Assembly: GCF_002287075.1 (NCBI RefSeq)
Contig: NZ_NSKE01000011.1
Coordinates: 62,001-126,000, forward strand
Reading direction: 5' to 3'
Source of the DNA: Fodinibius salipaludis
Lineage (GTDB): Bacteria > Bacteroidota > Rhodothermia > Balneolales > Balneolaceae
DNA length: 64,000 nucleotides
Part shown: piece by piece, positions 1 to 64,000 of the stretch
Numbering within the stretch: position 1 is the first letter of the stretch
Layout: each line of letters opens with the position of its first letter
Program-made: the position numbers and the translations under genes
The notes under the pieces: generated by a model
Database searches by the model: none
Told to the model about the DNA's origin: nothing
What the model saw: only the letters and a program-made list of their open reading frames with translations

Positions 1-153
1 TATTGCCACTTCGATTGCGCTGTATGATTTGTCTGGGAAAACCTAAAATTTTAATTTCGAAATGGAGACCTATTGATTCTGACCGGCTTATTCAATAACC
101 TGTTAGAACTATTTACGATGTGGCTATTTCCTCCAATCTAAATCATTTTTGGT

Positions 154-1482
154 ATGACAAAATCCAAGAAAGACAAAATTTACGTTCTGGATACTTCGGT
201 ATTACTGTATGATTCTGAGGCGGTAAAGAATTTCCAGAAAAATGATATTGCTATTCCCATTACGGTGCTCGAGGAGATCGATACGTTCAAAAAGGGGAAT
301 GATGTTATAAATCTGCATGCGCGTGAGTTTAGCCGCTACCTTGATAAGATATCCGATAAAAATCTGCTGCAGAAATGGATCCCTTTGAATGGCGAAACAC
401 ACGGGAAGTTGAGGGTTATCAGTAATGAAAATAGTGAGTTGGATGCTTCAAAAGTGTTTGGAAATGAGAAGAATGATCACCGTATTTTGAACTCGGTGCT
501 CAAGTTGATGGAGGAGGAGCCGAAGAAGAAGGTAATTCTGGTTTCGAAGGATATCAATCTGCGGATTAAAGCGCGGTCGCTGAATATTGATGCCGAGGAT
601 TACGAGACGATACAGATCAAGGATATTGATCACCTGTATCAGGGAAAGAAAGAGGTTGCCTGCGACGATGCCATCATTAACAAGATTTATGATGAGGGGA
701 AGTTGCCGTATACCGATTTACAGGAGGAAAAACCCAATAATAATCAGTTCTTTATTTTAAAAGGGCAATCCGGTTCGGCCTTGGGATACTTTAATGAGGA
801 AAGTAGTTCGATAGAGCTGGTACAAAAGAAAACGGCCTATGGCGTAACGCCGCGGAATGCTGAACAGACTTTTGCACTGAATGCTATTTTAAATCCCAAT
901 AATTTATTGGTAACCATTACCGGTGCGGCGGGTACGGGGAAAACGTTGATTGCACTTGCAGGCGCGTTGGAACAGCGACGCAATTTTCACCAGATATTTT
1001 TGGCTCGTCCCATTGTACCGTTAAGTAATAACGATATCGGCTATCTGCCGGGGGATATCAGCTCCAAGATTGATCCCTATATGCAACCGCTCTGGGATAA
1101 TTTGTCGTTCATTAAGAATCAGTTTCCGGAGAGTAGCAATAAGTTTCAAAAGGTGGATGATATGCTGGAGAATGATAAGCTGCGTATTATTCCGCTGGCG
1201 TATATCCGCGGACGTAGTCTGTCGAACGTGATTTTTATCGTGGATGAGGCTCAGAACTTGACGCCCCATGAGGTAAAAACGATCATTACCCGAGCGGGCG
1301 AAAACACGAAGATCATTTTCACAGGTGATATCTTCCAGATCGACACCCCTTATTTGGATACGCAGAGCAACGGGTTGTCATTTTTGGTGGATCGCATGCA
1401 TGATAACGAGCTCTATGCGCACATCAACCTGGAGAAGGGGGAGCGATCGGAACTGGCAAATCTAGCCAGTAAGTTGTTGTAA
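154..1482 (+). CDS. phoH: PIN domain-PhoH ATPase fusion protein
   Basis: A 442-residue cytoplasmic protein combining an N-terminal PIN-type nuclease domain (about residues 8-150; the VLDTSVLL strand carries the first acidic metal ligand, with further Asp residues near 98-110) and a C-terminal PhoH ATPase domain (about 220-442). Walker A is GAAGTGKT at residues 257-264; Walker B is in FIVDEAQNL at about 360-368. The family is thought to couple ATP-driven RNA unwinding to endoribonuclease cleavage. Length is usual for this fusion (the B. subtilis YlaK class). The ATG at 154 places the start just before the PIN fold. It stands alone; no terminator hairpin is evident after the stop, only a short T-rich stretch. 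Family assignment is firm; the physiological role is inferred. Confidence 0.93.
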   Translation: MTKSKKDKIYVLDTSVLLYDSEAVKNFQKNDIAIPITVLEEIDTFKKGNDVINLHAREFSRYLDKISDKNLLQKWIPLNGETHGKLRVISNENSELDASKVFGNEKNDHRILNSVLKLMEEEPKKKVILVSKDINLRIKARSLNIDAEDYETIQIKDIDHLYQGKKEVACDDAIINKIYDEGKLPYTDLQEEKPNNNQFFILKGQSGSALGYFNEESSSIELVQKKTAYGVTPRNAEQTFALNAILNPNNLLVTITGAAGTGKTLIALAGALEQRRNFHQIFLARPIVPLSNNDIGYLPGDISSKIDPYMQPLWDNLSFIKNQFPESSNKFQKVDDMLENDKLRIIPLAYIRGRSLSNVIFIVDEAQNLTPHEVKTIITRAGENTKIIFTGDIFQIDTPYLDTQSNGLSFLVDRMHDNELYAHINLEKGERSELANLASKLL

Positions 1483-1719
1483 GTTTTTTTAGGCGACAGA
1501 TCTACACGGATTTAAAGTTTAAACAAAGATTTCTAACTACGTTCGAAATGACGGGATGAGTTTTTACAAGCAAAATGTCATCTCGACCAGCGGGAGAGAT
1601 CGTTGTTTTTTAATCCGTTTACTCCATGTCTCTTTTTGGGATGGCACAGAATATAGCAGGGATTTATGGCCATAAATCCCTGCTACGGATAATGGTAAGA
1701 AAATCATTAGAATGGATGA
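1483..1719. other. Intergenic region with dispersed-repeat motifs
   Basis: Convergent gap between phoH and the flavoprotein gene. No reading frame of merit. At 1575-1600 lies a short imperfect hairpin (ATCTC ... GAGAT arms) of a kind that looks like a dispersed intergenic repeat, followed by the 32-bp palindrome annotated separately at 1654-1685. Confidence 0.5.
1654..1685. repeat. REP-like perfect palindrome, 16-bp arms
   Basis: TAGCAGGGATTTATGG is followed immediately by its exact reverse complement. It lies between convergent genes. The opening TAGCAGGG matches the style of the hairpins at 41597-41634 and 41875-41900, which sit in and beside a REP-associated transposase relic. It has no T-run on either side, so an intrinsic terminator is less likely than a REP-type element, though it could stall transcription from either direction. 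Confidence 0.7.
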
Positions 1720-2952
1720 TTATATTCTATCAATATGTTGGGCAGCAATCCAACCGGTGGTCCAGGCTGATTGAAAATTGTATCCGCCGGTAATGCCGTC
1801 AATATTCAGTACTTCCCCGGCAAAATAAAGATTGTCTATTTTTTTACTTTCCATGGTTCCCATATTTACCTCATCCAGTGGAATACCACCGCTGGTTACA
1901 AACTCTTCTTTGTACGTTGTTTTTCCTTCAATCTCATAGCTTGTATTCGTAAGCTGTTCGGTAAGGTGGTGAATATTTTCATTGGAGAGTTCTGCCCATC
2001 TTATTTTGGGATCAATATCAACAAGTTCCAGGAAGCGATTCCACAAACGGTTGGAGATAGGGAAAGTGTCCTGTTTCTGCGTAGTTTTCCGCGCGTTGGT
2101 ATCCCGAAGTTCCTTCAGTTTTTGTTGAACCTCTTGTGAATTTTGGGGATACAGCCAGTTGACCCGAATCGTGAAATCATAATTTTGTTCATAAAGATAT
2201 CGTGCTGCCCATGCTGACGTTTTAAGCACGGCCGGGCCGCTGAGTCCCCAGTGGGTGATTAAAATGGGCCCGTCATGTTGATAGGAGGTACCCTCAATAC
2301 TGACCGATCCATTGGCTACCGAAATGCCTGCTAGATCTTCAAAAACCTTTTCTTTGAAATTAAATGTAAATAATGAAGGTACCGGTTCTACAATAGAATG
2401 TCCCAGATCTTCCAGCCACTGGTATGTACTGCGTCGATTAGAACCACCCGTTGCAATAATGACGGTATCAAAAATTTGGTTTTCATGATCTCGAATGGTC
2501 AGCTTGAATTGGTCACCGTTCGTAGGTTTTACTGCTTCAACTCGATATCGGTTAATAACGTTAACATTGTGTTTGTCTGCTTCTCTATTCAAGCAATTGA
2601 TTATCGTTGCTGAGTCATCGGTAGTTGGAAACATGCGCCCATCGCTCTCTGTTTTTAATTTCACTTCGCGATTCTCGAACCACGAAACGGTATCAGTCGG
2701 TTGAAACTGCTCAAAAGCCCAGCGGAGTTCGCGCGATCCGCGAGGATAAGCTTTTGACATTATTTCCGGGTCGAAGCAATGGTGGGTTACATTGCAGCGT
2801 CCGCCGCCCGAAATACGTACTTTGGAGAGGACTTGACGACTTTTTTCAAAAATAGTGACGTTGAGGTCGGGGTTGAGGCGTGCTGCATTTACAGCGGCAA
2901 AAAATCCGGCAGCCCCGCCTCCAATAACGGCAAGCTTATTGGGTGTTGGCAT
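1720..2952 (-). CDS. BaiN/YhiN-family FAD-dependent oxidoreductase
   Basis: A 410-residue flavoprotein of the HI0933/BaiN family. The dinucleotide-binding motif GGGAAG is at residues 11-16, the second family motif SGGGRCNVTH is near residue 50, and the C-terminal FAD-binding stretch (FAGEVLNIDGITGGYN) lies at about 375-395. Members are annotated variously as aminoacetone oxidase-like or flavin-dependent reductases; the physiological substrate is unknown for most. It starts 4 nt after the stop of murI on the same strand, so the two are probably co-transcribed; the family otherwise has no clear link to cell-wall synthesis. The family is clear, the reaction is not. Confidence 0.88.
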   Translation of the reverse strand: MPTPNKLAVIGGGAAGFFAAVNAARLNPDLNVTIFEKSRQVLSKVRISGGGRCNVTHHCFDPEIMSKAYPRGSRELRWAFEQFQPTDTVSWFENREVKLKTESDGRMFPTTDDSATIINCLNREADKHNVNVINRYRVEAVKPTNGDQFKLTIRDHENQIFDTVIIATGGSNRRSTYQWLEDLGHSIVEPVPSLFTFNFKEKVFEDLAGISVANGSVSIEGTSYQHDGPILITHWGLSGPAVLKTSAWAARYLYEQNYDFTIRVNWLYPQNSQEVQQKLKELRDTNARKTTQKQDTFPISNRLWNRFLELVDIDPKIRWAELSNENIHHLTEQLTNTSYEIEGKTTYKEEFVTSGGIPLDEVNMGTMESKKIDNLYFAGEVLNIDGITGGYNFQSAWTTGWIAAQHIDRI

Positions 2953-2956
2953 ATTT

Positions 2957-3778
2957 TTAAAGGTGGATGAACTCGGAATTTATTTTATCGCCCCAGAAAA
3001 CGTTTGCATGAGCGTCAAAATCCTCGGTTGAGTCGGTCGTAATGAATCTGCGTGTTCTGTTTTGGGAACACTTTCTCTCAATTTCTGGATGTCGGTTTAA
3101 ATAATCGGCCAGACTTTTAGCGACAATCTCACCTTGACTCAGAATGGTGATATCGTCTTGGACAAACTTTTTGATTTTTTCAATCAATAAAGGATAGTGC
3201 GTACAAGCCAGTAGCAGGGTATCTATTTTTTTAGAGTGTGACAGGATTCCATCGATATGTTGCTTTACGAAATAGTCGGCTCCTTCACTGTCATATTCTT
3301 GGTTTTCCACAAGCGGTACCCACATGGGACAGGATTCTTGGTGGACTGTTAATCCGGGAAACTGCTTTTTGATTTCCATCACATATGATCTGGAGTTTAC
3401 AGTACCGCTTGTGCCCAGAATACCCACATGGCCAGTTTTGGAATAGTTGCCGATAACTTCGGCTGTGGGACGAATAACCCCAAGTACTCTTCGCTCAGGA
3501 TCAATGTTTGGGAGATCTTTTTGTTGGATCGTACGAAGAGCTTTGCTCGAAGCGGTATTACAAGCCAATATTACCAAGTGGCAGTTTTGATCAAAAAGAT
3601 ATTTAACGCACTCCAGCGTGTAGTGGTAAATGGTTTCGAAGGAGCGGGTACCATAGGGAGACCGTGCATTATCGCCGAGGTAGAGATAGTCGTATTGTGG
3701 AAGCTCATCAACGATATCTTTCATGACCGTCAGTCCACCAAAGCCGGAGTCAAAAATGCCAATTGGGGCAGAACTCAT
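2957..3778 (-). CDS. murI: Glutamate racemase
   Basis: A 273-residue enzyme that interconverts L- and D-glutamate to supply D-Glu for peptidoglycan stem peptides. It shows IGIFDSGFGGLTV at the N-terminus, the first catalytic cysteine in LACNTASS (about residue 73) and the second in LLACTHYPLL (about 190), the two-cysteine cofactor-independent mechanism of the family. The open frame extends one codon upstream to a TTG, but the ATG at 3778 gives the usual N-terminus. It is the upstream gene of a pair with the BaiN-like flavoprotein. Length is normal for MurI. Confidence 0.96.
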   Translation of the reverse strand: MSSAPIGIFDSGFGGLTVMKDIVDELPQYDYLYLGDNARSPYGTRSFETIYHYTLECVKYLFDQNCHLVILACNTASSKALRTIQQKDLPNIDPERRVLGVIRPTAEVIGNYSKTGHVGILGTSGTVNSRSYVMEIKKQFPGLTVHQESCPMWVPLVENQEYDSEGADYFVKQHIDGILSHSKKIDTLLLACTHYPLLIEKIKKFVQDDITILSQGEIVAKSLADYLNRHPEIERKCSQNRTRRFITTDSTEDFDAHANVFWGDKINSEFIHL

Positions 3779-3785
3779 CAATCTT

Positions 3786-3841
3786 GAATTAGGAATTATA
3801 AATTAGAAATTAAGAAAAGATTCTTCGTTCGTAATTCCTAA
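3786..3841. repeat. Heptanucleotide AT-rich repeats closed by an inverted repeat
   Basis: Four 7-nt units follow one another at 3786-3813: GAATTAG, GAATTAT, AAATTAG, AAATTAA. The first part (TTAGGAATTA, 3789-3798) is exactly inverted at 3832-3841 (TAATTCCTAA), so the gap between murI and the lamin-tail gene can fold into a hairpin. It may attenuate read-through on the minus strand. The short-unit, 7-nt phase resembles the tract at 13471-13698. Confidence 0.6.
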
Positions 3842-3856
3842 TATTAGCCTTCAAAA

Positions 3857-6800
3857 TCAGTTTAGTTGCCGAGCCAGGACTACAGTCTTTTTGAAGCTCA
3901 GGTCACTTCCTGAGGTACTATCATAAGCTTCAAAAACAACAATATATATTCCGATACGGTTGCGGCTCTTGTTGTCTTTTCGTCCATCCCAAATAAGCTG
4001 TCCTTCAAATCCGGCTTGCTTGCCGTCGGCCAATGTGCGCACCAGGCGTCCGTAGCGATCATAAATCCGAACCTTGATCAGGTAGTCCTGCTGATCAAGT
4101 TTGTAGTTAATGAACAGATTATCCTCATACCCGTCATCATCCGGGGAAAAAGGATTGGGGTTGAAACGTATACCTGTTTCCTGATTGACTTGAGCATTTT
4201 CTTGGTAGATCGAATTTTCCGAATTTGGTGTCCCGCCTTTTTCAGTTACACTGGATCCCCAATTTGAACCATCACTGCTGGGTCCACCGGGTGCGATACG
4301 TTCGAGGGCAATACCGCGAGTATCAATGATATTGGGATTATGCCAGCTTTCATCATAAAACACGGAATCGATGGTAGCGCCCGTACTGTCGGCTATGTAA
4401 ATAGCATCATCTGAAGAAGCTAAACTGAGACTGGAGCGGTCTGCCCGCATAATGGATTGCATATTAGGTGGCTCCAGATCAAAAAAGGCAGCAGTTTGGC
4501 CTTCCTCAAAGTTTGTGTTCTCATCTGCATGGAGGAGTACATGTCCCTGTGGCGGAACCCATTTTGCGGTGGTAGATACCGGCCGTATGTCCCGTATATC
4601 TCCGTTTTCATCAGGTTCGTCATGTAGAAACAGTCCTTCAAGGGAAAGGGCATAGTCTTGGGTATTGCGCAGCTCAATATACTCAGTTTGATCGGGCTGA
4701 TTGTCATCAGAATCGGCCAGAGGATTAAACATGATTTCGTTGATAACCAGGTCTCCTTTTTGGAGCGGTTGCGCTACGGGAATTTCGGATATCGTGGTCA
4801 TATTCCCCTTTACATCGCTAAGATTTTCTGCCCGAATAGTCGTGCTGTTAGTGTTGATATTATTACTCTTTGAAGTAGGAGAAGACAGGGCAATCACATC
4901 AGCTTTAGTTGAATCAAAATCAAAAATTGAAAGACGTTCATCTCCGGCATAGAAAGCAACATCGTCGGTTAGGCGGATGAATTCACTAAACCGAATTTCA
5001 TAATTACCATTCTTCAATATTTTGGAGAAAATTATCTGGGGAGAATCGGTATCCGCCTGGGAAGTAACATTTTGTTTGCCTGCAGAAATGCCGTTGTCAG
5101 AGGGGTTGGTCTGCCAGTTCGAGGCATCATTTGAAGCCGCTAATGGATCTTTACGTTCAAGAGAAGAGCCATCGGTATTATTGCTCCAGCTTTGATAGTA
5201 GCGCAATGAATCAATGGTTACACCGTTCTTATTTCTGATATAGATATCATCAGGCGTGTTATTATTTAAGGATGGAAACCCGCTTATTGCTACTCCGTTG
5301 GGGATACTTGCCCCAAAATTTTGATTCCCGGTAAGCACGATATATTCACCGGCTTTGAGTTTTATAGGCTTTTCGATTGTTGTTTGGGTACTGTAATCGC
5401 CCACCACCCATTCAGTTATATTGAAATTCTTATCGGTGGTATTATAAAGTTCAATGAAATCGGCCTTTCCTTCAGCTCCCGGATCATACAATATTTCATT
5501 AATAACGATTTGTCTGGATTGGGCTTCATCAATTTGAAGGTATTCGAGCTCCCGGGTAGCATTCGATAACGTATTGCCAAAAATGTCAGAGATATTTGTA
5601 GCTGTAACTGCATAGGTTTGACCATCGGTAAGTTCCTGCTCTAAGAAAAGGGTGACTTTTTTATCTTGTACTGATATCAACTGAATACCAATAGGCGGGG
5701 AGAGCTGATAGTTTTGTGCATCGGTTGCTGATGAGGCTACTTTTTCTGAGAATGTGAGCTCAATTTTATTATTCCCAATGCTAATTAGCTTTTCAAAAGA
5801 AGGCGGGATTTGATCTTGAGGTACTTCATTTCGGGATCCGGGCGTACCAAATCCATTAGAAGCATCGGTCCAGTTTTTCCGAAATTTTCCGGAAACATCA
5901 GTGGTGCGACGTTCCAGCGCGACCTCGTCACCGCCCCAGTCGGAGGTATATTGCAAAGAATCCAGCAGCGTACCGTTTTTATCTCGGATGATGATTTGGT
6001 CGCCGCCGTTGTTGAGTGCAGGAAAGTCACCCATGGTTACCAGTGCAATGTCAGGGTATTCGGATTCGATTGTGTTATCAGGAGCAATGACTACAAAACT
6101 ATCCGGAGGTACAATAAATTGACCGGTGGAAATCGTCCCTTCAAAACTTTCACGGTTATCACTAAGAGTCCAGCCCTGCAGGTTGAGAGATTTATCGGAA
6201 ATGTTATAGAGCTCGATATATTCAGAGCTGTTTACCGGTGGGGCATACATAAATTCATTGATGGCAACATCTCCCGAATCCACCGGTGACGGTTCATAAT
6301 AGGTAAAAGAGGTATCGATCGGAGATATTGTATTATCGAAAATATCTTCGGCATCTTCGATTGAAAGTGTGTACTCCTGTGCGTTTTGCAGGTCAGATCC
6401 AAGCGAGAGCTCTACCGTATCGGCCGCGGTTTGACTTACCGATGAAATACTGTTGTTGGTGATACTAAAGCTGCCAGCCTGATTCAGGCGCTCATCAAAA
6501 ACAACTTGTAGCGTGTGTGTGGATAAAATATTCAGCTTAGTGAGCCTGGGCGGTGTATTGTCTTTGTCCATCTCATTGGCTACCCCCGGTGTTCCTCCAT
6601 TAGAATTGGGCGAATCGCCCCAATTTTCTTCATAAATACTCGGAGCGGAAGCCGATCGTCGTTCCAGTGCCACATCTGTGCCGCCCCAGTCAGAGTTATA
6701 GGTTAGAGAATCTGCTTTAGCTCCGGTATTAGTAATCAATTGTACCGCATCAGGTGTTGTATTATTGAGAGCGGGAAAGCCGGCCTGGTGATATGCTCGA

Positions 6801-7981
6801 TCACCAAATACATTAAAAAGTTCTGTGGTATCGGCAGATATAACCAAGAAGTTGTCAGGTTCTATGGGGATGGGATCGGAGCCTAAGCTGGAGCTGCTGT
6901 AGTTATCAGCAATTTCCCAGTCAGCGAGATTTAAGTATTTATTGCTGGCGTTTTTGAGCTCGATGTATTCTTCGTTGATTGTCGTCGGATAATCATAAGC
7001 AAATTCGTTGATAAGGATATCTCCCTGGGTGTAGGAGTCAAAAAGCTGAAACTTAAAGTCCGTGTTGGGATCGATAGTATTGCCTTCGTTGTCGTCAATA
7101 TCGCTGACGGTCAGGGTGTATTCCCTGCCGGGGATAGGATTATTGTAAATGAGTTGAACAACATTGCCCGAAGTACTGCTGTTGCTGGGACTTCCGATAT
7201 CAGGGGTGACGGTAAAGTCCGATGTTTGCACACTGGCCGGATCAACATCTAAATTAAAAGAAACATCAATGGTTTGATTATCTATGATCGAGACATTTTG
7301 AATATCGAGTGGCGGGTTAACTTTTGTGACTTTTATATCATCGTATTCAAACAGATTTGATCGGGTGCTGGTATAATCACTGAACAGGCCGATAAATTCA
7401 CTTTGGGCATAGGTATTGTCTGTTGCCGTTCCCTGTGCGTTATATGAGGCGCCCCCGGTGGGATCAGCGAAAAGTTCCCAATTTCCATTGAGATCTCTGG
7501 TTACTCGAATGCGAACAGTTACAGGATTAGTATCAATAATATCATCGGTTCCATCTATAATTTTTGTTGTACTGTTGCCATCCTGACGATAGAGGCTTAT
7601 TTCATCCTCGGTGTCACCTATTTGAACAAAATACCCATCTATATCGCCCTTCATATCTTGCTTATCAGCTACAATATAGAATCTTGACAGGTTGCTGCTT
7701 GATGGGTTGAAACCAAGTTCAATGTATGCTTGCCATTCACCATAGGCGGCTGTTGAGCCAGTACTGATTACCGCTTCAGCACTTTCACTTGGTGCATCGA
7801 GCTGAAGCATGTTTGCAGAATTTACGAGATGCTTTGATTCACTGTCGGTCCAAGAGGGATTGTTTGTAAAGTCCCCGTCACTGAAATTTTCATCAATAAT
7901 GATTGATTGAGCGAAGGCAGGTGATTTAATAGAAATGAATATCCCAATAAAAAGGAAAATCAACTTACTTTTGTATCCCAT
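3857..7981 (-). CDS. Secreted multi-domain lamin-tail (LTD) protein with C-terminal sorting-like domain
   Basis: A 1374-residue exported protein. Residues 1-25 form a signal peptide ending in AFAQ. An N-terminal lectin-like (LamG/concanavalin fold) region (about 27-220) is followed by alternating Ig-like SbsA/Big_5 segments (about 225-310, 475-565, 720-810, 980-1065) and four lamin-tail domains, each opening with an INEF/INEI core and an EYIEL or DFIEL strand (starts near 320, 572, 815 and 1070). The last 100 residues (NPNPFSPDDDGYED onward) are a FlgD-like Ig domain of the type found at the C-terminus of secreted FCB-group proteins, with a gliding/T9SS-type flavour. It probably sits on the cell surface or is released. 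LTD proteins of this layout often go with secreted nucleases or adhesion, but no catalytic domain is visible here. A structured RNA and terminator precede it. Confidence 0.85.
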   Translation of the reverse strand: MGYKSKLIFLFIGIFISIKSPAFAQSIIIDENFSDGDFTNNPSWTDSESKHLVNSANMLQLDAPSESAEAVISTGSTAAYGEWQAYIELGFNPSSSNLSRFYIVADKQDMKGDIDGYFVQIGDTEDEISLYRQDGNSTTKIIDGTDDIIDTNPVTVRIRVTRDLNGNWELFADPTGGASYNAQGTATDNTYAQSEFIGLFSDYTSTRSNLFEYDDIKVTKVNPPLDIQNVSIIDNQTIDVSFNLDVDPASVQTSDFTVTPDIGSPSNSSTSGNVVQLIYNNPIPGREYTLTVSDIDDNEGNTIDPNTDFKFQLFDSYTQGDILINEFAYDYPTTINEEYIELKNASNKYLNLADWEIADNYSSSSLGSDPIPIEPDNFLVISADTTELFNVFGDRAYHQAGFPALNNTTPDAVQLITNTGAKADSLTYNSDWGGTDVALERRSASAPSIYEENWGDSPNSNGGTPGVANEMDKDNTPPRLTKLNILSTHTLQVVFDERLNQAGSFSITNNSISSVSQTAADTVELSLGSDLQNAQEYTLSIEDAEDIFDNTISPIDTSFTYYEPSPVDSGDVAINEFMYAPPVNSSEYIELYNISDKSLNLQGWTLSDNRESFEGTISTGQFIVPPDSFVVIAPDNTIESEYPDIALVTMGDFPALNNGGDQIIIRDKNGTLLDSLQYTSDWGGDEVALERRTTDVSGKFRKNWTDASNGFGTPGSRNEVPQDQIPPSFEKLISIGNNKIELTFSEKVASSATDAQNYQLSPPIGIQLISVQDKKVTLFLEQELTDGQTYAVTATNISDIFGNTLSNATRELEYLQIDEAQSRQIVINEILYDPGAEGKADFIELYNTTDKNFNITEWVVGDYSTQTTIEKPIKLKAGEYIVLTGNQNFGASIPNGVAISGFPSLNNNTPDDIYIRNKNGVTIDSLRYYQSWSNNTDGSSLERKDPLAASNDASNWQTNPSDNGISAGKQNVTSQADTDSPQIIFSKILKNGNYEIRFSEFIRLTDDVAFYAGDERLSIFDFDSTKADVIALSSPTSKSNNINTNSTTIRAENLSDVKGNMTTISEIPVAQPLQKGDLVINEIMFNPLADSDDNQPDQTEYIELRNTQDYALSLEGLFLHDEPDENGDIRDIRPVSTTAKWVPPQGHVLLHADENTNFEEGQTAAFFDLEPPNMQSIMRADRSSLSLASSDDAIYIADSTGATIDSVFYDESWHNPNIIDTRGIALERIAPGGPSSDGSNWGSSVTEKGGTPNSENSIYQENAQVNQETGIRFNPNPFSPDDDGYEDNLFINYKLDQQDYLIKVRIYDRYGRLVRTLADGKQAGFEGQLIWDGRKDNKSRNRIGIYIVVFEAYDSTSGSDLSFKKTVVLARQLN

Positions 7982-8064
7982 ACCGAGTTTCTTGATAAAT
8001 AGTCTTTAGGAGAATAATAGAGAAGAATATAAATGGCAAGAAAATCCGTCCGATATAAAAAAGA

Positions 8065-8093
8065 GGGTGAAACTGCTATCAACAGTTTCACCC
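8065..8093 (-). terminator. Intrinsic terminator or attenuator read on the minus strand
   Basis: A perfect 11-bp stem (GGGTGAAACTG / CAGTTTCACCC) with a 7-nt loop. Read on the minus strand it is followed by CTCTTTTTTAT, a good intrinsic terminator. It lies 84 nt upstream of the minus-strand lamin-tail gene and downstream of no annotated minus-strand gene, so it must end either a small RNA or a leader transcript. Confidence 0.75.
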
Positions 8094-8225
8094 CGGAAGG
8101 ACATTTGATATTGCTCTCTATTTCAACGGCTTATACGCTTTTACGCGTTTCTGTTAGTAAGACCGTTGAGATGGCAAATCCTTACAAAGTTTTTTCAATA
8201 ATTTTCATATACTTCTTTTTTATCA
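8065..8225 (-). ncRNA. Candidate structured small RNA or attenuated leader
   Basis: Minus-strand sequence from about 8225 down to the terminator at 8065 has no plausible gene but can fold: TCAACGG near 8168 pairs with CCGTTGA near 8124, enclosing a small ACGC/GCGT hairpin, and the terminator closes the 3' end. A TATACT-like box lies near 8228-8233 on the minus strand. Two readings fit: a free-standing sRNA of about 150 nt, or a 5' leader controlling the lamin-tail gene. No known Rfam family was recognised. Confidence 0.35.
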
Positions 8226-8249
8226 GAGTATAAATCTAAAATATTTTCA

Positions 8250-8657
8250 ATGAATTATTCTTCCATTCCATCAGTACCCGTTGAAATACCGAATATTAAT
8301 CACGGTCTTCAGGTTGCAAAGGGATTATTGAAAGTAAAAGAAGATGGACTTCATCTGGAATTTGAAGTCAAGGATAGTATAGTGGGATTGATAACATCCG
8401 GAGTTAAGTCCGTTGTGGTTACTTATGTTGATCTGGAAAATATCCGTTTTGAAAAGGGATGGTGGAATGCAAAAATTATTGTGGAAGGGAAATCAATGAA
8501 GGTATTTGAAGCGTTGCCCGGAAGTGAGCAGGGAAGGTTGAAGTTAAAAGTTAAGCGCTCCGATCGTGATGACGCACAAAACGCTGTTTCATCGGCCCGG
8601 GTTCATCTCTCTGAGCAAAAGCTCAAAGAATTGGATGATGAGAAAACAAAAGGATAA
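8250..8657 (+). CDS. Hypothetical protein, 135 aa, PH-like fold possible
   Basis: Not recognised. A soluble 135-residue protein without signal peptide or membrane segment. It looks like alternating beta strands (GLLKVKEDGLHLEFEVKD, then VVVTYVDLENIRFEKGWW) followed by an acidic and basic C-terminal helix rich in Lys, Glu and Asp. The strand order and the GWWNAKIIVEGKSM hairpin are reminiscent of a pleckstrin-like or bacterial PH (DUF304-type) sheet, but this is a guess from pattern only. Codon use matches the neighbours. It is transcribed divergently from the lamin-tail gene and converges on asd. Confidence 0.7.
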   Translation: MNYSSIPSVPVEIPNINHGLQVAKGLLKVKEDGLHLEFEVKDSIVGLITSGVKSVVVTYVDLENIRFEKGWWNAKIIVEGKSMKVFEALPGSEQGRLKLKVKRSDRDDAQNAVSSARVHLSEQKLKELDDEKTKG

Positions 8658-8668
8658 GGTTTAAAATG

Positions 8669-8703
8669 AAAAAACCCTGTCGGAGGTTAAATTTCCGACA
8701 GGG
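8669..8703 (-). terminator. Intrinsic terminator of asd
   Basis: A 10-bp stem (CCCTGTCGGA at 8675-8684, TCCGACAGGG at 8694-8703) with a 9-nt loop. On the minus strand it is followed by TTTTTTCATTTT. It lies 20 nt beyond the asd stop codon. Confidence 0.85.
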
Positions 8704-8723
8704 ATAAAGTGTAAGGAATAAAA

Positions 8724-9782
8724 TTAATTGATATATCCTTTTTCCGCCAAGAGTTCGGCATTAAGAATGGCTCCGCCCGCTGCTCCTCGAATGGTATTGT
8801 GAGCCATGGTAACATATCCTAAATCCATGACTGTTCCTTTTCGAAGTCGACCAACGGCTGTTTGCATTCCACCTTCCCGATCGGCGTGGAGCCGAGGTTG
8901 AGGATAGCGATCTTCTTTATAAAGTCGCACCGGATTGGCAGGGGATGAAGGTAAGTTCAGATCCGCAATGGGATTCTCCCAGTCGGTAAAGGCTTGTTCG
9001 GCTTCCTCAATAGATGTAGGGGCATTTTTCAATTTCACCGATACCGAAAGAAGATGTCCCTCAATCGTAGGGACACGAACAGCTGTTGCCTGAATGTCAA
9101 AGTCGTTAAAGGCAATAGAATTATCTGACAAACTGCCGAGCACTTTGGTAGCCTCGGTCTGTACTTTGGGTTCCTCTCCGCCAATGTAAGGAACAACGTT
9201 TGCTACGATGTCCATACTTGAGACGCCGGGGTAGCCGGCCCCCGAAACCGATTGCATAGAGGTGACGACAAGCGATTGAATGCCAAAAGCATCGGAAAGT
9301 GGTTTCAACGACATCGAAAGCGGTACAGAAACGCAGTTAGGATTGGTGACGATCCAGCCGTTGCCATTAGCATCGAATGATTGGTTTTTGATTATATCCG
9401 CGTGATCGGGGTTGACTTCCGGAACCAGCAGCGGTACTTGGTCATGCATCCGGTAATTTTTTGCATTTGAGATTACGGGAATGCCCGCTTCAGCAAAGCT
9501 TTTTTCTATTTCTCCGGCAACGGAAGAATCCAATCCGGAAAAAACAAAGTCGACCCCTGCGAACTTGGCAGGGTCACAAGCTTTAACTTCCAGGTTAGCT
9601 GCAGCAGAAGGTTGCTCAGTCTTTTCTATCCAATGGGCAGCCTGTTTATACTTTTTGCCGGCAGAGCGTTTTGAGGCTCCCAGTACTTTTACAGTGAACC
9701 ATGGATGATTTTCGAGTAAGCGAATAAATTTTTGTCCGACAGCTCCGGTAGCACCGAGTACGCCAACCTGATACGAATGCAT
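8724..9782 (-). CDS. asd: Aspartate-semialdehyde dehydrogenase
   Basis: A 352-residue NADP-dependent enzyme of the aspartate pathway that reduces L-aspartyl-4-phosphate to aspartate semialdehyde, feeding lysine, diaminopimelate, threonine and methionine. The nucleotide-binding motif GATGAVGQ is at residues 10-17, the catalytic cysteine is Cys150 in TNPNCVS, and SNAKNYR near 105 and EGHLLSVSV near 250 fit the archaeal/fungal-type Asd subgroup rather than the E. coli type. Its pathway partner aspartokinase is encoded separately at 27888. Monocistronic, with its own terminator. Confidence 0.95.
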   Translation of the reverse strand: MHSYQVGVLGATGAVGQKFIRLLENHPWFTVKVLGASKRSAGKKYKQAAHWIEKTEQPSAAANLEVKACDPAKFAGVDFVFSGLDSSVAGEIEKSFAEAGIPVISNAKNYRMHDQVPLLVPEVNPDHADIIKNQSFDANGNGWIVTNPNCVSVPLSMSLKPLSDAFGIQSLVVTSMQSVSGAGYPGVSSMDIVANVVPYIGGEEPKVQTEATKVLGSLSDNSIAFNDFDIQATAVRVPTIEGHLLSVSVKLKNAPTSIEEAEQAFTDWENPIADLNLPSSPANPVRLYKEDRYPQPRLHADREGGMQTAVGRLRKGTVMDLGYVTMAHNTIRGAAGGAILNAELLAEKGYIN

Positions 9783-9965
9783 ATATAAATCTTGTTTTTA
9801 AACTAAAGATTACGTTTATCAATGGAATTGATGGGAGAAGCATTCCCAACTAAATCCTTTGAAAGCATCTAAAATACGGATAAAAGGATAATTAATTAAA
9901 GCAGTTATTTTTTCTATCTTTCGGCATCTTAAAAATCATTATTGAACCCAAATTTAAGCACGTCC

Positions 9966-11438
9966 ATGTCAGTTACCGAACTCGATAGTTTAGATACGCT
10001 TGTATCGTTGGCAAAGTCCCGCGCCTTTATTTATCAATCTTCAGAAATTTACGGCGGACTCGGAGCCGTCTATGATTACGGTCCGCTGGGTACAGAGCTC
10101 AAACGCAACATCCGCGATTTCTGGTGGAAAGAGATGACCCAGCGTCATGATAATATTGTGGGGCTTGATTCAGCTATTTTTATGCATCCCAAAGTGTGGG
10201 AGGCCAGCGGTCATTTGGATGGATTTAACGATCCCATGATAGATGACAAACAGTCAAATAAACGCTATCGGGCGGATATGCTGATTGAAAATCATATTGC
10301 CAAGTTGCGGAGTGACGGTAAGGCTGATAAGGCGGATGAACTGCAAGAGCAGCTTGATACAGCGGGATCGCGCGAAGGCGTCTGTGAGGATTTGTACAAT
10401 ATTATTATGGATGAAGAGATCCGTGCTCCGGAATCCGGCGCCTTTGAATGGACCGAAGTTCGTCAATTTAACCTGATGTTTAAGACCCAATTTGGAGCAA
10501 CTTCTTCCGGCGGTGATGGTGATGATGCGGTGTATCTTCGTCCCGAGACGGCACAGGGTATTTTTGTGAATTTTAAGAATGTGATGGATACAGCCCGCCA
10601 ACAAGTACCGTTTGGGATTGCCCAGGTAGGGAAGGCGTTTCGTAATGAGGTTGTTGCCCGTCAGTTCATCTTTCGTATGCGAGAGTTCGAACAGATGGAA
10701 ATGCAATATTTTGTAGAGCCGGGGACCGATAAAGAAAGCTATGATCATTGGCTTAACAAACGTCTCGACTGGCATAAGAAATTGGGTATTCGTGAAGAAA
10801 AATTACGCACGCATCCGCATCCCGAGGATAAATTGGCTCATTACGCTGAAGCTGCCGCCGATATTCAGTACGAATATCCCATTGGTTGGCAAGAGGTTGA
10901 GGGCGTTCACAATCGCACCGATTTTGACTTGAGTCAGCACAAGGAGTATTCGGGTAAAAAGTTGGAGTATTACGATCAGCAGAAGCAGGAAAAATATGTA
11001 CCTTATGTGATTGAGACCTCAATTGGTCTGGACCGTACGGTAATGATGGTACTCTGTGATGCTTACCGCGAGGAGGAAGTGGATGGCGATACGCGAACCG
11101 TATTGAAAATGAATCCACAGCTGGCGCCAACTAAAGTGGGAATATTTCCGCTTATCAAAAAGGATAAGTTGCAAGATCTGGCCCATAAGATCACCGATAA
11201 TCTTAGAGAGGATTACAACGTACTATATGATGAGTCTGGATCTATCGGTAAGCGTTATCGTCGGCAGGATGAGGCAGGCACGCCATTTTGTGTGACAGTC
11301 GACTTTGACGGTGTAGAGTCCGAAGGTGAAGATACGGTGACGATCCGCTATCGCGATGATATGACGCAGGACCGCGTGCCTGTCAGTCGCCTCAAAGAAG
11401 TGATTGATGACAAGATGAAGAGCTGGAAACCGGAATAG
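9966..11438 (+). CDS. glyS: Glycine-tRNA ligase (homodimeric type)
   Basis: A class II aminoacyl-tRNA synthetase of the single-chain alpha2 type (490 aa from the ATG at 9966). It charges tRNA-Gly. Visible are the YDYGPLG active-site entry (about residue 30), class II motif 2 region RPETAQGIFVNF with FRNEV after it, motif 3 in IGLDRTVMMVLCDAY, and an anticodon-binding domain over the last 100 residues (APTKVGIFPL onward). The frame stays open back to a TTG at 9942, adding eight residues; ATG 9966 (MSVTELDSLD) is preferred because the extra residues are not needed for the fold. Neither start has a clear Shine-Dalgarno. Confidence 0.95.
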   Translation: MSVTELDSLDTLVSLAKSRAFIYQSSEIYGGLGAVYDYGPLGTELKRNIRDFWWKEMTQRHDNIVGLDSAIFMHPKVWEASGHLDGFNDPMIDDKQSNKRYRADMLIENHIAKLRSDGKADKADELQEQLDTAGSREGVCEDLYNIIMDEEIRAPESGAFEWTEVRQFNLMFKTQFGATSSGGDGDDAVYLRPETAQGIFVNFKNVMDTARQQVPFGIAQVGKAFRNEVVARQFIFRMREFEQMEMQYFVEPGTDKESYDHWLNKRLDWHKKLGIREEKLRTHPHPEDKLAHYAEAAADIQYEYPIGWQEVEGVHNRTDFDLSQHKEYSGKKLEYYDQQKQEKYVPYVIETSIGLDRTVMMVLCDAYREEEVDGDTRTVLKMNPQLAPTKVGIFPLIKKDKLQDLAHKITDNLREDYNVLYDESGSIGKRYRRQDEAGTPFCVTVDFDGVESEGEDTVTIRYRDDMTQDRVPVSRLKEVIDDKMKSWKPE

Positions 11439-11454
11439 GTGGAAGCTACATGTA

Positions 11455-11482
11455 TGTCATCCTGAACTCATTGCAGGATCTG
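11455..11482. repeat. Dispersed-repeat-like hairpin after glyS
   Basis: GTCATCCTGAACTC followed by ATTGCAGGATCT, with ATCCTG/CAGGAT arms at 11459-11464 and 11474-11479. Short motifs of this form recur between genes in Bacteroidetes and related genomes; only one copy was noticed here. Confidence 0.4.
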
Positions 11483-11503
11483 TAATTTTCAGCTTTATTA
11501 AAT

Positions 11504-11540
11504 AAAAAATGGGGCCCATCTGAGAGATGGCCCCATTTTT
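11504..11540. terminator. Bidirectional intrinsic terminator between glyS and sodC
   Basis: A GC-rich stem (ATGGGGCC with GGCCCCAT, one bulged C, extended by ATC/GAT) flanked by an A-run on the left and a T-run on the right, so it can stop transcription from both convergent genes. Confidence 0.85.
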
Positions 11541-11558
11541 GTTTAGATTTTCTTGTTC

Positions 11559-12125
11559 TTATGCATCAGCATTAGCAACGCCGATCACTCCGCATCCCAT
11601 GCGAGGGCCAGCGGCTCCGGTTGGTTGCGATTCAAGATCATCTTCGCCGCCGTGAATGATAACACCACGTCCCATAATACTTTCGGGACCATTGAGTGTG
11701 ATGGTATTATCTACATAATCGATAGAAGCATTTCCGTCGGAATCAGCTTCAAGATTACCCATATCACCTACATGGCGGCTTTCGGCATCAGGACTAGCAT
11801 GTGGATTATCAGCGGGATTATAATGTCCGCCGGCTGAAGTACCGTCATCAGCTCGACAATCACCGTACTGGTGAATATGGAAGCCGTGCTTGCCTTCTTC
11901 TAATCCTTCAAATTCACCTTGAACACGAACCCCGTCATCTTCTTTGGTAAAGGTTACATGTCCGGTGGTATCGCCATCTTCTGTGGGATGAACAACAGCA
12001 ACAGCCTCAGTGAAATCTGTTGCTGGTTCCGTTGTTGTTTCTTCTTGTTCCATCTCTTGTTGGGTGCATCCCATGGCAAAAAAGACTAATGCAAAAGAAA
12101 GCAAATACTTTTTAAATGATTGCAT
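11559..12125 (-). CDS. sodC: Cu/Zn superoxide dismutase lipoprotein
   Basis: A 188-residue periplasmic or envelope-bound enzyme that dismutes superoxide. From the ATG at 12125 it has a lipoprotein signal with lipobox FAMGC (Cys20); the frame runs 14 codons further up, but that would bury the signal peptide. The copper ligands are in HGFHIHQYGDC, the zinc loop is AGGHYNP ... ASPDAESRHVGD, and the active-site arginine lies in the C-terminal GPRMGCGVIG. The acidic, low-complexity linker after the lipobox is typical of a tether. Monocistronic; shares a bidirectional terminator with glyS. Confidence 0.95.
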   Translation of the reverse strand: MQSFKKYLLSFALVFFAMGCTQQEMEQEETTTEPATDFTEAVAVVHPTEDGDTTGHVTFTKEDDGVRVQGEFEGLEEGKHGFHIHQYGDCRADDGTSAGGHYNPADNPHASPDAESRHVGDMGNLEADSDGNASIDYVDNTITLNGPESIMGRGVIIHGGEDDLESQPTGAAGPRMGCGVIGVANADA

Positions 12126-12205
12126 AAATAATATGATTTTGGTTTTTGTTATAGTTCCAATCCTCAATCTTTAACAAGAGCTAATGTATAGGCATTCAAT
12201 GAAAG

Positions 12206-12961
12206 TTAAAAATATCGATTAGCCCAAGCGGCAAGCACTTCAGCGAGGTAGAAACTGTCTTTTTGTTTAGTAAGCAGGTGATTTGCATCATCAAGCGAAA
12301 CAAAACTCTTGGGATGGCGTGCTTTTTTGTAAATATTTGCCGCGTTATCAATGCCGACAACCTGATCTACAGGTGAATGAAAAATCATTAATGCACGGTC
12401 AAGATTGCGAATCTTGTCATCCATATTATTGGCTTCGAGGTCATCAATAAATTGTTTCTTGATGGTAAAGTCGCGACCCGCCAGCGTGACCGTTGCTATG
12501 CCTTTTTCCTCAATCTCGTTGAGTCGGGCTCCAAAATTTTCTTTTACATGTTCGGGATCGGCCGGGGCACCAATAGTGGCTACCGCTTTGCTTTTTGGTA
12601 TTTTCGAGGCGGACTGTAATACAGCGGCTCCGCCCAGCGAGTGGCCAATGAGGATAGCTGGCGCGCGGTAATGCGATTCCATATAATCAGCCGCAGCAAT
12701 TAGATCTTCGATATTTGAGGAGAAATTAGTATCTGCAAAATCGCCTTCACTTTCACCTAAACCGGTAAAGTCAAAGCGCAAAACACCGATACCATGTTTG
12801 GTAAGGGTTTTGCTGAGATTCGAAACTACTTTTAGGTTTTTTGAGCAGGTAAAGCAGTGGGCAAAAAGGGCATAGTTTCGGGCTTCACCGTCCGGTTGGT
12901 CTACCCGTGCTGAAAGCTTGTCTCCGAAAGCGCCATCAAATGTAATTTTTTCTGATCGCAT
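12206..12961 (-). CDS. Alpha/beta hydrolase (as in hydrolase-OsmC fusions)
   Basis: A 251-residue cytoplasmic serine hydrolase. The nucleophile is Ser108 in GHSLGG; the likely acid and histidine are in SPVDQVVG (about 213) and DDANHLL (about 232). The N-terminal half, with ALFAHCFTCSKNL at about 31-43, closely follows the hydrolase half of the two-domain alpha/beta hydrolase-OsmC proteins, but here the OsmC peroxidase domain is absent. The substrate is unknown; esterase or acyl-peptidase activity is plausible. It lies alone between sodC and the VOC gene, which it faces divergently. Confidence 0.85.
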   Translation of the reverse strand: MRSEKITFDGAFGDKLSARVDQPDGEARNYALFAHCFTCSKNLKVVSNLSKTLTKHGIGVLRFDFTGLGESEGDFADTNFSSNIEDLIAAADYMESHYRAPAILIGHSLGGAAVLQSASKIPKSKAVATIGAPADPEHVKENFGARLNEIEEKGIATVTLAGRDFTIKKQFIDDLEANNMDDKIRNLDRALMIFHSPVDQVVGIDNAANIYKKARHPKSFVSLDDANHLLTKQKDSFYLAEVLAAWANRYF

Positions 12962-13037
12962 GAGTCCTCATTGATTTATATTTTGTCATTCTTAATTCAT
13001 TCAGATAACAGACAAGATATAAAAGAATTTTCTTACT

Positions 13038-13466
13038 ATGGCTGATCAACCTACACCACTTTTTCATTTGGCTTTTCCGGTTTCCGATCTCGACGAAACA
13101 CTAACATTTTATCGGGATGTCCTTGGCTGTGATACCGGACGCAGCTCAGATAAATGGATTGATTTCGATTTTTGGGGTCATCAGGTTGTCGCACATCTAA
13201 GTCCCGAAGAAGCGGGTAAATCGAGTATGAACGACGTGGACGGACATGCCGTACCGGCCAAGCACTTCGGATTGATTTTAGAGTGGGAGCAGTGGGAGGA
13301 ACTGGCTGAACGTCTGGAAGAAGAGGATGTTGATTTTATTATTGAACCGTACGTTCGTTTTGAGGGTAAGCCCGGTGAACAAGCCACGATGTTCTTCAAG
13401 GATCCCAGTGGCAATGCACTCGAATTCAAAGCGTTCCGAAATAAAGATCAAATCTTTGCGACGTGA
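13038..13466 (+). CDS. VOC (glyoxalase/dioxygenase superfamily) protein
   Basis: A 142-residue protein with two beta-alpha-beta-beta-beta half-motifs of the vicinal oxygen chelate fold. The first opens with PLFHLAFPVSDLDETLTFYRDVLG and the second with KHFGLILEW; the C-terminal DPSGNALEFKAF strand supplies the conserved Glu metal ligand. Small single-unit VOC proteins of this size are dioxygenase- or glyoxalase-like; the substrate cannot be told from sequence. It is divergent from the hydrolase gene. Confidence 0.87.
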   Translation: MADQPTPLFHLAFPVSDLDETLTFYRDVLGCDTGRSSDKWIDFDFWGHQVVAHLSPEEAGKSSMNDVDGHAVPAKHFGLILEWEQWEELAERLEEEDVDFIIEPYVRFEGKPGEQATMFFKDPSGNALEFKAFRNKDQIFAT

Positions 13467-13470
13467 TGAT

Positions 13471-13698
13471 AGTATTGAGTAGTGAGATGTGAGTATTGAG
13501 GTAAGTAATAAGATTTTTTTCTTTACCGCCTGAAGATGAATTATCAGGCTAAAAGTATCTCTGTATATTACTTAAGAGAGATTTTTATACAATTCAGATA
13601 TTAAGTAGGAAGGAGTAATAACAGATTGAGTCAATGAACAATCTCTTAACTTCTGCTGCGGCATAACTCACTACTCAATACTCATAACTCACTACTAT
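13471..13698. repeat. Inverted pair of heptanucleotide repeat tracts
   Basis: The left tract (13471-13510) runs in 7-nt phase with units such as GAGTAGT, GAGATGT, GAGTATT. The right tract (13663-13698) is its inverse, with ACTCACT, ACTCAAT, ACTCATA, ACTCACT. About 16 contiguous bases (AGTATTGAGTAGTGAG) match between arms. The 150 bp between them hold no gene. The right tract reaches the stop codon of the ABC-F gene. This resembles short tandemly repeated repetitive DNA or a small non-autonomous inverted-repeat element. Confidence 0.65.
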
Positions 13699-15659
13699 TC
13701 ACTAAACTCCTCTTCGATTTCACTCATCTGCGTTGCCAGCTCTTCCCACTTGGCGTAGATTTCAACAAGTTTTCCTTTAAGCTTTTTGTATTCCATGGAG
13801 ATCTCCTTGACCTGCTCTTCATCATCATAGAAATCCGGCTCAGCCATGAGGTCTTCAATCTCATCTTTCCGCTCTTCGAGGTCTTCAATCTCTTTTTCCA
13901 GCGGATCCATTTTCTTTTTCAGCGGCTTGAGTTTATCATGCTTTCTTTGCCTTCGTTGCGCCGCCAGTCTACGTTCTTCTTTGCGGGATAATCCGTTATT
14001 GGATGCGTTTGAACTGCTATCTTTTTGATTTTTAGCCTTATCAGACTCTTCTCGTTCTTCCACCTTATCCAGATAGTACGATACGTTGCCGTGAAAGGTG
14101 TTGGTCTTATCGGGACGCACTTCCAGAACTTTATCCACGATAGGATCCAGGAAGTCTCGGTCATGGCTCACAATCATATAGGTGCCTTCGTACTGGTCGA
14201 GTGCCTGCTGTAAAATTTTCTTGGATTGCATATCGAGGTGATTCGTCGGCTCGTCAAAGATCAGGAAGTTTGCCGGCTGAACCAGCATGCGCGCCAAGGC
14301 GAGGCGACTTTTCTCTCCGCCCGATAGTACCGATACCTTTTTGAATACATCATCGCCCTGAAACAGGAAACATCCCAAAATAGTACGTAGTCGTGTCTCA
14401 TCGGTCTTGGGTGCAGCCTCCCGCATAATTTCAAACACTGTTTTGTCAAGATCCAGCTCATCGGCTTGGTGCTGGGCAAAATAAGAGGTCGTTACGTTGT
14501 GGCCGGGCTCTCGTTCACCGGCATCAAAGCCTTCAAGTCCGGCAAGCATGCGAATCATAGTAGATTTTCCCGCCCCGTTGGGACCTACGACCGCAATTTT
14601 ATCCCCGCGATCGATAGAATAGGAGAGATCCTTAAAAACGACGTTATTATCATATTGTTTGCGAATATTTTTGAGCCTCATGACTACTGCGCCGCTGCGT
14701 TCGGGGGGAGGAAACTCAAAGAAAATTTCCTCCTCTCGTTCATCAAGTTCAATTTTATCCATCTTCTCCAGCTGTTTTATTCGACTCTGGACCTGCGCGG
14801 CTTTGCTGGCGTTATAGCGAAACTTGTCAATAAAATCCTGAATCTCTTTAATCTCCTGCTGCTGATTCTCATAAGCCTTGCGCAGATGTTCTTTTCGCTC
14901 GGCATGCTTTTCCTCGTAATAATCATAATTTCCGGCATAGTCATGAAGATCACCGTACTCCAGCGCCAGTGTGCGAGTTGTGATTTTATTCAGGAATGCT
15001 TTGTCGTGCGAGACAATGATAACTGCGCCCTCATAACCATTTAGAAACTGCTCTATCCAGCGGAGCGATTCAATATCCAGGTGGTTTGTGGGCTCATCAA
15101 GCAGCAGATACATAGGGCGTTGAAGCAACAGCTTACCGAGCGCAATACGCATCAGCCAACCACCGCTGAATTCAGTGGTGGAGCGATCAAAATCATCAGG
15201 TGTAAAACCGAGTCCCATTAGTATCTTCTCGATGTTCGATTCCAACGCATAGGCACCGGACTGTTCAATACGGTTTTGAAGCCTGCCCACTTCTTCCATT
15301 GCCGACTGATATTCAGCAGTTCCTTCATCGAGCGTGGCCAGCTCTTCTCGTGCTTTTTGCACCTTGTCTTCAAGCTCCTGAATATCTGCAAAAGCACTTT
15401 CCATTTCTTCCTGCACTGTCAAATCCGGATCGGGATCAACACCATCCTGTGGTAAATAACCGACGGTAGCGGCTTTTGACATGGTAATATTCCCAGCATT
15501 GGGTTCAACTTCGCTGGCAATGATTTTAAGCAGGGTTGATTTACCGGCCCCATTAGGACCTACGAGTCCCACACGTTCACCGGGATTAATAATAGTGCTA
15601 ATTTCATCGAGCAGGGTTTCATCCCCAAAAGAGAGTGATATGTTTTCGAGTTGAAGCAA
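13695..15659 (-). CDS. ABC-F family ATPase
   Basis: A soluble protein of about 654 residues with two ABC nucleotide-binding modules and no membrane segments. Module 1: Walker A GPNGAGKST at residues 34-42, signature FSGGW. The ABC-F linker/arm follows (about 230-300, charged helices). Module 2: a second GPNGAGKST, signature LSGGEKSRLALARM and FDEPTNHLD. The last 100 residues are a highly charged coiled coil. ABC-F proteins act on the ribosome (translation factors or antibiotic protection). The frame is open to 15701, but TTG at 15659 gives MLQLENISLSFG, the expected N-terminus. It resembles the YdiF/Uup housekeeping group; a resistance role is not indicated. Confidence 0.9.
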   Translation of the reverse strand: MLQLENISLSFGDETLLDEISTIINPGERVGLVGPNGAGKSTLLKIIASEVEPNAGNITMSKAATVGYLPQDGVDPDPDLTVQEEMESAFADIQELEDKVQKAREELATLDEGTAEYQSAMEEVGRLQNRIEQSGAYALESNIEKILMGLGFTPDDFDRSTTEFSGGWLMRIALGKLLLQRPMYLLLDEPTNHLDIESLRWIEQFLNGYEGAVIIVSHDKAFLNKITTRTLALEYGDLHDYAGNYDYYEEKHAERKEHLRKAYENQQQEIKEIQDFIDKFRYNASKAAQVQSRIKQLEKMDKIELDEREEEIFFEFPPPERSGAVVMRLKNIRKQYDNNVVFKDLSYSIDRGDKIAVVGPNGAGKSTMIRMLAGLEGFDAGEREPGHNVTTSYFAQHQADELDLDKTVFEIMREAAPKTDETRLRTILGCFLFQGDDVFKKVSVLSGGEKSRLALARMLVQPANFLIFDEPTNHLDMQSKKILQQALDQYEGTYMIVSHDRDFLDPIVDKVLEVRPDKTNTFHGNVSYYLDKVEEREESDKAKNQKDSSSNASNNGLSRKEERRLAAQRRQRKHDKLKPLKKKMDPLEKEIEDLEERKDEIEDLMAEPDFYDDEEQVKEISMEYKKLKGKLVEIYAKWEELATQMSEIEEEFSE

Positions 15660-15806
15660 GGAGATAAGTTCTTTAAAATTGGCACTTAATATAATCAACA
15701 CAGTGCTTAGGCTAAATGTTTATTTCAGATGAAATTCAATATTTTTTGAGTGGATAAGACGGCAATAAGGTTTTTTAATCAGGTGTAATACTACTATTTT
15801 TGATCT

Positions 15807-16889
15807 ATGTATTTACTGATTTTTTACTTAGCGCTTGCTATTGGGGTATCGTTTCTGTGTTCTATCTTAGAGGCGGTATTACTGTCAGTGAGCCATTCCT
15901 ATATCGCCATCATGGAGCGAAAGGGTACAAAGGTCGGAAAGTTGTTACGTCATTATAAAGAGGATGTCGATCGTCCGCTTTCCGCTATTCTGAGTTTAAA
16001 TACTATCGCCCATACCGTGGGTGCTGCCGGGGTGGGAGCACAGGCGCAAATTGTGTTTGGAGATGCATATGTAGCTATCACATCAGCAGTACTTACTTTT
16101 CTAATTTTGGTGCTTTCTGAAATTATTCCCAAAACGATTGGGGCAACCTATTGGAGAAGCTTGGCACCATTTGCGGCAAAAACCTTACGCGTACTGTTGT
16201 TTCTGATGTATCCATTGGTGATCATGTCAAAAGCTATTACACGTTGGCTTGCAGAGGAAGAAAAAATACCGAGCTTTAGTCGCGAAGAGTTTGGTGCATT
16301 AGCAGATCGTGGAGTAGAAGAAGGTATCTTTGAAGAGGAGGAATCCCGCATCTTCAAAAATTTAATTCGCTTTAATTCATTGCGCGTTAAAGATATAATG
16401 ACGCCAAGAACCGTTGTGGTAGGTTTTGACGAAACCCTGAAAGTGGATGATGTTCGAGATAATATCGAGCAGCTGCATTTTTCGCGCCTGCCGGTTTATG
16501 GTAATGGGCGCGATGAGGTTACGGGATACGTCCTCAAAAATGATCTACTGTTAATGTTAGCCCGTGGAGAAACCGATAAAGAGCTCAAGGAAGTGAAGCG
16601 TGATATCCTTATTGTCCCCGAGATGATGCCGCTACAGGATTTCTTTGAGCAGCTCATGAAAAAGCAGGAGCATATCGCGATCGTAGTTGATGAGTACGGT
16701 GGTTTCGCCGGTGTTGTTAGTATGGAAGATCTTGTAGAAACCTTGCTTGGCATGGAAATTATTGACGAGGTGGATACTATTGAGGATATGCAGAAGATGG
16801 CACGTAAAAAATGGATGGAGCGTGCCAAACGGCTTGGAATTGTTCCTGAAGATGCCAAAGAAGCTTCATCAATTGATTCTGTTTCATAA
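15807..16889 (+). CDS. CNNM/HlyC-type membrane protein with CBS pair
   Basis: A 360-residue inner-membrane protein of the CNNM (DUF21) family. Three or four membrane segments lie in residues 1-155, including LSEIIPKTIG, followed by a cytoplasmic CBS pair (about 190-325) with the characteristic VKDIMTPRTVVV and VVDEYGGFAGVVSMEDLVE. The usual C-terminal CorC_HlyC domain is missing; the protein stops about 35 residues after the second CBS motif. Relatives export or sense Mg2+/Co2+ or related cations; haemolysis is only a historic name. Divergent from the ABC-F gene. Confidence 0.9.
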   Translation: MYLLIFYLALAIGVSFLCSILEAVLLSVSHSYIAIMERKGTKVGKLLRHYKEDVDRPLSAILSLNTIAHTVGAAGVGAQAQIVFGDAYVAITSAVLTFLILVLSEIIPKTIGATYWRSLAPFAAKTLRVLLFLMYPLVIMSKAITRWLAEEEKIPSFSREEFGALADRGVEEGIFEEEESRIFKNLIRFNSLRVKDIMTPRTVVVGFDETLKVDDVRDNIEQLHFSRLPVYGNGRDEVTGYVLKNDLLLMLARGETDKELKEVKRDILIVPEMMPLQDFFEQLMKKQEHIAIVVDEYGGFAGVVSMEDLVETLLGMEIIDEVDTIEDMQKMARKKWMERAKRLGIVPEDAKEASSIDSVS

Positions 16890-17300
16890 ACTCTCCCCGT
16901 CTTACAATTAAAAGGTTTAGGCTACCTTTTGTAAAAAACGATTGTATTATGTTAATAGAAAAAGTCCCCATCTACTTTGAACACTGCTTACATTTTTTTA
17001 CTGTATGCGGTTCGCCATTTGGTAAATTATTTTAGAGGTTAAAAAGAAGGATTTTTGACTATTAGTTTGTATCAAAAGAAAAAAGTATTGGGACATGTCG
17101 CTGTCAGGGGAAGGGGCAGTGATCTAACACTTATCGAGTGATCAGCAAAAAGAAGGCATTTATTAGTGTCTATTTTGATTTATTTTTTAATTATAGGCTA
17201 TTAGCTTATTTATAATATTAGACCAATCTTTTTAAAACGATTAATTGGAAAGGATCTTAGGACAGAAATACTGATCATAATATCAGTTGTTCGCTAACGA
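16890..17300. other. Gene-free stretch upstream of the sigma factor
   Basis: About 410 bp, AT-rich, with no credible reading frame. The only structure seen is a weak AAAAGGT/ACCTTTT hairpin at 16910-16930 that may end the CNNM gene transcript. The remainder is probably the control region of the ECF sigma operon; no clear -33/-7 pair was found. Confidence 0.5.
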
Positions 17301-17861
17301 ATGAATACGGCAAAAGGACAAACGGATGAGCTTGGGGACGATCTTGTGGAAAAAATCCGCCAGGGAGACGAACATGCCTTTGAGAAGCTATTTTGTAAAT
17401 ACTATTATGATTTATGTTCTTTTGCTTATCAGTTTACAAGCTGTGAGGAACGGGCAAAAGATCTTGTGCAAGATGTGTTTGAAAAAATATGGAATCGCCG
17501 CAAAAAGTGGGAAGTTCACCGTTCTGTGAAAGCCTATCTTTTAAAAGCGGTGCGTAACTCCGCAATTAATAACATTAACAAAAGAGGACATCGCAGTGAG
17601 GTACGGGGGACCTTTTCCAGAGAGAGACTGAGAAATATAAAACCATCGATTTATCGAGGAGCTGATAAAAAGGATGAATTGGTTGATCAAATCTGGGAAG
17701 CTGTTGTTGCTATGCCTAAACGCCGGCGCAGGGTTTTTATCCTTTATCATCGACACGGTTTGAGTTATAATGAAATTTCTGAAGTGCTGGATATCAGTCG
17801 TAAGACTGTAGAAAATCACATGGGACTGGCACTTAAAGATATTCGCGCACAAATTGGGTAA
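17301..17861 (+). CDS. ECF RNA polymerase sigma factor (FecI-like)
   Basis: A 186-residue sigma-70 family factor of the extracytoplasmic-function class. Region 2 spans about 25-95 (FEKLFCKYYYDLCSFAY, then CEERAKDLVQDVFEKIW, the -10 recognition helix), region 4 about 125-180 (MPKRRRRVFIL and the helix-turn-helix LSYNEISEVLDISRKTVENHM). Regions 1 and 3 are absent. It is followed by FecR, SusC and SusD genes on the same strand, the standard Bacteroidetes arrangement in which ligand binding outside the cell releases this factor to drive the transport genes. The start ATG at 17301 gives the normal length. Confidence 0.93.
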   Translation: MNTAKGQTDELGDDLVEKIRQGDEHAFEKLFCKYYYDLCSFAYQFTSCEERAKDLVQDVFEKIWNRRKKWEVHRSVKAYLLKAVRNSAINNINKRGHRSEVRGTFSRERLRNIKPSIYRGADKKDELVDQIWEAVVAMPKRRRRVFILYHRHGLSYNEISEVLDISRKTVENHMGLALKDIRAQIG

Positions 17862-18024
17862 GTCAGACCCTTTTCATTGATTGGGTGTTATCTAAAATTG
17901 AATCATAATCCCATCTCAAATCGTTCTAAGGCCTTTTTATCCAGCTTAAATTTTTTATTGGGGGGAGAGCACTTTACAGCTGTCTTATGGATGAAGAAAA
18001 GAATGATCATTAAAAGACGTTGTA

Positions 18025-19089
18025 ATGCAGCTAAATGGAAAAGAGTATCAATTAATTGCCAGCTATTTGGCGGGCGAATGTACTGACCGAGAACAGAGAA
18101 AGGTTGAGCAATGGATTGATCAGAGTCAAGAGAATAAGAGACAATTTCAGGAATTGCGTCGTATTTGGCAGCTTTCCGGTGATGCTGTTTCACCCCAGGA
18201 TATGGAGTGGGACGTTAATCAGGAATGGAATCGGCTGGACAGGCAAATAAATAAAGAGAAGGGGGCATCGGGTAGTAAGAATTCTGATCAAAAGCGTTAT
18301 TGGTCTTTTCGAAGTTCCTCTATCCATTCTGGAACCCAGAAATTTATTCGAGTAGCTGCAGTTTTTTTAGTTGCGGGACTTATTGGATTACTATCATACC
18401 AAAGCTGGGATAAACCGGCGCAAAAAGATCAAGAACCGATCTTGCGACAAATTAGTACAGGTAATGGGCAGAGAGCAAACCTTACGCTGGCCGACGGTAC
18501 TGAAGTTATGCTCAATGCCGATAGCGAACTTGAACTTCCCAAAGAATTTGCATCTGATGTACGTGAAGTCCATCTGGACGGGGAAGCTTATTTTAGCGTG
18601 TCGAAGAATGAAGAAAAACCATTTTTAGTGCACTCAAACCAATCAACGGTTCGGGTTTTGGGAACGTCTTTTTCTATACGGTCATACCCAGAGGACCAAA
18701 AGGTGCAAGTTGTCGTTGAAGAAGGACGGGTATCATTTGGACAGAAAAAAGAAGGTGAGGGCCAAAAAGCGATTTTAAATCGTAATGAATTGGGAACCTT
18801 TGACCTTTCAACAAGTACTTTGTCAACGCGAACGGTGGAAGATCTTGAATTATATATGAGCTGGAGAAATGGCTATTTGAAATTTGAAGAGTCACGATTG
18901 AATGATGTGGCTAAGGCCTTGGAACGACGATACGATATAAGAGTATTTTTTGAAGAACCCACTCTAAAAACTCTTTTGCTTACGGCATATTTAAAGAGCA
19001 GGTCGCTTCAAAATGTATTGGACGTTATTTCAACATCATTGGATATAGAATATGAGTTAAAGGATAATACAGTAACTTTTAGGAAATAA
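18025..19089 (+). CDS. FecR family anti-sigma factor
   Basis: A 354-residue inner-membrane regulator. The N-terminal cytoplasmic part (about 1-112) would bind the sigma factor; one membrane span lies at about 113-132 (FIRVAAVFLVAGLIGLLS); the periplasmic FecR domain runs from about 140 to 240 (ADGTEVMLNADSELELP, DGEAYFSVSKNEEKPFLVHS), and a DUF4974 domain forms the C-terminus (about 275-354, SLQNVLDVISTSLDIEYEL). It should receive the signal from the STN domain of the SusC-type receptor encoded next. The 163-bp gap from the sigma gene holds no gene. Confidence 0.93.
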   Translation: MQLNGKEYQLIASYLAGECTDREQRKVEQWIDQSQENKRQFQELRRIWQLSGDAVSPQDMEWDVNQEWNRLDRQINKEKGASGSKNSDQKRYWSFRSSSIHSGTQKFIRVAAVFLVAGLIGLLSYQSWDKPAQKDQEPILRQISTGNGQRANLTLADGTEVMLNADSELELPKEFASDVREVHLDGEAYFSVSKNEEKPFLVHSNQSTVRVLGTSFSIRSYPEDQKVQVVVEEGRVSFGQKKEGEGQKAILNRNELGTFDLSTSTLSTRTVEDLELYMSWRNGYLKFEESRLNDVAKALERRYDIRVFFEEPTLKTLLLTAYLKSRSLQNVLDVISTSLDIEYELKDNTVTFRK

Positions 19090-19191
19090 TTAGTTGAGGT
19101 ATGCTTATGACTTTTTTGTAACCGGTTTCACTAAAATAGAAAACGAAGTAATTCAAAAGCGATAGTTCTTAAATAAAAAATCAATCCAAAC

Positions 19192-19197
19192 GGAGGT
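19192..19197 (+). promoter_or_regulatory. Strong Shine-Dalgarno for the SusC-type gene
   Basis: GGAGGT lies three bases before the ATG at 19201. A perfect Shine-Dalgarno is unusual among the genes in this window, and the spacer is short; it still supports the chosen start. Confidence 0.5.
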
Positions 19198-19200
19198 TCT

Positions 19201-22200
19201 ATGAAAGAATCGTTATTGCATATTTTGTCAAAATCGGTGCTTTGCTGCTTGGCAGTATTGTTGATTTCCCCTGTCAGTCACGCATTGACTACCGATGCTC
19301 AGGGACAGTATCTTACGTCTGCTGCAAATGAGTCCATCAGTAAATCATTTTATTCGGTTAGTGAGTACTCTGATCGCATTCCGGAGCTGCAGGAAACTGT
19401 TTCAGTTAACGCCAAAGATGCCCCGATACGAGAAGTATTAGAAAACATTGTATTGAAAGCAGATCTTGGAATAGCTTATAATGCCGAACTGTTATCGTTG
19501 AATCAATCAATAACCGTTGATATGCAAAAGGTGACGGTAGCCGAGGTTTTGCAAAAAGTGCTTGAGAATACGCCATATGAGGCTGCAATTTCTAAAACAC
19601 GAGAAATTGTCTTACGAGATCGACCGGAGCCGCAACGACTGTTAATACAGTTTCAGCAAGAAATTTCTGGTATTGTGACAGATGCGGAGACTGGTGATCC
19701 GTTGCCCGGTGTTAACGTTATGGTTCCCAACACAACGGTTGGAACATCAACTAATGAAAATGGTGAATATTCCATTACAGCCCCTGATAATGCAGATAGT
19801 TTGGCGTTTTCTTTTATTGGCTATCAACGGCAGGCTGTTCCCATAAATGGACGTAGTACTATTAATGTACAATTGCAATCTGAAGTACAATCACTTGGAG
19901 ATGATGTAGTAGTAACGGCATTAGGAATTACACGTGATGAGCGTTCTATTGGATATTCCTCTCAGGAAGTGGGAGGGGATGATCTTACATATTCCCAAGA
20001 TCAAAATGTGATTGGTTCCCTGTCAGGTAAAATTGCAGGAGTTCAAATTTCAGGTTCTTCCGGTGCAAGTATGGGCGGTACGCAGACGATTAAAATTCGT
20101 GGCGTCAATTCGTTAAGCGGTGAAGGCCAGCCATTAATTGTCGTTGATGGCACTCCGATTTCGAACCAAAACTTTGCTGGAAGTGGTGGGGCCGATTTTG
20201 GTAACTTGGCACAGGATGTCAATCCGAATGATATAGAATCAGTGAATGTGCTTAAAGGACCGGCTGCTTCTGCTTTGTATGGTATTCGCGGACAATATGG
20301 TGTTGTAATGATTACAACCAAGAGTGGTTCCGGAGAAAGAGACTTCTCTGTCGATTTTAATTCCAGCTTTGAAGTGCAACGAGCCGGGAACTTTATGGAA
20401 TACCAGAATAAGTATGGTGCCGGTTATAAACTAGATTTTAATACCCTTAGTAATGGTGACCCCTACGTAGCAACAAACTGGGACGAAAGCTGGGGACCCC
20501 GAATGGATGGCACCATGGTTCGTGAATTTTTCAGCTTTTATCCGCAAGATCCACGTTATGGGGAGCTAACACCTTTTGAACCACAACCGGATAATGTGAA
20601 GAACTTTTTTGAAACTGGGTTCAAATCCAACCAGGGTATAACCATTTCTGGAAGTGGTGAAAATAGCAATTATCGGTTGAGTTTTAACGACTCCAGAACC
20701 GAGGGAGTATATCCCAACACTTGGCATAAAAGAAATAACCTTGGAGCCAGTGTTACAACGGACGTAAGTGAAGACTGGACATTTTCAACAAATCTCAACT
20801 ATGCTCGAAATAGTGGACAACGTCCACCACAGGGATATGGTTATGGTTCTCAATACTTTAGGCAGTGGTTTCAGCGTAATGTGAGTATGGAGGAACTAAA
20901 GAACTATAAATATGATGATGGGACAATAAAGCATTGGAATATAGGTGTTCCTTCTGCCGGTGAAACCCCCAGTCCTGCTTATTGGGATAATCCATATTTC
21001 TTGGCTAACGAAAATGAAACGCGGGATGATCGTAATCGTGTATTTGGCGATTTCAGTGTAGAGTATAATGTAATTCCCGAGCTGACCTTAAATGCATCAG
21101 TGCGGGGAGACGTCTACGTACAGTCAATTGAATGGAAATCAGCCGTTGGCGGTACGGGAACATCCGGCTACACGGTCGGTAAATACGAAAACCGGGAAAT
21201 GAATTATGATGTCTCAGCACAGTATAAGAACAATTGGGACAAGATTTCTGTAGATGCTACTCTTGGTGGAAATATATATGATCGAAATTACTCATACCTG
21301 CGCCAGTCAACAGTAGGCGGATTGTCGACACCGGGCTATTACAATATTGAGGCTTCTGTTGATCGTCCCGACAATACATCTTACAAACTTGAGAAGCAGA
21401 TATACAGTGCTTACGGTCTGCTTTCTCTGGGATATGATGAAACGTATTTTGTAGATGTAAGTGTAAGAAATGATAAGTCATCTACACTACCCGAAAACAA
21501 CAATTCATATTGGTATCCATCGGTTTCCGGTAGTTTCGTTTTTAGCGAACTTATTGACTGGGATCCCTTAACGTTTGGTAAACTGAGATTGAGTTATGCA
21601 CAGGCAGGATCTGATTTGAGTCCCTATCAAACAACACCGGTATATAGTATTGGTACCGTTTATGATGGGACAAATACTCTATCAGTACCTAATAATTTAA
21701 ATAATCCGAATATTGAACCCTCATTTTCTCATTCTTACGAAGGTGGTTTTGATTTAAGTTTCTTTGGGCGCTTGAAGCTTAACTTTACCTACTACGAACA
21801 ACAGAGTAAGAACCAGATTATTCCGTTGGATATCTCAGGAACCAGTGGATATAATACAGCTACTATAAATGCCGGACTTATTGAAAACAAAGGTATTGAG
21901 ATAGCACTTTCTGGGACTCCCATCGAGTCGAAAGATTTTATGTGGGATTCAAAATTCAATCTGGGTAGAAATCAAAATAAAGTTGTTGAGCTTCACCCCG
22001 ATATTGATGTGTACACACACAATAGTAGCGTTTATTCGGGTACTGCAAGTTATTTGAATTCATATGAAGGAGAAGAGTATGGTGCTTTGGTAGGCCAAGC
22101 TTATCAGCGGGATGAAGAAACCGGTAAAATTTTATTGGATGATAATAACTTACCGATCTGGACAGATGCTACCCATAATTTTGGAAGTGTACTTCCTGAA

Positions 22201-22758
22201 TTTACCGGTGGTTTCCAGAATACCTTCAATTATAAAAACTTTAGCCTTGCTACGATGATTAGCTTCCAGTCTGGCGGACAGTTCTTTAGTTGGTCGCGCA
22301 TGCTGGCCCATAAAACAGGTTTAGCACCGGCTACGGCGGCTGTCAATGATCGCGGTAATAATGTTCGCGATCCTGTTGCAGACGGCGGTGGTGTTAAAGT
22401 AGAAGGTATTTCAGCTTCTACAGGGCAAGAAGTTTCTACGTACGTTAATGCGCGCGACTATTACAGAGGTGTCCTCGGAGATGATATTTACGAAGATTGG
22501 GTAACCGATGCTTCATATATCAAACTGAGCGAAGTTAAATTGGGATACACGTTTGGCAACGATCTGATGAATAGGTTGCCCATACGTTCGGCTGAAATTG
22601 CTGTTTATGCCAAAAACCCGGTTATGATATGGCAAGCAGCGCCCAAAGGGCTGGATCCTTCAGAGCTGTCAACGGGAAGTCAGGATATCACCTGGACAGA
22701 GACCGGACAGCTAAACACTGTTCGCACATTCGGCTTGAACTTAAGCTTAACCTTCTAA
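19201..22758 (+). CDS. SusC/RagA-type TonB-linked outer membrane receptor with STN domain
   Basis: A 1185-residue outer-membrane protein. After a signal peptide (about 1-30, ending SHALT) there is an STN signalling domain (about 62-142, NAKDAPIREVLENIVLKADLG), a carboxypeptidase-regulatory-like beta sandwich (about 154-230, ISGIVTDAETGDPLPGVNV), the TonB-dependent plug (about 235-355, with IRGVNSLSGEGQPLIVVDG and the family NPNDIESVNVLKGPAASALYG) and a 22-strand barrel to the C-terminal Phe (LSLTF). The STN domain marks it as a transducer for the upstream FecR/sigma pair. It imports an unknown ligand with the SusD partner; no glycoside hydrolases lie alongside, so a sugar substrate is not implied. 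Confidence 0.95.
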   Translation: MKESLLHILSKSVLCCLAVLLISPVSHALTTDAQGQYLTSAANESISKSFYSVSEYSDRIPELQETVSVNAKDAPIREVLENIVLKADLGIAYNAELLSLNQSITVDMQKVTVAEVLQKVLENTPYEAAISKTREIVLRDRPEPQRLLIQFQQEISGIVTDAETGDPLPGVNVMVPNTTVGTSTNENGEYSITAPDNADSLAFSFIGYQRQAVPINGRSTINVQLQSEVQSLGDDVVVTALGITRDERSIGYSSQEVGGDDLTYSQDQNVIGSLSGKIAGVQISGSSGASMGGTQTIKIRGVNSLSGEGQPLIVVDGTPISNQNFAGSGGADFGNLAQDVNPNDIESVNVLKGPAASALYGIRGQYGVVMITTKSGSGERDFSVDFNSSFEVQRAGNFMEYQNKYGAGYKLDFNTLSNGDPYVATNWDESWGPRMDGTMVREFFSFYPQDPRYGELTPFEPQPDNVKNFFETGFKSNQGITISGSGENSNYRLSFNDSRTEGVYPNTWHKRNNLGASVTTDVSEDWTFSTNLNYARNSGQRPPQGYGYGSQYFRQWFQRNVSMEELKNYKYDDGTIKHWNIGVPSAGETPSPAYWDNPYFLANENETRDDRNRVFGDFSVEYNVIPELTLNASVRGDVYVQSIEWKSAVGGTGTSGYTVGKYENREMNYDVSAQYKNNWDKISVDATLGGNIYDRNYSYLRQSTVGGLSTPGYYNIEASVDRPDNTSYKLEKQIYSAYGLLSLGYDETYFVDVSVRNDKSSTLPENNNSYWYPSVSGSFVFSELIDWDPLTFGKLRLSYAQAGSDLSPYQTTPVYSIGTVYDGTNTLSVPNNLNNPNIEPSFSHSYEGGFDLSFFGRLKLNFTYYEQQSKNQIIPLDISGTSGYNTATINAGLIENKGIEIALSGTPIESKDFMWDSKFNLGRNQNKVVELHPDIDVYTHNSSVYSGTASYLNSYEGEEYGALVGQAYQRDEETGKILLDDNNLPIWTDATHNFGSVLPEFTGGFQNTFNYKNFSLATMISFQSGGQFFSWSRMLAHKTGLAPATAAVNDRGNNVRDPVADGGGVKVEGISASTGQEVSTYVNARDYYRGVLGDDIYEDWVTDASYIKLSEVKLGYTFGNDLMNRLPIRSAEIAVYAKNPVMIWQAAPKGLDPSELSTGSQDITWTETGQLNTVRTFGLNLSLTF

Positions 22759-22768
22759 GAGTATAATT

Positions 22769-24148
22769 ATGAAGAAACTAATTTTATCCATAACCGTAAT
22801 TGCATTTCTGGTTAGCAGCTGCGAAATAGCAAGTTTTGATAACGATATTAATAAGAATCCTAACTTACCGAGTGAAGCTGCCCCATCGCAACTTATTGCT
22901 AATGCAATGTTATCGTTGCCAGGGTTGAGTTCTTCTCCACAAGGTGAATACAATGCGCAGTATTTATCAGAGATCATATATATTGATAATTCTCTTTATC
23001 CTGAAGGTACAACCAGTTTCTACTGGCTGTATCAAGGACCACTGATGAATCTTCAAACAGCGATTAAGAATACCAATGTTGCTAATGAAGCAGCTGTCGC
23101 TAAGATTCTTAAAGCCTATTACTTCTGGCATATGACGGATCGTTGGGGAGATATTCCTTATTCCGAAGCGTTAAATGGGACGGAAGATTTTACTCCGGCC
23201 TATGATACGCAAGAAGCAATTTATGATAGTCTCTTTACATTGCTAAAAGAAGCCGGGGATCAGCTCGAAGTAGGTCGTGGACTTTCAAATGACATTATGT
23301 ATGGTGGTGATATCGAAAAGTGGAGAAAGTTCGGGAATACCGTTCGTATGCTGATGGCACTTCGCTTATCGGAAAGAGACGAAGCATGGGCCGAAGATGA
23401 GTTTACCAATGCTATGGATGACGGAGTTATGACATCAAATGATGATAATTTTGTCTTCCAGCATCTGGCTGATGAAAACAATGAAAACTATTGGTATAAC
23501 CAGATCATACGCCAATCTCGGGTATGGTGGGCACTACCTGTGAGAATAATCGATATGATGGAACCCAATAATGATCCCCGATTAGCGGTTTATGGGGAAC
23601 AGGCTGCAAATACCGGCGATTATACTGGCTTGCCATTCGGTACGCCAAACGATGTTGAGGCTGATGACTACTCTTTGTTGGGTACGCAAATTTATGAGCA
23701 GGATGCTCCTGTATATCTGGTTACGTATGCACAGGCCAAATTTGCGTTAGCAGAGGCCGCCCAGCGTGATTGGACAACGGATAATCCCGAAACACATTAT
23801 AATGAAGCTATTGAAGCTTCCATTGTCCAATGGACAGGAAGCGATGCAGGTGTCCAAAGTTATCTCTCTGAACCTAATGTTGTTTACAACCCTGCCAATG
23901 GTATTGAGATGATTTCAGAACAGCGTTATCTGCACTTGTTCATGCATGGATACGAAGCGTGGGCAGAATATCGCCGAACCGGATATCCCGATAATATGGT
24001 AAACCCACAAGGTAGAGATGTTCCTTTAAGACAGGCTTACACCTCTGATGAGGAATTGAATAATACTGAAAATTATCAGGAAGCAGTTGATCGCCAATTT
24101 AATGGGGACAACTCAATTTATGGTCGACTTTGGTGGGATGTTGAATAA
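22769..24148 (+). CDS. SusD/RagB-like nutrient-binding lipoprotein
   Basis: A 459-residue outer-membrane lipoprotein, lipobox VSSC with Cys18. It follows the SusC gene by 10 nt and would form the lid of the pedal-bin transporter. The helical repeats (FWHMTDRWGDIPYSEAL at about 112-128, and a final EQRYLHLFMHGYEAWAEYRRTGYP at about 385-410) fit the SusD-like_2 subfamily that binds varied substrates. Length is at the low end for SusD. Ends the signalling-transport unit. Confidence 0.93.
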   Translation: MKKLILSITVIAFLVSSCEIASFDNDINKNPNLPSEAAPSQLIANAMLSLPGLSSSPQGEYNAQYLSEIIYIDNSLYPEGTTSFYWLYQGPLMNLQTAIKNTNVANEAAVAKILKAYYFWHMTDRWGDIPYSEALNGTEDFTPAYDTQEAIYDSLFTLLKEAGDQLEVGRGLSNDIMYGGDIEKWRKFGNTVRMLMALRLSERDEAWAEDEFTNAMDDGVMTSNDDNFVFQHLADENNENYWYNQIIRQSRVWWALPVRIIDMMEPNNDPRLAVYGEQAANTGDYTGLPFGTPNDVEADDYSLLGTQIYEQDAPVYLVTYAQAKFALAEAAQRDWTTDNPETHYNEAIEASIVQWTGSDAGVQSYLSEPNVVYNPANGIEMISEQRYLHLFMHGYEAWAEYRRTGYPDNMVNPQGRDVPLRQAYTSDEELNNTENYQEAVDRQFNGDNSIYGRLWWDVE

Positions 24149-24205
24149 TATTTAAAATTTCATATCCATTATTCGGTGATCATAAAGTTGTCCAAATGAA
24201 TTAAT

Positions 24206-24246
24206 AAAAGGCACAGGAACTATACGGTCTCCTGTGCCTTTTATTT
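24206..24246 (+). terminator. Intrinsic terminator after the SusCD unit
   Basis: A 13-bp stem (AAAAGGCACAGGA / TCCTGTGCCTTTT) with an 11-nt loop, followed by TATTT. It separates the SusD gene from the NlpC/P60 gene downstream. Confidence 0.88.
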
Positions 24247-24278
24247 ACCATCAATAATTTTCTAAAAGATTTAATTCA

Positions 24279-25463
24279 ATGAAATATCGATCTATCTCAA
24301 TATCTCTGGTAATTTTTCTGCTTGTTTCGTTGATGGCTTGTGGGCCGTCCCAAAAGGAGGATATTAAACAGAAAATTGCGAATACTTCTCAACATTTTGC
24401 GTCCGACAGCAGAGTAGCTTTATTTGATGTGGAAGCGATATCAAATAATGGAGAATGGGTTCTAAAGGGAGAAACAAATCTTCCAGAAGCTAAAGCGGCA
24501 TTGCTTGATTCACTTTCAGCAATAAATGTTACGACTGTTGATAGCATCAATGTGTTGCCAGAGGATGGACTTGATGGGAAGACCTTGGGAATTATTAACA
24601 ATTCAGTAGCTAATCTGCGATCTCGTCCATCACATCCTGCACAGCTGGTTACCCAAGCTACGTTGGGTATGCCTGTAAAAGTGCTTAAAAAAGAGGGGGG
24701 CTGGTATATGATTCAGACCCCGGATGATTATCTGTCGTGGGTTGATTATGGCGGTATTCACCAGATGAACCAAGAGGAATACGAGGAATGGAAAGCGGCT
24801 GATAAAATGATTTATATTGAAACCAATGGGTACGCTTACGAAGAACCCAATCGTGAAGCGACCAAAGTTTCGGATTTGGTAAGCGGAAGCATTCTAAAAG
24901 TGAATGGCACCTCGGGCAATTATTACGAAGTGAGCTATCCCGATGGACGAACTGGTTATGTGAGTAGAATGGAGGCTCGCTCTTTTGACGACTGGAAAGT
25001 ATCCGTCGAAGCGTCCGAAAACAAACTGGTAGAAGAGGCAAAATCATTGAAAGGTGCGCCTTATCTGTGGGGAGGAACATCTTCAAAAGGGATGGATTGC
25101 AGTGGTTTTACCAAGACGATCTATTTTATGAACGGGTGGGTTATTCCCCGAGATGCATCTCAGCAAGTGCATGCCGGAGAATTAGTTGATTCTACCGGTA
25201 ATTTTGAGAATCTGCGTCCTGGTGATCTGCTCTTCTTTGGAAGCGAAGCTACCGAAGAACGTGATCGGCGCGTTGTGCATGTGGGCATGTGGATTGGCAA
25301 TGATGAATTTATCCATTCTGCTGGTAGAGTTAAAGTGAGCAGCATTGATCCCGAAGCTGAAAACTACGACGAATATAATCTCAATCGCTATCTCGAATCA
25401 CGTCGATATCTGCAGCATAAAGAAGGCAATATCATTGATGTAGAAAATATGTACGAGATATAA
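24279..25463 (+). CDS. SH3-NlpC/P60 peptidase lipoprotein
   Basis: A 394-residue lipoprotein (lipobox LMAC, Cys21) with two bacterial SH3 domains (about 105-160 and 170-230) and a C-terminal NlpC/P60 cysteine peptidase domain (about 255-375). Catalytic Cys274 is in MDCSGF, His334 in VVHVGMW and His346 in FIHSAG. The YkfC-like class cleaves gamma-D-Glu-diamino acid bonds in peptidoglycan peptides. It overlaps the next gene by one base (TAATG), so it heads a three-gene unit with an oxidoreductase and a PBP4-type enzyme, suggesting turnover of muropeptides at the envelope. Confidence 0.92.
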   Translation: MKYRSISISLVIFLLVSLMACGPSQKEDIKQKIANTSQHFASDSRVALFDVEAISNNGEWVLKGETNLPEAKAALLDSLSAINVTTVDSINVLPEDGLDGKTLGIINNSVANLRSRPSHPAQLVTQATLGMPVKVLKKEGGWYMIQTPDDYLSWVDYGGIHQMNQEEYEEWKAADKMIYIETNGYAYEEPNREATKVSDLVSGSILKVNGTSGNYYEVSYPDGRTGYVSRMEARSFDDWKVSVEASENKLVEEAKSLKGAPYLWGGTSSKGMDCSGFTKTIYFMNGWVIPRDASQQVHAGELVDSTGNFENLRPGDLLFFGSEATEERDRRVVHVGMWIGNDEFIHSAGRVKVSSIDPEAENYDEYNLNRYLESRRYLQHKEGNIIDVENMYEI

Positions 25464-26476
25464 TGATTAACGCAGTACAACTGGGATTAGGTCCCATTGG
25501 TCAACGGCTTACGCGCTATCTTTCCGAGCGAGATGGAATACAAATTGTAGGGGCAGTTGATCCTGATCTCCAGAAGGTGGGAAAAGATCTGGGTGAACAT
25601 GCCGGTGATGATGAGTCGGGCATTATTATTTCTCCGGATCTCAATTCCTGCTCTGCCATTGGGCAGGTTGATGTTGCTGTAATATCTACGGTATCACCCC
25701 TGGAAAAGATGGAAGCTCAAATTCAGGAGGTGGCCGATTGTGGATTAGATATCGTATCAACCTGCGAGGAGCTTTCGCATCCCTGGCAAACGCAGCCGGA
25801 ATGTGCCCACCGAATCGATAATTATTGTAAAGAAAAGGATATTTCCTGTGTCGGTACCGGCGTCAATCCTGGTTTTTTAATGGATTATCTGCCGTCAGTG
25901 CTAACGTCGGTTTGTCGAGAGGTAAAGCATATCAAGGTGGAGCGTATTCAGGATGCACGGCCGCGACGCAAGCCGTTTAGAGATAAAATTGGTGTGGGGC
26001 TTACGGGTAGTGAATTTGAGGAAAACAGGGATTCGATTCGTCATGTAGGATTGCCGGAATCCGTTTACATGATTGCTGAAGCTATGAACTGGGAGTTAAC
26101 GAATGTAGATGAAAGGCTGCAACCCATTCAGGCTGAAAGTTCTATTCAGACGGAAAGTGGAATGGTGCAGCCGGGAAATATTGCAGGAGTTAGACAGGTT
26201 GCGTTGGGATTACAGAATGACAAAGAAGTGATTAGGCTGGTCTTTGAAGCAGCCGTTGGAATAGAGAAATCACATGACAGCATTTATATAACCGGGACTC
26301 CCACTTTTACTTCAACAGTTGATGGTGGGATTAATGGAGACATCGCAACCTCGGCAATTATTGTGAATGCGATACGATCGATAAGCAGAGCTACGCCGGG
26401 ACTTAAGACTATGCTTAATATAACAGCTCCCGCTTATTTTAGTAGAGTTGATGAAGGAAATTTGGCAAAATATTAA
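25463..26476 (+). CDS. DAP-dehydrogenase-like (DapB-fold) oxidoreductase
   Basis: A 337-residue NAD(P)-binding protein. The N-terminal Rossmann motif is LGLGPIGQRL (about residues 7-16); the central CVGTGVNPGFLMDYLP (about 131-146) and the C-terminal domain follow the pattern of 2,4-diaminopentanoate dehydrogenase and its relatives, a branch of the dihydrodipicolinate reductase-like superfamily. Genuine DapB is shorter (about 250-270). The substrate is unknown; given the flanking peptidoglycan peptidases, oxidation of a D- or meso-diamino acid is an attractive guess. Its stop is 17 nt before the next gene. Confidence 0.8.
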   Translation: MINAVQLGLGPIGQRLTRYLSERDGIQIVGAVDPDLQKVGKDLGEHAGDDESGIIISPDLNSCSAIGQVDVAVISTVSPLEKMEAQIQEVADCGLDIVSTCEELSHPWQTQPECAHRIDNYCKEKDISCVGTGVNPGFLMDYLPSVLTSVCREVKHIKVERIQDARPRRKPFRDKIGVGLTGSEFEENRDSIRHVGLPESVYMIAEAMNWELTNVDERLQPIQAESSIQTESGMVQPGNIAGVRQVALGLQNDKEVIRLVFEAAVGIEKSHDSIYITGTPTFTSTVDGGINGDIATSAIIVNAIRSISRATPGLKTMLNITAPAYFSRVDEGNLAKY

Positions 26477-26493
26477 ACTTTAGTTGAAATAAG

Positions 26494-27873
26494 ATGGAAA
26501 GAAAATTATTGGTTTCGGTTCTTTTAATTGTTTCGTTGGCAATCGGATGTCAATCTACGGAGCAGCTTACCGAAGGTCAGTCTAAAACAGAGATAGAACA
26601 AAAGAGCGCCACTCCGCTGGCAACAATGATTGATACCTCTGAGGTATTCTCGGCCAACCTGACTGGGTTTGCGCTGTACGATCCTGAGACAAATGAAATG
26701 ATTCACAGCCAGAATGCAGACCGCTATTTTACGCCGGCCTCGAATACCAAGCTGTTTACTTTTTATACCGGATTGAAACTCTTGCCGGATTCCCTTAAGG
26801 CCCTCGAATACGAAGTGCGCGGTGACTCGCTTATTTTCTGGGGGACGGGTGACCCTTCGTTTTTGCATCCCGACTTTGGTAATGACAAGGTCTACAAGTT
26901 TCTAAAAAGTCGTGATGAGGATCTCTATTTTTCGGATACCAATTTTGATGACGAGCTACTGGGGCCGGGATGGTCGTGGAGCGACTACCAGTATTATTAT
27001 CAGCCGGAGAAAGTGCCGTTTCCCATCTTTGGCAATATTGCACGGTTCACTATTCAGGAAATTGAGCTTCGAAAAATTGCCGAGACCGACAGCGGCTTAG
27101 CTGTTTCTCCGAAATATTTTCAGTCGTATGTAGATGAAACCGGAGATCGGGAGGAGTTTCTACACCGCGGTATGGCTAACAATACGTTTTTATATAACCA
27201 GGAAGCCGATACCAGCACGTATACCATTCATAAACCGTTCCATTACCGTCCTGAAATGGTTACGGATATGTTATCAGATACGCTCGGAAAAACGGTTGAG
27301 TATGTGGATGTTGAGCGTTCGGAATCTCCGGAAAAGATTTACAGCATAAAATCGGATACGGCTTACAAGCGTATGCTGCAACCGAGTGATAACTTTATTG
27401 CTGAGCAGCTGTTGCTGGTGACGGCTTCGGAGCTGGGGAAACCGCTGAACTCCCGAAGCGTGATTGAAAAAATGAAAGAAGAGTATCTGGATATGTTGCC
27501 ACAAGAGCCGCAATGGGTGGATGGTTCGGGTTTGTCGCGATATAACATGTTTACCCCCGAATCGATGATTCGTCTGCTGGAAGCTATTGATGATGAATTT
27601 GAGGATGAGGAGGAACTGTTTCACCTATTGCCGGCAGGAGGGGAACGTGGAACTATCAGCAGTTGGTATGGACCGCGTGATGATGGAGAAGAGCCCTATG
27701 TTTTTGCAAAGACCGGCACGTTGAGCAATAACCATTCGCTGAGTGGTTATCTGTTGACCAAAAGTGGTAAAAAGCTCTACTTCAGCTTTATGAATAACCA
27801 CTATGTGACGTCCTCGTCGGTTGTTAAAGAGGAGATGGAGAAAATACTCTGGTATATTCGCAATAATTTCTAA
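26494..27873 (+). CDS. dacB: D-alanyl-D-alanine carboxypeptidase (PBP4, S13)
   Basis: A 459-residue penicillin-binding protein of peptidase family S13, which trims D-Ala or cleaves cross-links in peptidoglycan. Active-site motifs are present: Ser83-x-x-Lys86 (SNTK), Ser298-Asp-Asn300 (SDN) and Lys406-Thr-Gly408 (KTG). The N-terminus is a lipoprotein signal (LAIGC, Cys19), so it is envelope-anchored rather than soluble as in E. coli. It closes the trio with the NlpC/P60 peptidase and the dehydrogenase. No terminator is seen in the 14-bp convergent gap to lysC. Confidence 0.93.
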   Translation: MERKLLVSVLLIVSLAIGCQSTEQLTEGQSKTEIEQKSATPLATMIDTSEVFSANLTGFALYDPETNEMIHSQNADRYFTPASNTKLFTFYTGLKLLPDSLKALEYEVRGDSLIFWGTGDPSFLHPDFGNDKVYKFLKSRDEDLYFSDTNFDDELLGPGWSWSDYQYYYQPEKVPFPIFGNIARFTIQEIELRKIAETDSGLAVSPKYFQSYVDETGDREEFLHRGMANNTFLYNQEADTSTYTIHKPFHYRPEMVTDMLSDTLGKTVEYVDVERSESPEKIYSIKSDTAYKRMLQPSDNFIAEQLLLVTASELGKPLNSRSVIEKMKEEYLDMLPQEPQWVDGSGLSRYNMFTPESMIRLLEAIDDEFEDEEELFHLLPAGGERGTISSWYGPRDDGEEPYVFAKTGTLSNNHSLSGYLLTKSGKKLYFSFMNNHYVTSSSVVKEEMEKILWYIRNNF

Positions 27874-27887
27874 GGGGAAAGCTATTT

Positions 27888-29234
27888 TTACGAAAACAGT
27901 TTCTTGTGAATTTGTTTTACCGAGGGAAGTGTATCTTTTGTATCCACCACGATATTGAGATTACCCTTGGATTTACTGTACGAAATCATAGTTAGGGGGA
28001 CATCGTCAATCTGACTGAGAATATTTATAATAAGTTGACGAGGGCTATTTTTGCAACCTACCAGGCTTATAATACCTTGATCTGGTCGCAGTTCTACCGT
28101 ACCATGGGTATTTAGTTGTGTGACAACCTGATCAATTTGATCACTATTTTCTATTGCAATAGAAACAGATGCTTCGGTGGTAGTAACCACATCAACCGGA
28201 AGCTGGTGCCAGCGCAGTACATCAAATACATCTGCTAAAAATTCGTACCCCATAACAGTTTGAGAAGAGGTGACCGTAATAATCGTGCAGTGTTCTTTGT
28301 ATGTGATAGCTTTGACAGGTTGATCATTTGCAGACTCGCTCGATATACGTGTCCCCGGTGCTTCCGGATCAAAAATATTTTTCACGTGAATGGGAATATC
28401 CTGTTTAGAAGCGGGTTTTGTTGTGGATGGATGCAAGACCTTGGCACCGAAATAAGCCAGCTCAGTAGCCTCTTGGAAGCTGAGCTGTGGGATGGGGTTA
28501 GCATCCACAATAAAGTCTGGGTCACAGGTATAAACACCGCTGACGTCTGTCCATATTTCAATGGCATTGGCATTTAAGGCAGCACCTATGAGACTGGCTG
28601 AGTAATCTGATCCCTCAAAACCAAGGGTGGTGATGTTTTCGTTGGCATCCATTCCATAATAGCCCCCCATAACCGGAATACTATCTTCAGATATTTTTTG
28701 TTGTAGCGAGTTTATCTTGTTGGCAATAAACTCAAAGTTAGGGGTAGCTTTGCCAAAGTTAGAATCGGTGCGTATTATTTTAGTGGCGTCCAACCAAGTA
28801 GTAAATAACCCTGCTGCGTATCCACATTCTGCGAAAAGATAAGAAGAAAGCCGTTCGCCAATCGAAGCTATAACATCTTTAAGAGGTTCTGCAAGTTCTT
28901 GCTTATTATGGATGGTGGAAAGGTGTTCTTTCAATTCCTCAGTATGCATTTTAATCCAGTTATGGCAAGCTTCAAGAGTTTGGGAGGAATTATCAAAATC
29001 AGCTAAGAAGTTTTCGACGATATTATTGTGGCGGGCTGCAATATCATCGGCAATTTTGTTTGCTTTTGGGAGATCATCAATGGCTTTATGGGCTGCCTTT
29101 ATTAATGTCCGAGTAGTACGAGCCGTGGCTGAGACAACTATATATGGAGATTCATAGCGTTTAATAATATTGATTACTTGTTTCCAGGTTTGGGCATCAC
29201 CCATAGAGGTGCCGCCGAATTTAAGAATATGCAT
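27888..29234 (-). CDS. lysC: Aspartate kinase
   Basis: A 448-residue monofunctional aspartokinase that phosphorylates L-aspartate, the first step to lysine, threonine, methionine and diaminopimelate. The amino-acid kinase domain (1-290) opens with KFGGTSMGDA and includes GFEGSDYSASLIGAAL (about 206-221); two ACT regulatory domains follow (about 300-448), so feedback by lysine or threonine is likely. The frame begins one codon higher with TTG; ATG 29234 is preferred. Asd, the next enzyme, is encoded elsewhere in the window and not in an operon with it. Confidence 0.95.
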   Translation of the reverse strand: MHILKFGGTSMGDAQTWKQVINIIKRYESPYIVVSATARTTRTLIKAAHKAIDDLPKANKIADDIAARHNNIVENFLADFDNSSQTLEACHNWIKMHTEELKEHLSTIHNKQELAEPLKDVIASIGERLSSYLFAECGYAAGLFTTWLDATKIIRTDSNFGKATPNFEFIANKINSLQQKISEDSIPVMGGYYGMDANENITTLGFEGSDYSASLIGAALNANAIEIWTDVSGVYTCDPDFIVDANPIPQLSFQEATELAYFGAKVLHPSTTKPASKQDIPIHVKNIFDPEAPGTRISSESANDQPVKAITYKEHCTIITVTSSQTVMGYEFLADVFDVLRWHQLPVDVVTTTEASVSIAIENSDQIDQVVTQLNTHGTVELRPDQGIISLVGCKNSPRQLIINILSQIDDVPLTMISYSKSKGNLNIVVDTKDTLPSVKQIHKKLFS

Positions 29235-29315
29235 CAAACCGCTGTTTTAAGTTGAGAAAATCTGTTGGAGCGTAAAAAAATAGGGATGAATAGATTATAC
29301 AAACAAAAATTTGTA

Positions 29316-30374
29316 CTACTGCAGTATCGGTAGATTCTTGAATCCCTTGCTCTCAAGAAGAGATTGCTGTTCTTTTAAAAACTCCCTGACTTGATTAATA
29401 GGGATTGCTTGCGTAATACCATAATTGATACGGGATTTTTGTGTTACAAATACAGAATCAGAGTAGGGGCGCGTAATATTCGAATAAGTATCTGCATTGG
29501 GTCGGGGGACCAGGATGTTTTCGCGACTTGCGGTTGATGAGCTTGCCATACCTACCCATTCGAAAGATTTAAAATTGTCATTACTGGCTAAAATCAATCC
29601 GCCGCTGATACCGGGATTAAAAATGGCATCCGTAACGAAAAATCGGTCGTTCCAACTATCTGAAGGACTGGCCAATCCACGAGTAACCATTGGGTAGCTT
29701 TTGGGGAATCCCAGAACATATATCAGCGACCCCAATTGAAGAAAATCACTGTTACCCGCGTCTATCGTAAGGGGATAAAGGTCCAAATTGCCAGTTTGCT
29801 CGAATTCAACATTCAGAAGGGCCAAGTCTGCTCGTGGCTTGGTAGCTAAAACTTCGAATGGTTGCAGCTCAGACGAAGTGTAAACGAGGCTCGTTTGGTT
29901 ATTCTTAATACTGATAGATTCTACATAAGTCTCGTCGGGAATATCCGGTCCTTCGTAATATGTGATCATTGTATCCGGAAAAAAGACGGTGTGATGACAG
30001 GTTGCCAGCAGAGAATTTTGGTTGTTACGTCCCAGAATAATAGCCGTTCCACTGGTACTCTCTTCTACTGAGGTTTGGGAAGTGGCAATATCTTTTGGAG
30101 GGTTAGTTTTGATATCGGCCAGCGTTATGGCTTTGTCGTTAAAGCTATAGTTGTTATAGAATCCGGTGGATACAATACGAACAACCGACTGCTGGGCATT
30201 TTTTAGCTGAGAGCTGATATTTTTTTGGGGGAATGCAGAGGTGTAGTACTTGGAATATTCAGTTTGTGACTGTTGACCAGAAGAACCAGTAGATGCTGAT
30301 TGCTGTGAGCTGCTGCAGAATGTGAGAGTTAATGCAATAGCAACCAGGGTTAATATTGGCAACTGATTCTTCAT
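29316..30374 (-). CDS. Trypsin-like serine protease lipoprotein
   Basis: A 352-residue envelope lipoprotein (lipobox LTFC, Cys20) with a Ser/Gln-rich tether and a chymotrypsin-fold peptidase domain (about 60-335). The triad is visible: His in ATCHHTVFF (about 134), Asp in PRADLALLNV (about 186), Ser in NPGISGGLIL (about 262, the usual GxSGG). There is no PDZ domain, unlike DegP/HtrA. A periplasmic processing or quality-control role is plausible; the target is unknown. Upstream of lysC on the same strand with a 78-nt gap. Confidence 0.85.
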   Translation of the reverse strand: MKNQLPILTLVAIALTLTFCSSSQQSASTGSSGQQSQTEYSKYYTSAFPQKNISSQLKNAQQSVVRIVSTGFYNNYSFNDKAITLADIKTNPPKDIATSQTSVEESTSGTAIILGRNNQNSLLATCHHTVFFPDTMITYYEGPDIPDETYVESISIKNNQTSLVYTSSELQPFEVLATKPRADLALLNVEFEQTGNLDLYPLTIDAGNSDFLQLGSLIYVLGFPKSYPMVTRGLASPSDSWNDRFFVTDAIFNPGISGGLILASNDNFKSFEWVGMASSSTASRENILVPRPNADTYSNITRPYSDSVFVTQKSRINYGITQAIPINQVREFLKEQQSLLESKGFKNLPILQ

Positions 30375-30502
30375 GGTATAGTTATTTGAATTATGAAGTT
30401 ATTGCAATATCTGCTTTACTGTATTGTACTATTTAATTTTATAAAAACCTTTCCACATTTTTTAAACGGGTCAGATAATCCGATTAGTATATTCAGAGCC
30501 GT

Positions 30503-32362
30503 TTATTTTGACTGATTGGCGTTTGAAGTCTCTAAAGAATTACTCTCCTGTTTAATTTGTTGGCGGATTTCATCATTCAGATGGATGTAAAATGCTTGAT
30601 CACCATTGGAAGGGGAAGGCGGATTATTAACAGTATAGGGATGAATTTCGTTACTTGAAGTAATTAGGAAAAGGGGGATATATTCTTCTCCAATTTGTTC
30701 CTCAAATTTAGCTGCAGGATTATCCTTATTAAAGGAAGTTGACTGGATTTCGGTGTGTTTTGAAAAGAACCGTGATAAATTTTCAAAATTCAAGCGTTCG
30801 TGAAACAGAATTCTTCCGCTTAGATGACTGGTAACATCTTTATTTTCCACTTGGCCCTGCGTGTTAGGAGCAAGCTGAAAAACGTGTGAGCGACCGAATA
30901 TCTCACCAAATCGAAGAGCAGCCAGAGAGTTTGTTTCATCATTGGGTGTTAATGAAAGCATTCGACCAACACCATCAAGGTTCAACTCTTCCAAAGCAAA
31001 TTCTGACAGGATATTACCATGGTATGTTTTAAGTCCCTTCTGGCGGGCGCGACTTATATTTTTCCAATTCGAATCAGCAACTAAAACTTTAAAGCCTTCT
31101 TCTTTGACCGCTTTTGCAATTTTTAAAGCCCAGTTGTGTGCTCCAAGAATTAAGAGCCCATTTGGTACAGGTTTGGCAACGCCTAATTTGCGGGCAACCC
31201 ATGCGGCCGGCAGACCATAAATTGTAACGGTACCAATAATTACCAGAAACACAATGGGCACCAGTTGGTCGGCATGTTCAAAACCATTTTGTATTAAATT
31301 TATCGCAAAAATTGAGGAGATAGATGCTGCTACGACTCCACGCGGTGCCATCCAGCAGAGGAAAAGTTTTTCGCGCCAGGTAATTTCAGAAAAGTACGTA
31401 GAAATATATACTCCAACGGGACGAGCGATTAGGATGAGAATGGCAAGAAATGCGGCAAGGCTCCAGCTTAAATTTTGGGTTAAGCTACTCAACTCTACCC
31501 GTGCTGCCAGAAGAATAAACAAAGCAGACAAGAGGAGTACGCGTAGATTTTCTTTGAACTCTGTGATGTGGTGAATGCGGGCTGCTTTTTGATTCGCCAA
31601 TGCAATCCCCATCAAGGTGGTAGCCCAGAGTCCCGATTCATGTTGAAGCATATTTGAAATAGTAAATACAGTAACTACTACCATCAGGTTTACCGGGTTT
31701 TGCAGGTAATCGGGAAGTAGGTGACGCTTGAGGAGGAAATATATCAGCGCGGCACCGCCCAGGCCTACCAGTGTCCCAAAAAATATAGTTTTCATGATGC
31801 TCATTACAGCAACGCTGGTAGCAGCCGATAAGCTGGCACTTAAAATCACCTCAAATACGAGAACAGCAAGCATGGCTCCAATGGGGTCAATAATAATACC
31901 TTCCCATTTTAGGATAGACCCTACTTGTCCTGAGGGGCGAACCTGACGAAGCAAGGGGATAATAACGGTTGGGCCAGTGACTACAAGAATAGCTCCGAGT
32001 AGAATGGAAAGTTCCCAGTCAAACACAAACAGGTAGTAAGCTGATACGGAGGTGATTCCCCAAGTTAAAACGACTCCTATGCTTACCAGATTTCCAACGG
32101 TGCTGCCAATATCTTTGAGTTCTGAAAAACGAAGGCTTAGGCCTCCTTCGAAAAGGATAATAGCAACAGAAACAGAAATAAAGGGAGCCAGTAGATCACC
32201 CATTAAATGATCCGGATCAAGAAGTCCAAAGACCGGCCCTGCAAGAACTCCGCTGATAAGCAAAAGTAAAATAGCAGGTAGTTTAAAACGCCAGGCAACC
32301 CATTGTGCGCCAATACCAAATACTAAAATACTTGTTATGCCAATTAGGAGATGTTCGCCCAT
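30503..32362 (-). CDS. CPA1-type cation:proton antiporter with TrkA-N domain
   Basis: A 619-residue inner-membrane protein. About 12 membrane segments fill residues 1-395 (Na+/H+ exchanger fold; LFEGGLSLRF at about 70 and the VVTGPTVIIPLL helix at about 147-158 carry family residues), followed by a cytoplasmic TrkA-N/RCK Rossmann domain (about 400-520, ILGAHNWALKIAKAV). It exports Na+ or K+ in exchange for protons, probably gated by nucleotide binding. The C-terminal 80 residues are unassigned. It faces away from the transporter block that follows. Confidence 0.9.
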   Translation of the reverse strand: MGEHLLIGITSILVFGIGAQWVAWRFKLPAILLLLISGVLAGPVFGLLDPDHLMGDLLAPFISVSVAIILFEGGLSLRFSELKDIGSTVGNLVSIGVVLTWGITSVSAYYLFVFDWELSILLGAILVVTGPTVIIPLLRQVRPSGQVGSILKWEGIIIDPIGAMLAVLVFEVILSASLSAATSVAVMSIMKTIFFGTLVGLGGAALIYFLLKRHLLPDYLQNPVNLMVVVTVFTISNMLQHESGLWATTLMGIALANQKAARIHHITEFKENLRVLLLSALFILLAARVELSSLTQNLSWSLAAFLAILILIARPVGVYISTYFSEITWREKLFLCWMAPRGVVAASISSIFAINLIQNGFEHADQLVPIVFLVIIGTVTIYGLPAAWVARKLGVAKPVPNGLLILGAHNWALKIAKAVKEEGFKVLVADSNWKNISRARQKGLKTYHGNILSEFALEELNLDGVGRMLSLTPNDETNSLAALRFGEIFGRSHVFQLAPNTQGQVENKDVTSHLSGRILFHERLNFENLSRFFSKHTEIQSTSFNKDNPAAKFEEQIGEEYIPLFLITSSNEIHPYTVNNPPSPSNGDQAFYIHLNDEIRQQIKQESNSLETSNANQSK

Positions 32363-32624
32363 AAACTGGAGAGAATAATGTTTTAATTACTATAAATGAT
32401 GAAAATCTATAAATGAGGTGTTAGAAACAACATTATTCCGGACTTTCTTAGTGAAGATTATTAGAAGATAGATTCTTTGTTTAAAATAAGTTGGTATTAA
32501 AATTGTCAAATATTACTATGTGATTAAAAATATTTTAAAAACTATGCTAATAATTTTAGGAATAAAACAATCCTTGTATTTTAACTGCTTTCAATAAATA
32601 AACTGTTAAACAACGATTGATGAG

Positions 32625-32876
32625 ATGAACAGCCAAATAAAAAATAAACTTATTAGAGAATTTTCTTGGTTGTTGGGAATTATTATCGTGTCAGCTGCAT
32701 TAGAATATACTATTATTGAAGTTTTTGACCTGCATCCAATATTAAGCGTTAAAGTTCAGGGACTTATTGGTCTTGTTGTAATCGCCTATATCATTCGCAT
32801 GATTGCTCGAATGGGTAAACAGGGAGTCATTGCTTTTGAGGACGATGAACAGAAAAAGTCCGACAAACGGGAATAA
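32625..32876 (+). CDS. Small two-helix membrane protein
   Basis: An 83-residue protein with two predicted membrane helices (about 13-32, FSWLLGIIIVSAALEYTII, and 41-62, VQGLIGLVVIAYIIRMIARM) and a charged C-terminus (FEDDEQKKSDKRE). It is not recognised. It lies 74 nt upstream of the first APC transporter on the same strand; a small accessory subunit is possible but unproven. ATG at 32625; codon use and spacing suggest a real gene. Confidence 0.65.
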   Translation: MNSQIKNKLIREFSWLLGIIIVSAALEYTIIEVFDLHPILSVKVQGLIGLVVIAYIIRMIARMGKQGVIAFEDDEQKKSDKRE

Positions 32877-32950
32877 CATTTCTCAATAAATTATTTTTCA
32901 ACAAGCTGTTTTTCAATTCTAAATAGCTTTAAAACCACATTTATTTTACT

Positions 32951-35077
32951 TTGGCAGAACTAAAAGAATCTAAAAAACTTAACAAAACACTTGGGGCATT
33001 TGATGTATTTGCAATAGCAACGGGAGCTATGTTTAGCTCCGGCTTGTTTTTGCTGCCGGGTTTGGCTGCAAGTGTTACGGGACCATCAGTTTTCCTGGCT
33101 TATTTGGTGTCGGGTATATTGGTGCTGCCCACCATGTTGAGCAAGGCCGAACTTGGAACCGCTTTTCCCCGTGCGGGTGGTACTTACTATATTATTGATC
33201 GTACTCTGGGACCGTTGATGGGTAGTATCGGGGGATTCGGCTCGTGGTTATCCCTGGTATTCAAGAGTGCCTTTGCACTTATCGGTATGGGAGCGTACAT
33301 CTCCATATTTTTTGAAGTGCCTATAACACCGGTGGCTATTACCCTAACAATTGCTTTTGGCGCACTTAATGTTTTTGGCGCTAAAGAAACGAGTCAGCTA
33401 CAGAATATCCTTGTTATTACCCTGCTCTCGGTTATGGCTTTTTACTTGGTGCAAGGGTTTTCACATCTTTTTTCTTTAAGCATGTTGGATATCCATCGAG
33501 AGAAATTCACTCCCTTTTTTAAGGATGGGATGCAAGGCTTTTTTGCTACCGTAGGGATGGTTTTTGTCTCTTATGCCGGCCTGACCAAGGTTGTAAGCGT
33601 GGCAGAAGAGGTTGAGGATCCGGATAAAAATATACCGAGGGGTATGTTTTTATCGATATTAACCGCCATCGTGGTGTATGTTGCAGGCGTATTTTTGATG
33701 ACATCTGTATTGGAGCCTGCCGCCTTTTATAAAGATTTGACTCCTGTGGCTACAGCAGGTAATGTGTTTTTGGATTGGTTGCCAGGAGACACAGGCCTCA
33801 TTTTAGTAGTTATAGCTGCGATTGCTGCATTTGCCTCTACCGGTAATGCCGGTATTATGTCAGCCTCTCGATTTCCATTGGCTATGGCCCGTGATAAGCT
33901 GGTTCACTCTAACTTCTCGAAGTTAGGTAAGTTTGATACTCCGGTTTATTCCATCGTTGCAACCACCGGAATGATGGTATTTTTGCTGTTGGTCTTTAAT
34001 GTGAAAGAAGTAGCCAAGCTGGCCAGTGCTTTTAAGTTATTGCTCTTCGGACTCCTCAATTTAGCTGTTATTGTGATGCGTGAAAGCCAGATTGAGGAAT
34101 ATGATCCGGGATATACTTCTCCATTCTATCCCTGGGTGCAAATGGTCGGGATGCTAACTTCAGGACTACTTATTTTTGAAATGGGGATTCTTTCCATCTT
34201 ATTTACCGTTGGAATAATGATTTTATCAGTAGCCTGGTATTACTATTACGCCTATAGTAAGATTGATCGTCAGGGAGCTATATTTCATGTGCATGAGCGA
34301 TTGGGCCAATATAAAGATCGTGGGCTTGAGCACGAGATGCGTCATATCCTACAGGAAAAAGGCTTGCGCGACGAAGACCCATACGAGCTGGTTGTCAGCA
34401 AGGCTACAATCTTGGATGTAACTGATAACCAGACATCCTACGAAGACATTGTAGAAAAGGCCTGTTCCACTCTGGCAACAAAAGTGAGTATGGATAGGGA
34501 AGAGCTGATAAAGGCATTTCACAAAGAGAATGATTTTGGAGCTCTTTCGATCGGACAGGGAGCGGCGCTTAATCATACAAGAATACCTGCTGAGGCAGAG
34601 CCGGAGCTCTTTATCGTGCGAATAAAAGACGGATTAGTTACACGTGATACCTGCTTTGAGGATAAGGGTAAAGAACAGGAAAAACATGAATTTTATGCCC
34701 TGTTCTTTTTAGTCAGCTCAGAAAAAGATGCTACTCAACACCTGCGATTTTTGGCTCACATGGCTGAAGTGATTGATCAGGAAAATTTCTTTAATCGATG
34801 GGTTTCGGCAAAAGATGAAGCGGAGCTTCGTGAAGTATTGTTACGGAACGAGCGGTTTATCAATATTTATATTCGCTCTGATGATAAAACGGCTAAGCTG
34901 ATTGGAAAGAAAATATATGAGGTTGATCTTCCGGGAGAAAGTCTTGTAGCTATTTTGAAAAGAGGGGATAGTGTTAATATTCCCCATGGCAATACAGAAA
35001 TCCGGGAGGGAGATAAATTGTCGATTATTGGACAGATAGAGGATATTGAGGAGATAAAAGAACTCAAAGGTAAGTAG
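32951..35077 (+). CDS. APC-family transporter with C-terminal RCK_C domain (copy 1)
   Basis: A 708-residue amino-acid/polyamine/organocation permease. Membrane part (about 1-440): AIATGAMFSSGLFLLPG near 17-34 is the first helix with the helix break, and FASTGNAGIMSASRFPLAMARD lies near 295-316. A cytoplasmic tail of about 265 residues follows; its middle (about 470-620) is unassigned and its end (about 640-705, IGKKIYEVDLPGESLVAIL ... GDKLSIIGQ) is a TrkA-C/RCK_C ligand-binding domain. TTG at 32951 is the start, matching the ATG-start paralog next door. Ligand unknown; the regulated tail suggests control by ions or nucleotide. Confidence 0.9.
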   Translation: MAELKESKKLNKTLGAFDVFAIATGAMFSSGLFLLPGLAASVTGPSVFLAYLVSGILVLPTMLSKAELGTAFPRAGGTYYIIDRTLGPLMGSIGGFGSWLSLVFKSAFALIGMGAYISIFFEVPITPVAITLTIAFGALNVFGAKETSQLQNILVITLLSVMAFYLVQGFSHLFSLSMLDIHREKFTPFFKDGMQGFFATVGMVFVSYAGLTKVVSVAEEVEDPDKNIPRGMFLSILTAIVVYVAGVFLMTSVLEPAAFYKDLTPVATAGNVFLDWLPGDTGLILVVIAAIAAFASTGNAGIMSASRFPLAMARDKLVHSNFSKLGKFDTPVYSIVATTGMMVFLLLVFNVKEVAKLASAFKLLLFGLLNLAVIVMRESQIEEYDPGYTSPFYPWVQMVGMLTSGLLIFEMGILSILFTVGIMILSVAWYYYYAYSKIDRQGAIFHVHERLGQYKDRGLEHEMRHILQEKGLRDEDPYELVVSKATILDVTDNQTSYEDIVEKACSTLATKVSMDREELIKAFHKENDFGALSIGQGAALNHTRIPAEAEPELFIVRIKDGLVTRDTCFEDKGKEQEKHEFYALFFLVSSEKDATQHLRFLAHMAEVIDQENFFNRWVSAKDEAELREVLLRNERFINIYIRSDDKTAKLIGKKIYEVDLPGESLVAILKRGDSVNIPHGNTEIREGDKLSIIGQIEDIEEIKELKGK

Positions 35078-35164
35078 CCGACATCGATATCTGGAGCGGA
35101 TAACAATAGAAGAAGACTCAGTGATCTTTGTTGGTATTCTGTCAACATGATAGATAAGAAGTTT

Positions 35165-35191
35165 TTTAAGAAAATGACTTATTTTCTTAAA
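35165..35191. other. AT-rich hairpin in front of the second APC gene
   Basis: A perfect 11-bp stem, TTTAAGAAAAT / ATTTTCTTAAA, with a 5-nt loop, 41 bp upstream of the copy-2 start. It has no T-run after it in either direction, so it is probably not a terminator; it may be an mRNA stability or operator element. Confidence 0.45.
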
Positions 35192-35231
35192 CTCTGAACT
35201 AAAATTTTATAACCGTTTTAACTTAAAAAGC

Positions 35232-37361
35232 ATGGCTCACGAAAAACTGGAAAAGCAACTTGGATTGTGGGATGTATATGCAATTGCGACGGGAGCAATG
35301 TTTAGTTCCGGGTTTTTCCTGTTGCCGGGTATTGCTGCAGCAATAACAGGTCCATCGGTATTTATCGCATATTTTGTTTCAGGGCTTTTGGTATTACCGA
35401 CGATGTTTAGCGTGGCAGAGCTGGCCACAGCCATGCCCAAAGCCGGAGGGACCTATTATATCATTGATCGCAGCCTTGGTCCCGTGATGGGAACAGTTGG
35501 AGGTTATGGTTCTTGGCTGGCTTTGGTGCTAAAAAGTGCTTTTGCATTGATTGGGATGGGTGCTTATATCTCAATATTTGTTGAGCTTCCAATTGTACCG
35601 GTCGCTGTGGTCTTGACGATTGCTTTTGGGGTTCTAAATATTGTAGGAGCTAAAGAGACAACGGCCCTACAGAAAGTACTGGTTGCCGCCCTGATAAGTA
35701 TTATGACTTTTTATATTGCTCAGGGATTGTTCTCCGTTTTTTCGGCCGACTTTTTTGAGGTAACTCGTAATCAGTTTACGCCTCTCTTTATTGATGGTGC
35801 TACCGGATTTTGGGCCACGGTAGGGATGGTTTTCGTATCCTACGCCGGTCTCACAAAAGTTGCCAGTGTGGCTGAGGAGGTTAGAAATCCCGATAGAAAT
35901 ATTCCGTGGGGTATGTTCCTCTCTATCATGTCGGCCATTTTTGTTTATGTTGCCGGTGTATTTATTATGGTTTCGGTGTTGGATCCTGCTGAATTTCGCG
36001 AAGATCTAACTCCAGTTGCTACGGCCGGAGAAGCTTTTATGAGCTGGCTGCCGGGAGAGACCGGTATTATATTAGTGGTAATAGCTGCTGTAGCCGCCTT
36101 TGCTTCCACTGGTAATGCGGGTATTATGTCAGCTTCTCGCTATCCGTTGGCAATGGCACGAGATAAGCTCATTGATAACCGATTTTCAAAAATTGGGTCG
36201 ATGGGTACGCCGGTCATTGCAATTATTGCCACGGTATTTTTGATGATTTTCTTCCTGGTTGCTTTTAATGTTGCACAGGTAGCAAAATTGGCCAGTGCGT
36301 TTCAGTTATTGCTGTTTGGCTTATTGAATCTGGCAGTAATTGTAATGCGCGAAAGTAAAATTGAGGAGTACGATCCCGGTTTTAATTCTCCTTTCTACCC
36401 TTGGATCCAAATTGCCGGGATGATCCTTTCGGCTATTCTTATTCTGGAAATGGGCTTGCTGTCAATCCTCTTTACTTTGGTAGTGAGTATTTTCAGTATT
36501 GGTTGGTTTTACTACTATGCGTATGGCAAGATTGATCGTGAAGGAGCTATCTTTCATGTAACGGCTCGTCTTGGTAAACGCAAAGATCAGGGATTGGAGC
36601 GAGAAATGCGTGGCATACTTCGAGAAAAAGGACTTCGCGAGGAAGATCCTTATGAGCATGTAGTGGCTAGTGCTGCGGTTATTGATGAGCCAAATAAAAA
36701 CCTGAGTTATAAAACGATTATAAAACAGGCTTCAGATATTTTTGCCGAACGCCTTGATATGGATCGGGAGTTTCTTGTAGATAATTTTTGTAAGGCTCAG
36801 GATATGGGGACGATACCGCTTGGTAATAGTGCGGTTATCAATCATATTCGAGTGGACGAAGATTGCCAGCCTCAAATGGTGTTGGTGCGTATTCCGGAAA
36901 GTATTAAGGTATCCACCGAAGGATTTGATGTTCTTGATGAAGACCAGACGGGAGATGTGGAAAATCTGCGTGCAATGATTTTCTTGGTTAGTTCTTCAGA
37001 ACATTCGAGCCAGCATCTGCGGCTGATTGCCCATCTTGCAGAAATGATTGATGCCAAGCACTTTATTGAACGATGGAAAAGTGCGGAAAATGAGTCAGAA
37101 CTGCGGGAAATTCTGCTCAGAGATGAACGCTTTATCAATATTACCATCAGGGAAAACAATAGAACCAAAGAGCTTATTGGTAAAAAAATTATGGAGCTTG
37201 ACCTGCCTGGAGAAAGTCTCATTACCATTCTTAAACGGAATGGTAATATCAAGATTCCACATGGTTATACGGTTTTAGAGGATGGAGATGAAATATCTAT
37301 TATCGGAGAAGTAGAAGATATCGAAAAGGTTAAAGAATGGCGTAAAACAGACGATAAATAG
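35232..37361 (+). CDS. APC-family transporter with C-terminal RCK_C domain (copy 2)
   Basis: A 709-residue paralog of the preceding gene, aligned over its full length with the same order: membrane domain (about 1-440), an unassigned cytoplasmic middle (about 470-620), RCK_C domain (about 640-705, IGKKIMELDLPGESLITIL). Near-identical blocks include AIATGAMFSSGFF, FVSYAGLTKVASVAEEV and FASTGNAGIMSASRYPLAMARDK. The two arose by tandem duplication but have diverged clearly in the soluble middle, suggesting different regulation or substrates. ATG start at 35232. Confidence 0.9.
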   Translation: MAHEKLEKQLGLWDVYAIATGAMFSSGFFLLPGIAAAITGPSVFIAYFVSGLLVLPTMFSVAELATAMPKAGGTYYIIDRSLGPVMGTVGGYGSWLALVLKSAFALIGMGAYISIFVELPIVPVAVVLTIAFGVLNIVGAKETTALQKVLVAALISIMTFYIAQGLFSVFSADFFEVTRNQFTPLFIDGATGFWATVGMVFVSYAGLTKVASVAEEVRNPDRNIPWGMFLSIMSAIFVYVAGVFIMVSVLDPAEFREDLTPVATAGEAFMSWLPGETGIILVVIAAVAAFASTGNAGIMSASRYPLAMARDKLIDNRFSKIGSMGTPVIAIIATVFLMIFFLVAFNVAQVAKLASAFQLLLFGLLNLAVIVMRESKIEEYDPGFNSPFYPWIQIAGMILSAILILEMGLLSILFTLVVSIFSIGWFYYYAYGKIDREGAIFHVTARLGKRKDQGLEREMRGILREKGLREEDPYEHVVASAAVIDEPNKNLSYKTIIKQASDIFAERLDMDREFLVDNFCKAQDMGTIPLGNSAVINHIRVDEDCQPQMVLVRIPESIKVSTEGFDVLDEDQTGDVENLRAMIFLVSSSEHSSQHLRLIAHLAEMIDAKHFIERWKSAENESELREILLRDERFINITIRENNRTKELIGKKIMELDLPGESLITILKRNGNIKIPHGYTVLEDGDEISIIGEVEDIEKVKEWRKTDDK

Positions 37362-37436
37362 TGAAATCCATATTATCTAAGATTACACAAAATGTTATAT
37401 TCAACACATAATTTTAAAAGTTAAAAAAATAGGAAA

Positions 37437-38795
37437 GTGACAGATAACAGTAACGGTTTAGCACAGAAAATAAAGAGTTTTTTTCAAAGAGACTCTGCGG
37501 CAGGTATGATGCTTTTGTATGCTACAATACTTGCTTTAATCGTAGCAAATAGTCCGCTTTACGAATGGTATCATCATCTGTTAGAACTCCATATCTCTAT
37601 AGGAGTTGGCGATTTGATGATAGATGAATCGGTTCATCATTGGATTAATGATGGATTGATGGCCATATTTTTTCTACTCGTTGGGTTAGAAATTAAACGA
37701 GAACTGAAATATGGAGAACTTTCAACCTTTCAGTCAGCTTTATTACCGGCTGTAGCAGCCGTTGGCGGAGCTGCATTACCAGCGTTAATATTCTGGGGCT
37801 TTAATGCAGGTACCGGCTATATGGATGGCTGGGCTATTCCAATGGCTACCGATATTGCTTTTGTTATTGGTATTGTAGCACTGCTTGGTTCTCGTGTTCC
37901 GGTTTGGGCCAAGGTTTTTGTAACAGCTATTGCGGTTGTTGATGATTTGATTGCCGTTTTGGTAATTGCTTTTTTCTATACTGAATCTATCAGCATGGTG
38001 GCACTGGGTGTTGCCGGTATCAGTTTCCTCTTTTTAATGCTCCTTAATTACCGTGGGGTTCACAAAATTTCTCCCTATATGATTATTGGATTTATCATGT
38101 GGTGGGCCGTTCTTAAATCTGGTGTGCACGCAACAATTGCGGGAGTGATGCTTGGTTTTGTAATGCCGGCAAGTCGCGGATGGAGCCTGGAGCGTTTGAA
38201 AGAATACGCACAGGAAGGTTTTGATCTGTTTAAGCAGGCTGAGGACGATGACATGCCTGTTACGAAAGAGCAGGCACTGCATCACATGGAGGAAACAGTA
38301 GAACATGCCGAATCGCCCCTGCATCGCTTAGAGCATAAGCTCCACTTTTCGGTTTATTTCCTCATTATGCCGATATTTGCTTTTGCTAACGCTGGGGTTG
38401 TTTTTGATCCCGAGGTGATGGGACATGCGTTTGTTTCGACCTTGACATGGGGAATTGCTATCGGATTATTTGTTGGTAAGCAGATAGGTATCTTAGGATT
38501 TACCTGGATACTCACCAAGTTGGGTTTTACTGATTTAGCCGATAACAAGGAAACATGGAAGGTGGTTTACGGTGTTGCCCTGCTTGCGGGTATCGGATTT
38601 ACGATGTCTCTGTTTATTGCAAACCTCTCATTCGAGGCCGGATCGGAAGTGCTTGAATTTGGGAAGGTAGGAATTTTGGTTGGTTCTCTTGCCAGTGGCC
38701 TATTGGGTTATTACTTCTTGAGTCGACGTCCGGATTACGGAGCGGATACGCAACAACCCTATGATGTGCCCGAGGGAAGTGAGGCAACCTCTTAA
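37437..38795 (+). CDS. nhaA: Na+/H+ antiporter NhaA
   Basis: A 452-residue inner-membrane antiporter that expels Na+ or Li+ using the proton gradient. The ion-binding aspartate pair is in AIAVVDDLIAVLVIAFFYT (about residues 160-178), with MATDIAFVIGIVALLG before it and GIGFTMSLFIANLSF near the end. It is longer than E. coli NhaA (388) because of a loop of about 50 residues (about 255-310, rich in His, Glu and Asp) and a short tail. GTG start at 37437. It follows the APC pair by 75 nt and may share their transcript. Confidence 0.95.
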   Translation: MTDNSNGLAQKIKSFFQRDSAAGMMLLYATILALIVANSPLYEWYHHLLELHISIGVGDLMIDESVHHWINDGLMAIFFLLVGLEIKRELKYGELSTFQSALLPAVAAVGGAALPALIFWGFNAGTGYMDGWAIPMATDIAFVIGIVALLGSRVPVWAKVFVTAIAVVDDLIAVLVIAFFYTESISMVALGVAGISFLFLMLLNYRGVHKISPYMIIGFIMWWAVLKSGVHATIAGVMLGFVMPASRGWSLERLKEYAQEGFDLFKQAEDDDMPVTKEQALHHMEETVEHAESPLHRLEHKLHFSVYFLIMPIFAFANAGVVFDPEVMGHAFVSTLTWGIAIGLFVGKQIGILGFTWILTKLGFTDLADNKETWKVVYGVALLAGIGFTMSLFIANLSFEAGSEVLEFGKVGILVGSLASGLLGYYFLSRRPDYGADTQQPYDVPEGSEATS

Positions 38796-38817
38796 CTTTC
38801 ACACAACTTAGCTTAAT

Positions 38818-38850
38818 AAAAAAAGGCGACCTTCGGGTCGCCTTTTTTTA
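38818..38850. terminator. Bidirectional terminator with UUCG tetraloop
   Basis: GGCGACC-TTCG-GGTCGCC with A-run before and T-run after; stable UUCG loop. It serves nhaA on the plus strand and the hypothetical gene at 38903 on the minus strand. Confidence 0.92.
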
Positions 38851-38902
38851 TTAGATATTTATTGAAATTTGTGGAAAGAAGTATGGGAAGCTTATCGGAA
38901 TT

Positions 38903-39910
38903 CTATTCAGTAACCCTGGGATTATCAATAGAGCCTTGTAGTTGAATGGTAATTCCCGCTTCGGATTTCGGTAGGGTGATAGATAATAGTTGTTCAATAT
39001 TGTTTAACACGTTGCCAAATTTTTCCGAGAAGTCAGAGAGTGAAATTTGCATATCTCGAAATTCGGAATCTTCCAAGGGCTGTTTAAGAATGATATTTCC
39101 TTGGCTGGTAAGTAAAGCTAATTCCGATTTAACAGTGGAATTAATTGCCAATGTATCATCAGCTTGAGAGACGGGTTTAGTCCGTAATTCTGCAGACTGG
39201 AAGGGGATGGCATCAGTTGGATAGCCAAAGCCTTTAATAAAGAAACTATACTTGTTCTGTAATGATTCGGAGGGTGTCCAAAGCAGTGAATCCAGGCGAA
39301 TATGATGAGAACCCTCTTTCCAAAAGTTTGTTTGTGCTTTTGAAATGCTGCCGGAATAGCTCAACTCTTGAGCTTTAATGGTTGAAAGTAATGTTTGGGG
39401 AACCGAGAAAGTAATATTACTACTCCGGATTTTGAGAGACTGATCTGTACTAAAAGGAGTTCCGTTGACAGCACTTTGAATACCATCAAGGGCATTGCCT
39501 TGATACGTAATCGTAAGCGAATCAGACTTTACTTCCTGCAGTTCTGCTTTGTTTGTATATGAAGGGGATATCGCATTGATAATGGTTTTATCCAAGTGAT
39601 TTAATCCGTATTCGACCCCGCCAAAATATATATTCAAAAAGTCGAGGTAGTTTAGGTCCAGCTTAAGCTGCCGGGCGCGTTCGATATGATTTCCCAAAAT
39701 TATATTCAGGTCATTTATCGTAATATCTGCGGAAAAGGGGGCTACATCTATTTCGGAATATTGAACAGATATTGTATTTCTTTGGCTCGTCTGTTCTTGG
39801 ATGGCCTCATCTATCTGCTGCTCGGCATGTGAAGCTGCTAAAAAGTGATAGCCGATAATAGCTATAACAAGGACCAACCCCCCTATGAAATAATATTTTA
39901 TGTTTTTCAT
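38903..39910 (-). CDS. Hypothetical membrane-anchored protein, 335 aa
   Basis: Not recognised. One N-terminal membrane anchor (about 6-25, YFIGGLVLVIAIIGYHFLA) precedes a 300-residue extracytoplasmic part made of regular beta strands with little helix (SVQYSEIDVAPFSADITINDLNIIL, LKIRSSNITFSVPQ). The pattern recalls AsmA/DUF748-type proteins that make long grooves between membranes, but no family motif was confirmed. The gene lies 15 nt after hisS on the same strand and is likely co-transcribed with it. Confidence 0.7.
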   Translation of the reverse strand: MKNIKYYFIGGLVLVIAIIGYHFLAASHAEQQIDEAIQEQTSQRNTISVQYSEIDVAPFSADITINDLNIILGNHIERARQLKLDLNYLDFLNIYFGGVEYGLNHLDKTIINAISPSYTNKAELQEVKSDSLTITYQGNALDGIQSAVNGTPFSTDQSLKIRSSNITFSVPQTLLSTIKAQELSYSGSISKAQTNFWKEGSHHIRLDSLLWTPSESLQNKYSFFIKGFGYPTDAIPFQSAELRTKPVSQADDTLAINSTVKSELALLTSQGNIILKQPLEDSEFRDMQISLSDFSEKFGNVLNNIEQLLSITLPKSEAGITIQLQGSIDNPRVTE

Positions 39911-39925
39911 AGGAAGTGTTCTTTT

Positions 39926-41185
39926 TTAATTGGTTAGCTTATTAAGGATTTCATCAAAACTATACGAATCTTCTTCGCTGGCTTTCATGTTGCGAAGCGT
40001 GAACTTACCCTCAGCCAGTTCATTGCCGCCGACAATAATTACGTGACGGGCATTTTCGCGGTCAGCGTCTTTCATCTGTGCTTTAATAGATCGACCAATG
40101 TAATCCATTGAGGCCGAAAGCCCGGCTTTGCGAAGTTTTGGGAGGTGATTGATGCCCCATTTTCTGGCTTCGTCGCCGAGCGTAACGATATATACATCCA
40201 GCATTTCTTCTTCCACCAGATTAATATCGAGCTCGTCACAAGCAATGAATAACCGTTCCATGCCGGCCGCAAATCCTACGGCTGGAGTATGTTGTCCGCC
40301 AACTTCTTCAATCAGCAAATCGTAACGCCCACCACCACCGAGTGCATCTTGTGCTCCCAGGTCCGGACTGATAAGCTCAAAGGCGGTACGCGTGTAATAA
40401 TCGAGTCCGCGTACTAAGTATGGATCTTCTTCGAATGGGATCTCCAGCTCCTTTAATAATTCTTTGACTCGGGCGTAGTGTGCTTCCGTTTCTTCGGTAA
40501 GAAAATCAGTTATTACAGGTGCGTTCTCAATAAACGGCTGATCTTCCTCTTCTTTGGAATCCAATATACGCAGGGGGTTTTTTTCGAAGCGTTCCCTGGA
40601 AATATCGCTCATCTCATCAAGATGGGGCCGAAAATAATCTTTGAGTGCTTTGGTGTACGCCTTTCGACTGGCGGGATCTCCTACGGAGTTAATCTTTAGC
40701 GAGGTATTGCTGATGCCAACGCGGTCATAAATCGACATCATTAGTGTGATAATATCAACATCGGCAGCGGGATCGTCAGCGCCGATAATTTCTGCCCCGA
40801 ACTGGTGGAACTGACGCTGGCGACCTTTTTGTGGTTTTTCAGCGCGAAACATCGGCCCAATGTAATACAAATTTTGGGTACCGCCACGCTGCTCAAGGTG
40901 ATGTTCAACAAATGCGCGTGCAACGGGCGCAGTGCACTCGGGACGAAGTACATACTGGTCATCTCCGCGTTCGAAGGCGAACATTTCCTTAGAGACGATA
41001 TCCGTCAACTGGCCCACGCCGCGGGCAATAAGCTCTGTCTGCTCCATAATAGGGGTGCGGATTTCCTCAAAGTTGAACTTTTTGGCCTCTTCGTGGATGA
41101 TGCGTTCCAGTGCTTGCCATTTGCCTACTTCGTCGGGCAGGATGTCCACCATTCCTACATGGGTACTAAAGGTCGGTTGCGCCAT
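39926..41185 (-). CDS. hisS: Histidine-tRNA ligase
   Basis: A 419-residue class II synthetase that charges tRNA-His. Motif 2 region RPECTAPVARAFVEHHL is at about residues 80-97, and the histidine-specific motif LVRGLDYYTRTAFEL lies near 258-272; a C-terminal anticodon-binding domain spans about 328-415 (DVYIVTLGDEARKWG). Length and order are normal. The family signature usually reads RPEGT, here RPECT, a conservative change seen in many HisRS. It leads the pair with the hypothetical membrane-anchored protein. Confidence 0.95.
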   Translation of the reverse strand: MAQPTFSTHVGMVDILPDEVGKWQALERIIHEEAKKFNFEEIRTPIMEQTELIARGVGQLTDIVSKEMFAFERGDDQYVLRPECTAPVARAFVEHHLEQRGGTQNLYYIGPMFRAEKPQKGRQRQFHQFGAEIIGADDPAADVDIITLMMSIYDRVGISNTSLKINSVGDPASRKAYTKALKDYFRPHLDEMSDISRERFEKNPLRILDSKEEEDQPFIENAPVITDFLTEETEAHYARVKELLKELEIPFEEDPYLVRGLDYYTRTAFELISPDLGAQDALGGGGRYDLLIEEVGGQHTPAVGFAAGMERLFIACDELDINLVEEEMLDVYIVTLGDEARKWGINHLPKLRKAGLSASMDYIGRSIKAQMKDADRENARHVIIVGGNELAEGKFTLRNMKASEEDSYSFDEILNKLTN

Positions 41186-41324
41186 GAATGTAAATCAGTT
41201 CGGTTCTAAAAATTGTTCGCTCCAAAGATAAGAGTCTGCCTGTAGAAATTCTCACCCAATTTCGTAAGGATGCTTTTTGGTAAAGGTCTTACTTATAGCA
41301 AGCCACAGAATAAATACTATAAGG

Positions 41325-41864
41325 ATGTATGATCCCCAAAAACATAACCGGCAGTCAATCAGATTAAAGGGATACGATTATTCGCAACCAGGTTATTATT
41401 TTATAACGATATGTGTTGCTGATAGATATTATTTATTTGGAAAAGTTGTTAATGGTTGTATGGCTTTGAATAAGTATGGGCAAATTGCTAAAAAGGAATG
41501 GAACAGGACGGAAAATTGCGTGATAATGTTCGGCTGGACGAATTTATAGTGATGCCTAATTATGTGCATGGAATAATTGTGATAACCCAAAAAAAACAAT
41601 GGCAGGGAGGTATCACGATACGTCCCTGCCATTGGGTCAGAAAATGAATTCAGATCTCCATCAAAGAATTTGGGTGCGATAGTGAGAGGTTATAAATCAA
41701 CGGATACAAAACAGATCAATGAATTAAACAACCAGCCGGGTGACAAGGTTTGGCAGCGCAATTATTATGATCACATTATTCGTAATAAAAACGAATTGAA
41801 TAGGATCAGAAAATATATAAGAGAAAATCCCAAGAATTGGGAAAATGATAAATTGAATCGGTGA
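41325..41864 (+). pseudogene. Decayed REP-associated tyrosine transposase (RAYT, IS200-like)
   Basis: The remnant of a transposase of about 178 residues. Three pieces in frames 0, +2 and 0 reconstruct it: MYDPQKHNRQSIRLKGYDY ... KKEWNRTE, then LRDNVRLDEFIVMPNYVHGI, then SENEFRSPSKNLGAIVRGYK ... WQRNYYDHIIRNKNELNRI. The first shift is best explained by one lost A in the run at 41512-41515; the second lies in the hairpin at 41597-41634. The HUH motif reads Y-V-H (TAT at 41561) where active enzymes have His-x-His, so the metal site is broken too. The nucleophilic tyrosine (NYYDHI) survives. RAYTs are domesticated and move or maintain REP hairpins; this copy is inactive. Confidence 0.88.
41597..41634. 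repeat. REP-like hairpin inside the RAYT pseudogene
   Basis: CAATGGCAGGGAGGTATC and its near-perfect inverse GATACGTCCCTGCCATTG (one mismatch) flank a 2-nt AC loop, 38 bp in all. It falls in the variable middle of the transposase frame, where the frame shift occurs. Confidence 0.8.
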
Positions 41865-41874
41865 ATGTATGTAG

Positions 41875-41900
41875 CAGTGGCGTATTGCAATACGCCACTG
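41875..41900. repeat. REP-like perfect palindrome, 13-bp arms
   Basis: CAGTGGCGTATTG followed directly by its exact reverse complement, 11 bp after the RAYT pseudogene stop. The GTAGCAGTGG lead-in resembles the 1654 and 41597 hairpins; it is probably the 3' REP that belongs to this transposase copy. Confidence 0.75.
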
Positions 41901-41935
41901 TATAATGGTTTGATATCCTTGTATGTCTAAAAATA

Positions 41936-42922
41936 TCACATCCCCGTCAACACTATTTTCCCTGTGTTTTTATTGTTTTGCATGCGCTCGTGGGCCTCTT
42001 CTGCATCCGACCAATTATAAACAGAGTCGATAATTGGATTTAACACACCATCCTCAAAAAGGGAGAGCGTATTAGAAGCAAAATCGTTAGTGAGATCGAT
42101 TTTATATTCCTCAGATCTGTTGCGTAGCGTTGATCCCATAATAGATAATCGCTTGCGGAGAATTGGAATAAGACTAATTTCTTCCACTTTGTGTCCGCCC
42201 AAAAATGACAGATAAACCACACGTCCGTCCATGGCAAGAACCTCCATATTTTTATGCCAGTACGGTTTGCCGATAAAATCGATAACCACATTTACTGAAT
42301 CCGGACCAACATCATTGACAATCTCTTCAGCATAATTTTGCTCTTTATAATTATAGGTAAATTCAGCCCCCAGTTTTTTGGCCGTATTCAGTTTATGGTG
42401 TTTGCCAGCTGTGGCAATAATTCGGGCATCGTATAAGTGATGCGCCAGCTGAATAGCGGAAGTTCCTACGCCACTGCCTGCAGCATGAATGAGAACAGTT
42501 TCTTGTTCTTGAAGTTTTGCCAGCCAATCCAGTGCCTGGAAAGCCGTTAAAAATGTTTCGGGGATGGCAGCGGCCTCTTCAAAGGACAGGTTTCCCGGCA
42601 TGGCCATTGCCATATCTTCGTGTATCGTACAGTATTGGGCATATCCGCCGCCGGGCAACAGTCCAAAAACGTGGTCTCCGACTTCCCATTTGGATACTTT
42701 GTCTCCCACTTTTTCTACGATTCCCGACATTTCCAACCCTAAAATATCGGGGGCTCCTTTGGGTGGGTCGTAGTTGCCTGTGCGCTGGAGCAAGTCGGCG
42801 CGATTGAGTGCCGTAGCCTCAATTTTTACCTGAACTTCGTTTGCACTCGGTTCGGGTGTTGGGGTTTCTCCAATTTTTAGTGACGAATTTTTGCCGGGAT
42901 TTTGAATGAGAATAGCTTTCAT
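41936..42922 (-). CDS. NAD(P)H:quinone oxidoreductase (PIG3-like, MDR superfamily)
   Basis: A 328-residue medium-chain dehydrogenase without catalytic zinc ligands. Start ATG at 42922 gives MKAILIQNPG; the frame continues 39 codons upstream without a sensible N-terminus. The NADPH-binding motif HAAGSGVGTSAIQLAH lies near 140-155, and the first GroES-like domain holds NRADLLQRTGNYDPPKGAPDILGLE. Such enzymes reduce quinones or conjugated carbonyls. The gene is last in its strand group and adjoins the polysaccharide cluster without an obvious functional link. Confidence 0.9.
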   Translation of the reverse strand: MKAILIQNPGKNSSLKIGETPTPEPSANEVQVKIEATALNRADLLQRTGNYDPPKGAPDILGLEMSGIVEKVGDKVSKWEVGDHVFGLLPGGGYAQYCTIHEDMAMAMPGNLSFEEAAAIPETFLTAFQALDWLAKLQEQETVLIHAAGSGVGTSAIQLAHHLYDARIIATAGKHHKLNTAKKLGAEFTYNYKEQNYAEEIVNDVGPDSVNVVIDFIGKPYWHKNMEVLAMDGRVVYLSFLGGHKVEEISLIPILRKRLSIMGSTLRNRSEEYKIDLTNDFASNTLSLFEDGVLNPIIDSVYNWSDAEEAHERMQNNKNTGKIVLTGM

Positions 42923-42944
42923 AACAGAAAATAGAAATTGTAAA

Positions 42945-44435
42945 TTAAAATAGATCCAGTTTTTGAACTCGTTTATACCCTTCTTGCAGGAGATTTTTGA
43001 CATCCTCGGACAGATCAAAAAGAAGAATGCTGCCGGCAAAGATAATGGTGATAATTCCGGATCGGACGACTACATCTATTACAAAGTTATAGAGATAGGG
43101 AATTTGCCACGATATCCCCAGACAGATGGCGGCAATAATAAGGACCGCGAGTGCATTCCATCGAAAGGGCTGCATATCGAATTTGATCCACACAAAAATG
43201 AATTTTATAAAGTTGTAGATGAAGATTGACAGTGCTGTGGCGATGGCGGCGCCGAGCATTCCCCAGTACTGAATAAAAAAGTAGTTGGATGTGATAGTGA
43301 TAGCAATAAGCAGGATGTTGGTATAGAGATCAAACCGAAAATATTTAGAATTCATGATGATATGTCCATTGATACCTGTAGCCATATTAAAGAGTTTGGC
43401 CGCCCCGATAATGATGATTACCCATTCGGCACCGTGATATTCCTCGGGGAGCAAATCCATCAAGTTGTGCATGTTGGCCCAGATGCCGATGTAGAGCAAG
43501 ACGCCGCTGATGACTTGTGTCAGGGATGTTCGTTTGTATAGTGATTCGACCTGGGTAAAGGCTTTCTCTTTGATTAATCCCGCTAAAATGGGAACGGCAA
43601 TTTTGTTGATTGAACGCTGCGGGACGGCGATAACTGATCCTACATAAAAGGCGATAGCGTAGACGGCGGTGTCGCTGAGATTCGTCATGGCGCCGAGCAT
43701 AATAATATCGATATTTCCAACGAGCAGGGTAGCCAGTCCTCCGAGCAGGGAGTAGGCTCCGTAAACGCCCATCCCTTTAATGAATTTGGCGCGCTTGTCG
43801 AGTTTGGGATATGAGAGCGAGAGTTCTCCATGCCGGTAAAGGTAGATCAACAGATAGAATGGTTCGATGCAATACGTTGCAACAAACCCAATCATAAAGG
43901 TGGGAAAAGAAATCAGTTCGAAGTAATGAACGATTAGCAATACAATAATGAGTGCCCGCATGACGACTTCGTTGAGAAAAGATCCGGTTATAGAATCTTG
44001 CAGGGCACGGACGTAGTTATTAAGAACTTCGAAAAAGAGGGTGGCGAAGACGAGCGGAATCAGGAATAGAAAGTATTCGTCAAAGAGGGCTGAGCGATCA
44101 TCATAGTAGCTAATAAATATATCCTGCCCCAGCAAATATAAAACGGTAAAAAGCAGAAACCCAACGAATGGAATAAGTAGGGTTAGGGTTAATAGCTTGC
44201 TTTTTTCTTTCTGGGACGACTGGAAATAGGGAAAAAAGCGTATAATGGTATTTTTGATTCCCAGGTGAGCAAATTGGGCACAGATAAGGGCAAGGGATAC
44301 AAAAAGCCGGGTAAGTCCGTATTGGTCGGGGGTTAAAATACGGGGAAAAAGCAGGATGGTAGAGATAAATCCCAGTACAATTCCCACATATGAGATCACC
44401 GTATTTTGAATGCTCTGTCGGATTATTACGCCCAA
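42945..44435 (-). CDS. Polysaccharide flippase (Wzx/MOP family)
   Basis: A 496-residue inner-membrane protein with about 14 membrane segments, family polysaccharide biosynthesis/oligosaccharide flippase. The opening MGVIIRQSIQNTVISYVGI is typical of Bacteroidetes members. It would move lipid-linked oligosaccharide units across the inner membrane. Start is TTG at 44435. The neighbours upstream are an ATP-grasp enzyme and a glycosyltransferase on the same strand. Confidence 0.9.
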   Translation of the reverse strand: MGVIIRQSIQNTVISYVGIVLGFISTILLFPRILTPDQYGLTRLFVSLALICAQFAHLGIKNTIIRFFPYFQSSQKEKSKLLTLTLLIPFVGFLLFTVLYLLGQDIFISYYDDRSALFDEYFLFLIPLVFATLFFEVLNNYVRALQDSITGSFLNEVVMRALIIVLLIVHYFELISFPTFMIGFVATYCIEPFYLLIYLYRHGELSLSYPKLDKRAKFIKGMGVYGAYSLLGGLATLLVGNIDIIMLGAMTNLSDTAVYAIAFYVGSVIAVPQRSINKIAVPILAGLIKEKAFTQVESLYKRTSLTQVISGVLLYIGIWANMHNLMDLLPEEYHGAEWVIIIIGAAKLFNMATGINGHIIMNSKYFRFDLYTNILLIAITITSNYFFIQYWGMLGAAIATALSIFIYNFIKFIFVWIKFDMQPFRWNALAVLIIAAICLGISWQIPYLYNFVIDVVVRSGIITIIFAGSILLFDLSEDVKNLLQEGYKRVQKLDLF

Positions 44436-44481
44436 ATTAGATAAAAAGGTCTTGAGGTTCGAGTTTATGCAATAGTTACTT

Positions 44482-45360
44482 CTATTCGATGTTCAAGTCA
44501 AGCCAGGAACCTACGTTATATTCCAGCTCTTGCGGTTGAAAAGGCACAAAACCGTTTCCGGGATAATTGGTTAGTTCTCCGAAATAGATCTCCTCACCCA
44601 TCAGATACAGATCCGCACGTAAAAACGTAAAGTCAGATGATAGCTTTTCTGCTATTTCAATTGCTTTATCGAGCTGTTTTGGTTTTTGGGTATCTCCCTC
44701 ATATGGAGGGTACAACAACTTGCCTGCCATACGATTAAAGTTTCGATCAAACAGATTACGTCGTTGATCCCCAAAACGATCGTAATCAACCTGGATCATT
44801 TTAACTTCACCGTTAAAACAGAAGAACTTGTAATCATTGGGGATTTCACCGGCCTCAGTCAGCAGTAACTTTTCTGCTAAAATAGTTCTTGGCAATCCCT
44901 TGTATGCCCACTCTCGGCTGAATGAATAGTAATCAGTTTGTTTCCATTTCTTGGTCTGTCGGCGTACTTCTTCCAATTGCTCTTCTTGTTTGTTTTGGAT
45001 GATGGCAACCATTTCGCATCCGTGATTGGCCTTTAGCACAAATTGATCAGGTAATGAATTCCATTTGGATTGTGTAAGCTCTCTAAATTTGGATAGAAGA
45101 GGAACTAAGTGCTTATTATTTATTTTTTTGGCTACGTAATTCCTAACGGCGAAACGATTGGCAGCAAGCTGTCTTAGATCAGTTCGCTCATTGAGTTTTA
45201 TCCACTGAATTTTCTCGGTGAATGTTTGCGGATTTTGAAAGTCCGGCCATGTATCGAGCTCCAGCCAATAGCGAATTTTAGCGTACCATTTGTCGGATAG
45301 CAGGTGACGCCCGAATCCCCAGAAGAGCTTGGTTAGCAGATATTTAATAGTTTTTTTCAT
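44482..45360 (-). CDS. TupA-like ATP-grasp protein
   Basis: A 292-residue cytoplasmic protein of the TupA-like ATP-grasp family. The N-terminal WPDFQNPQTFTEKIQWIKL (about 39-57) and the C-terminal KPKQLDKAIEIAEKLSSDF followed by RADLYLMGEEIYFGELTNYPGNG give the family pattern, with the catalytic acidic residues in the latter. TupA relatives ligate amino acids or peptides to surface polymers, or act in polysaccharide modification. Here it is between a flippase and a GT2 gene, so it probably decorates the same glycan. ATG start at 45360. Confidence 0.88.
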   Translation of the reverse strand: MKKTIKYLLTKLFWGFGRHLLSDKWYAKIRYWLELDTWPDFQNPQTFTEKIQWIKLNERTDLRQLAANRFAVRNYVAKKINNKHLVPLLSKFRELTQSKWNSLPDQFVLKANHGCEMVAIIQNKQEEQLEEVRRQTKKWKQTDYYSFSREWAYKGLPRTILAEKLLLTEAGEIPNDYKFFCFNGEVKMIQVDYDRFGDQRRNLFDRNFNRMAGKLLYPPYEGDTQKPKQLDKAIEIAEKLSSDFTFLRADLYLMGEEIYFGELTNYPGNGFVPFQPQELEYNVGSWLDLNIE

Positions 45361-45381
45361 GTTGATGAATATTGAAGCCTT

Positions 45382-46296
45382 TCAAGATAGATCGCTCGAA
45401 AAATAACCTTCTGCGATCCATTTGCGAAACTTGATCAGCATTCGCGCTTTGGCAGGTTGAAGTGCAAGAGTATAGGGTATTACAAGGCCAATACTAACTA
45501 CCCATTTGACTAATTCCGGGATCCCGTATTTTAATTTTTGAATAGGTTCGTCCGCAACTTGCAATGCAATACTTTGTCCCAGTCCAACAGCTTGACGTTT
45601 GATATATTCTTCGGTGAGCCGCTGTTTGTTAACACGGTGATAAAGTTTTGCTTCAGGGAGATAATGGATCTGAATATGTTCGGTTTTAAGTCTGTTGAAA
45701 AGCTCTTTTTCCTCGCTGGCTTTAAGCTGTTTGCCTTTCCGCCCGAGGTCGGTATCAAAATTTCCAAACCGTTCAAAAATCTGTTTGCGAAATCCCATGT
45801 TTCCACCAAAGGGATATTTGTTTTTGGGATAGATTTTGGAGCTATTTCCCAGATCATGATGCCCCAACAGCGGGAGTAAAAAGTGCGACATCCATTTCGG
45901 ACGCGGGTCGTCGAACTGAACATGAATTTTTCCTCCGCCCGCCATTGCTTTGGGATGATTCTCAAAAAAAGAAACCCAGCTTGGGATTAACGACTGGGTG
46001 GCACGAATATCATCATCCAAAAACACCAAACACGACCCCTTGCCCTCCTCGATACCTCGATTGCGGGCAAAGGACAGCCCTTGATTTGTCTCTTTGATAT
46101 AACGGATCGGATTGCCATCTTTAGCGTACCGCTCTACGACTTGCGGCGTGTTGTCGGTGGAGTTGTTATCAATAATGAGCAGCTCGGTATTATAAGTTGA
46201 AAGATCAGTCTGCAGTAGCGACTGTAGAGTATCAGCAAGATAATCGGCACGGTTATACGTGCAGATAATAAACGTAACGTGCGGTTGGTTTTTCAT
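45382..46296 (-). CDS. Family 2 glycosyltransferase
   Basis: A 304-residue GT-A fold enzyme. FIICTYNRADYLADTLQSLL (about 9-28) is the nucleotide-sugar binding start, and LVFLDDDIRA near 90 contains the DxD metal motif. The acceptor is unknown. A C-terminal hydrophobic stretch (about 264-285, LVKWVVSIGLVIPYTLAL) may anchor it to the membrane. First gene of the minus-strand polysaccharide group; divergent from the second GT2 gene. Confidence 0.92.
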   Translation of the reverse strand: MKNQPHVTFIICTYNRADYLADTLQSLLQTDLSTYNTELLIIDNNSTDNTPQVVERYAKDGNPIRYIKETNQGLSFARNRGIEEGKGSCLVFLDDDIRATQSLIPSWVSFFENHPKAMAGGGKIHVQFDDPRPKWMSHFLLPLLGHHDLGNSSKIYPKNKYPFGGNMGFRKQIFERFGNFDTDLGRKGKQLKASEEKELFNRLKTEHIQIHYLPEAKLYHRVNKQRLTEEYIKRQAVGLGQSIALQVADEPIQKLKYGIPELVKWVVSIGLVIPYTLALQPAKARMLIKFRKWIAEGYFSSDLS

Positions 46297-46388
46297 GCGG
46301 ATGTTCGAGTACCAATTAATTTAATGACTGAAAATACATTTTTTACAGTGAATAATGCCAATTTTCATATTGACCCGATTTCCCTGCG

Positions 46389-47222
46389 ATGAGTGAACTT
46401 CCTTTGGTATCGGCAATTGTAACTACACACAATCGCGCTGATTTGTTGCCCCGTGCGCTCGATTCGGTGGCGGTGCAGAGCTACGAAAATATCGAGCTGG
46501 TGGTTGTGGATGACGGGTCGGATGATCCTTTTCGCTCGATTGTGGCAAAGTATGAAGATATTTTGCCGGTGCGTTACTTGAGAAATGAGCAGGCCCACGG
46601 GGCTTGCCGTGCACGTAATCAGGGTATTGAAGCGGCATCGGGCATTTTTGTGGCAGGGCTTGATGATGATGACGCTTGGACTGAAGATCGAATCGAGAAA
46701 CTTGTGAAAGCCTATGATGATGACTTTGCTTTTGTGACATCGGATGTGCAGATGATGTATGAAAAGGGGGCACCCGTTTGGGGTAAGCCGAAAGTGATAT
46801 CGCTGGAAAAATTGCTGTATTCCAATTATGTGGGTAACCAGGGGCTCATTAAAAAAGAGCGTCTATTGAAGGTGGGGGGATTTGACGAGTCGCTGGATGC
46901 AGCTCAGGACTATGATCTTTGGATTCGATTGTGTGAGCGATTTGGGCCGATAAAAAATGTGCAGCAGCCGCTGCAAAAAGTGTATTTAGATCATGATGGA
47001 GAACGAATTACCAATCCGAAGGATCAGCTTCGCGGGTACTTGGCGTTTTATCAAAAGCACAAGAAAAAGATGAATCGCAGTCAGCGCAAATATCAGCTGT
47101 ATAACATTCGCAAAGCCACTGGGAAAGTAAGCGGACTTTCGGAGTTGCTCGGCTGGGTGCCGCCGCACCGCTGGTGGAAGGAGATCAAAAGTTGGATTTT
47201 GAAAACTTTTATGAGCAAGTGA
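46389..47222 (+). CDS. Family 2 glycosyltransferase
   Basis: A 277-residue GT-A enzyme with AIVTTHNRADLLPRALDSVA (about 9-28) and the DxD-like FVAGLDDDDAW (about 88-98). A further acid-rich AAQDYDLWIRLCERFG (about 175-190) is the usual catalytic-base region. It is divergent from the 45382 GT2 gene and overlaps the sulfotransferase gene by TGATG. Confidence 0.92.
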   Translation: MSELPLVSAIVTTHNRADLLPRALDSVAVQSYENIELVVVDDGSDDPFRSIVAKYEDILPVRYLRNEQAHGACRARNQGIEAASGIFVAGLDDDDAWTEDRIEKLVKAYDDDFAFVTSDVQMMYEKGAPVWGKPKVISLEKLLYSNYVGNQGLIKKERLLKVGGFDESLDAAQDYDLWIRLCERFGPIKNVQQPLQKVYLDHDGERITNPKDQLRGYLAFYQKHKKKMNRSQRKYQLYNIRKATGKVSGLSELLGWVPPHRWWKEIKSWILKTFMSK

Positions 47223-48001
47223 TGGGATTAGCCAAACAACTTTTTGATGACACTAAACTCTATTTACGTTATGCCTTTCGGAGGATGGGTCTGCCTGGAT
47301 ACCAGATCCATCAAATTTATCTGCCTGAACAAAAGCTGATTTATATTCCTATCCCCAAAAATGCCTGCACCTCTATCAAGCACGCCCTCCATGAAATCGA
47401 GTTTGACAAACGGTTTGATACCGACCTGCCCGAGTTCAGCGATTATCGAGAGCATCACGACTATTATTTGAAGCGTACAGATGCGTTTACGAGCGTGAAC
47501 ACCTTGCGAGAAAGAACCGATTGCTTGCGTTTTGCATTGGTGCGCGATCCGGTAAAGCGGTTAATTTCGTGTTACCGAAATCGTGTTGTTGATCTGGGTG
47601 ATTTGGAATCGAGCGAGACGAATTTAAAACGATATGGACTGCCGATTATTCCTGATTTGAATACCTTTGCAATGAACCTGGATACCTATCGGAAAGTGAA
47701 TAAAAGCATCGAGCATCACGCGCGTCCGCAGACTGAATTTCTGGGTAACACGCTGTATTACCTGGATCGGGTATTTACCTTGGCCGATACTTCTGAACTG
47801 CTGGGTATGTTGCAAAAATATAAACCGGGTTTGGAATTGCGGCAGCGGAAAACCGGAGGTACAACGCGAACACTTGCGGATTTATCGCCCGAAGCGCTGG
47901 AAGCTGCCATCTCCTACTACAGACAAGATTACGAACTGCTTGGTGAATTTTATTCGCCGGAAAAAACTTGCAAGGAATACGAAAGCTCAGTCAGCAATTA
48001 A
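47222..48001 (+). CDS. Carbohydrate sulfotransferase (sulfotransferase family 2)
   Basis: A 259-residue PAPS-dependent sulfotransferase. The 5'-phosphosulfate-binding motif is IPIPKNACTSIKHAL (about 41-55) and the 3'-phosphate-binding motif is ALVRDPVKRLISCYRNRV (about 105-122). Start ATG 47222 overlaps the preceding GT2 stop (TGATG); a GTG at 47174 would add 16 residues inside that gene and is less likely. Its place after a glycosyltransferase suggests it sulfates a sugar of the exported glycan. It ends 4 bp into the convergent YfhO gene. Confidence 0.88.
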   Translation: MGLAKQLFDDTKLYLRYAFRRMGLPGYQIHQIYLPEQKLIYIPIPKNACTSIKHALHEIEFDKRFDTDLPEFSDYREHHDYYLKRTDAFTSVNTLRERTDCLRFALVRDPVKRLISCYRNRVVDLGDLESSETNLKRYGLPIIPDLNTFAMNLDTYRKVNKSIEHHARPQTEFLGNTLYYLDRVFTLADTSELLGMLQKYKPGLELRQRKTGGTTRTLADLSPEALEAAISYYRQDYELLGEFYSPEKTCKEYESSVSN

Positions 48002-50508
48002 TTTTCTTCCTCATCAGCCGAGCTTCCAATCCATCCGAAGTGAAAGCCTATGACTCCCAATCCGGCAAACCACAACGCGATATGACCGAACCAAGCAATT
48101 CGGCTTCCCCATATTTCGGATGTAGGCTCAAATGTTAATCGTACCGTGTGCTTACCAGCCGGGACCTCCAACCCGCGTAGCACAAAATTGGTTTTGAAAA
48201 TTTCCGTAGGGTCACCATCAATGGTAGCTTCCCACCCAGCGGGATAATAAATCTCACTGAGTACCAAAAATTGATCTTCTTGGGATGAAGTCTGCAGCTT
48301 TATTTCATTGGCCTTGTAGTTCTCTACGGATACTGTTGCTGAAGTATCGGAATTGCTATTAAGAGTTTCATCAGTTTCAACGATGGCAACGTCAGAGGCA
48401 TCAAAATTAGCCGAAGGTTTCATTTTATCAACTGCTTGTTGGGGGGTATCAACAGTGGCAACAGAATCCACAAAAAAGGCTTTGGGCAGTACATCATCGT
48501 TGCGGTACACCCGCTGGTTATTTTGATTAAATACCTCCGTATATCCACCGAAGGGAAGTTGCTGCTGAATGGTAATATATTTTGTGTTCAGCATATCCAG
48601 CACAGCGTGATTGAAACCCGTTTGATTATCCATCAATAAATGGTCAATTAGATCTTGATAGTGGGCCAGCTTTGCACCGGAATATCCGCCAAGCGTGGGA
48701 TAAAAATACGAGGGTATTGCGTTATTGAAGGGATTGCGATCCAATGCAAAAGCGCGATAGGGATAACCATCCTCTGAATCAATATTCTGCATGATGAACT
48801 TATCGGCAGGCGTTTGCTGCTGTTGGATCATCTGCTCGGCTTCAAGGGTATCTGAGGTCATTCGGTCTTCGTTAACGTAGCGGCTGTCGACACTGAGCAT
48901 ATCGTAGGCCGTAAGAACCAGTAAGCCAATAAGCAGATATCCTTTACTAACTTTTCGTTTTACAAATCCTACAATAAGTCCGCCTGCAAGTAAGGCCAAA
49001 ATAAGATAACGGGTAGAATCACTACTGGCCATATCTTTGCGATCGGGTTTTAATCGTGTGTTGATATAGTTTTGTACCCGTTGTTGAACCTGTTGATTAT
49101 CAGGTGATACATTGTTCTGTTGTGCAACTTGCTGAGCGTACTGCTGGAATTCACCCGGCTTTTCAAAAGAAAGCAAGGCGTTGCTACCGAAGGCAAAGAT
49201 TAAGCCCAGCCCAATGGCGATACCCAGTGGCGTATATAAATCTTTTATAGATTTTTGTTTGTCCTTGGCGATATCAAACAGGGCCTCAATACCATAGACA
49301 GCCAGTACTGCAAAACAGAAGACGGTTGCAATGAGCCAGGTTTCGGGCACGCGAAATTTATCAAAATAGGGGATATAGTTGAAGGCAAATTCATTAAAGG
49401 CCGGGAGGTTATGGCCCAGTGAAAAGAGCAGAGTAAGCGATCCAACTCCAAAAAAGATATATTTTATTTTCTTACGGTATGCGAAAAGTCCGATTAAAGC
49501 CAAGATAAAAGCGATGGCTCCGAAGTAGTGCGGACCGCTGGTAAATGATTTTGGTCCCCAGTAGGCTTCGCCGGATGAACCGCCATAGAGTCCCGGAATA
49601 ATGAGCGTTAACAGTTCCCCTACACCCTGCGACCAGCTAAAAGCATATTCAAGTGTTAGTCCGCCGCTACCTGATGTTTCGAGGGTAGAGCCTCCGCGGG
49701 TACTGTATTGCGAATATTCGTAGAGCCGCCAGTATAAATCGATGCTGCAAATAATAGCTAAAACACCTGCTCCGAATGCAATCCCGGTTCGTTCGAACCA
49801 ATCTTTAATTTCATCTTTTTTGTAGGCCAGCCAGCTGTCGTACATCCACCAGAAGCCCAGCAGGTACAAAAAGTAATAGGTTATCTGTGGATGGTTTGCC
49901 CTGAGTTGTAGCGTTACGGCCAGTGCGAAAGTGAAAAAGGCCAACAGTTTTTTTTGTGATCGAGAAATTAGATAATAGCCCAAAAACATCCATGGGATAA
50001 ACGCAAAGGCCATGAATTTGGCGTAATGACCAGCCTCGATAACGATGGGCAAATAGGTTGTAAAGCCAATAAGGATAGCCCCGATAGCTGCTGAAAACGG
50101 GCGAATTTTTTGAACGACAAAGAAGAGGTAGGCGCCGCTCAGTAATATCCAAAAGAATGCCAGAGGATGGGCCTGTCCTCCCATCCACTTAAAGAAAGAA
50201 TCGATACTGGGTGGAGAGGATGGGTTATGGATGACAGCAGAAGGCATCCCTGAAAACATATTCGATGCCCAGAGCGGATGCTCATCAAAAGTATCAATAT
50301 GTTCTATGACAGACTCTGCACCGGCACGCCACTGTAGAACATCGTTGCCCAAAAATTGCGTACCGCCGAAAAATATTGCTGAGTATAGCAGCAGCGGTAG
50401 GATAAAAAGCACAACCAGTGAAATCCAATGCTTCTTATTAGCCGATAGCTTTGAAATAAAATCTTCCTTTAAAGAATGGGTATGCTCTTTTTTACTCAAA
50501 GTGGACAA
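47998..50508 (-). CDS. YfhO-family membrane protein
   Basis: An 836-residue integral membrane protein with about 12-14 helices (residues 30-560, interrupted by a long loop near 470-510), followed by a periplasmic beta-rich domain (about 600-800, SEIYYPAGWEATIDGDPTEI) and a final helix. It matches the bacterial YfhO family, which is thought to use lipid-linked sugar donors to glycosylate envelope polymers. Start is TTG at 50508. Its end overlaps the sulfotransferase gene end by 4 bp. A role in the neighbouring polysaccharide cluster is plausible. Confidence 0.88.
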   Translation of the reverse strand: MSTLSKKEHTHSLKEDFISKLSANKKHWISLVVLFILPLLLYSAIFFGGTQFLGNDVLQWRAGAESVIEHIDTFDEHPLWASNMFSGMPSAVIHNPSSPPSIDSFFKWMGGQAHPLAFFWILLSGAYLFFVVQKIRPFSAAIGAILIGFTTYLPIVIEAGHYAKFMAFAFIPWMFLGYYLISRSQKKLLAFFTFALAVTLQLRANHPQITYYFLYLLGFWWMYDSWLAYKKDEIKDWFERTGIAFGAGVLAIICSIDLYWRLYEYSQYSTRGGSTLETSGSGGLTLEYAFSWSQGVGELLTLIIPGLYGGSSGEAYWGPKSFTSGPHYFGAIAFILALIGLFAYRKKIKYIFFGVGSLTLLFSLGHNLPAFNEFAFNYIPYFDKFRVPETWLIATVFCFAVLAVYGIEALFDIAKDKQKSIKDLYTPLGIAIGLGLIFAFGSNALLSFEKPGEFQQYAQQVAQQNNVSPDNQQVQQRVQNYINTRLKPDRKDMASSDSTRYLILALLAGGLIVGFVKRKVSKGYLLIGLLVLTAYDMLSVDSRYVNEDRMTSDTLEAEQMIQQQQTPADKFIMQNIDSEDGYPYRAFALDRNPFNNAIPSYFYPTLGGYSGAKLAHYQDLIDHLLMDNQTGFNHAVLDMLNTKYITIQQQLPFGGYTEVFNQNNQRVYRNDDVLPKAFFVDSVATVDTPQQAVDKMKPSANFDASDVAIVETDETLNSNSDTSATVSVENYKANEIKLQTSSQEDQFLVLSEIYYPAGWEATIDGDPTEIFKTNFVLRGLEVPAGKHTVRLTFEPTSEIWGSRIAWFGHIALWFAGLGVIGFHFGWIGSSADEEEN

Positions 50509-50600
50509 GGTTTAAGTAGAATGAAATGTGTTAGCCGGGCTGTTGCTGATACTCATTAGTCGAGAAACCAACCGAGGATAGAATTTCTAAAATTGTATTC

Positions 50601-50888
50601 CTATTCAATAACACGCGGCACACGGAAGTAGTCGGTATCAGCGTCGGGTGCGTTTTTAAGAGCATCCTCGTGCGAAAGCGGCTCTTTTGCTTTGTCGTCA
50701 CGCAGGCGATATTCCAGGTCAATAACATGTTCGAGTGGTTCTACATCAGAGGTGTCAAGCTCTTCGAGGGTTGTCATATAGTCAAGGATCTGGTTCATAT
50801 CATTTGCCAGCGATTCTGTTTCCTCTTCGCTCAGTTTTAGTCGAGCCAGATCGGCAACGTAGTTTACGTCCTTTTTTGTTACAGACAT
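50601..50888 (-). CDS. gatC: Asp/Glu-tRNA amidotransferase subunit C
   Basis: A 95-residue small subunit of the GatCAB complex that converts misacylated Glu-tRNA-Gln or Asp-tRNA-Asn to the amide forms. The profile with VTKKDVNYVADLARLKLSEEE at the N-terminus and a C-terminal extended tail (HEDALKNAPDADTDYFRVPRV) is diagnostic. GatA and GatB are not in the window, so the complex is encoded in pieces. It precedes yfhO on the same strand, with a 92-nt gap. Confidence 0.95.
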   Translation of the reverse strand: MSVTKKDVNYVADLARLKLSEEETESLANDMNQILDYMTTLEELDTSDVEPLEHVIDLEYRLRDDKAKEPLSHEDALKNAPDADTDYFRVPRVIE

Positions 50889-51049
50889 GTAGTTTCTTTT
50901 TTGCAGTTATAAATGGCAATTAAGTTAAGAAAACAGCAGCTAAGTTTACAATTCTTTCGAGGCCTTCTGTGAACGATATTTTATTGTTAACTGCTGTGGA
51001 TAGTTACTTTAATAATTGGCATTTTACGCTTTAAACTAAATAATACAGC

Positions 51050-51334
51050 ATGATAAAAGAGAAAATAACAATTGTTAATGATGCCGGTTTGCATGCACGA
51101 CCTGCTGCTGCATTAGTAAAGGTGGCATCGAAGTATGAATCGGATTTTTACATTCATTTGTATGGATATAAAGTGAATGGGAAGAGTATTCTTGGGGTGA
51201 TGACCCTCGCTGCTGAAAAAGGGGCAGAGCTCGAACTGGAACTTGACGGTCCTGATGAGGAAGAAGCTTTTGAGGCTATCAGTGAGTTAATTAACGATGG
51301 GTTTGGTGAGGTTTATGAGGATGGAGATGAGTAA
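51050..51334 (+). CDS. ptsH: HPr phosphocarrier
   Basis: A 94-residue HPr. Phosphorylatable His15 lies in DAGLHARPAAA, and Ser46 in NGKSILGV is the site used by HPr kinase. It shuttles phosphate from EI to EII components. Overlaps the ptsI start by 8 nt (ATGAGTAA), so translation is coupled. No sugar-specific EII genes are nearby; with EI alone, a regulatory PTS is a fair reading. Confidence 0.95.
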   Translation: MIKEKITIVNDAGLHARPAAALVKVASKYESDFYIHLYGYKVNGKSILGVMTLAAEKGAELELELDGPDEEEAFEAISELINDGFGEVYEDGDE

Positions 51335-53054
51335 CCAGCTGGATAAAAAAGAGATATTTATTTCCGGAGCCCCGGCTTGCCCTGGTATTGTGATTGGAGA
51401 TACCAGCCTTTATCAGCGTGTGCGGCCAAATGTCTCTGATACCCAAATCGCTGATGATGAGGCGGAGGATCATATCCATAAATTTTATGAAGCTCTTGAT
51501 GTTGCCGAGGAGGAACTCCAGGTATTGCTGGGAAATAGCGAACTGGAAGAATCGGCTGACCTTATTCAAACACAGATTGCTATTTTAAAAGATCCGGAGA
51601 TGCAAGACCGGGTGGAGCAAGAAATTTCAGCAAATAATAAACCTGTAGATTCGGCGGTAGAAAGTATTTTCCGAAATTACTTGCAGGTCATTCAGGAGAA
51701 TCATGGGGGAGCATTCCAAAACAAATCGGTGGATATTTCTGATATCCGCGACCGTTTGTTACAGATTATACATAACAAGAGGGATGATATTAAGGAGGGG
51801 ACCATCTTAGTAGCCCGGGAGTTGAGCCCAAGAGAGGTCATTTCATTTTCCAATCGCAATATTAAAGGATTAATTACCGATCAGGGCGGGGCCACTTCGC
51901 ATGCAGCAATTATTGCCCGTTCGATGAATATCCCAACAGTAGTGGGAACTCAAAAGGCGACTGAAGTTATCAACTTTGACGATGAAGTTGTTCTTGATGG
52001 GCGCAATGGAGAAGTGGTTGTTAACCCCAAAAAAGAAACGCGGCAAAAGTATGAACATCTTATTACCCAGCAGAGTAAAAGGAAGGCTGATTTTGAATCC
52101 CTATGCAAGAAACCAAATGAAACATTTGATGGAAAAGCTTTTTCCTTGCAGGCTAATATTGAGTTTGCTGAAGAACTGAGTATTGCCAATAAATATCAGG
52201 CTGAAGGGGTAGGGCTGTTGCGGACAGAATCTATTTATCTAAGCCGAAAACATTTTAAAAATGTAGATCAGCAGGTAGCTTTTTATAAATCTATTCTTGA
52301 GCTGACTACTCCCCATCAAGTTACAATACGTTTGTTTGATGTGGGGGGAGATAAATTTTTTGGGGATGAAGAAAAGGAACAGAATCCTTTTCTTGGCTGG
52401 CGTGGAATCAGGATGTTATTGGAGCAGCCAGAATTATTAAAGAATCAGTTACGAGCTATTCTTGAGACCTCTGCAGATTTTATGGGGCGCATTCGAATTC
52501 TAGTCCCGATGGTTTCAACGATTGATGAGATTTATAAACTCAAAAATATTATTGGTGAGGTTCAGAAAGAATTACTGAATCAGGGGTTCGATATTGACAA
52601 AAATATCCCTCTTGGATTAATGGTAGAGGTACCGAGTGTGGCTCTGAAAGCCGACCTTTTTGCCAGTCATGCCGACTTTTTAAGTGTTGGCACCAATGAT
52701 CTTACGCAGTACGTTCTGGCAGTAGATCGGGGAAATGAGCGAATATCGAACTTATATGATCAACGGCATCCGGCTATATGGCGGTTAATAAAAGAAGTTG
52801 CAGAAGCCGGTGAACGCAATGAAGTGCCAGTAAGTGTATGTGGAGAACTGGCTTCTGATCCCATTGCTGCGAGCTGCTTAATTGGGCTCGGAATTGATAC
52901 GTTGAGTATGAATGCAGTAGTACTGCCATCGGTAAAACAGGTGTTGCGATCAAATTCTTATATTGATATGCAGCAGCTGGCTGAAAAAGTATTGGATGCG
53001 GGAACGCTGGATGATATTGATAATATATTTTCAAATTGGGAGACAAAGGAATAA
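51327..53054 (+). CDS. ptsI: Phosphoenolpyruvate-protein phosphotransferase (EI)
   Basis: A 575-residue EI enzyme that takes phosphate from PEP to HPr. Catalytic His192 is in GGATSHAAIIARSMNIP, and the PEP-binding barrel follows (about 255-570, with LLRTESIYLSR, LGWRGIRMLLEQPE, SVGTNDLTQYVLAVDRGN and SVCGELASDP). ATG at 51327 is preferred over the two in-frame ATGs just upstream (51315, 51321) and that at 51297, which would all extend into ptsH. Length is standard (575). First in a run with PGI/PMI, birA, tilS and hpt. Confidence 0.95.
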   Translation: MSNQLDKKEIFISGAPACPGIVIGDTSLYQRVRPNVSDTQIADDEAEDHIHKFYEALDVAEEELQVLLGNSELEESADLIQTQIAILKDPEMQDRVEQEISANNKPVDSAVESIFRNYLQVIQENHGGAFQNKSVDISDIRDRLLQIIHNKRDDIKEGTILVARELSPREVISFSNRNIKGLITDQGGATSHAAIIARSMNIPTVVGTQKATEVINFDDEVVLDGRNGEVVVNPKKETRQKYEHLITQQSKRKADFESLCKKPNETFDGKAFSLQANIEFAEELSIANKYQAEGVGLLRTESIYLSRKHFKNVDQQVAFYKSILELTTPHQVTIRLFDVGGDKFFGDEEKEQNPFLGWRGIRMLLEQPELLKNQLRAILETSADFMGRIRILVPMVSTIDEIYKLKNIIGEVQKELLNQGFDIDKNIPLGLMVEVPSVALKADLFASHADFLSVGTNDLTQYVLAVDRGNERISNLYDQRHPAIWRLIKEVAEAGERNEVPVSVCGELASDPIAASCLIGLGIDTLSMNAVVLPSVKQVLRSNSYIDMQQLAEKVLDAGTLDDIDNIFSNWETKE

Positions 53055-53060
53055 GCATAT

Positions 53061-54098
53061 ATGGATTTGGAGGAGATTAAATCGATTGATAGCCAAAATA
53101 TGTGGGAGTTATTAAATACCTTTCCCGAACAATGGAAAGAGGCTGTAGAGAGTACAAAAAATATTGATCTGACCATTGATAAAGAGCGTATCTCCAACAT
53201 ATGTTTTGTGGGAATGGGAGGCTCCGCAATTGGGGCCGATCTCATTCGGTCTTTTTGCTACGACCGTTGTCCATTCCCTATTCAGGTAGTACGACACTAT
53301 GAAATACCATGCTGGGTGGATGAAAACACGTTGTTTATCGCGTGCAGTTTCTCTGGCAACACGGAAGAGACCTTAACAGCTTTAACATCTGCACGAGAAA
53401 AGGGTGCTCAAATCATAGCCGTGACAGCCGGCGGCGAGCTGATGGTGAAGGCAGCCAAAGAGGAATTTGATTATATAAAAATCCCCGGGGGAATGCCTCC
53501 GCGTGCGGCACTTGGATACAGTTTTGTGCCGTTATATCGAATTTTTCAGCAGTTGGAGTTAGTGGAAGAACGCGATGGCGCTTTGAAAGATACGGCCCGG
53601 TTTTTATCCGAACAAAATGACTTGCTGTCAGATCCGGGTGATAATGAAGCCCTTAACCTGGCTGAAGAAATTAATGATACCTTACCCATTGTTTATTCTG
53701 ATGCTACGATGATGGAACCGGTAAATTTGCGGTGGCGGAATCAGTTTGCAGAAAATGCCAAGACGCTTGCTTACGGTAATACGCTTCCCGAAATGAATCA
53801 CAATGAAATTGTGGGATGGGAGCAAATAGTACATTTAACTGGGCGTCTCTCCGTAATTTTATTGATTGATAAGGAGGATAATCCGAGGGTGCAACGACGT
53901 ATGGAGATTGTGGAGGAGTTGGTAGAAGATCAGACGGCTTCGCTTCATATCCTAAAAACAAGAGGACAAACCCGTCTTGCACGTATGTTTTCACTTATTC
54001 AACTGGCCGACTGGACAAGTTTATATCTGGCTGTGGTGAGTAATGTGGATCCTACTCCCATTGCAAAAATTGATCTCTTAAAGAGTAAATTAGCCTGA
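53061..54098 (+). CDS. Bifunctional phosphoglucose/phosphomannose isomerase
   Basis: A 345-residue SIS-domain isomerase, likely converting both fructose-6-P/glucose-6-P and mannose-6-P. The first SIS motif is FVGMGGSAIGADLIRSF (about 37-53), the serine-rich SFSGNTEETLTAL is at about 96-108, and catalytic Glu/His residues fall in EMNHNEIVGWE (about 241-251). Start ATG at 53061 is 6 nt after ptsI. Linking PTS and sugar-phosphate isomerisation in one transcript suggests coordinated hexose metabolism. Confidence 0.92.
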   Translation: MDLEEIKSIDSQNMWELLNTFPEQWKEAVESTKNIDLTIDKERISNICFVGMGGSAIGADLIRSFCYDRCPFPIQVVRHYEIPCWVDENTLFIACSFSGNTEETLTALTSAREKGAQIIAVTAGGELMVKAAKEEFDYIKIPGGMPPRAALGYSFVPLYRIFQQLELVEERDGALKDTARFLSEQNDLLSDPGDNEALNLAEEINDTLPIVYSDATMMEPVNLRWRNQFAENAKTLAYGNTLPEMNHNEIVGWEQIVHLTGRLSVILLIDKEDNPRVQRRMEIVEELVEDQTASLHILKTRGQTRLARMFSLIQLADWTSLYLAVVSNVDPTPIAKIDLLKSKLA

Positions 54099-54129
54099 GC
54101 ATAATATTTAACCTTAGTATTTTAGAACG

Positions 54130-54924
54130 TTGAACTCAACATTTGATCAGTCCGAATTTCTACAAAAACTGGAAACCCAATGGTTGGGGCACAGTATTCG
54201 TTATTTCGAGGAGTTAGCGTCAACTAATACCTATCTAAAAAAACTTTCATCCCAGGATATACAACATGGGCTGTTTTGTTTAACAGATTATCAAACCCGG
54301 GGAAGGGGACAATATGAGCGAAGATGGGAATCTGAAAAGGGCGTAAATCTGACGTTCTCGATTGTATTTACCCCCGTTGATACCGGGCGTTTCCATGTTT
54401 TGACGTTAGCTTGCGCATTGGCGATCGTTGAGAAGTTAAATGACTTTTTAAATGCTTCATGTGCAGCCATAAAATGGCCTAATGATATTATTCTGAACAA
54501 GAAAAAAACGGCCGGCATTTTAACAGAGGCGGTATTCAGTGGTAACACATTTGATCGTTTAATTATTGGGATTGGGTTGAACATTAATCAGCAAAAGTTT
54601 TCTTATGAGTTAAAAGAAGTTGCTACCTCTGTCTCACTGGAGAAGGGGAAAGAAATAAATCGCGAACAGTTTTTGGCTGATCTGCTAAACCGCATTGAGT
54701 ACAAATATACCTTGTGGGAGCAGCAGCAATCATCGTTAATAAAGACGATTAACCAGAATATTATTGGGTATGGTCAATGGGTTGGTCTCAAAATTGATGA
54801 TGAGGTGCAAGATGAACTATACAAGTTGCTCGGTATTAACGAGAACGGAGCATTACTGATGTTGAACAGGGATGGCGGAATAGATTCATTTTCTTATGAG
54901 CAGATCCAACTTATCACAAATTGA
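54130..54924 (+). CDS. birA: Biotin-[acetyl-CoA-carboxylase] ligase
   Basis: A 264-residue class I biotin protein ligase that attaches biotin to carboxyl-carrier lysines. The catalytic RGRGQYERRWESEKG (about 56-70), KWPNDIILNKKKTAGIL (about 116-132) and GIGLNIN (about 147-153) are intact. There is no N-terminal helix-turn-helix, so it is not a repressor. The only start available is TTG at 54130. It overlaps tilS by 29 nt, implying translational coupling. Confidence 0.94.
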   Translation: MNSTFDQSEFLQKLETQWLGHSIRYFEELASTNTYLKKLSSQDIQHGLFCLTDYQTRGRGQYERRWESEKGVNLTFSIVFTPVDTGRFHVLTLACALAIVEKLNDFLNASCAAIKWPNDIILNKKKTAGILTEAVFSGNTFDRLIIGIGLNINQQKFSYELKEVATSVSLEKGKEINREQFLADLLNRIEYKYTLWEQQQSSLIKTINQNIIGYGQWVGLKIDDEVQDELYKLLGINENGALLMLNRDGGIDSFSYEQIQLITN

Positions 54925-56245
54925 ACAGGCTGTTAAGGAATCGACCGATTCCATTTTTGACAGTTCAATATCTGCATTAATTATTGCAGTTAGCGGCGGT
55001 GTGGATTCCATGAGCTTGCTCTATAGCTTATACCGGTTACATATTCCGGGAATTATTGCCCATGTGAATTATCAGAAGAGAGGAGAGGCATCCGATAAAG
55101 ATGCTGAACTTGTAGCTGAGAAAGCAGGGGAATGGGGATTTCAGTTCGAACTTAAAAAAGCTAATCCCGGTGAAGCCCGGGAACAAAACTTTCAGCAGTG
55201 GGCACGTGAGGTTCGATACCGTTTTTTTAGAGATTTAGCTGAACAGTACAATGCCGATGGAATTGTATTGGCACATCACAAAGATGATCAGATAGAAACG
55301 GTCTTACAGAAGCTTTTCCGCGGCGCGGGCATGGTCAGCTGGAACGGTATGGATGTTTGGGATGGAGAACTTTTTCGTCCGTTGTTATCTGTCTCACGCC
55401 AACAAATTGAACAATATGCTGAGCAAAGAGAAATTCCATATCGTACTGATGAGTCTAATTTAGAAAATGATTTTGCGCGGAACTTTCTGCGAAATGAGTG
55501 GACGAAGGGATTATCGGAATTTTTTCCGGGGTGGGAAGAGAATATCCTTAGTGTGGGAGAGTATGCTCAAAACTATGAAAATGCACTGGAATGGATTGCT
55601 AACCGGGTTTCAGATGACAATGGTCTCAACAAGCAGGCTTTTGACAAGTTAGAGCCGGGCTTGCAGCGGGCAATGGTGCTGTATTTGATCAAAAAAGAAG
55701 AACCGGGCATTCAAATATCACAACAGAACTTGCATCGTGTTAGTGAACTAAAAAAGCTGCAGACCGGGAAAAGGATTGGGATTACTCGAGAGTTTTCTAT
55801 TATTCGTGATCGTGAATACTATATGATTACTCGGAGCCAGAATGGGACTTTTAAGCCTCGAACATTTACCCGCAGCGATTTGGAGAACTCCACCGTTGAG
55901 ATCGGCAATAATGTGCTAACGTTAGAACAATTTTCTGATCCGGACTTAAGTAAAGCTCTCTTCATAGACGCTGATAAAATATCCTGGCCTATTACGTTGC
56001 GCCAATGGAAAGAGGGCGATCGCCTGCAGCCACTGGGAATGAAGGGGCATCAATCCGTAGCTGAACACCTGACAAACCGGAAAGTAAATGCTGCCGATAA
56101 GGAGAAAGCTCTTATCATAGAATCTTTTGAAGAAACGATCTGTGCTCTTATCTTTCCGCCAATTAAAAATCAGTCATCCTCAGGCACAATTTCGGAACAG
56201 GTAAAGTGTGATTCCGAAACGAAATTTTGCCTTTCAATTAAGTAA
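54896..56245 (+). CDS. tilS: tRNA(Ile)-lysidine synthetase
   Basis: A 449-residue N-type ATP pyrophosphatase that modifies C34 of tRNA-Ile2 to lysidine, so that it reads AUA. The P-loop is SGGVDSMSLL (about 35-44), the second motif is VLAHHKDDQIETVLQKLFRGAG (about 123-144), and a C-terminal TilS domain runs from about 360 (WKEGDRLQPLGMKGHQSV). Start ATG 54896 lies within the birA end. Its length is standard. Confidence 0.94.
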   Translation: MSRSNLSQIEQAVKESTDSIFDSSISALIIAVSGGVDSMSLLYSLYRLHIPGIIAHVNYQKRGEASDKDAELVAEKAGEWGFQFELKKANPGEAREQNFQQWAREVRYRFFRDLAEQYNADGIVLAHHKDDQIETVLQKLFRGAGMVSWNGMDVWDGELFRPLLSVSRQQIEQYAEQREIPYRTDESNLENDFARNFLRNEWTKGLSEFFPGWEENILSVGEYAQNYENALEWIANRVSDDNGLNKQAFDKLEPGLQRAMVLYLIKKEEPGIQISQQNLHRVSELKKLQTGKRIGITREFSIIRDREYYMITRSQNGTFKPRTFTRSDLENSTVEIGNNVLTLEQFSDPDLSKALFIDADKISWPITLRQWKEGDRLQPLGMKGHQSVAEHLTNRKVNAADKEKALIIESFEETICALIFPPIKNQSSSGTISEQVKCDSETKFCLSIK

Positions 56246-56257
56246 TTACAAGAATAC

Positions 56258-56824
56258 ATGTCACTATTCAATCCCGAAACCGTTACCTGCAACGGTGAAA
56301 CATTCAGCATATATCTTACTCAGCAAGAACTTGAAGAACGAGTAGCGGAATTGGGGGATGAGCTTTCGTCGAAGTATGAGGGTAAGAATCCTATTTTTAT
56401 TGGTGTGCTCAACGGGGCGTATATTTTTCTTTCTGATTTGATGCGCCAGGTCGATATCCCCTGTGAGGTCGACTTTTTGAAGCTCAGCAGCTATGGGGAT
56501 GAAAAAGTATCGTCGGGAGAAGTAACTGACCTTAAAGATATTGATGCTGATATCGAAGACCGCCATGTGATATTGGTAGAAGATATTGTGGATACCGGGC
56601 TGTCGATGAACTATTTGGTGGACAAGTTGCAGAAAAAGAATCCCGAGTCTATTGCTACGGTAACGCTTTTGCACAAAACGGAGGCGACCCATCACGATGT
56701 ACAGCTCGATTATGTGGGATTTGAAATCCCCACGCTTTTTGTTTTGGGATATGGCCTGGATTATGCTCAGGAGGGACGAAATTTAGCACAAATTTATATC
56801 CTTGACAGTGATCCGAAAGAATAA
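56258..56824 (+). CDS. hpt: Hypoxanthine phosphoribosyltransferase
   Basis: A 188-residue purine salvage enzyme that joins hypoxanthine or guanine to PRPP. The PRPP-binding motif is VILVEDIVDTGLSMNYL (about 108-124), preceded by FIGVLNGAYIFLSDL at about 47-61. Together with tilS the pair is conserved next to each other in many bacteria. Last gene of the six-gene run, with the tRNA-Ser promoter beginning 34 bp downstream. Confidence 0.95.
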   Translation: MSLFNPETVTCNGETFSIYLTQQELEERVAELGDELSSKYEGKNPIFIGVLNGAYIFLSDLMRQVDIPCEVDFLKLSSYGDEKVSSGEVTDLKDIDADIEDRHVILVEDIVDTGLSMNYLVDKLQKKNPESIATVTLLHKTEATHHDVQLDYVGFEIPTLFVLGYGLDYAQEGRNLAQIYILDSDPKE

Positions 56825-56857
56825 AACTTGTTCCACAAAAGAAATATAAGTTAACTA

Positions 56858-56888
56858 TTGATAAAATTTACTAAGGCGCTTATATTTG
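56858..56888 (+). promoter_or_regulatory. Bacteroidetes-type promoter for tRNA-Ser
   Basis: -33 TTG at 56858-56860 and a perfect -7 element TATATTTG at 56881-56888, 20 bp apart, 12 bp before the tRNA. It fits the known TAnnTTTG/TTG pattern exactly and is the clearest promoter in the window. Confidence 0.85.
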
Positions 56889-56900
56889 CGACTCTTTATT

Positions 56901-56990
56901 GGAGAGGTGGCTGAGTGGTCGAAAGCGCTCCCCTGCTAAGGGAGTATACCCCCACACGGGGTATCGAGGGTTCGAATCCCTCCCTCTCCG
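56901..56990 (+). tRNA. tRNA-Ser (anticodon GCT)
   Basis: A 90-nt class II tRNA. Acceptor stem GGAGAGG pairs with CCTCTCC, discriminator G; anticodon loop CTGCTAA with anticodon GCT at 56935-56937; long variable arm TACCCC/GGGGTA; T loop TTCGAAT between GAGGG and CCCTC. CCA is not encoded. It decodes AGC/AGU serine codons. Confidence 0.97.
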
Positions 56991-57002
56991 CTCAACTACG
57001 CT

Positions 57003-57052
57003 AAAGCTTCGTTGAGCAGGCTCGGAAAAGCTTGCTCGGCGAAGCTTTTTTT
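57003..57052 (+). terminator. Strong intrinsic terminator after tRNA-Ser
   Basis: AAAGCTTCG and CGAAGCTTT (9 bp), a tt/gg wobble pair, then GAGCAGGC and GCTTGCTC (8 bp, one wobble), with an 8-nt loop and TTTT directly after, altogether about 19 bp. It ends the tRNA transcript. Confidence 0.88.
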
Positions 57053-57089
57053 ATTCAAAATAAGAGAGAACATTTATGTGGTTTTATCT

Positions 57090-57114
57090 GGATACAATGC
57101 TCTGCGTTGTATCC
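57090..57114. repeat. Palindromic hairpin between tRNA-Ser and yjbQ
   Basis: GGATACAA ... TTGTATCC with a 9-nt interior that can extend pairing by GC/GC (one T-G wobble). No T-run follows in either direction. It is not similar enough to the TAGCAGGG hairpins to be called the same REP family. Confidence 0.5.
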
Positions 57115-57187
57115 AATTTATTTATTTGTCAATCTCATTCCATAGCTCTACAGCGGAACGTATCCCGACAAATCCTGAAGAAATATG

Positions 57188-57607
57188 CTATTCTCCGTGT
57201 AGCGTTACGACCAGTTTACGAGGACCGCCGCTATTGCGGTGTTCGCATAAATAAATGCCTTGCCAGGTTCCAAGATTTACTTTACCGTTGGTAATTGGAA
57301 TGGAAACCGAATGCCCCAAGAGTGAGCTTTTAATATGTGAAGTCATATCATCGGGCCCCTCAAGCGTGTGCTCATAGAGGGACGTATCTTCCGGAACCAT
57401 GCGCTTAAAGTGGGAGGCAAAATCCCTTCGAACTGAAGGATCAGCATTCTCATTAATGGTGAGGCTGGCGCTGGTATGCTGGATAAAGATATGCGCAATT
57501 CCTGTATTGATATTCTTGATTTCCGGAATTTCTTTTAGAATTTCATCAGTAATAATGTGATATCCCCGAGATTTGGGAGAGAGGGTGATATTCTTTTGAT
57601 GCCACAT
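57188..57607 (-). CDS. YjbQ-family (secondary thiamine-phosphate synthase) protein
   Basis: A 139-residue protein of the UPF0047/YjbQ family. The core HTSASLTINENADPSVRRDF (about 46-65) and the C-terminal GTWQGIYLCEHRN (about 113-125) with His and Glu residues are diagnostic. Members have weak thiamine-phosphate synthase activity in vitro; the true role is unsettled. Downstream of the SDR gene on the same strand with a 61-nt gap. Confidence 0.92.
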   Translation of the reverse strand: MWHQKNITLSPKSRGYHIITDEILKEIPEIKNINTGIAHIFIQHTSASLTINENADPSVRRDFASHFKRMVPEDTSLYEHTLEGPDDMTSHIKSSLLGHSVSIPITNGKVNLGTWQGIYLCEHRNSGGPRKLVVTLHGE

Positions 57608-57668
57608 AGTTTCATGTAAGAATGTAGGATTAGGAATTTGTTACGCGTTTCACTTTTCCCCATGTCAG

Positions 57669-58445
57669 TTATCCAAATAAACCTTTAATATTACCACCGT
57701 CGTGACTGATGGTTTGGCCCGTTACATAAGAGGCATGGGGAGATAAAATCCATCCCGCCAGTGAAGCCAGCTCCTCACCTTTCCCAAAACGTCCAACCGG
57801 AACAGAAGCTTCCATCTCTTCTCGAACCTCCTCCATTGATTTGTCGGATTCATCAACTGCTTTTTTTATAACCCGTTCTATGGCAGGAGTATCGTGTGAT
57901 CCCGGCGCGAGCACATTTACTGTAACGCCCTGTTTGGCAACTTCCTGGGATAACGACTTGGCAAATCCCACCACTCCGGCACGGAATGAGTTGCTGAGCA
58001 CAAGTGACGGGATAGGTTGTTTCACCGACTGACTTTCCACAAATAGAATGCGTCCGTATTCTTTTGAGGTAAAGTAGGAGACCAGTCGAAGTACCAGCTC
58101 AATTTTCCAACGCATTACATTTTTGTATGCTTCATCCCAATCATAAATAGCGGTTTCGAGTGGACTTAGGGCCGGTGGTCCGCCGGCATTTACTACCACG
58201 CCGTGGAGCTGTTCATTACCAATGGCCGCTTCAATTTCGTTATGGGTATCGTCATCCGTTAAATCACCGGCTACAATATCCACCTGGTCATCGTATGATT
58301 CTTTGAGCTCATTAAGCTTGTTTTCTCGGCGGGCAATGGCAATAACCGTTGCTCCTTCATCAAGCAATAGTTCTGCAATCGCTCTTCCAAATCCGCTACT
58401 TGCGCCGCAAACAATAAATCGCTGGTCTTCAATTTTTAAATCCAT
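57669..58445 (-). CDS. SDR-family oxidoreductase with altered active site
   Basis: A 258-residue Rossmann protein. The cofactor motif is GASSGFGRA (about 14-22) and VNAGGP lies at about 85-90. The catalytic serine is near Ser138, but the Tyr-x-x-x-Lys expected 13 residues later reads Ser151-Asn-Ser-Phe-Arg155. So the proton-donor tyrosine is absent and lysine is replaced by arginine. Some SDR relatives show this pattern and may be non-catalytic or use other residues. Upstream of YjbQ, same strand. Confidence 0.88.
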   Translation of the reverse strand: MDLKIEDQRFIVCGASSGFGRAIAELLLDEGATVIAIARRENKLNELKESYDDQVDIVAGDLTDDDTHNEIEAAIGNEQLHGVVVNAGGPPALSPLETAIYDWDEAYKNVMRWKIELVLRLVSYFTSKEYGRILFVESQSVKQPIPSLVLSNSFRAGVVGFAKSLSQEVAKQGVTVNVLAPGSHDTPAIERVIKKAVDESDKSMEEVREEMEASVPVGRFGKGEELASLAGWILSPHASYVTGQTISHDGGNIKGLFG

Positions 58446-58556
58446 ATTGGTAAATAATCAATAATTTCTATTTAACAACTAATAACAATGAGGTTTGTTA
58501 ATGTAACTGTTCAGTATCAGTCATGCCAAAATCGTGTTATTGATCTTGCTACTAAA

Positions 58557-59858
58557 TCAGCTAAAGTCAAAATCCTCAAAATGTATATGCTTACCAAGTA
58601 CTTGTAGCTCTCTAAACTCTTTGAACAGAGACTGTCTCATTTCTTTAGGACCACAGATAAAGATTTCCCGATTATTTAAATCCACGATATCATTTGCTGA
58701 TAAAAAGCCCTCCCGATCAGCCCTGATCAGATGGAAAGAAAATCCGTTCAGTTGGTTTTCCAGCTCTTCGAATTTTTTTAGGTGAACAGCTTCTTCTGTT
58801 CTGTTAACACAATAGTAAAGATCGGTATTGAAATTGGCTGGAATGGGGCTCTCTTCTAAGTTATTAGCCCAGCTGATAAAGGGAGCAATTCCAACCCCAC
58901 CGGCGATCCAGATTTGAGGATGGTCGTATTTTTTGTAATCAAATCGGCCGTACGGACCTTCAATTAAAGCTTTAACGCCCGGTTTAAGTGTTTGATAAAG
59001 ATGATTTGTGTAATCGCCCAGGGCTTTAACAATGATTGTTATATGATCGTCAGATGGGGTACTACAGATCGTAAATGGATGAGCCTCACGACTTATCTTT
59101 GGATCTGAATAACTAAAAAAACAAAATTGTCCGGGCGTAAATTGTAGCTGCTTGCCATTTGGGAAAAGGGTGATTCCCATGACTTGGTTATTAGGCCGGT
59201 CTATATGTTGGACGGTATATGATTTTTTGTCAGCCAGCCATTTATAGAAAATGGACTTGTATAAAAAGCTAATAACGCCCAGAACAGCGAATAAGCCAAG
59301 GTATACAGCAAGAAATGGATTGGTACTGATTAATTCATCCAAAAGGAAAATATGGAGGATAAACAGGATGAAAATTATGCCTGTAAGTTTATGGGTGAGC
59401 TTCCATTTATCGTAGGGGATTTTAATAACAAGAGTAATCAGCATCAGTAAAATAAATCCCTAAGTTGCCCAACTGCCAAGGTCAATAGCCAGTCGGTGGT
59501 GGGTGGGGAACGCATATTGTAATGCTTTACCCACATCTTGTGGAACCCATCGAGCGGCTAATGCTATAGGGTGATAGAGAATCAGGAAGAAGGCTATTTT
59601 GCCAATGCTATGATGTGTCTGGTAAACTTTATCTAACCCACCAAAGAGATCTTCAATCCATATTACCCGGGTAGATAGTACAAGAGAAAGAGAGTACATA
59701 ATAAATCCCATAATGCCTGCCACCTGGCTGGTGTAGATAAACCATGGTTTTAAGTTGTGGCGAAAGGTTGTTTCGGGATAAGATAATGCCCAAAGTGGTA
59801 TGGCCAGAATGGGGAGACCGTATATAATGGCGTTAGCTAATTTTCTTTTGCTAATCAT
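58557..59858 (-). pseudogene. Ferric-reductase-like flavocytochrome interrupted by one in-frame UAG
   Basis: Two reading frames in the same phase, parted by a single amber codon (CTA on the plus strand at 59460-59462). Read through, they give about 432 residues: a ferric-reductase-like transmembrane domain (about 1-220) and a ferredoxin-NADP reductase domain (about 220-432, with FAD motif AHPFTICSTP, NADPH motif IAGGVGIAPFISW and CGPKEMRQSLF). Heme histidines 82/83 and 96 are before the stop (residue 133); 156 and 169 are after it. Neither piece alone can hold two hemes. The rest of the sequence is intact, so the loss is recent or the stop is suppressed. Start ATG 59858. Confidence 0.8.
59460..59462 (-). 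other. In-frame amber codon
   Basis: TAG on the minus strand, between AGT TGG GCA ACT and GGA TTT ATT TTA CTG, in the frame of both halves of the ferric-reductase-like gene. A TAT or TAC tyrosine, CAG, TTG or TGG is one change away. Confidence 0.85.
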
Positions 59859-59864
59859 TGCCAA

Positions 59865-60183
59865 GTAGACTTATGGTATATGCTGGATGGGGGCCAGCTC
59901 CAGCTGAATGAATTCAAAAAGCATCAATTTTGCTATGAATTCATAATGTATAGCTACCCCTGATGGCAATCAACAGGAACAACTGCATTATCGCAGCACA
60001 AAGAAAAAATAATGCGAATAAGGAATTGGGAAGATAAAACCGTATCTTTGCTGGCTAAATTTTATAGGATTGTCGGTACTCATCAATACGCACTTACTGT
60101 GTCATTTAAAGTAAATTTAGGGTGGCATCATAGCATTTAAGTAGTGTTTGAGGCACTCAATCCGATTTTAATCAATACAGGTT
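59865..60183. other. Intergenic control region before typA
   Basis: About 319 bp between divergent genes, AT-rich. No reading frame. A TATCTTTG at 60043-60050 matches the Bacteroidetes -7 element; the nearest upstream TTG is only 14 bp away, less than usual, so the promoter call is tentative. Nothing else was seen. Confidence 0.4.
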
Positions 60184-62004
60184 ATGTACAAGGATATTAG
60201 AAATATTGCGATTATTGCTCATGTTGACCACGGTAAAACAACGTTGGTTGATGAAATGTTAAAACAGAGCGGTACGTTTCGCGAAAATGAAGAGGTTGCC
60301 GAGCGTGTGATGGATTCCGGTGATCTGGAGAAAGAAAAAGGAATTACGATTAGTTCAAAGAATACTGCCGTAAAGTGGGGGGATACCAAAATAAATATTG
60401 TGGATACGCCCGGTCACGCCGATTTTGGCGGAGAGGTAGAGCGTATCCTTAAAATGGTAAATGGTGTGATAATTTTAGTGGATGCCGCCGAAGGGCCGCT
60501 TCCGCAAACTAAGTTTGTACTTCGTAAGTCATTGCAGCTGGGATACGAGCCCATCGTTGTTATCAACAAGATTGACCGTAAGGACGCACGTCCTGATGAA
60601 GTATTGAATGAAATTTTTGATCTCTTTGTGGTGCTTGATGCCACAAATGAGCAACTCGATTTTCCCATTATTTATGCTGAAGGTATTAACGGCATCGCAA
60701 AAAGTGAACTTGAAGAAGACAATGACGATTTAAGTCCGCTTTTTGAGCAGATTATTGAAACTATTCCTGCACCTGAGCAGGTGATGGATGCTCCTTTTAA
60801 AATGCTGGTGAGCAGTATGGATTGGAGCGATTATGTAGGACGTATTGCTATCGGACGTGTGGAACAGGGAACCATTGAGCAGGGGCAACAGATTGCACTG
60901 CTCGATCGTAATGGAGATCTCAAAGAGAAGGCCAAGGCGACAAAACTTTTTACCTTTAATGGATTAAAGCGTGAACCCGTTGAAAAGGCGATAGCCGGAG
61001 ATATTTTTGCACTGGCCGGATATGAGAAGGTAGATATCGGTGATACGCTTACAGCTACCACCGATATGACAGCATTGGATTATTATGATATCGACCAGCC
61101 GACTATGGCAATGTTTTTCCGTGTGAATGATTCGCCATTTGCAGGATTGGAAGGAGATTATGTGACATCGAATCAAATTAAAGATCGGCTGATGCGTGAG
61201 ACTCGCACCAATGTTTCTATTGAAGTGGAGCAAACCGAAGATCCTGATATTTATAAAGTGTCCGGACGCGGTGAACTGCAGCTGGCTATCCTTATCGAGA
61301 CGATGCGTCGCGAGGGATATGAATTTTCAGTATCTCGTCCCGAAGTGCTCTACCAAGAAATCGATGGGCAAAAGCACGAGCCTTTTGAAGAGGTGGTTGT
61401 AGATGTTCATGAAGATTACAGCAATCGAGTTATCGATAATTTGCAGCAGCGGAAAGGAATAATGACATCGATGACGCAAGAGGGAGAAAACAATCGCCTT
61501 ATTTTTAAGGTGCCTTCTCGCGGTTTGATTGGTTTTCGTGGTGAAATGCTTACCGAAACGCGAGGTACGGGTATTATGCATCAACAGTTTGATGCTTATG
61601 AGCCTTTTGCAGGAAAAATTCCGGGCCGTAATAGTGGAACTTTGATTTCACTGGAAAAAGGAGAAGTGACCAGTTATGCGCTTGAGGGGCTACAAGATCG
61701 CGGTACGTTCTTGGTTGAGCCGGGCGACAAAGTTTATGAGGGACAAGTTGTAGGTATTAATAACCGTTCTGATGATCTGGTGGTTAATGTTGTAAAGAAG
61801 AAAAATCTGACAAATCATCGTGCCACACAAAGTGCGGATGCGGTAAAAATTGATCCCGCTAAAAAGATGAGCCTGGAGCAGTGCATCGAGTTTATTGACG
61901 ATGATGAGCTGTTGGAAGTAACGCCCAAGAGCCTGCGAATTCGTAAAAAATATCTTGACTTCAACGAGCGGAAAAGAGCAAAGAAGAACAAGGAATTTGC
62001 ATAA
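60184..62004 (+). CDS. typA: Translational GTPase TypA/BipA
   Basis: A 606-residue ribosome-binding GTPase. G1 is AHVDHGKTT (about 11-19), G3 DTPGHADF (about 71-78) and G4 NKID (about 128-131). Beta-barrel domain II (about 200-290) and EF-G-like domains III and V (about 300-470) follow, with the BipA-specific C-terminal domain (about 480-606). It aids ribosome assembly and stress adaptation. Starts with ATG at 60184; monocistronic with a terminator 25 bp after its stop. Confidence 0.96.
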
Positions 62005-62028
62005 GTAAGGGTATAGATATTTTTTAAA

Positions 62029-62060
62029 GAGGGCTTTCACTAACTGTGATAGCCCTTTTC
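62029..62060 (+). terminator. Intrinsic terminator of typA
   Basis: GGGCT-TTCAC and GTGAT-AGCCC form a 10-bp stem with one T-T mismatch and a 5-nt loop, then a TTTTCTATTTT run. Confidence 0.8.
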
Positions 62061-62431
62061 TATTTTGTCTAATTTCTATTCTTAGATCTAAAAAGGGTTA
62101 CTTAAATTCTTGTCTTTTAAACAGTAGAGGCGCTTTATTTTATTACATACAATGAGCTGTTATTGGTGATACTATTTTTCTGAAAGAAATGTAGTTCTCC
62201 CCTTGAATATTATTAAAATTTGCTCCCTAAATTACTGAGGAAGTAAGTTGCTTTACCCATCTTTATATTGTTTTATTCTGCGATTGTGTTCAAAATTTAT
62301 CCCTTTCATAAAAATAAGTTCATAAAGGTTAAAAAATTATAATATGAGGGGTGTCCGTAAATTTATTTTATTAGAAAATCAAATGGGAGACCATTTATCA
62401 ATTAAATAATTCATCAAAAAATAATAGTACT
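62061..62431. other. Gene-free stretch before the curlin-like gene
   Basis: About 370 bp of AT-rich DNA after the typA terminator. No reading frame and no clear TAnnTTTG box was found. It is probably the regulatory region of the amyloid gene, which would be expected to be tightly controlled. Confidence 0.4.
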
Positions 62432-63154
62432 ATGAAGAGGTCTATATATATAACACTCATATTCTTAACTTTTACTTCGTTAGCTTTTGCTCAGTCAAAT
62501 ACGTCTGATGTTGATCAGTCGGGAGATGAGCATCTCACGAATATTCTGCAATCAGGTGAGTCAAATGATTCTGATGTTACCCAAAAAGGCGAATCGGGGG
62601 AAGTCTTTATTACCCAAATGGGTGATTTGAATACTGCCGACGCAGTCCAGGATGGTGATAACGATTTAACCATTAACTCTGAGGGGACATCAAATGAAGC
62701 TATTTCGGAACAATCAGGTTCTTATAATTCCGGTCTTATTTTTCAATTAGGCAGCAACAACGCAGCTGATATCACTCAAGCCGGAACAGACAACGATGTG
62801 TTTGTTACCCAAGAAACTGATTATGCTCAGGCTACTGTTAATCAAGATGGGGAGCTCAACTACTCTGATATTTATCAGTATGGTGGTGCAACTTCTGCAT
62901 CCGAAGGAAATACTTATACTGTTGACCAACCCGGTGATTTCAGTACGGTATTTGGTACGCAAGATGGCATAAGCAACTCTATGACTGCTACCCAAAGTGG
63001 AGAAGGACAAGATCTATGGTTCGACCAATCTGGTACCGGAAACTCACTTGATGTTGCTCAAAGTGGATTGTTAGGTAGCGGTTCTGTTAACCATTCTGCA
63101 TATGTTACGCAAGATGGTATGAATAATACTACTGTTATTGATCAATCTAACTAA
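62432..63154 (+). CDS. Curlin-repeat (CsgA/CsgB-like) amyloid protein
   Basis: A 240-residue exported protein with a signal peptide (about 1-21, LAFAQ). The mature part holds about nine repeats of about 22 residues following S/N-x5-Q-x-G-x2-N-x5-Q-x-G, for example SDVTQKGESGEVFITQMGD, ADITQAGTDNDVFVTQ and SLDVAQSGLLGSGSVN. This is the curlin pattern in which aligned Gln and Asn ladders drive cross-beta fibre assembly. The repeats are Asp/Ser/Asn-rich and lack Cys. It likely forms extracellular functional amyloid or a fibre minor subunit. No csgEFG genes are in the window; the following lipoprotein is the only neighbour to hand. Confidence 0.85.
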   Translation: MKRSIYITLIFLTFTSLAFAQSNTSDVDQSGDEHLTNILQSGESNDSDVTQKGESGEVFITQMGDLNTADAVQDGDNDLTINSEGTSNEAISEQSGSYNSGLIFQLGSNNAADITQAGTDNDVFVTQETDYAQATVNQDGELNYSDIYQYGGATSASEGNTYTVDQPGDFSTVFGTQDGISNSMTATQSGEGQDLWFDQSGTGNSLDVAQSGLLGSGSVNHSAYVTQDGMNNTTVIDQSN

Positions 63155-63161
63155 AAGATTG

Positions 63162-63202
63162 ATTGCCGGCTTAAATGGAATCATAATTTTTTGGCCGGCA
63201 AT
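63162..63202. other. Hairpin between curlin-like gene and lipoprotein
   Basis: ATTGCCGGC and GCCGGCAAT form a 9-bp GC-rich stem with a 23-nt loop, no T-run after it. It could be an mRNA processing or partial-termination element that lets the two genes be expressed at different levels. Confidence 0.5.
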
Positions 63203-63298
63203 ACTTAATAAACAGCAGTTATGGTGATGGATCTTATCGTCTCAGATAGGACTATTTATCATATATATTACTAATAAAAAAAAGAGGGAATATTAATT

Positions 63299-64000
63299 AT
63301 GAGTTATTTTAAAAAGAGAGCTAAATTACTGTTTGTGCTATGCATCGGTTTGCTGGTAGGTTTATCCGGATGCGATAACAGCGAGATCACAAACTCTGAT
63401 TCTTCATCGAATGAAGAACTTGAGGCTGTTGAAGGCAAGACTAATACTTTAGACCGCCCGGCTCTTTCAAGCCAGGAAATGAAAGAGCGGCTGCAAGAGT
63501 TTGCCGAGAAGCAGGATAGAGATGGAGAAGCTATTAAACAAAAGATAAAAGATCTGTCTGATGATCAGTCTTACTTCCGTAATTTCATTTTGGAAGGAGC
63601 GATAGATGGTGATCAGTATCAGTGTTCATCAACTCCATTGGATACCTGGGTAAATAATAATGTGTACTATTCTTCCTTTGCGGAACAATTGTATGTAGCG
63701 TTTTATGGCATAGACCAGTTTCCATATATCTACAACTTACTATACGTTAATCCTCGTGAAGATCGACAAGCATTCGGAGAAAATGGCGAATATACTCGTC
63801 AAGTATACCGTGCCGACCGAAGTGTGAAGCGATTCTGGGATGTAGATCTGCGAGATGTACAAGTGGAATCGTTTCGGGGAGCTATGCTGAAAGACTTCGA
63901 TAAGGTATTTAAGGTTGTTGAAGTATTATGGCCTAGTTTTCCTGAAGACGAAAATGCAGCATTTGCTCAGGATATTGTTGATGTAGTACAAGAACCGAGT
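63299..64000 (+). CDS. Hypothetical lipoprotein, 3' end beyond window
   Basis: An open frame of 234 codons running to the window edge. The N-terminus is a lipoprotein signal (KKRAKLLFVLCIGLLVGLSGC, lipobox LSGC, Cys25), then an acidic Ser/Asn/Glu tether and a charged helical segment (EMKERLQEFAEKQDRDG). The rest is a mixed fold with many aromatics (SFAEQLYVAFYGIDQFPYIY). Not recognised. It follows the curlin-like gene by 145 bp on the same strand, so it may tether or help assemble the fibre, but that is inference from position only. Confidence 0.75.
   Translation, partial: MSYFKKRAKLLFVLCIGLLVGLSGCDNSEITNSDSSSNEELEAVEGKTNTLDRPALSSQEMKERLQEFAEKQDRDGEAIKQKIKDLSDDQSYFRNFILEGAIDGDQYQCSSTPLDTWVNNNVYYSSFAEQLYVAFYGIDQFPYIYNLLYVNPREDRQAFGENGEYTRQVYRADRSVKRFWDVDLRDVQVESFRGAMLKDFDKVFKVVEVLWPSFPEDENAAFAQDIVDVVQEPS

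Follow-up and report, generated by a model that had tools for sequence, protein, structure and literature searches.

The locus described here lies in a window of 64,000 nucleotides (the whole stretch of DNA that was analysed) on contig C3 of the Fodinibius salipaludis genome, a 3.58 Mb draft assembly in 39 contigs that is 98.94% complete. On the minus strand, positions 58557-59858 form one frame of 433 codons closed by a final TGA. This frame carries a predicted NOX-family NADPH oxidase gene, a candidate for either a pseudogene or translational readthrough, because it contains one internal stop, a TAG at 59460-59462 (codon 133; local sequence TGG GCA ACT TAG GGA). The first-pass annotation had described two halves in one frame cut only by this TAG, and translation of the locus agreed with it in both description and coordinates. 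The part upstream of the stop (59463-59858, minus strand, codons 1-132) comprises the predicted transmembrane helices TM1 to TM3 and the start of TM4, together with H82 and H96, and matches the N-terminal part of Ferric_reduct (PF01794). The downstream part (58560-59459, minus strand, codons 134-433) comprises the rest of TM4, TM5 with H156 and H169, TM6, and the FAD and NAD(P)H domains, which are recognizable by their motifs and by matches to FAD_binding_8, NAD_binding_1 and FAD_binding_6. A mechanically drawn ORF that opens at the first ATG past the TAG (58557-59444, minus strand, 295 aa) would represent a putative reinitiation product.

On one side of the gene lies the divergent typA/bipA (60184-62004, plus strand), which defines the conserved locus, and on the other an SDR-family oxidoreductase gene (57669-58445, minus strand) is followed by a YjbQ-family gene (57188-57607, minus strand) as the next conserved neighbour. 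Adjoining typA, an ORF at 62432-63154 (plus strand) contains many repeated Q-S-G/N motifs that are reminiscent of curlin-type repeats.

The gene had been called ferric-reductase-like in the first-pass annotation. This description is right for the PF01794 match and for the domain architecture shared with the ferric reductases (FRE) of the FRD superfamily, but as a specific assignment to ferric reductases it is too narrow, since both sequence and fold place the family nearest to the oxygen-reducing NOX enzymes. The closest match to the intact ortholog L040 was SpNOX, the NADPH oxidase of Streptococcus pneumoniae, both in sequence (phmmer against 8qt6, 1.8e-39) and in fold (Foldseek 5.5e-27, TM 0.83/0.90). 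Common to SpNOX (PDB 8QT6, 8QQ7) and the Fodinibius family are six transmembrane helices, histidine pairs on TM3 and TM5, and FAD and NADPH motifs; the two differ in that sequence identity is only ~24%, the window copy has a TAG in TM4, and oxidase activity in the Fodinibius group is predicted. Published filters for bacterial NOX include the FAD motif H[PSA]F[TS][LIMV] and two His-X12/14-His pairs that lie on TM3 and TM5 with a separation of 20 residues or more (PMC5676040). The read-through frame passes these sequence filters, with HPFTI at residue 260, GVGIAP at 321 and both histidine pairs, and a further NAD(P)H-domain motif, CGP, is found at 402. The pairs H82-X13-H96 and H156-X12-H169 are invariant in 12 orthologs. 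Thus, of the histidines that had been proposed as flanking the stop, H82, H96, H156 and H169 are supported, but H83 is not a credible ligand, as some orthologs have Leu, Arg, Ser, Lys or Ile in its place. Judged from sequence and predicted structure, the ancestral product is a member of the NOX family with SpNOX as its nearest characterized relative, and its electron acceptor is putative. The features that define a NOX do not, however, all fall on one translated polypeptide in the window copy; because the TAG at codon 133 separates the two histidine pairs, the locus is presumably a disrupted NOX member and not a working one. No compensating second copy was found in the genome, where the only Ferric_reduct match above cut-off was the 58557-59858 locus itself; another match to the C-terminal half was a 28%-identical FAD/NAD domain without a membrane part.

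Intact syntenic orthologs were found in two uncultured Aliifodinibius sp. records, G004 (L032) and G008 (L040), and share 71-72% identity with the window copy over the full length. Since Pfam domains match on both sides of the stop and these orthologs are continuous across the codon, the interrupted frame is more than a chance arrangement. The gene order typA, NOX, SDR, YjbQ and HPRT is identical in G004, G008 and G009, so that the copies in G004 and G008 have the same neighbours as the window copy and differ from it at position 133, where they carry a sense codon, CTG (Leu). Codons 132-133 read CTA CTG in G004 and TTA CTG in G008 (Leu-Leu in both), compared with ACT TAG in the window. The G009 ortholog also reads TTA CTG at these codons; it is frameshifted close to codon 209, within a stretch of nine A (L033 5110-5237 / L005), which possibly reflects real decay or a homopolymer assembly error. 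Across the family, Leu is nearly invariant at 132; at 133 the three close orthologs have Leu (CTG), and several distant ones have Trp. The comparison at codon 133 that had been suggested thus gave a sense codon in every ortholog found, and none with a stop. Upstream of the gene, a promoter-like element is present in the relatives (TTGACT-N17-TACATT-like in G004 and G008, TTGACT-N17-TAATTT in G009). The window has TTGATT-N17-TACATT at 59973-59945; these regions do not align in register with those of the relatives, and a consensus scan scored no better than shuffled sequences. Elsewhere in the window, the length of a large repeat-bearing ORF differs among species: at 3857-8005 (minus strand) it encodes 1382 aa, G008 has a single counterpart of 1629 aa, and G004 has two shorter ORFs, of 841 and 330 aa, in its place.

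The distribution of the gene within the genus is patchy. The SDR gene is retained in all 12 genus genomes examined, whereas NOX is absent between typA and SDR in seven of them (G001, G002, G003, G005, G006, G007 and G010), where a gap of 216-385 nt (323 nt in G002, 216 nt in G006) contains no detectable remnant. In G011 the typA-SDR site is also empty, and an intact NOX of ~50% identity is located on another contig (C22 (L008) versus C11 (L113)). Phylogenetic analysis of typA, SDR and YjbQ grouped the window species, G008, G004, G002, G009 and G006 in one clade with a support of 95/95. Within this six-species clade only the sister pair G004 and G008 has an intact NOX, and G002 and G006, which lack the gene, are placed among the carriers. 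The presence of the gene at the same site in the carriers suggests vertical inheritance with repeated loss, and NOX appears to be dispensable in this clade.

To judge what the stop would do to the protein, we used transmembrane positions from an AlphaFold2 model of the intact ortholog (mean pLDDT 83), in which TM3 corresponds to helix 75-102, TM4 to 123-144 and TM5 to 149-172, so that residue 133 falls midway along TM4. Each heme of SpNOX is bound by one histidine from TM3 and one from TM5 (PMC11031084). Given this pairing, termination at codon 133 would remove one ligand of each heme as well as the whole FAD/NADPH domain, and the upstream product of 132 residues, with the TM3 ligands only, would be unable to build the heme pathway. 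For the downstream part the outcome is less clear, as the isolated SpNOX dehydrogenase domain oxidises NADPH when FAD is added (PMC11031084). The earlier claim that neither half can work alone thus probably holds for the upstream half and is too strong for the downstream one.

Several observations bear on the age of the lesion. No second stop or frameshift was seen across the rest of the 433-codon frame, where additional frameshifts had been named as the sign of simple decay. There are 168 single changes that could create a stop, and none is seen besides the TAG, which limits neutral divergence after the loss of constraint to less than ~0.05 substitutions per site. The four close copies have dN values of 0.16-0.21, and relative to G009 it is 0.186 for the window copy and 0.207 and 0.211 for the intact copies. 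Read from these alignments, dN shows apparently long purifying selection on both halves, with no sign of acceleration on the window branch; dN is not raised after the lesion, dS is saturated in most pairs, and the lesion would be too young for relaxed selection to show. We also considered whether the window copy is unusually divergent and rejected this, since it breaks two otherwise-invariant columns (R121H and P421L), within the range of 0 to 6 for intact orthologs. Taken at the level of sequence, the disruption is probably young rather than the product of old decay. Codons 132-133 differ from those of both sister species at five of six bases; the gene has two further codon pairs that diverge as strongly, indicating that ACT TAG is not exceptional, and it could have arisen through several substitutions or through a 2-nt deletion combined with a 2-nt insertion.

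The first-pass annotation had also raised the possibility that this UAG is recoded or suppressed. A genome-level recoding or dedicated decoding by a suppressor tRNA or through pyrrolysine, which would place an amino acid at codon 133, is supported by the in-frame UAG itself and by nothing else, and its probability is close to nil. The search for a UAG-decoding tRNA that had been called for was made genome-wide, and no CUA anticodon was present among the 38 tRNAs detected and typed. Both release factors are intact, RF1 with PET at the PxT position and GGQ, and RF2 with SPF and GGQ. The prfB gene encoding RF2 (L044, G000:C36, ~220 kb) retains a classical programmed +1 frameshift site, AGGGGG TAT CTT TGA C. 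PylS gave a background-level match in the genome search (17 bits, where the cut-off is 178). UAG is moreover in use as a terminator: TAG ends seven of 41 long ORFs in the window, and at several of these genes (for example 35178-37361 and 38903-39925) the orthologs in G004 or G008 have TAA at the matching position. When ~40 window genes were compared with the syntenic stretches of G004 and G008, the TAG at codon 133 was the only intragenic stop; the few other stops lay in the first 20 codons of stop-to-stop frames and were taken to precede the start codon. We accordingly rejected a recoded UAG, and the locus has no bearing on the genetic code.

Other explanations would leave some function at the locus. 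Some full-length NOX might be made if the UAG is read through by near-cognate decoding, or if the TAG is a phase-variable or population-level allele, with selection keeping the downstream half. The 300 codons past the stop are unbroken and retain every heme, FAD and NADPH motif, and their dN is no faster than that of intact orthologs; both are consistent with this explanation, and readthrough has been argued widely for bacterial in-frame stops in genes of low dN/dS, where the criterion is conservation of the stop in orthologs (PMC7918605). The window gene resembles those nonsense pseudogenes and in-frame-stop genes in having a single in-frame stop in an otherwise intact frame, but its stop is common to no ortholog found, so that the conservation argument does not apply. 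A suppressor tRNA is missing from the detected set, NOX is wholly absent in two relatives of the same clade, and a young stop accounts for the intact frame equally well. The intact downstream half had been put forward as an argument for recent change or for readthrough; the lack of a second lesion agrees with the former, whereas, if the lesion is young, this intactness is not evidence for the latter, and we regard readthrough with low-level function as unlikely. It is more doubtful still that the UAG is kept as a switch, in which low readthrough would dose a potentially harmful oxidase and the locus would be a functional, translation-limited NOX instead of a pseudogene.

Alternatively, the TAG would be a sequencing or assembly error and the gene would be whole, with a true sense codon at 133; one base could explain the TAG, and the contig belongs to a 39-contig draft. 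Substitution errors in a consensus are rarer than indels, no other such stop occurs in the window, and the neighbouring codon 132 is changed as well (ACT, Thr, where Leu is nearly invariant), so that a single miscalled base, in a stretch otherwise resembling the orthologs, would not account for the sequence; an error of this kind is quite unlikely. A split gene would restart at the first ATG after the stop, 15 nt past the TAG and preceded by AGGGA, and its C-terminal product, comprising TM5-6, the dehydrogenase and a portion of TM4, could act as a flavin reductase, as the activity of the lone SpNOX dehydrogenase domain given FAD would allow (PMC11031084), or as a partner of the N-terminal fragment. 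This ATG, however, did not arise as a new start; it is an ancestral Met codon that the close orthologs share, and the break falls inside TM4 and not at a domain boundary, which makes a split gene very improbable.

We conclude that the locus very probably holds an apparently dispensable NOX gene that a nonsense mutation has recently turned into a pseudogene. A recent nonsense mutation was among the options first offered, and it is the best supported of them, as the stop is missing from intact orthologs at the same locus and no second lesion accompanies it. Two findings weigh against it: the frame is otherwise intact for 300 codons past the stop, as it would also be in a gene rescued by readthrough, and the five-of-six-base difference at codons 132-133 does not point to a simple point mutation as the path to the stop. 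In the proposed course of events, the ancestral gene would have encoded a bacterial NOX with six transmembrane helices, two hemes and an FAD/NADPH domain, passing electrons from NADPH through FAD to two b hemes and across the membrane, as in SpNOX. Codon 133 would then have become UAG in the Fodinibius salipaludis lineage, provided that the base is real. RF1 would end translation in the middle of TM4, leaving a 132-residue fragment in which each His-Fe-His pair has its TM3 member alone, and the transmembrane electron path would presumably be dead. The downstream remainder would be DNA in decay, with the lesion too young for this to have become visible. As a pseudogene, the locus offers a small, clear case of repeated NOX loss at one site within one genus, in which intact, frameshifted, nonsense and cleanly absent states coexist, and it could help to ask when bacteria need a NOX.

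Follow-up and report, generated by a model that had tools for sequence, protein, structure and literature searches.

A gene on the forward strand at 62432–63154 of the window (the whole 64,000-nucleotide stretch analyzed, G000:C3:62001-126000) encodes a 240-aa protein that, judged from its sequence, is a genuine extra curli subunit whose gene lies away from the csg cluster of its genome. We consider it probable that this dispersed curlin is exported in trans by CsgEFG and joins curli fibers, and that the peptidase gene adjoining it is no dedicated partner. The original prediction of a curlin-like protein with about nine 22-residue Gln/Asn repeats, from outside the enterobacteria, is borne out on all three points. 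In Pfam, the ORF matches Curlin_rpt (PF07012) in 9 stretches, with a score of 93.4 bits against a cut-off of 20.7 (E 7.8e-27). The Q-x-G-x-x-N pattern recurs every 22 residues, giving about 9 repeats and, by eye, about 19 half-repeats. Glutamines form 14 pairs at an 11-residue spacing and 10 pairs at a 22-residue spacing; 10,000 shuffled sequences of the same composition reach at most 7 and 6 such pairs, respectively, and none attains the observed numbers. Moreover, a repeat profile made from the csg-cluster ORFs of the same genome scores the protein at 65.7 bits, against 9.6 bits for the best of 200 shuffles. Among solved structures, curlins alone match with an E of 0.01 or lower, namely, 8c50 (E 2.8e-20) and 8enq (E 9e-4). 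The relatives of the protein likewise lie outside the enterobacteria.

By eye, the N-terminal stretch of about 21 residues resembles a Sec signal and the starts of the csg-cluster curlins, and the canonical repeats begin directly after it, as they do in those proteins. The mature protein has a pI of about 4.05, and its structure model, with a mean pLDDT of 46, yields a strand-rich pattern only. In NCBIfam, the protein misses the equivalog cut-offs of both CsgA (NF007470, 72 vs 160 bits) and CsgB (NF007506, 87.1 vs 165 bits), and it is therefore assigned to neither role among the subunits. The closest curlins within the genome, those of the csg cluster, share just 34–38% identity with it over the matched parts, and on this ground, the idea that the orphan was recently duplicated from one of them was dropped. 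Among the 33 genomes searched, matches occur in 12, its own included, at 27–47% identity apart from itself, and no close relative was found.

The original prediction saw no csg export genes, which is correct within the window and incorrect for the genome. It also proposed looking for csgE, csgF, and csgG beyond the window, and all three were matched. CsgG (E 9e-66), CsgE (E 1e-23), and CsgF (E 4e-34) each have a single match in the genome, and all three genes lie on contig C12 at 255–262 kb, so the genome carries the three proteins by which a curli (type VIII) secretion system is recognized. The orphan curlin, on contig C3, is neither inside nor beside this cluster. Surrounding csgEFG are seven further PF07012 ORFs, of which five are typical, one has 196 aa, and one has 337 aa. 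Several features of the cluster are recorded here as side observations. CsgE (L013:16958-17707, minus strand) has a LysM domain at its N-terminus (LysM E 4e-10, CsgE E 2e-23), and CsgG (L013:9965-11341, minus strand) has a C-terminal match to an outer-membrane beta-barrel domain (OMP_b-brl, E 7e-9). Additionally, the N-terminus of the 337-aa curlin-repeat protein (L013:7570-8583, minus strand; PF07012 E 4.8e-10) looks by eye like a membrane anchor and not a cleavable signal, and this protein is a possible candidate for a cell-side fiber anchor.

Across the 58 genomes searched, curlin repeats occur in 17 and csgF in 16 (the window's genome included in both counts), and all 16 csgF carriers are among the 17 curlin carriers. 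The one curlin carrier without csgF, G050, is 90% complete and has one repeat match. In some genomes of the order, curlin genes are dispersed relative to csgF: by reading, at least 4 of the 16 with csgF (the window's own G000 together with G024, G030, and G039) have curlins that are distant from csgF or on a different contig, with G047 and G054 too fragmented for this distance to be judged. In G030, csgE, csgF, and a CsgG-like ORF (identified by eye, the csgG search having covered the window's genome) stand in a 16-kb stretch with no curlin ORF, and the curlins lie at three other places. Because the export locus (L108) is apart from all three curlin places (L098, L099, L100), export in trans looks usual in G030, and the same appears to hold for the group. 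Two of these three places also contain ORFs that look, by eye, like CsgE or the LysM part of it. By this route, the orphan subunit of the window would be made with a signal peptide, would most likely leave the cell in trans through the CsgEFG encoded on the other contig, and would then join extracellular curli fibers together with the main-cluster curlins.

The 9-bp hairpin that had been predicted between the curlin and the following lipoprotein gene is present at 63162–63202 on the forward strand, 7 bases past the curlin stop codon. Its arms are a perfect inverted repeat, ATTGCCGGC/GCCGGCAAT, at 63162-63170 / 63194-63202, and the fold has 10 pairs plus 3 past a mismatch. No U-tract follows it, with only 3 T in the next 10 bases. 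A second intercistronic hairpin folds at 63220–63263 on the same strand. The gap as a whole has a folding z of −3.5 over 147 nt; for the 90 nt after the stop codon, z is −1.5. In the csg cluster of the same genome, four curlin gaps were folded (the fifth, shorter than 20 nt, was left out), and they form stable hairpins with z of −5.4, −6.7, −2.25, and −3.4; the hairpins past these curlin stops lie at L013:15251-15349, 14257-14386, 13330-13422, and 11342-11472 (minus strand).

Hairpins after curlin stop codons are commoner than after other ORFs, within the genus and beyond it. At z < −2 over 90 nt, they follow 15 of 19 genus curlins and 8 of 53 controls (Mann–Whitney p 4e-7), the controls in both 53-ORF sets being other ORFs with a co-directional neighbor; outside the genus, the counts are 14/23 and 9/53 (p 2e-5). 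With an opposite neighbor, the same threshold is passed by 7/26 and 8/27 controls and by 2/3 curlins. A first, looser test (23 curlins, 97 controls) also showed hairpins more often after curlins. The counts exclude identical proteins and ORFs that lack a next ORF on the locus, have it closer than 70 nt, or end with fewer than 90 nt of the locus remaining. These counts treat ORFs of at least 200 aa as genes without annotation and include related genes, which are not independent, and one Pfam-positive curlin missed by the profile (L105:7688-8521) could be among the controls.

The original prediction had suggested that the hairpin may set the ratio of the two genes. Since hairpins follow curlin stops more often than the ends of other genes, this idea gains modest support, tempered by the position of the window's own hairpin among the weaker of the set. 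The structure would probably end or protect the curlin transcript, leaving curlin mRNA in excess of the downstream mRNA, and the regularity is a small hint on how subunit dosage might be set. Compatible with export in trans, and with a likelihood that we place slightly short of even, is that the hairpin is a plain transcription terminator and the lipoprotein gene has a promoter of its own. A stable stem directly past the stop codon agrees with this, as do the T-rich tails (at least 5 T in the 10 bases after the stem) seen at 6 of the 17 curlin stems in the genus that reach 10 bp and a weak sigma-70-like match (9 of 12) in the gap at L012:5160-5188. The gap also holds relaxed matches to what we take to be a Bacteroidota-type promoter pattern. 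Against it, only 3 T follow the window's own stem, and the terminator scan did not report this site. Furthermore, promoter-like sites in the region number 7, fewer than the shuffle mean of 14.4, so the match in the gap carries little weight. With T-rich tails at only 6 of 17 stems, either a terminator or a processing role may apply.

Terminator-like sites in the region number 4, against a shuffle mean of 2.8, and the curlin and lipoprotein genes, co-directional and 144 bp apart, lie between two terminator-like sites. A hairpin with a U-rich tail after the preceding gene (62027–62059, forward strand; fold of L012:4003-4100) is also terminator-like in its fold and is absent from the list of the terminator scan. 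The two genes could share a transcript and be functionally linked in the window's genome. A comparison of the orphan's upstream stretch with seven such stretches from the csg cluster gave no signal, as 6–95 of 100 base shuffles reached words as long as the longest in common.

The left border of the interval that holds both genes is a conserved gene at 60184–62004 (forward strand), presumably the GTPase typA/bipA, which is matched in 12/12 genus genomes. In the window's genome, 3.7 kb separate it from a DUF4112 gene, and this space is taken up by the curlin and metallopeptidase genes plus one for another lipoprotein, whose family is present in 27/58 genomes. In G004, the nearest relative (TypA 97% identical), the DUF4112 gene follows typA after about 72 bp. 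Neither a curlin nor the peptidase was found after typA in any of 9 genus genomes (ORFs of at least 70 aa, BLASTP plus the repeat pattern), these being 9 of the 11 others once G003 and G008, with typA at a contig end or partially matched, are set aside. Other ORFs fill the interval in 6 of the 9 and none do in 3 (G001, G004, G011). The 3.7-kb interval is therefore, by this comparison of sequences, specific to the window's genome among those compared. The GC content is ordinary (0.41, 0.44, and 0.39, with the window as a whole at 0.425). No repeats of at least 16 bases were seen flanking the insert, the repeat search around it returning one such pair inside the curlin gene, and Rfam gave no match in L012 at gathering thresholds. 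As a side observation, the stretch from typA to what we take to be rpsL/fusA (window 62005 onwards; L088-L097) carries differing cargo in many of the 9 genus genomes compared. Just beyond the insert lies a repeat-rich ORF of 2377 aa (L012:9371-16504, minus strand), with a homologue in G006 at 55% over 1491 aa.

The neighboring lipoprotein gene starts at 63299 on the forward strand and runs past the window end at 64000 to 64537 in window numbering, for a complete length of 412 aa. A lipobox-like LSGC ends, by eye, at Cys25. The original prediction assigned the protein to no recognized family; the complete sequence carries HExxH, ExxAD, and HG motifs, as HEMAH at 287–291 (HEMAHQ 287–292), ELMAD at 316–320, and HHGTPNQR at 360–367. 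His287, Glu288, His291, Glu316, Asp320, His361, and Gly362, which we presume to be the residues of a zinc metallopeptidase, are invariant in 10/10 aligned rows, its own included, so that HExxH and the downstream third-ligand Glu are conserved across the relatives. The C-terminal region weakly matches YpfJ in NCBIfam (NF050010, E 4.2e-6), scoring 26.5 bits where the cut-off is 250. In Pfam, the cut-off of PF04228 (Zn_peptidase) is missed at 13.9 vs 23.2 bits, and a match to Peptidase_M91 is below the cut-off. When the 10 rows are scanned singly, 6 touch PF04228 and 4 touch Peptidase_M48 (E up to 0.1). A profile of the lipoprotein family gave one match among solved structures, at E 0.14 to an unrelated enzyme, which was taken as chance. 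A proxy model of the Actinophytocola relative, made from an alignment of this relative, four Tenacibaculum relatives, and the N-terminal part of the window's lipoprotein, has a mean pLDDT of 35 and was set aside, as was the curlin model. Collectively, these motifs point to a putative zinc metallopeptidase at the surface or in the periplasm, which would act as a peptidase and which scores too low to be placed in the curated YpfJ family.

Across the genomes and loci searched, the curlin and lipoprotein genes do not recur as a pair. The lipoprotein is absent from all 57 relatives, including G024, G030, and G039, which have dispersed curlins, and this leaves the window's genome as the single carrier among 58. 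In the phylum, the family occurs in 16 of 394 genomes (own included); among the other 15, three match most of the length (34–45% identity) and 12 match the C-terminal region only. A contig search gave 5 loci, one from Actinophytocola and four near-identical ones from Tenacibaculum. A curlin ORF is near the lipoprotein in none of 8 loci elsewhere (L015-L019, L065-L067; about 5–7 kb on each side, E < 1e-4 with the repeat profile), a set that contains the four near-identical Tenacibaculum loci and is separate from the 12 C-terminal-only relatives. The conservation of the pair, which had been put forward as a check, thus failed in both directions, and the proposal that the lipoprotein nucleates or anchors fibers was dropped in view of the peptidase motifs and the lack of conserved pairing. 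In the best reading of these sequences, the metallopeptidase is adjacent by genomic chance or through loose co-regulation and is not a dedicated partner.

We regard it as unlikely that the curlin and the metallopeptidase are a functional pair acquired together, in which the protease would trim, release, or turn over fibers and the hairpins would set a high curlin-to-protease ratio. The arrangement itself speaks for such a pair: the genes are adjacent and co-directional, their 144-bp gap has two hairpins and no U-tract terminator, terminator-like sites bracket both, and both are missing after typA in 9/9 genus genomes, so they could have arrived together. The absence of the lipoprotein from the 57 relatives, dispersed-curlin carriers among them, and the absence of a curlin at the 8 other lipoprotein loci, half of them near-identical, argue against it. 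Slightly less likely still, the protein would serve as an adhesin or a matrix protein built of curlin repeats, staying outside curli fibers and not using CsgG for export. PMC10192328 describes CsgA-like proteins encoded apart from csg operons, and the low identity to the curlins of the csg cluster, over the parts that align, would fit; the signal-like start followed by canonical repeats and the co-occurrence of curlins with csgF in 16 of 17 genomes do not. Equally improbable, in our estimate, is a genome-specific cassette of a dispersed amyloid subunit with its own surface zinc protease, where the hairpins would keep the curlin in excess of a protease acting to trim or free the fibers.

The picture given by the window end is thereby corrected: export genes for the curlin exist in its genome, and the protein encoded next to it is protease-like and not the presumed anchor. 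Among the papers searched, none treated both Balneolaceae and curli. In titles and the starts of abstracts on curlin orphans and on csgA stem-loops or mRNA stability, no such pair or hairpin rule appears, and the same parts of the listed matches on curli and metalloproteases name no such pair. Curli are reported in Bacteroidetes, where genomes of some genera have as many as six csgA/B homologues and extra copies are often in additional operons (PMC3521004), and up to 30 copies per genome are reported, with CsgA-like sequences outside csg operons (PMC10192328). The curlin of the window is a further example of this known thing, a dispersed curlin, and not a new system.

Compared with CsgA and CsgB (PF07012; 8c50, 8enq), it is alike in its signal-like start, its 22-residue Q-x-G-x-x-N repeats, and the strength of its match; in contrast, it is encoded away from the csg cluster, has about 9 repeats, and falls below the NCBIfam cut-offs. 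It is also very acidic, as are 4 of the 5 typical csg-cluster curlins. The peptidase has HExxH, a downstream ExxAD, and HG in common with the YpfJ / KPN_02809 neutral zinc metallopeptidases (NF050010, PF04228), from which its lipoprotein nature, its long N-terminal region, and its scores far below the family cut-offs set it apart. Finally, the multi-curlin systems of Bacteroidetes, as described in PMC3521004 and PMC10192328, likewise have several divergent csgA/B homologues in one genome, with copies outside the main operon, whereas the copy in the window is a solitary one, in the variable stretch that follows typA, with a metallopeptidase gene adjoining.
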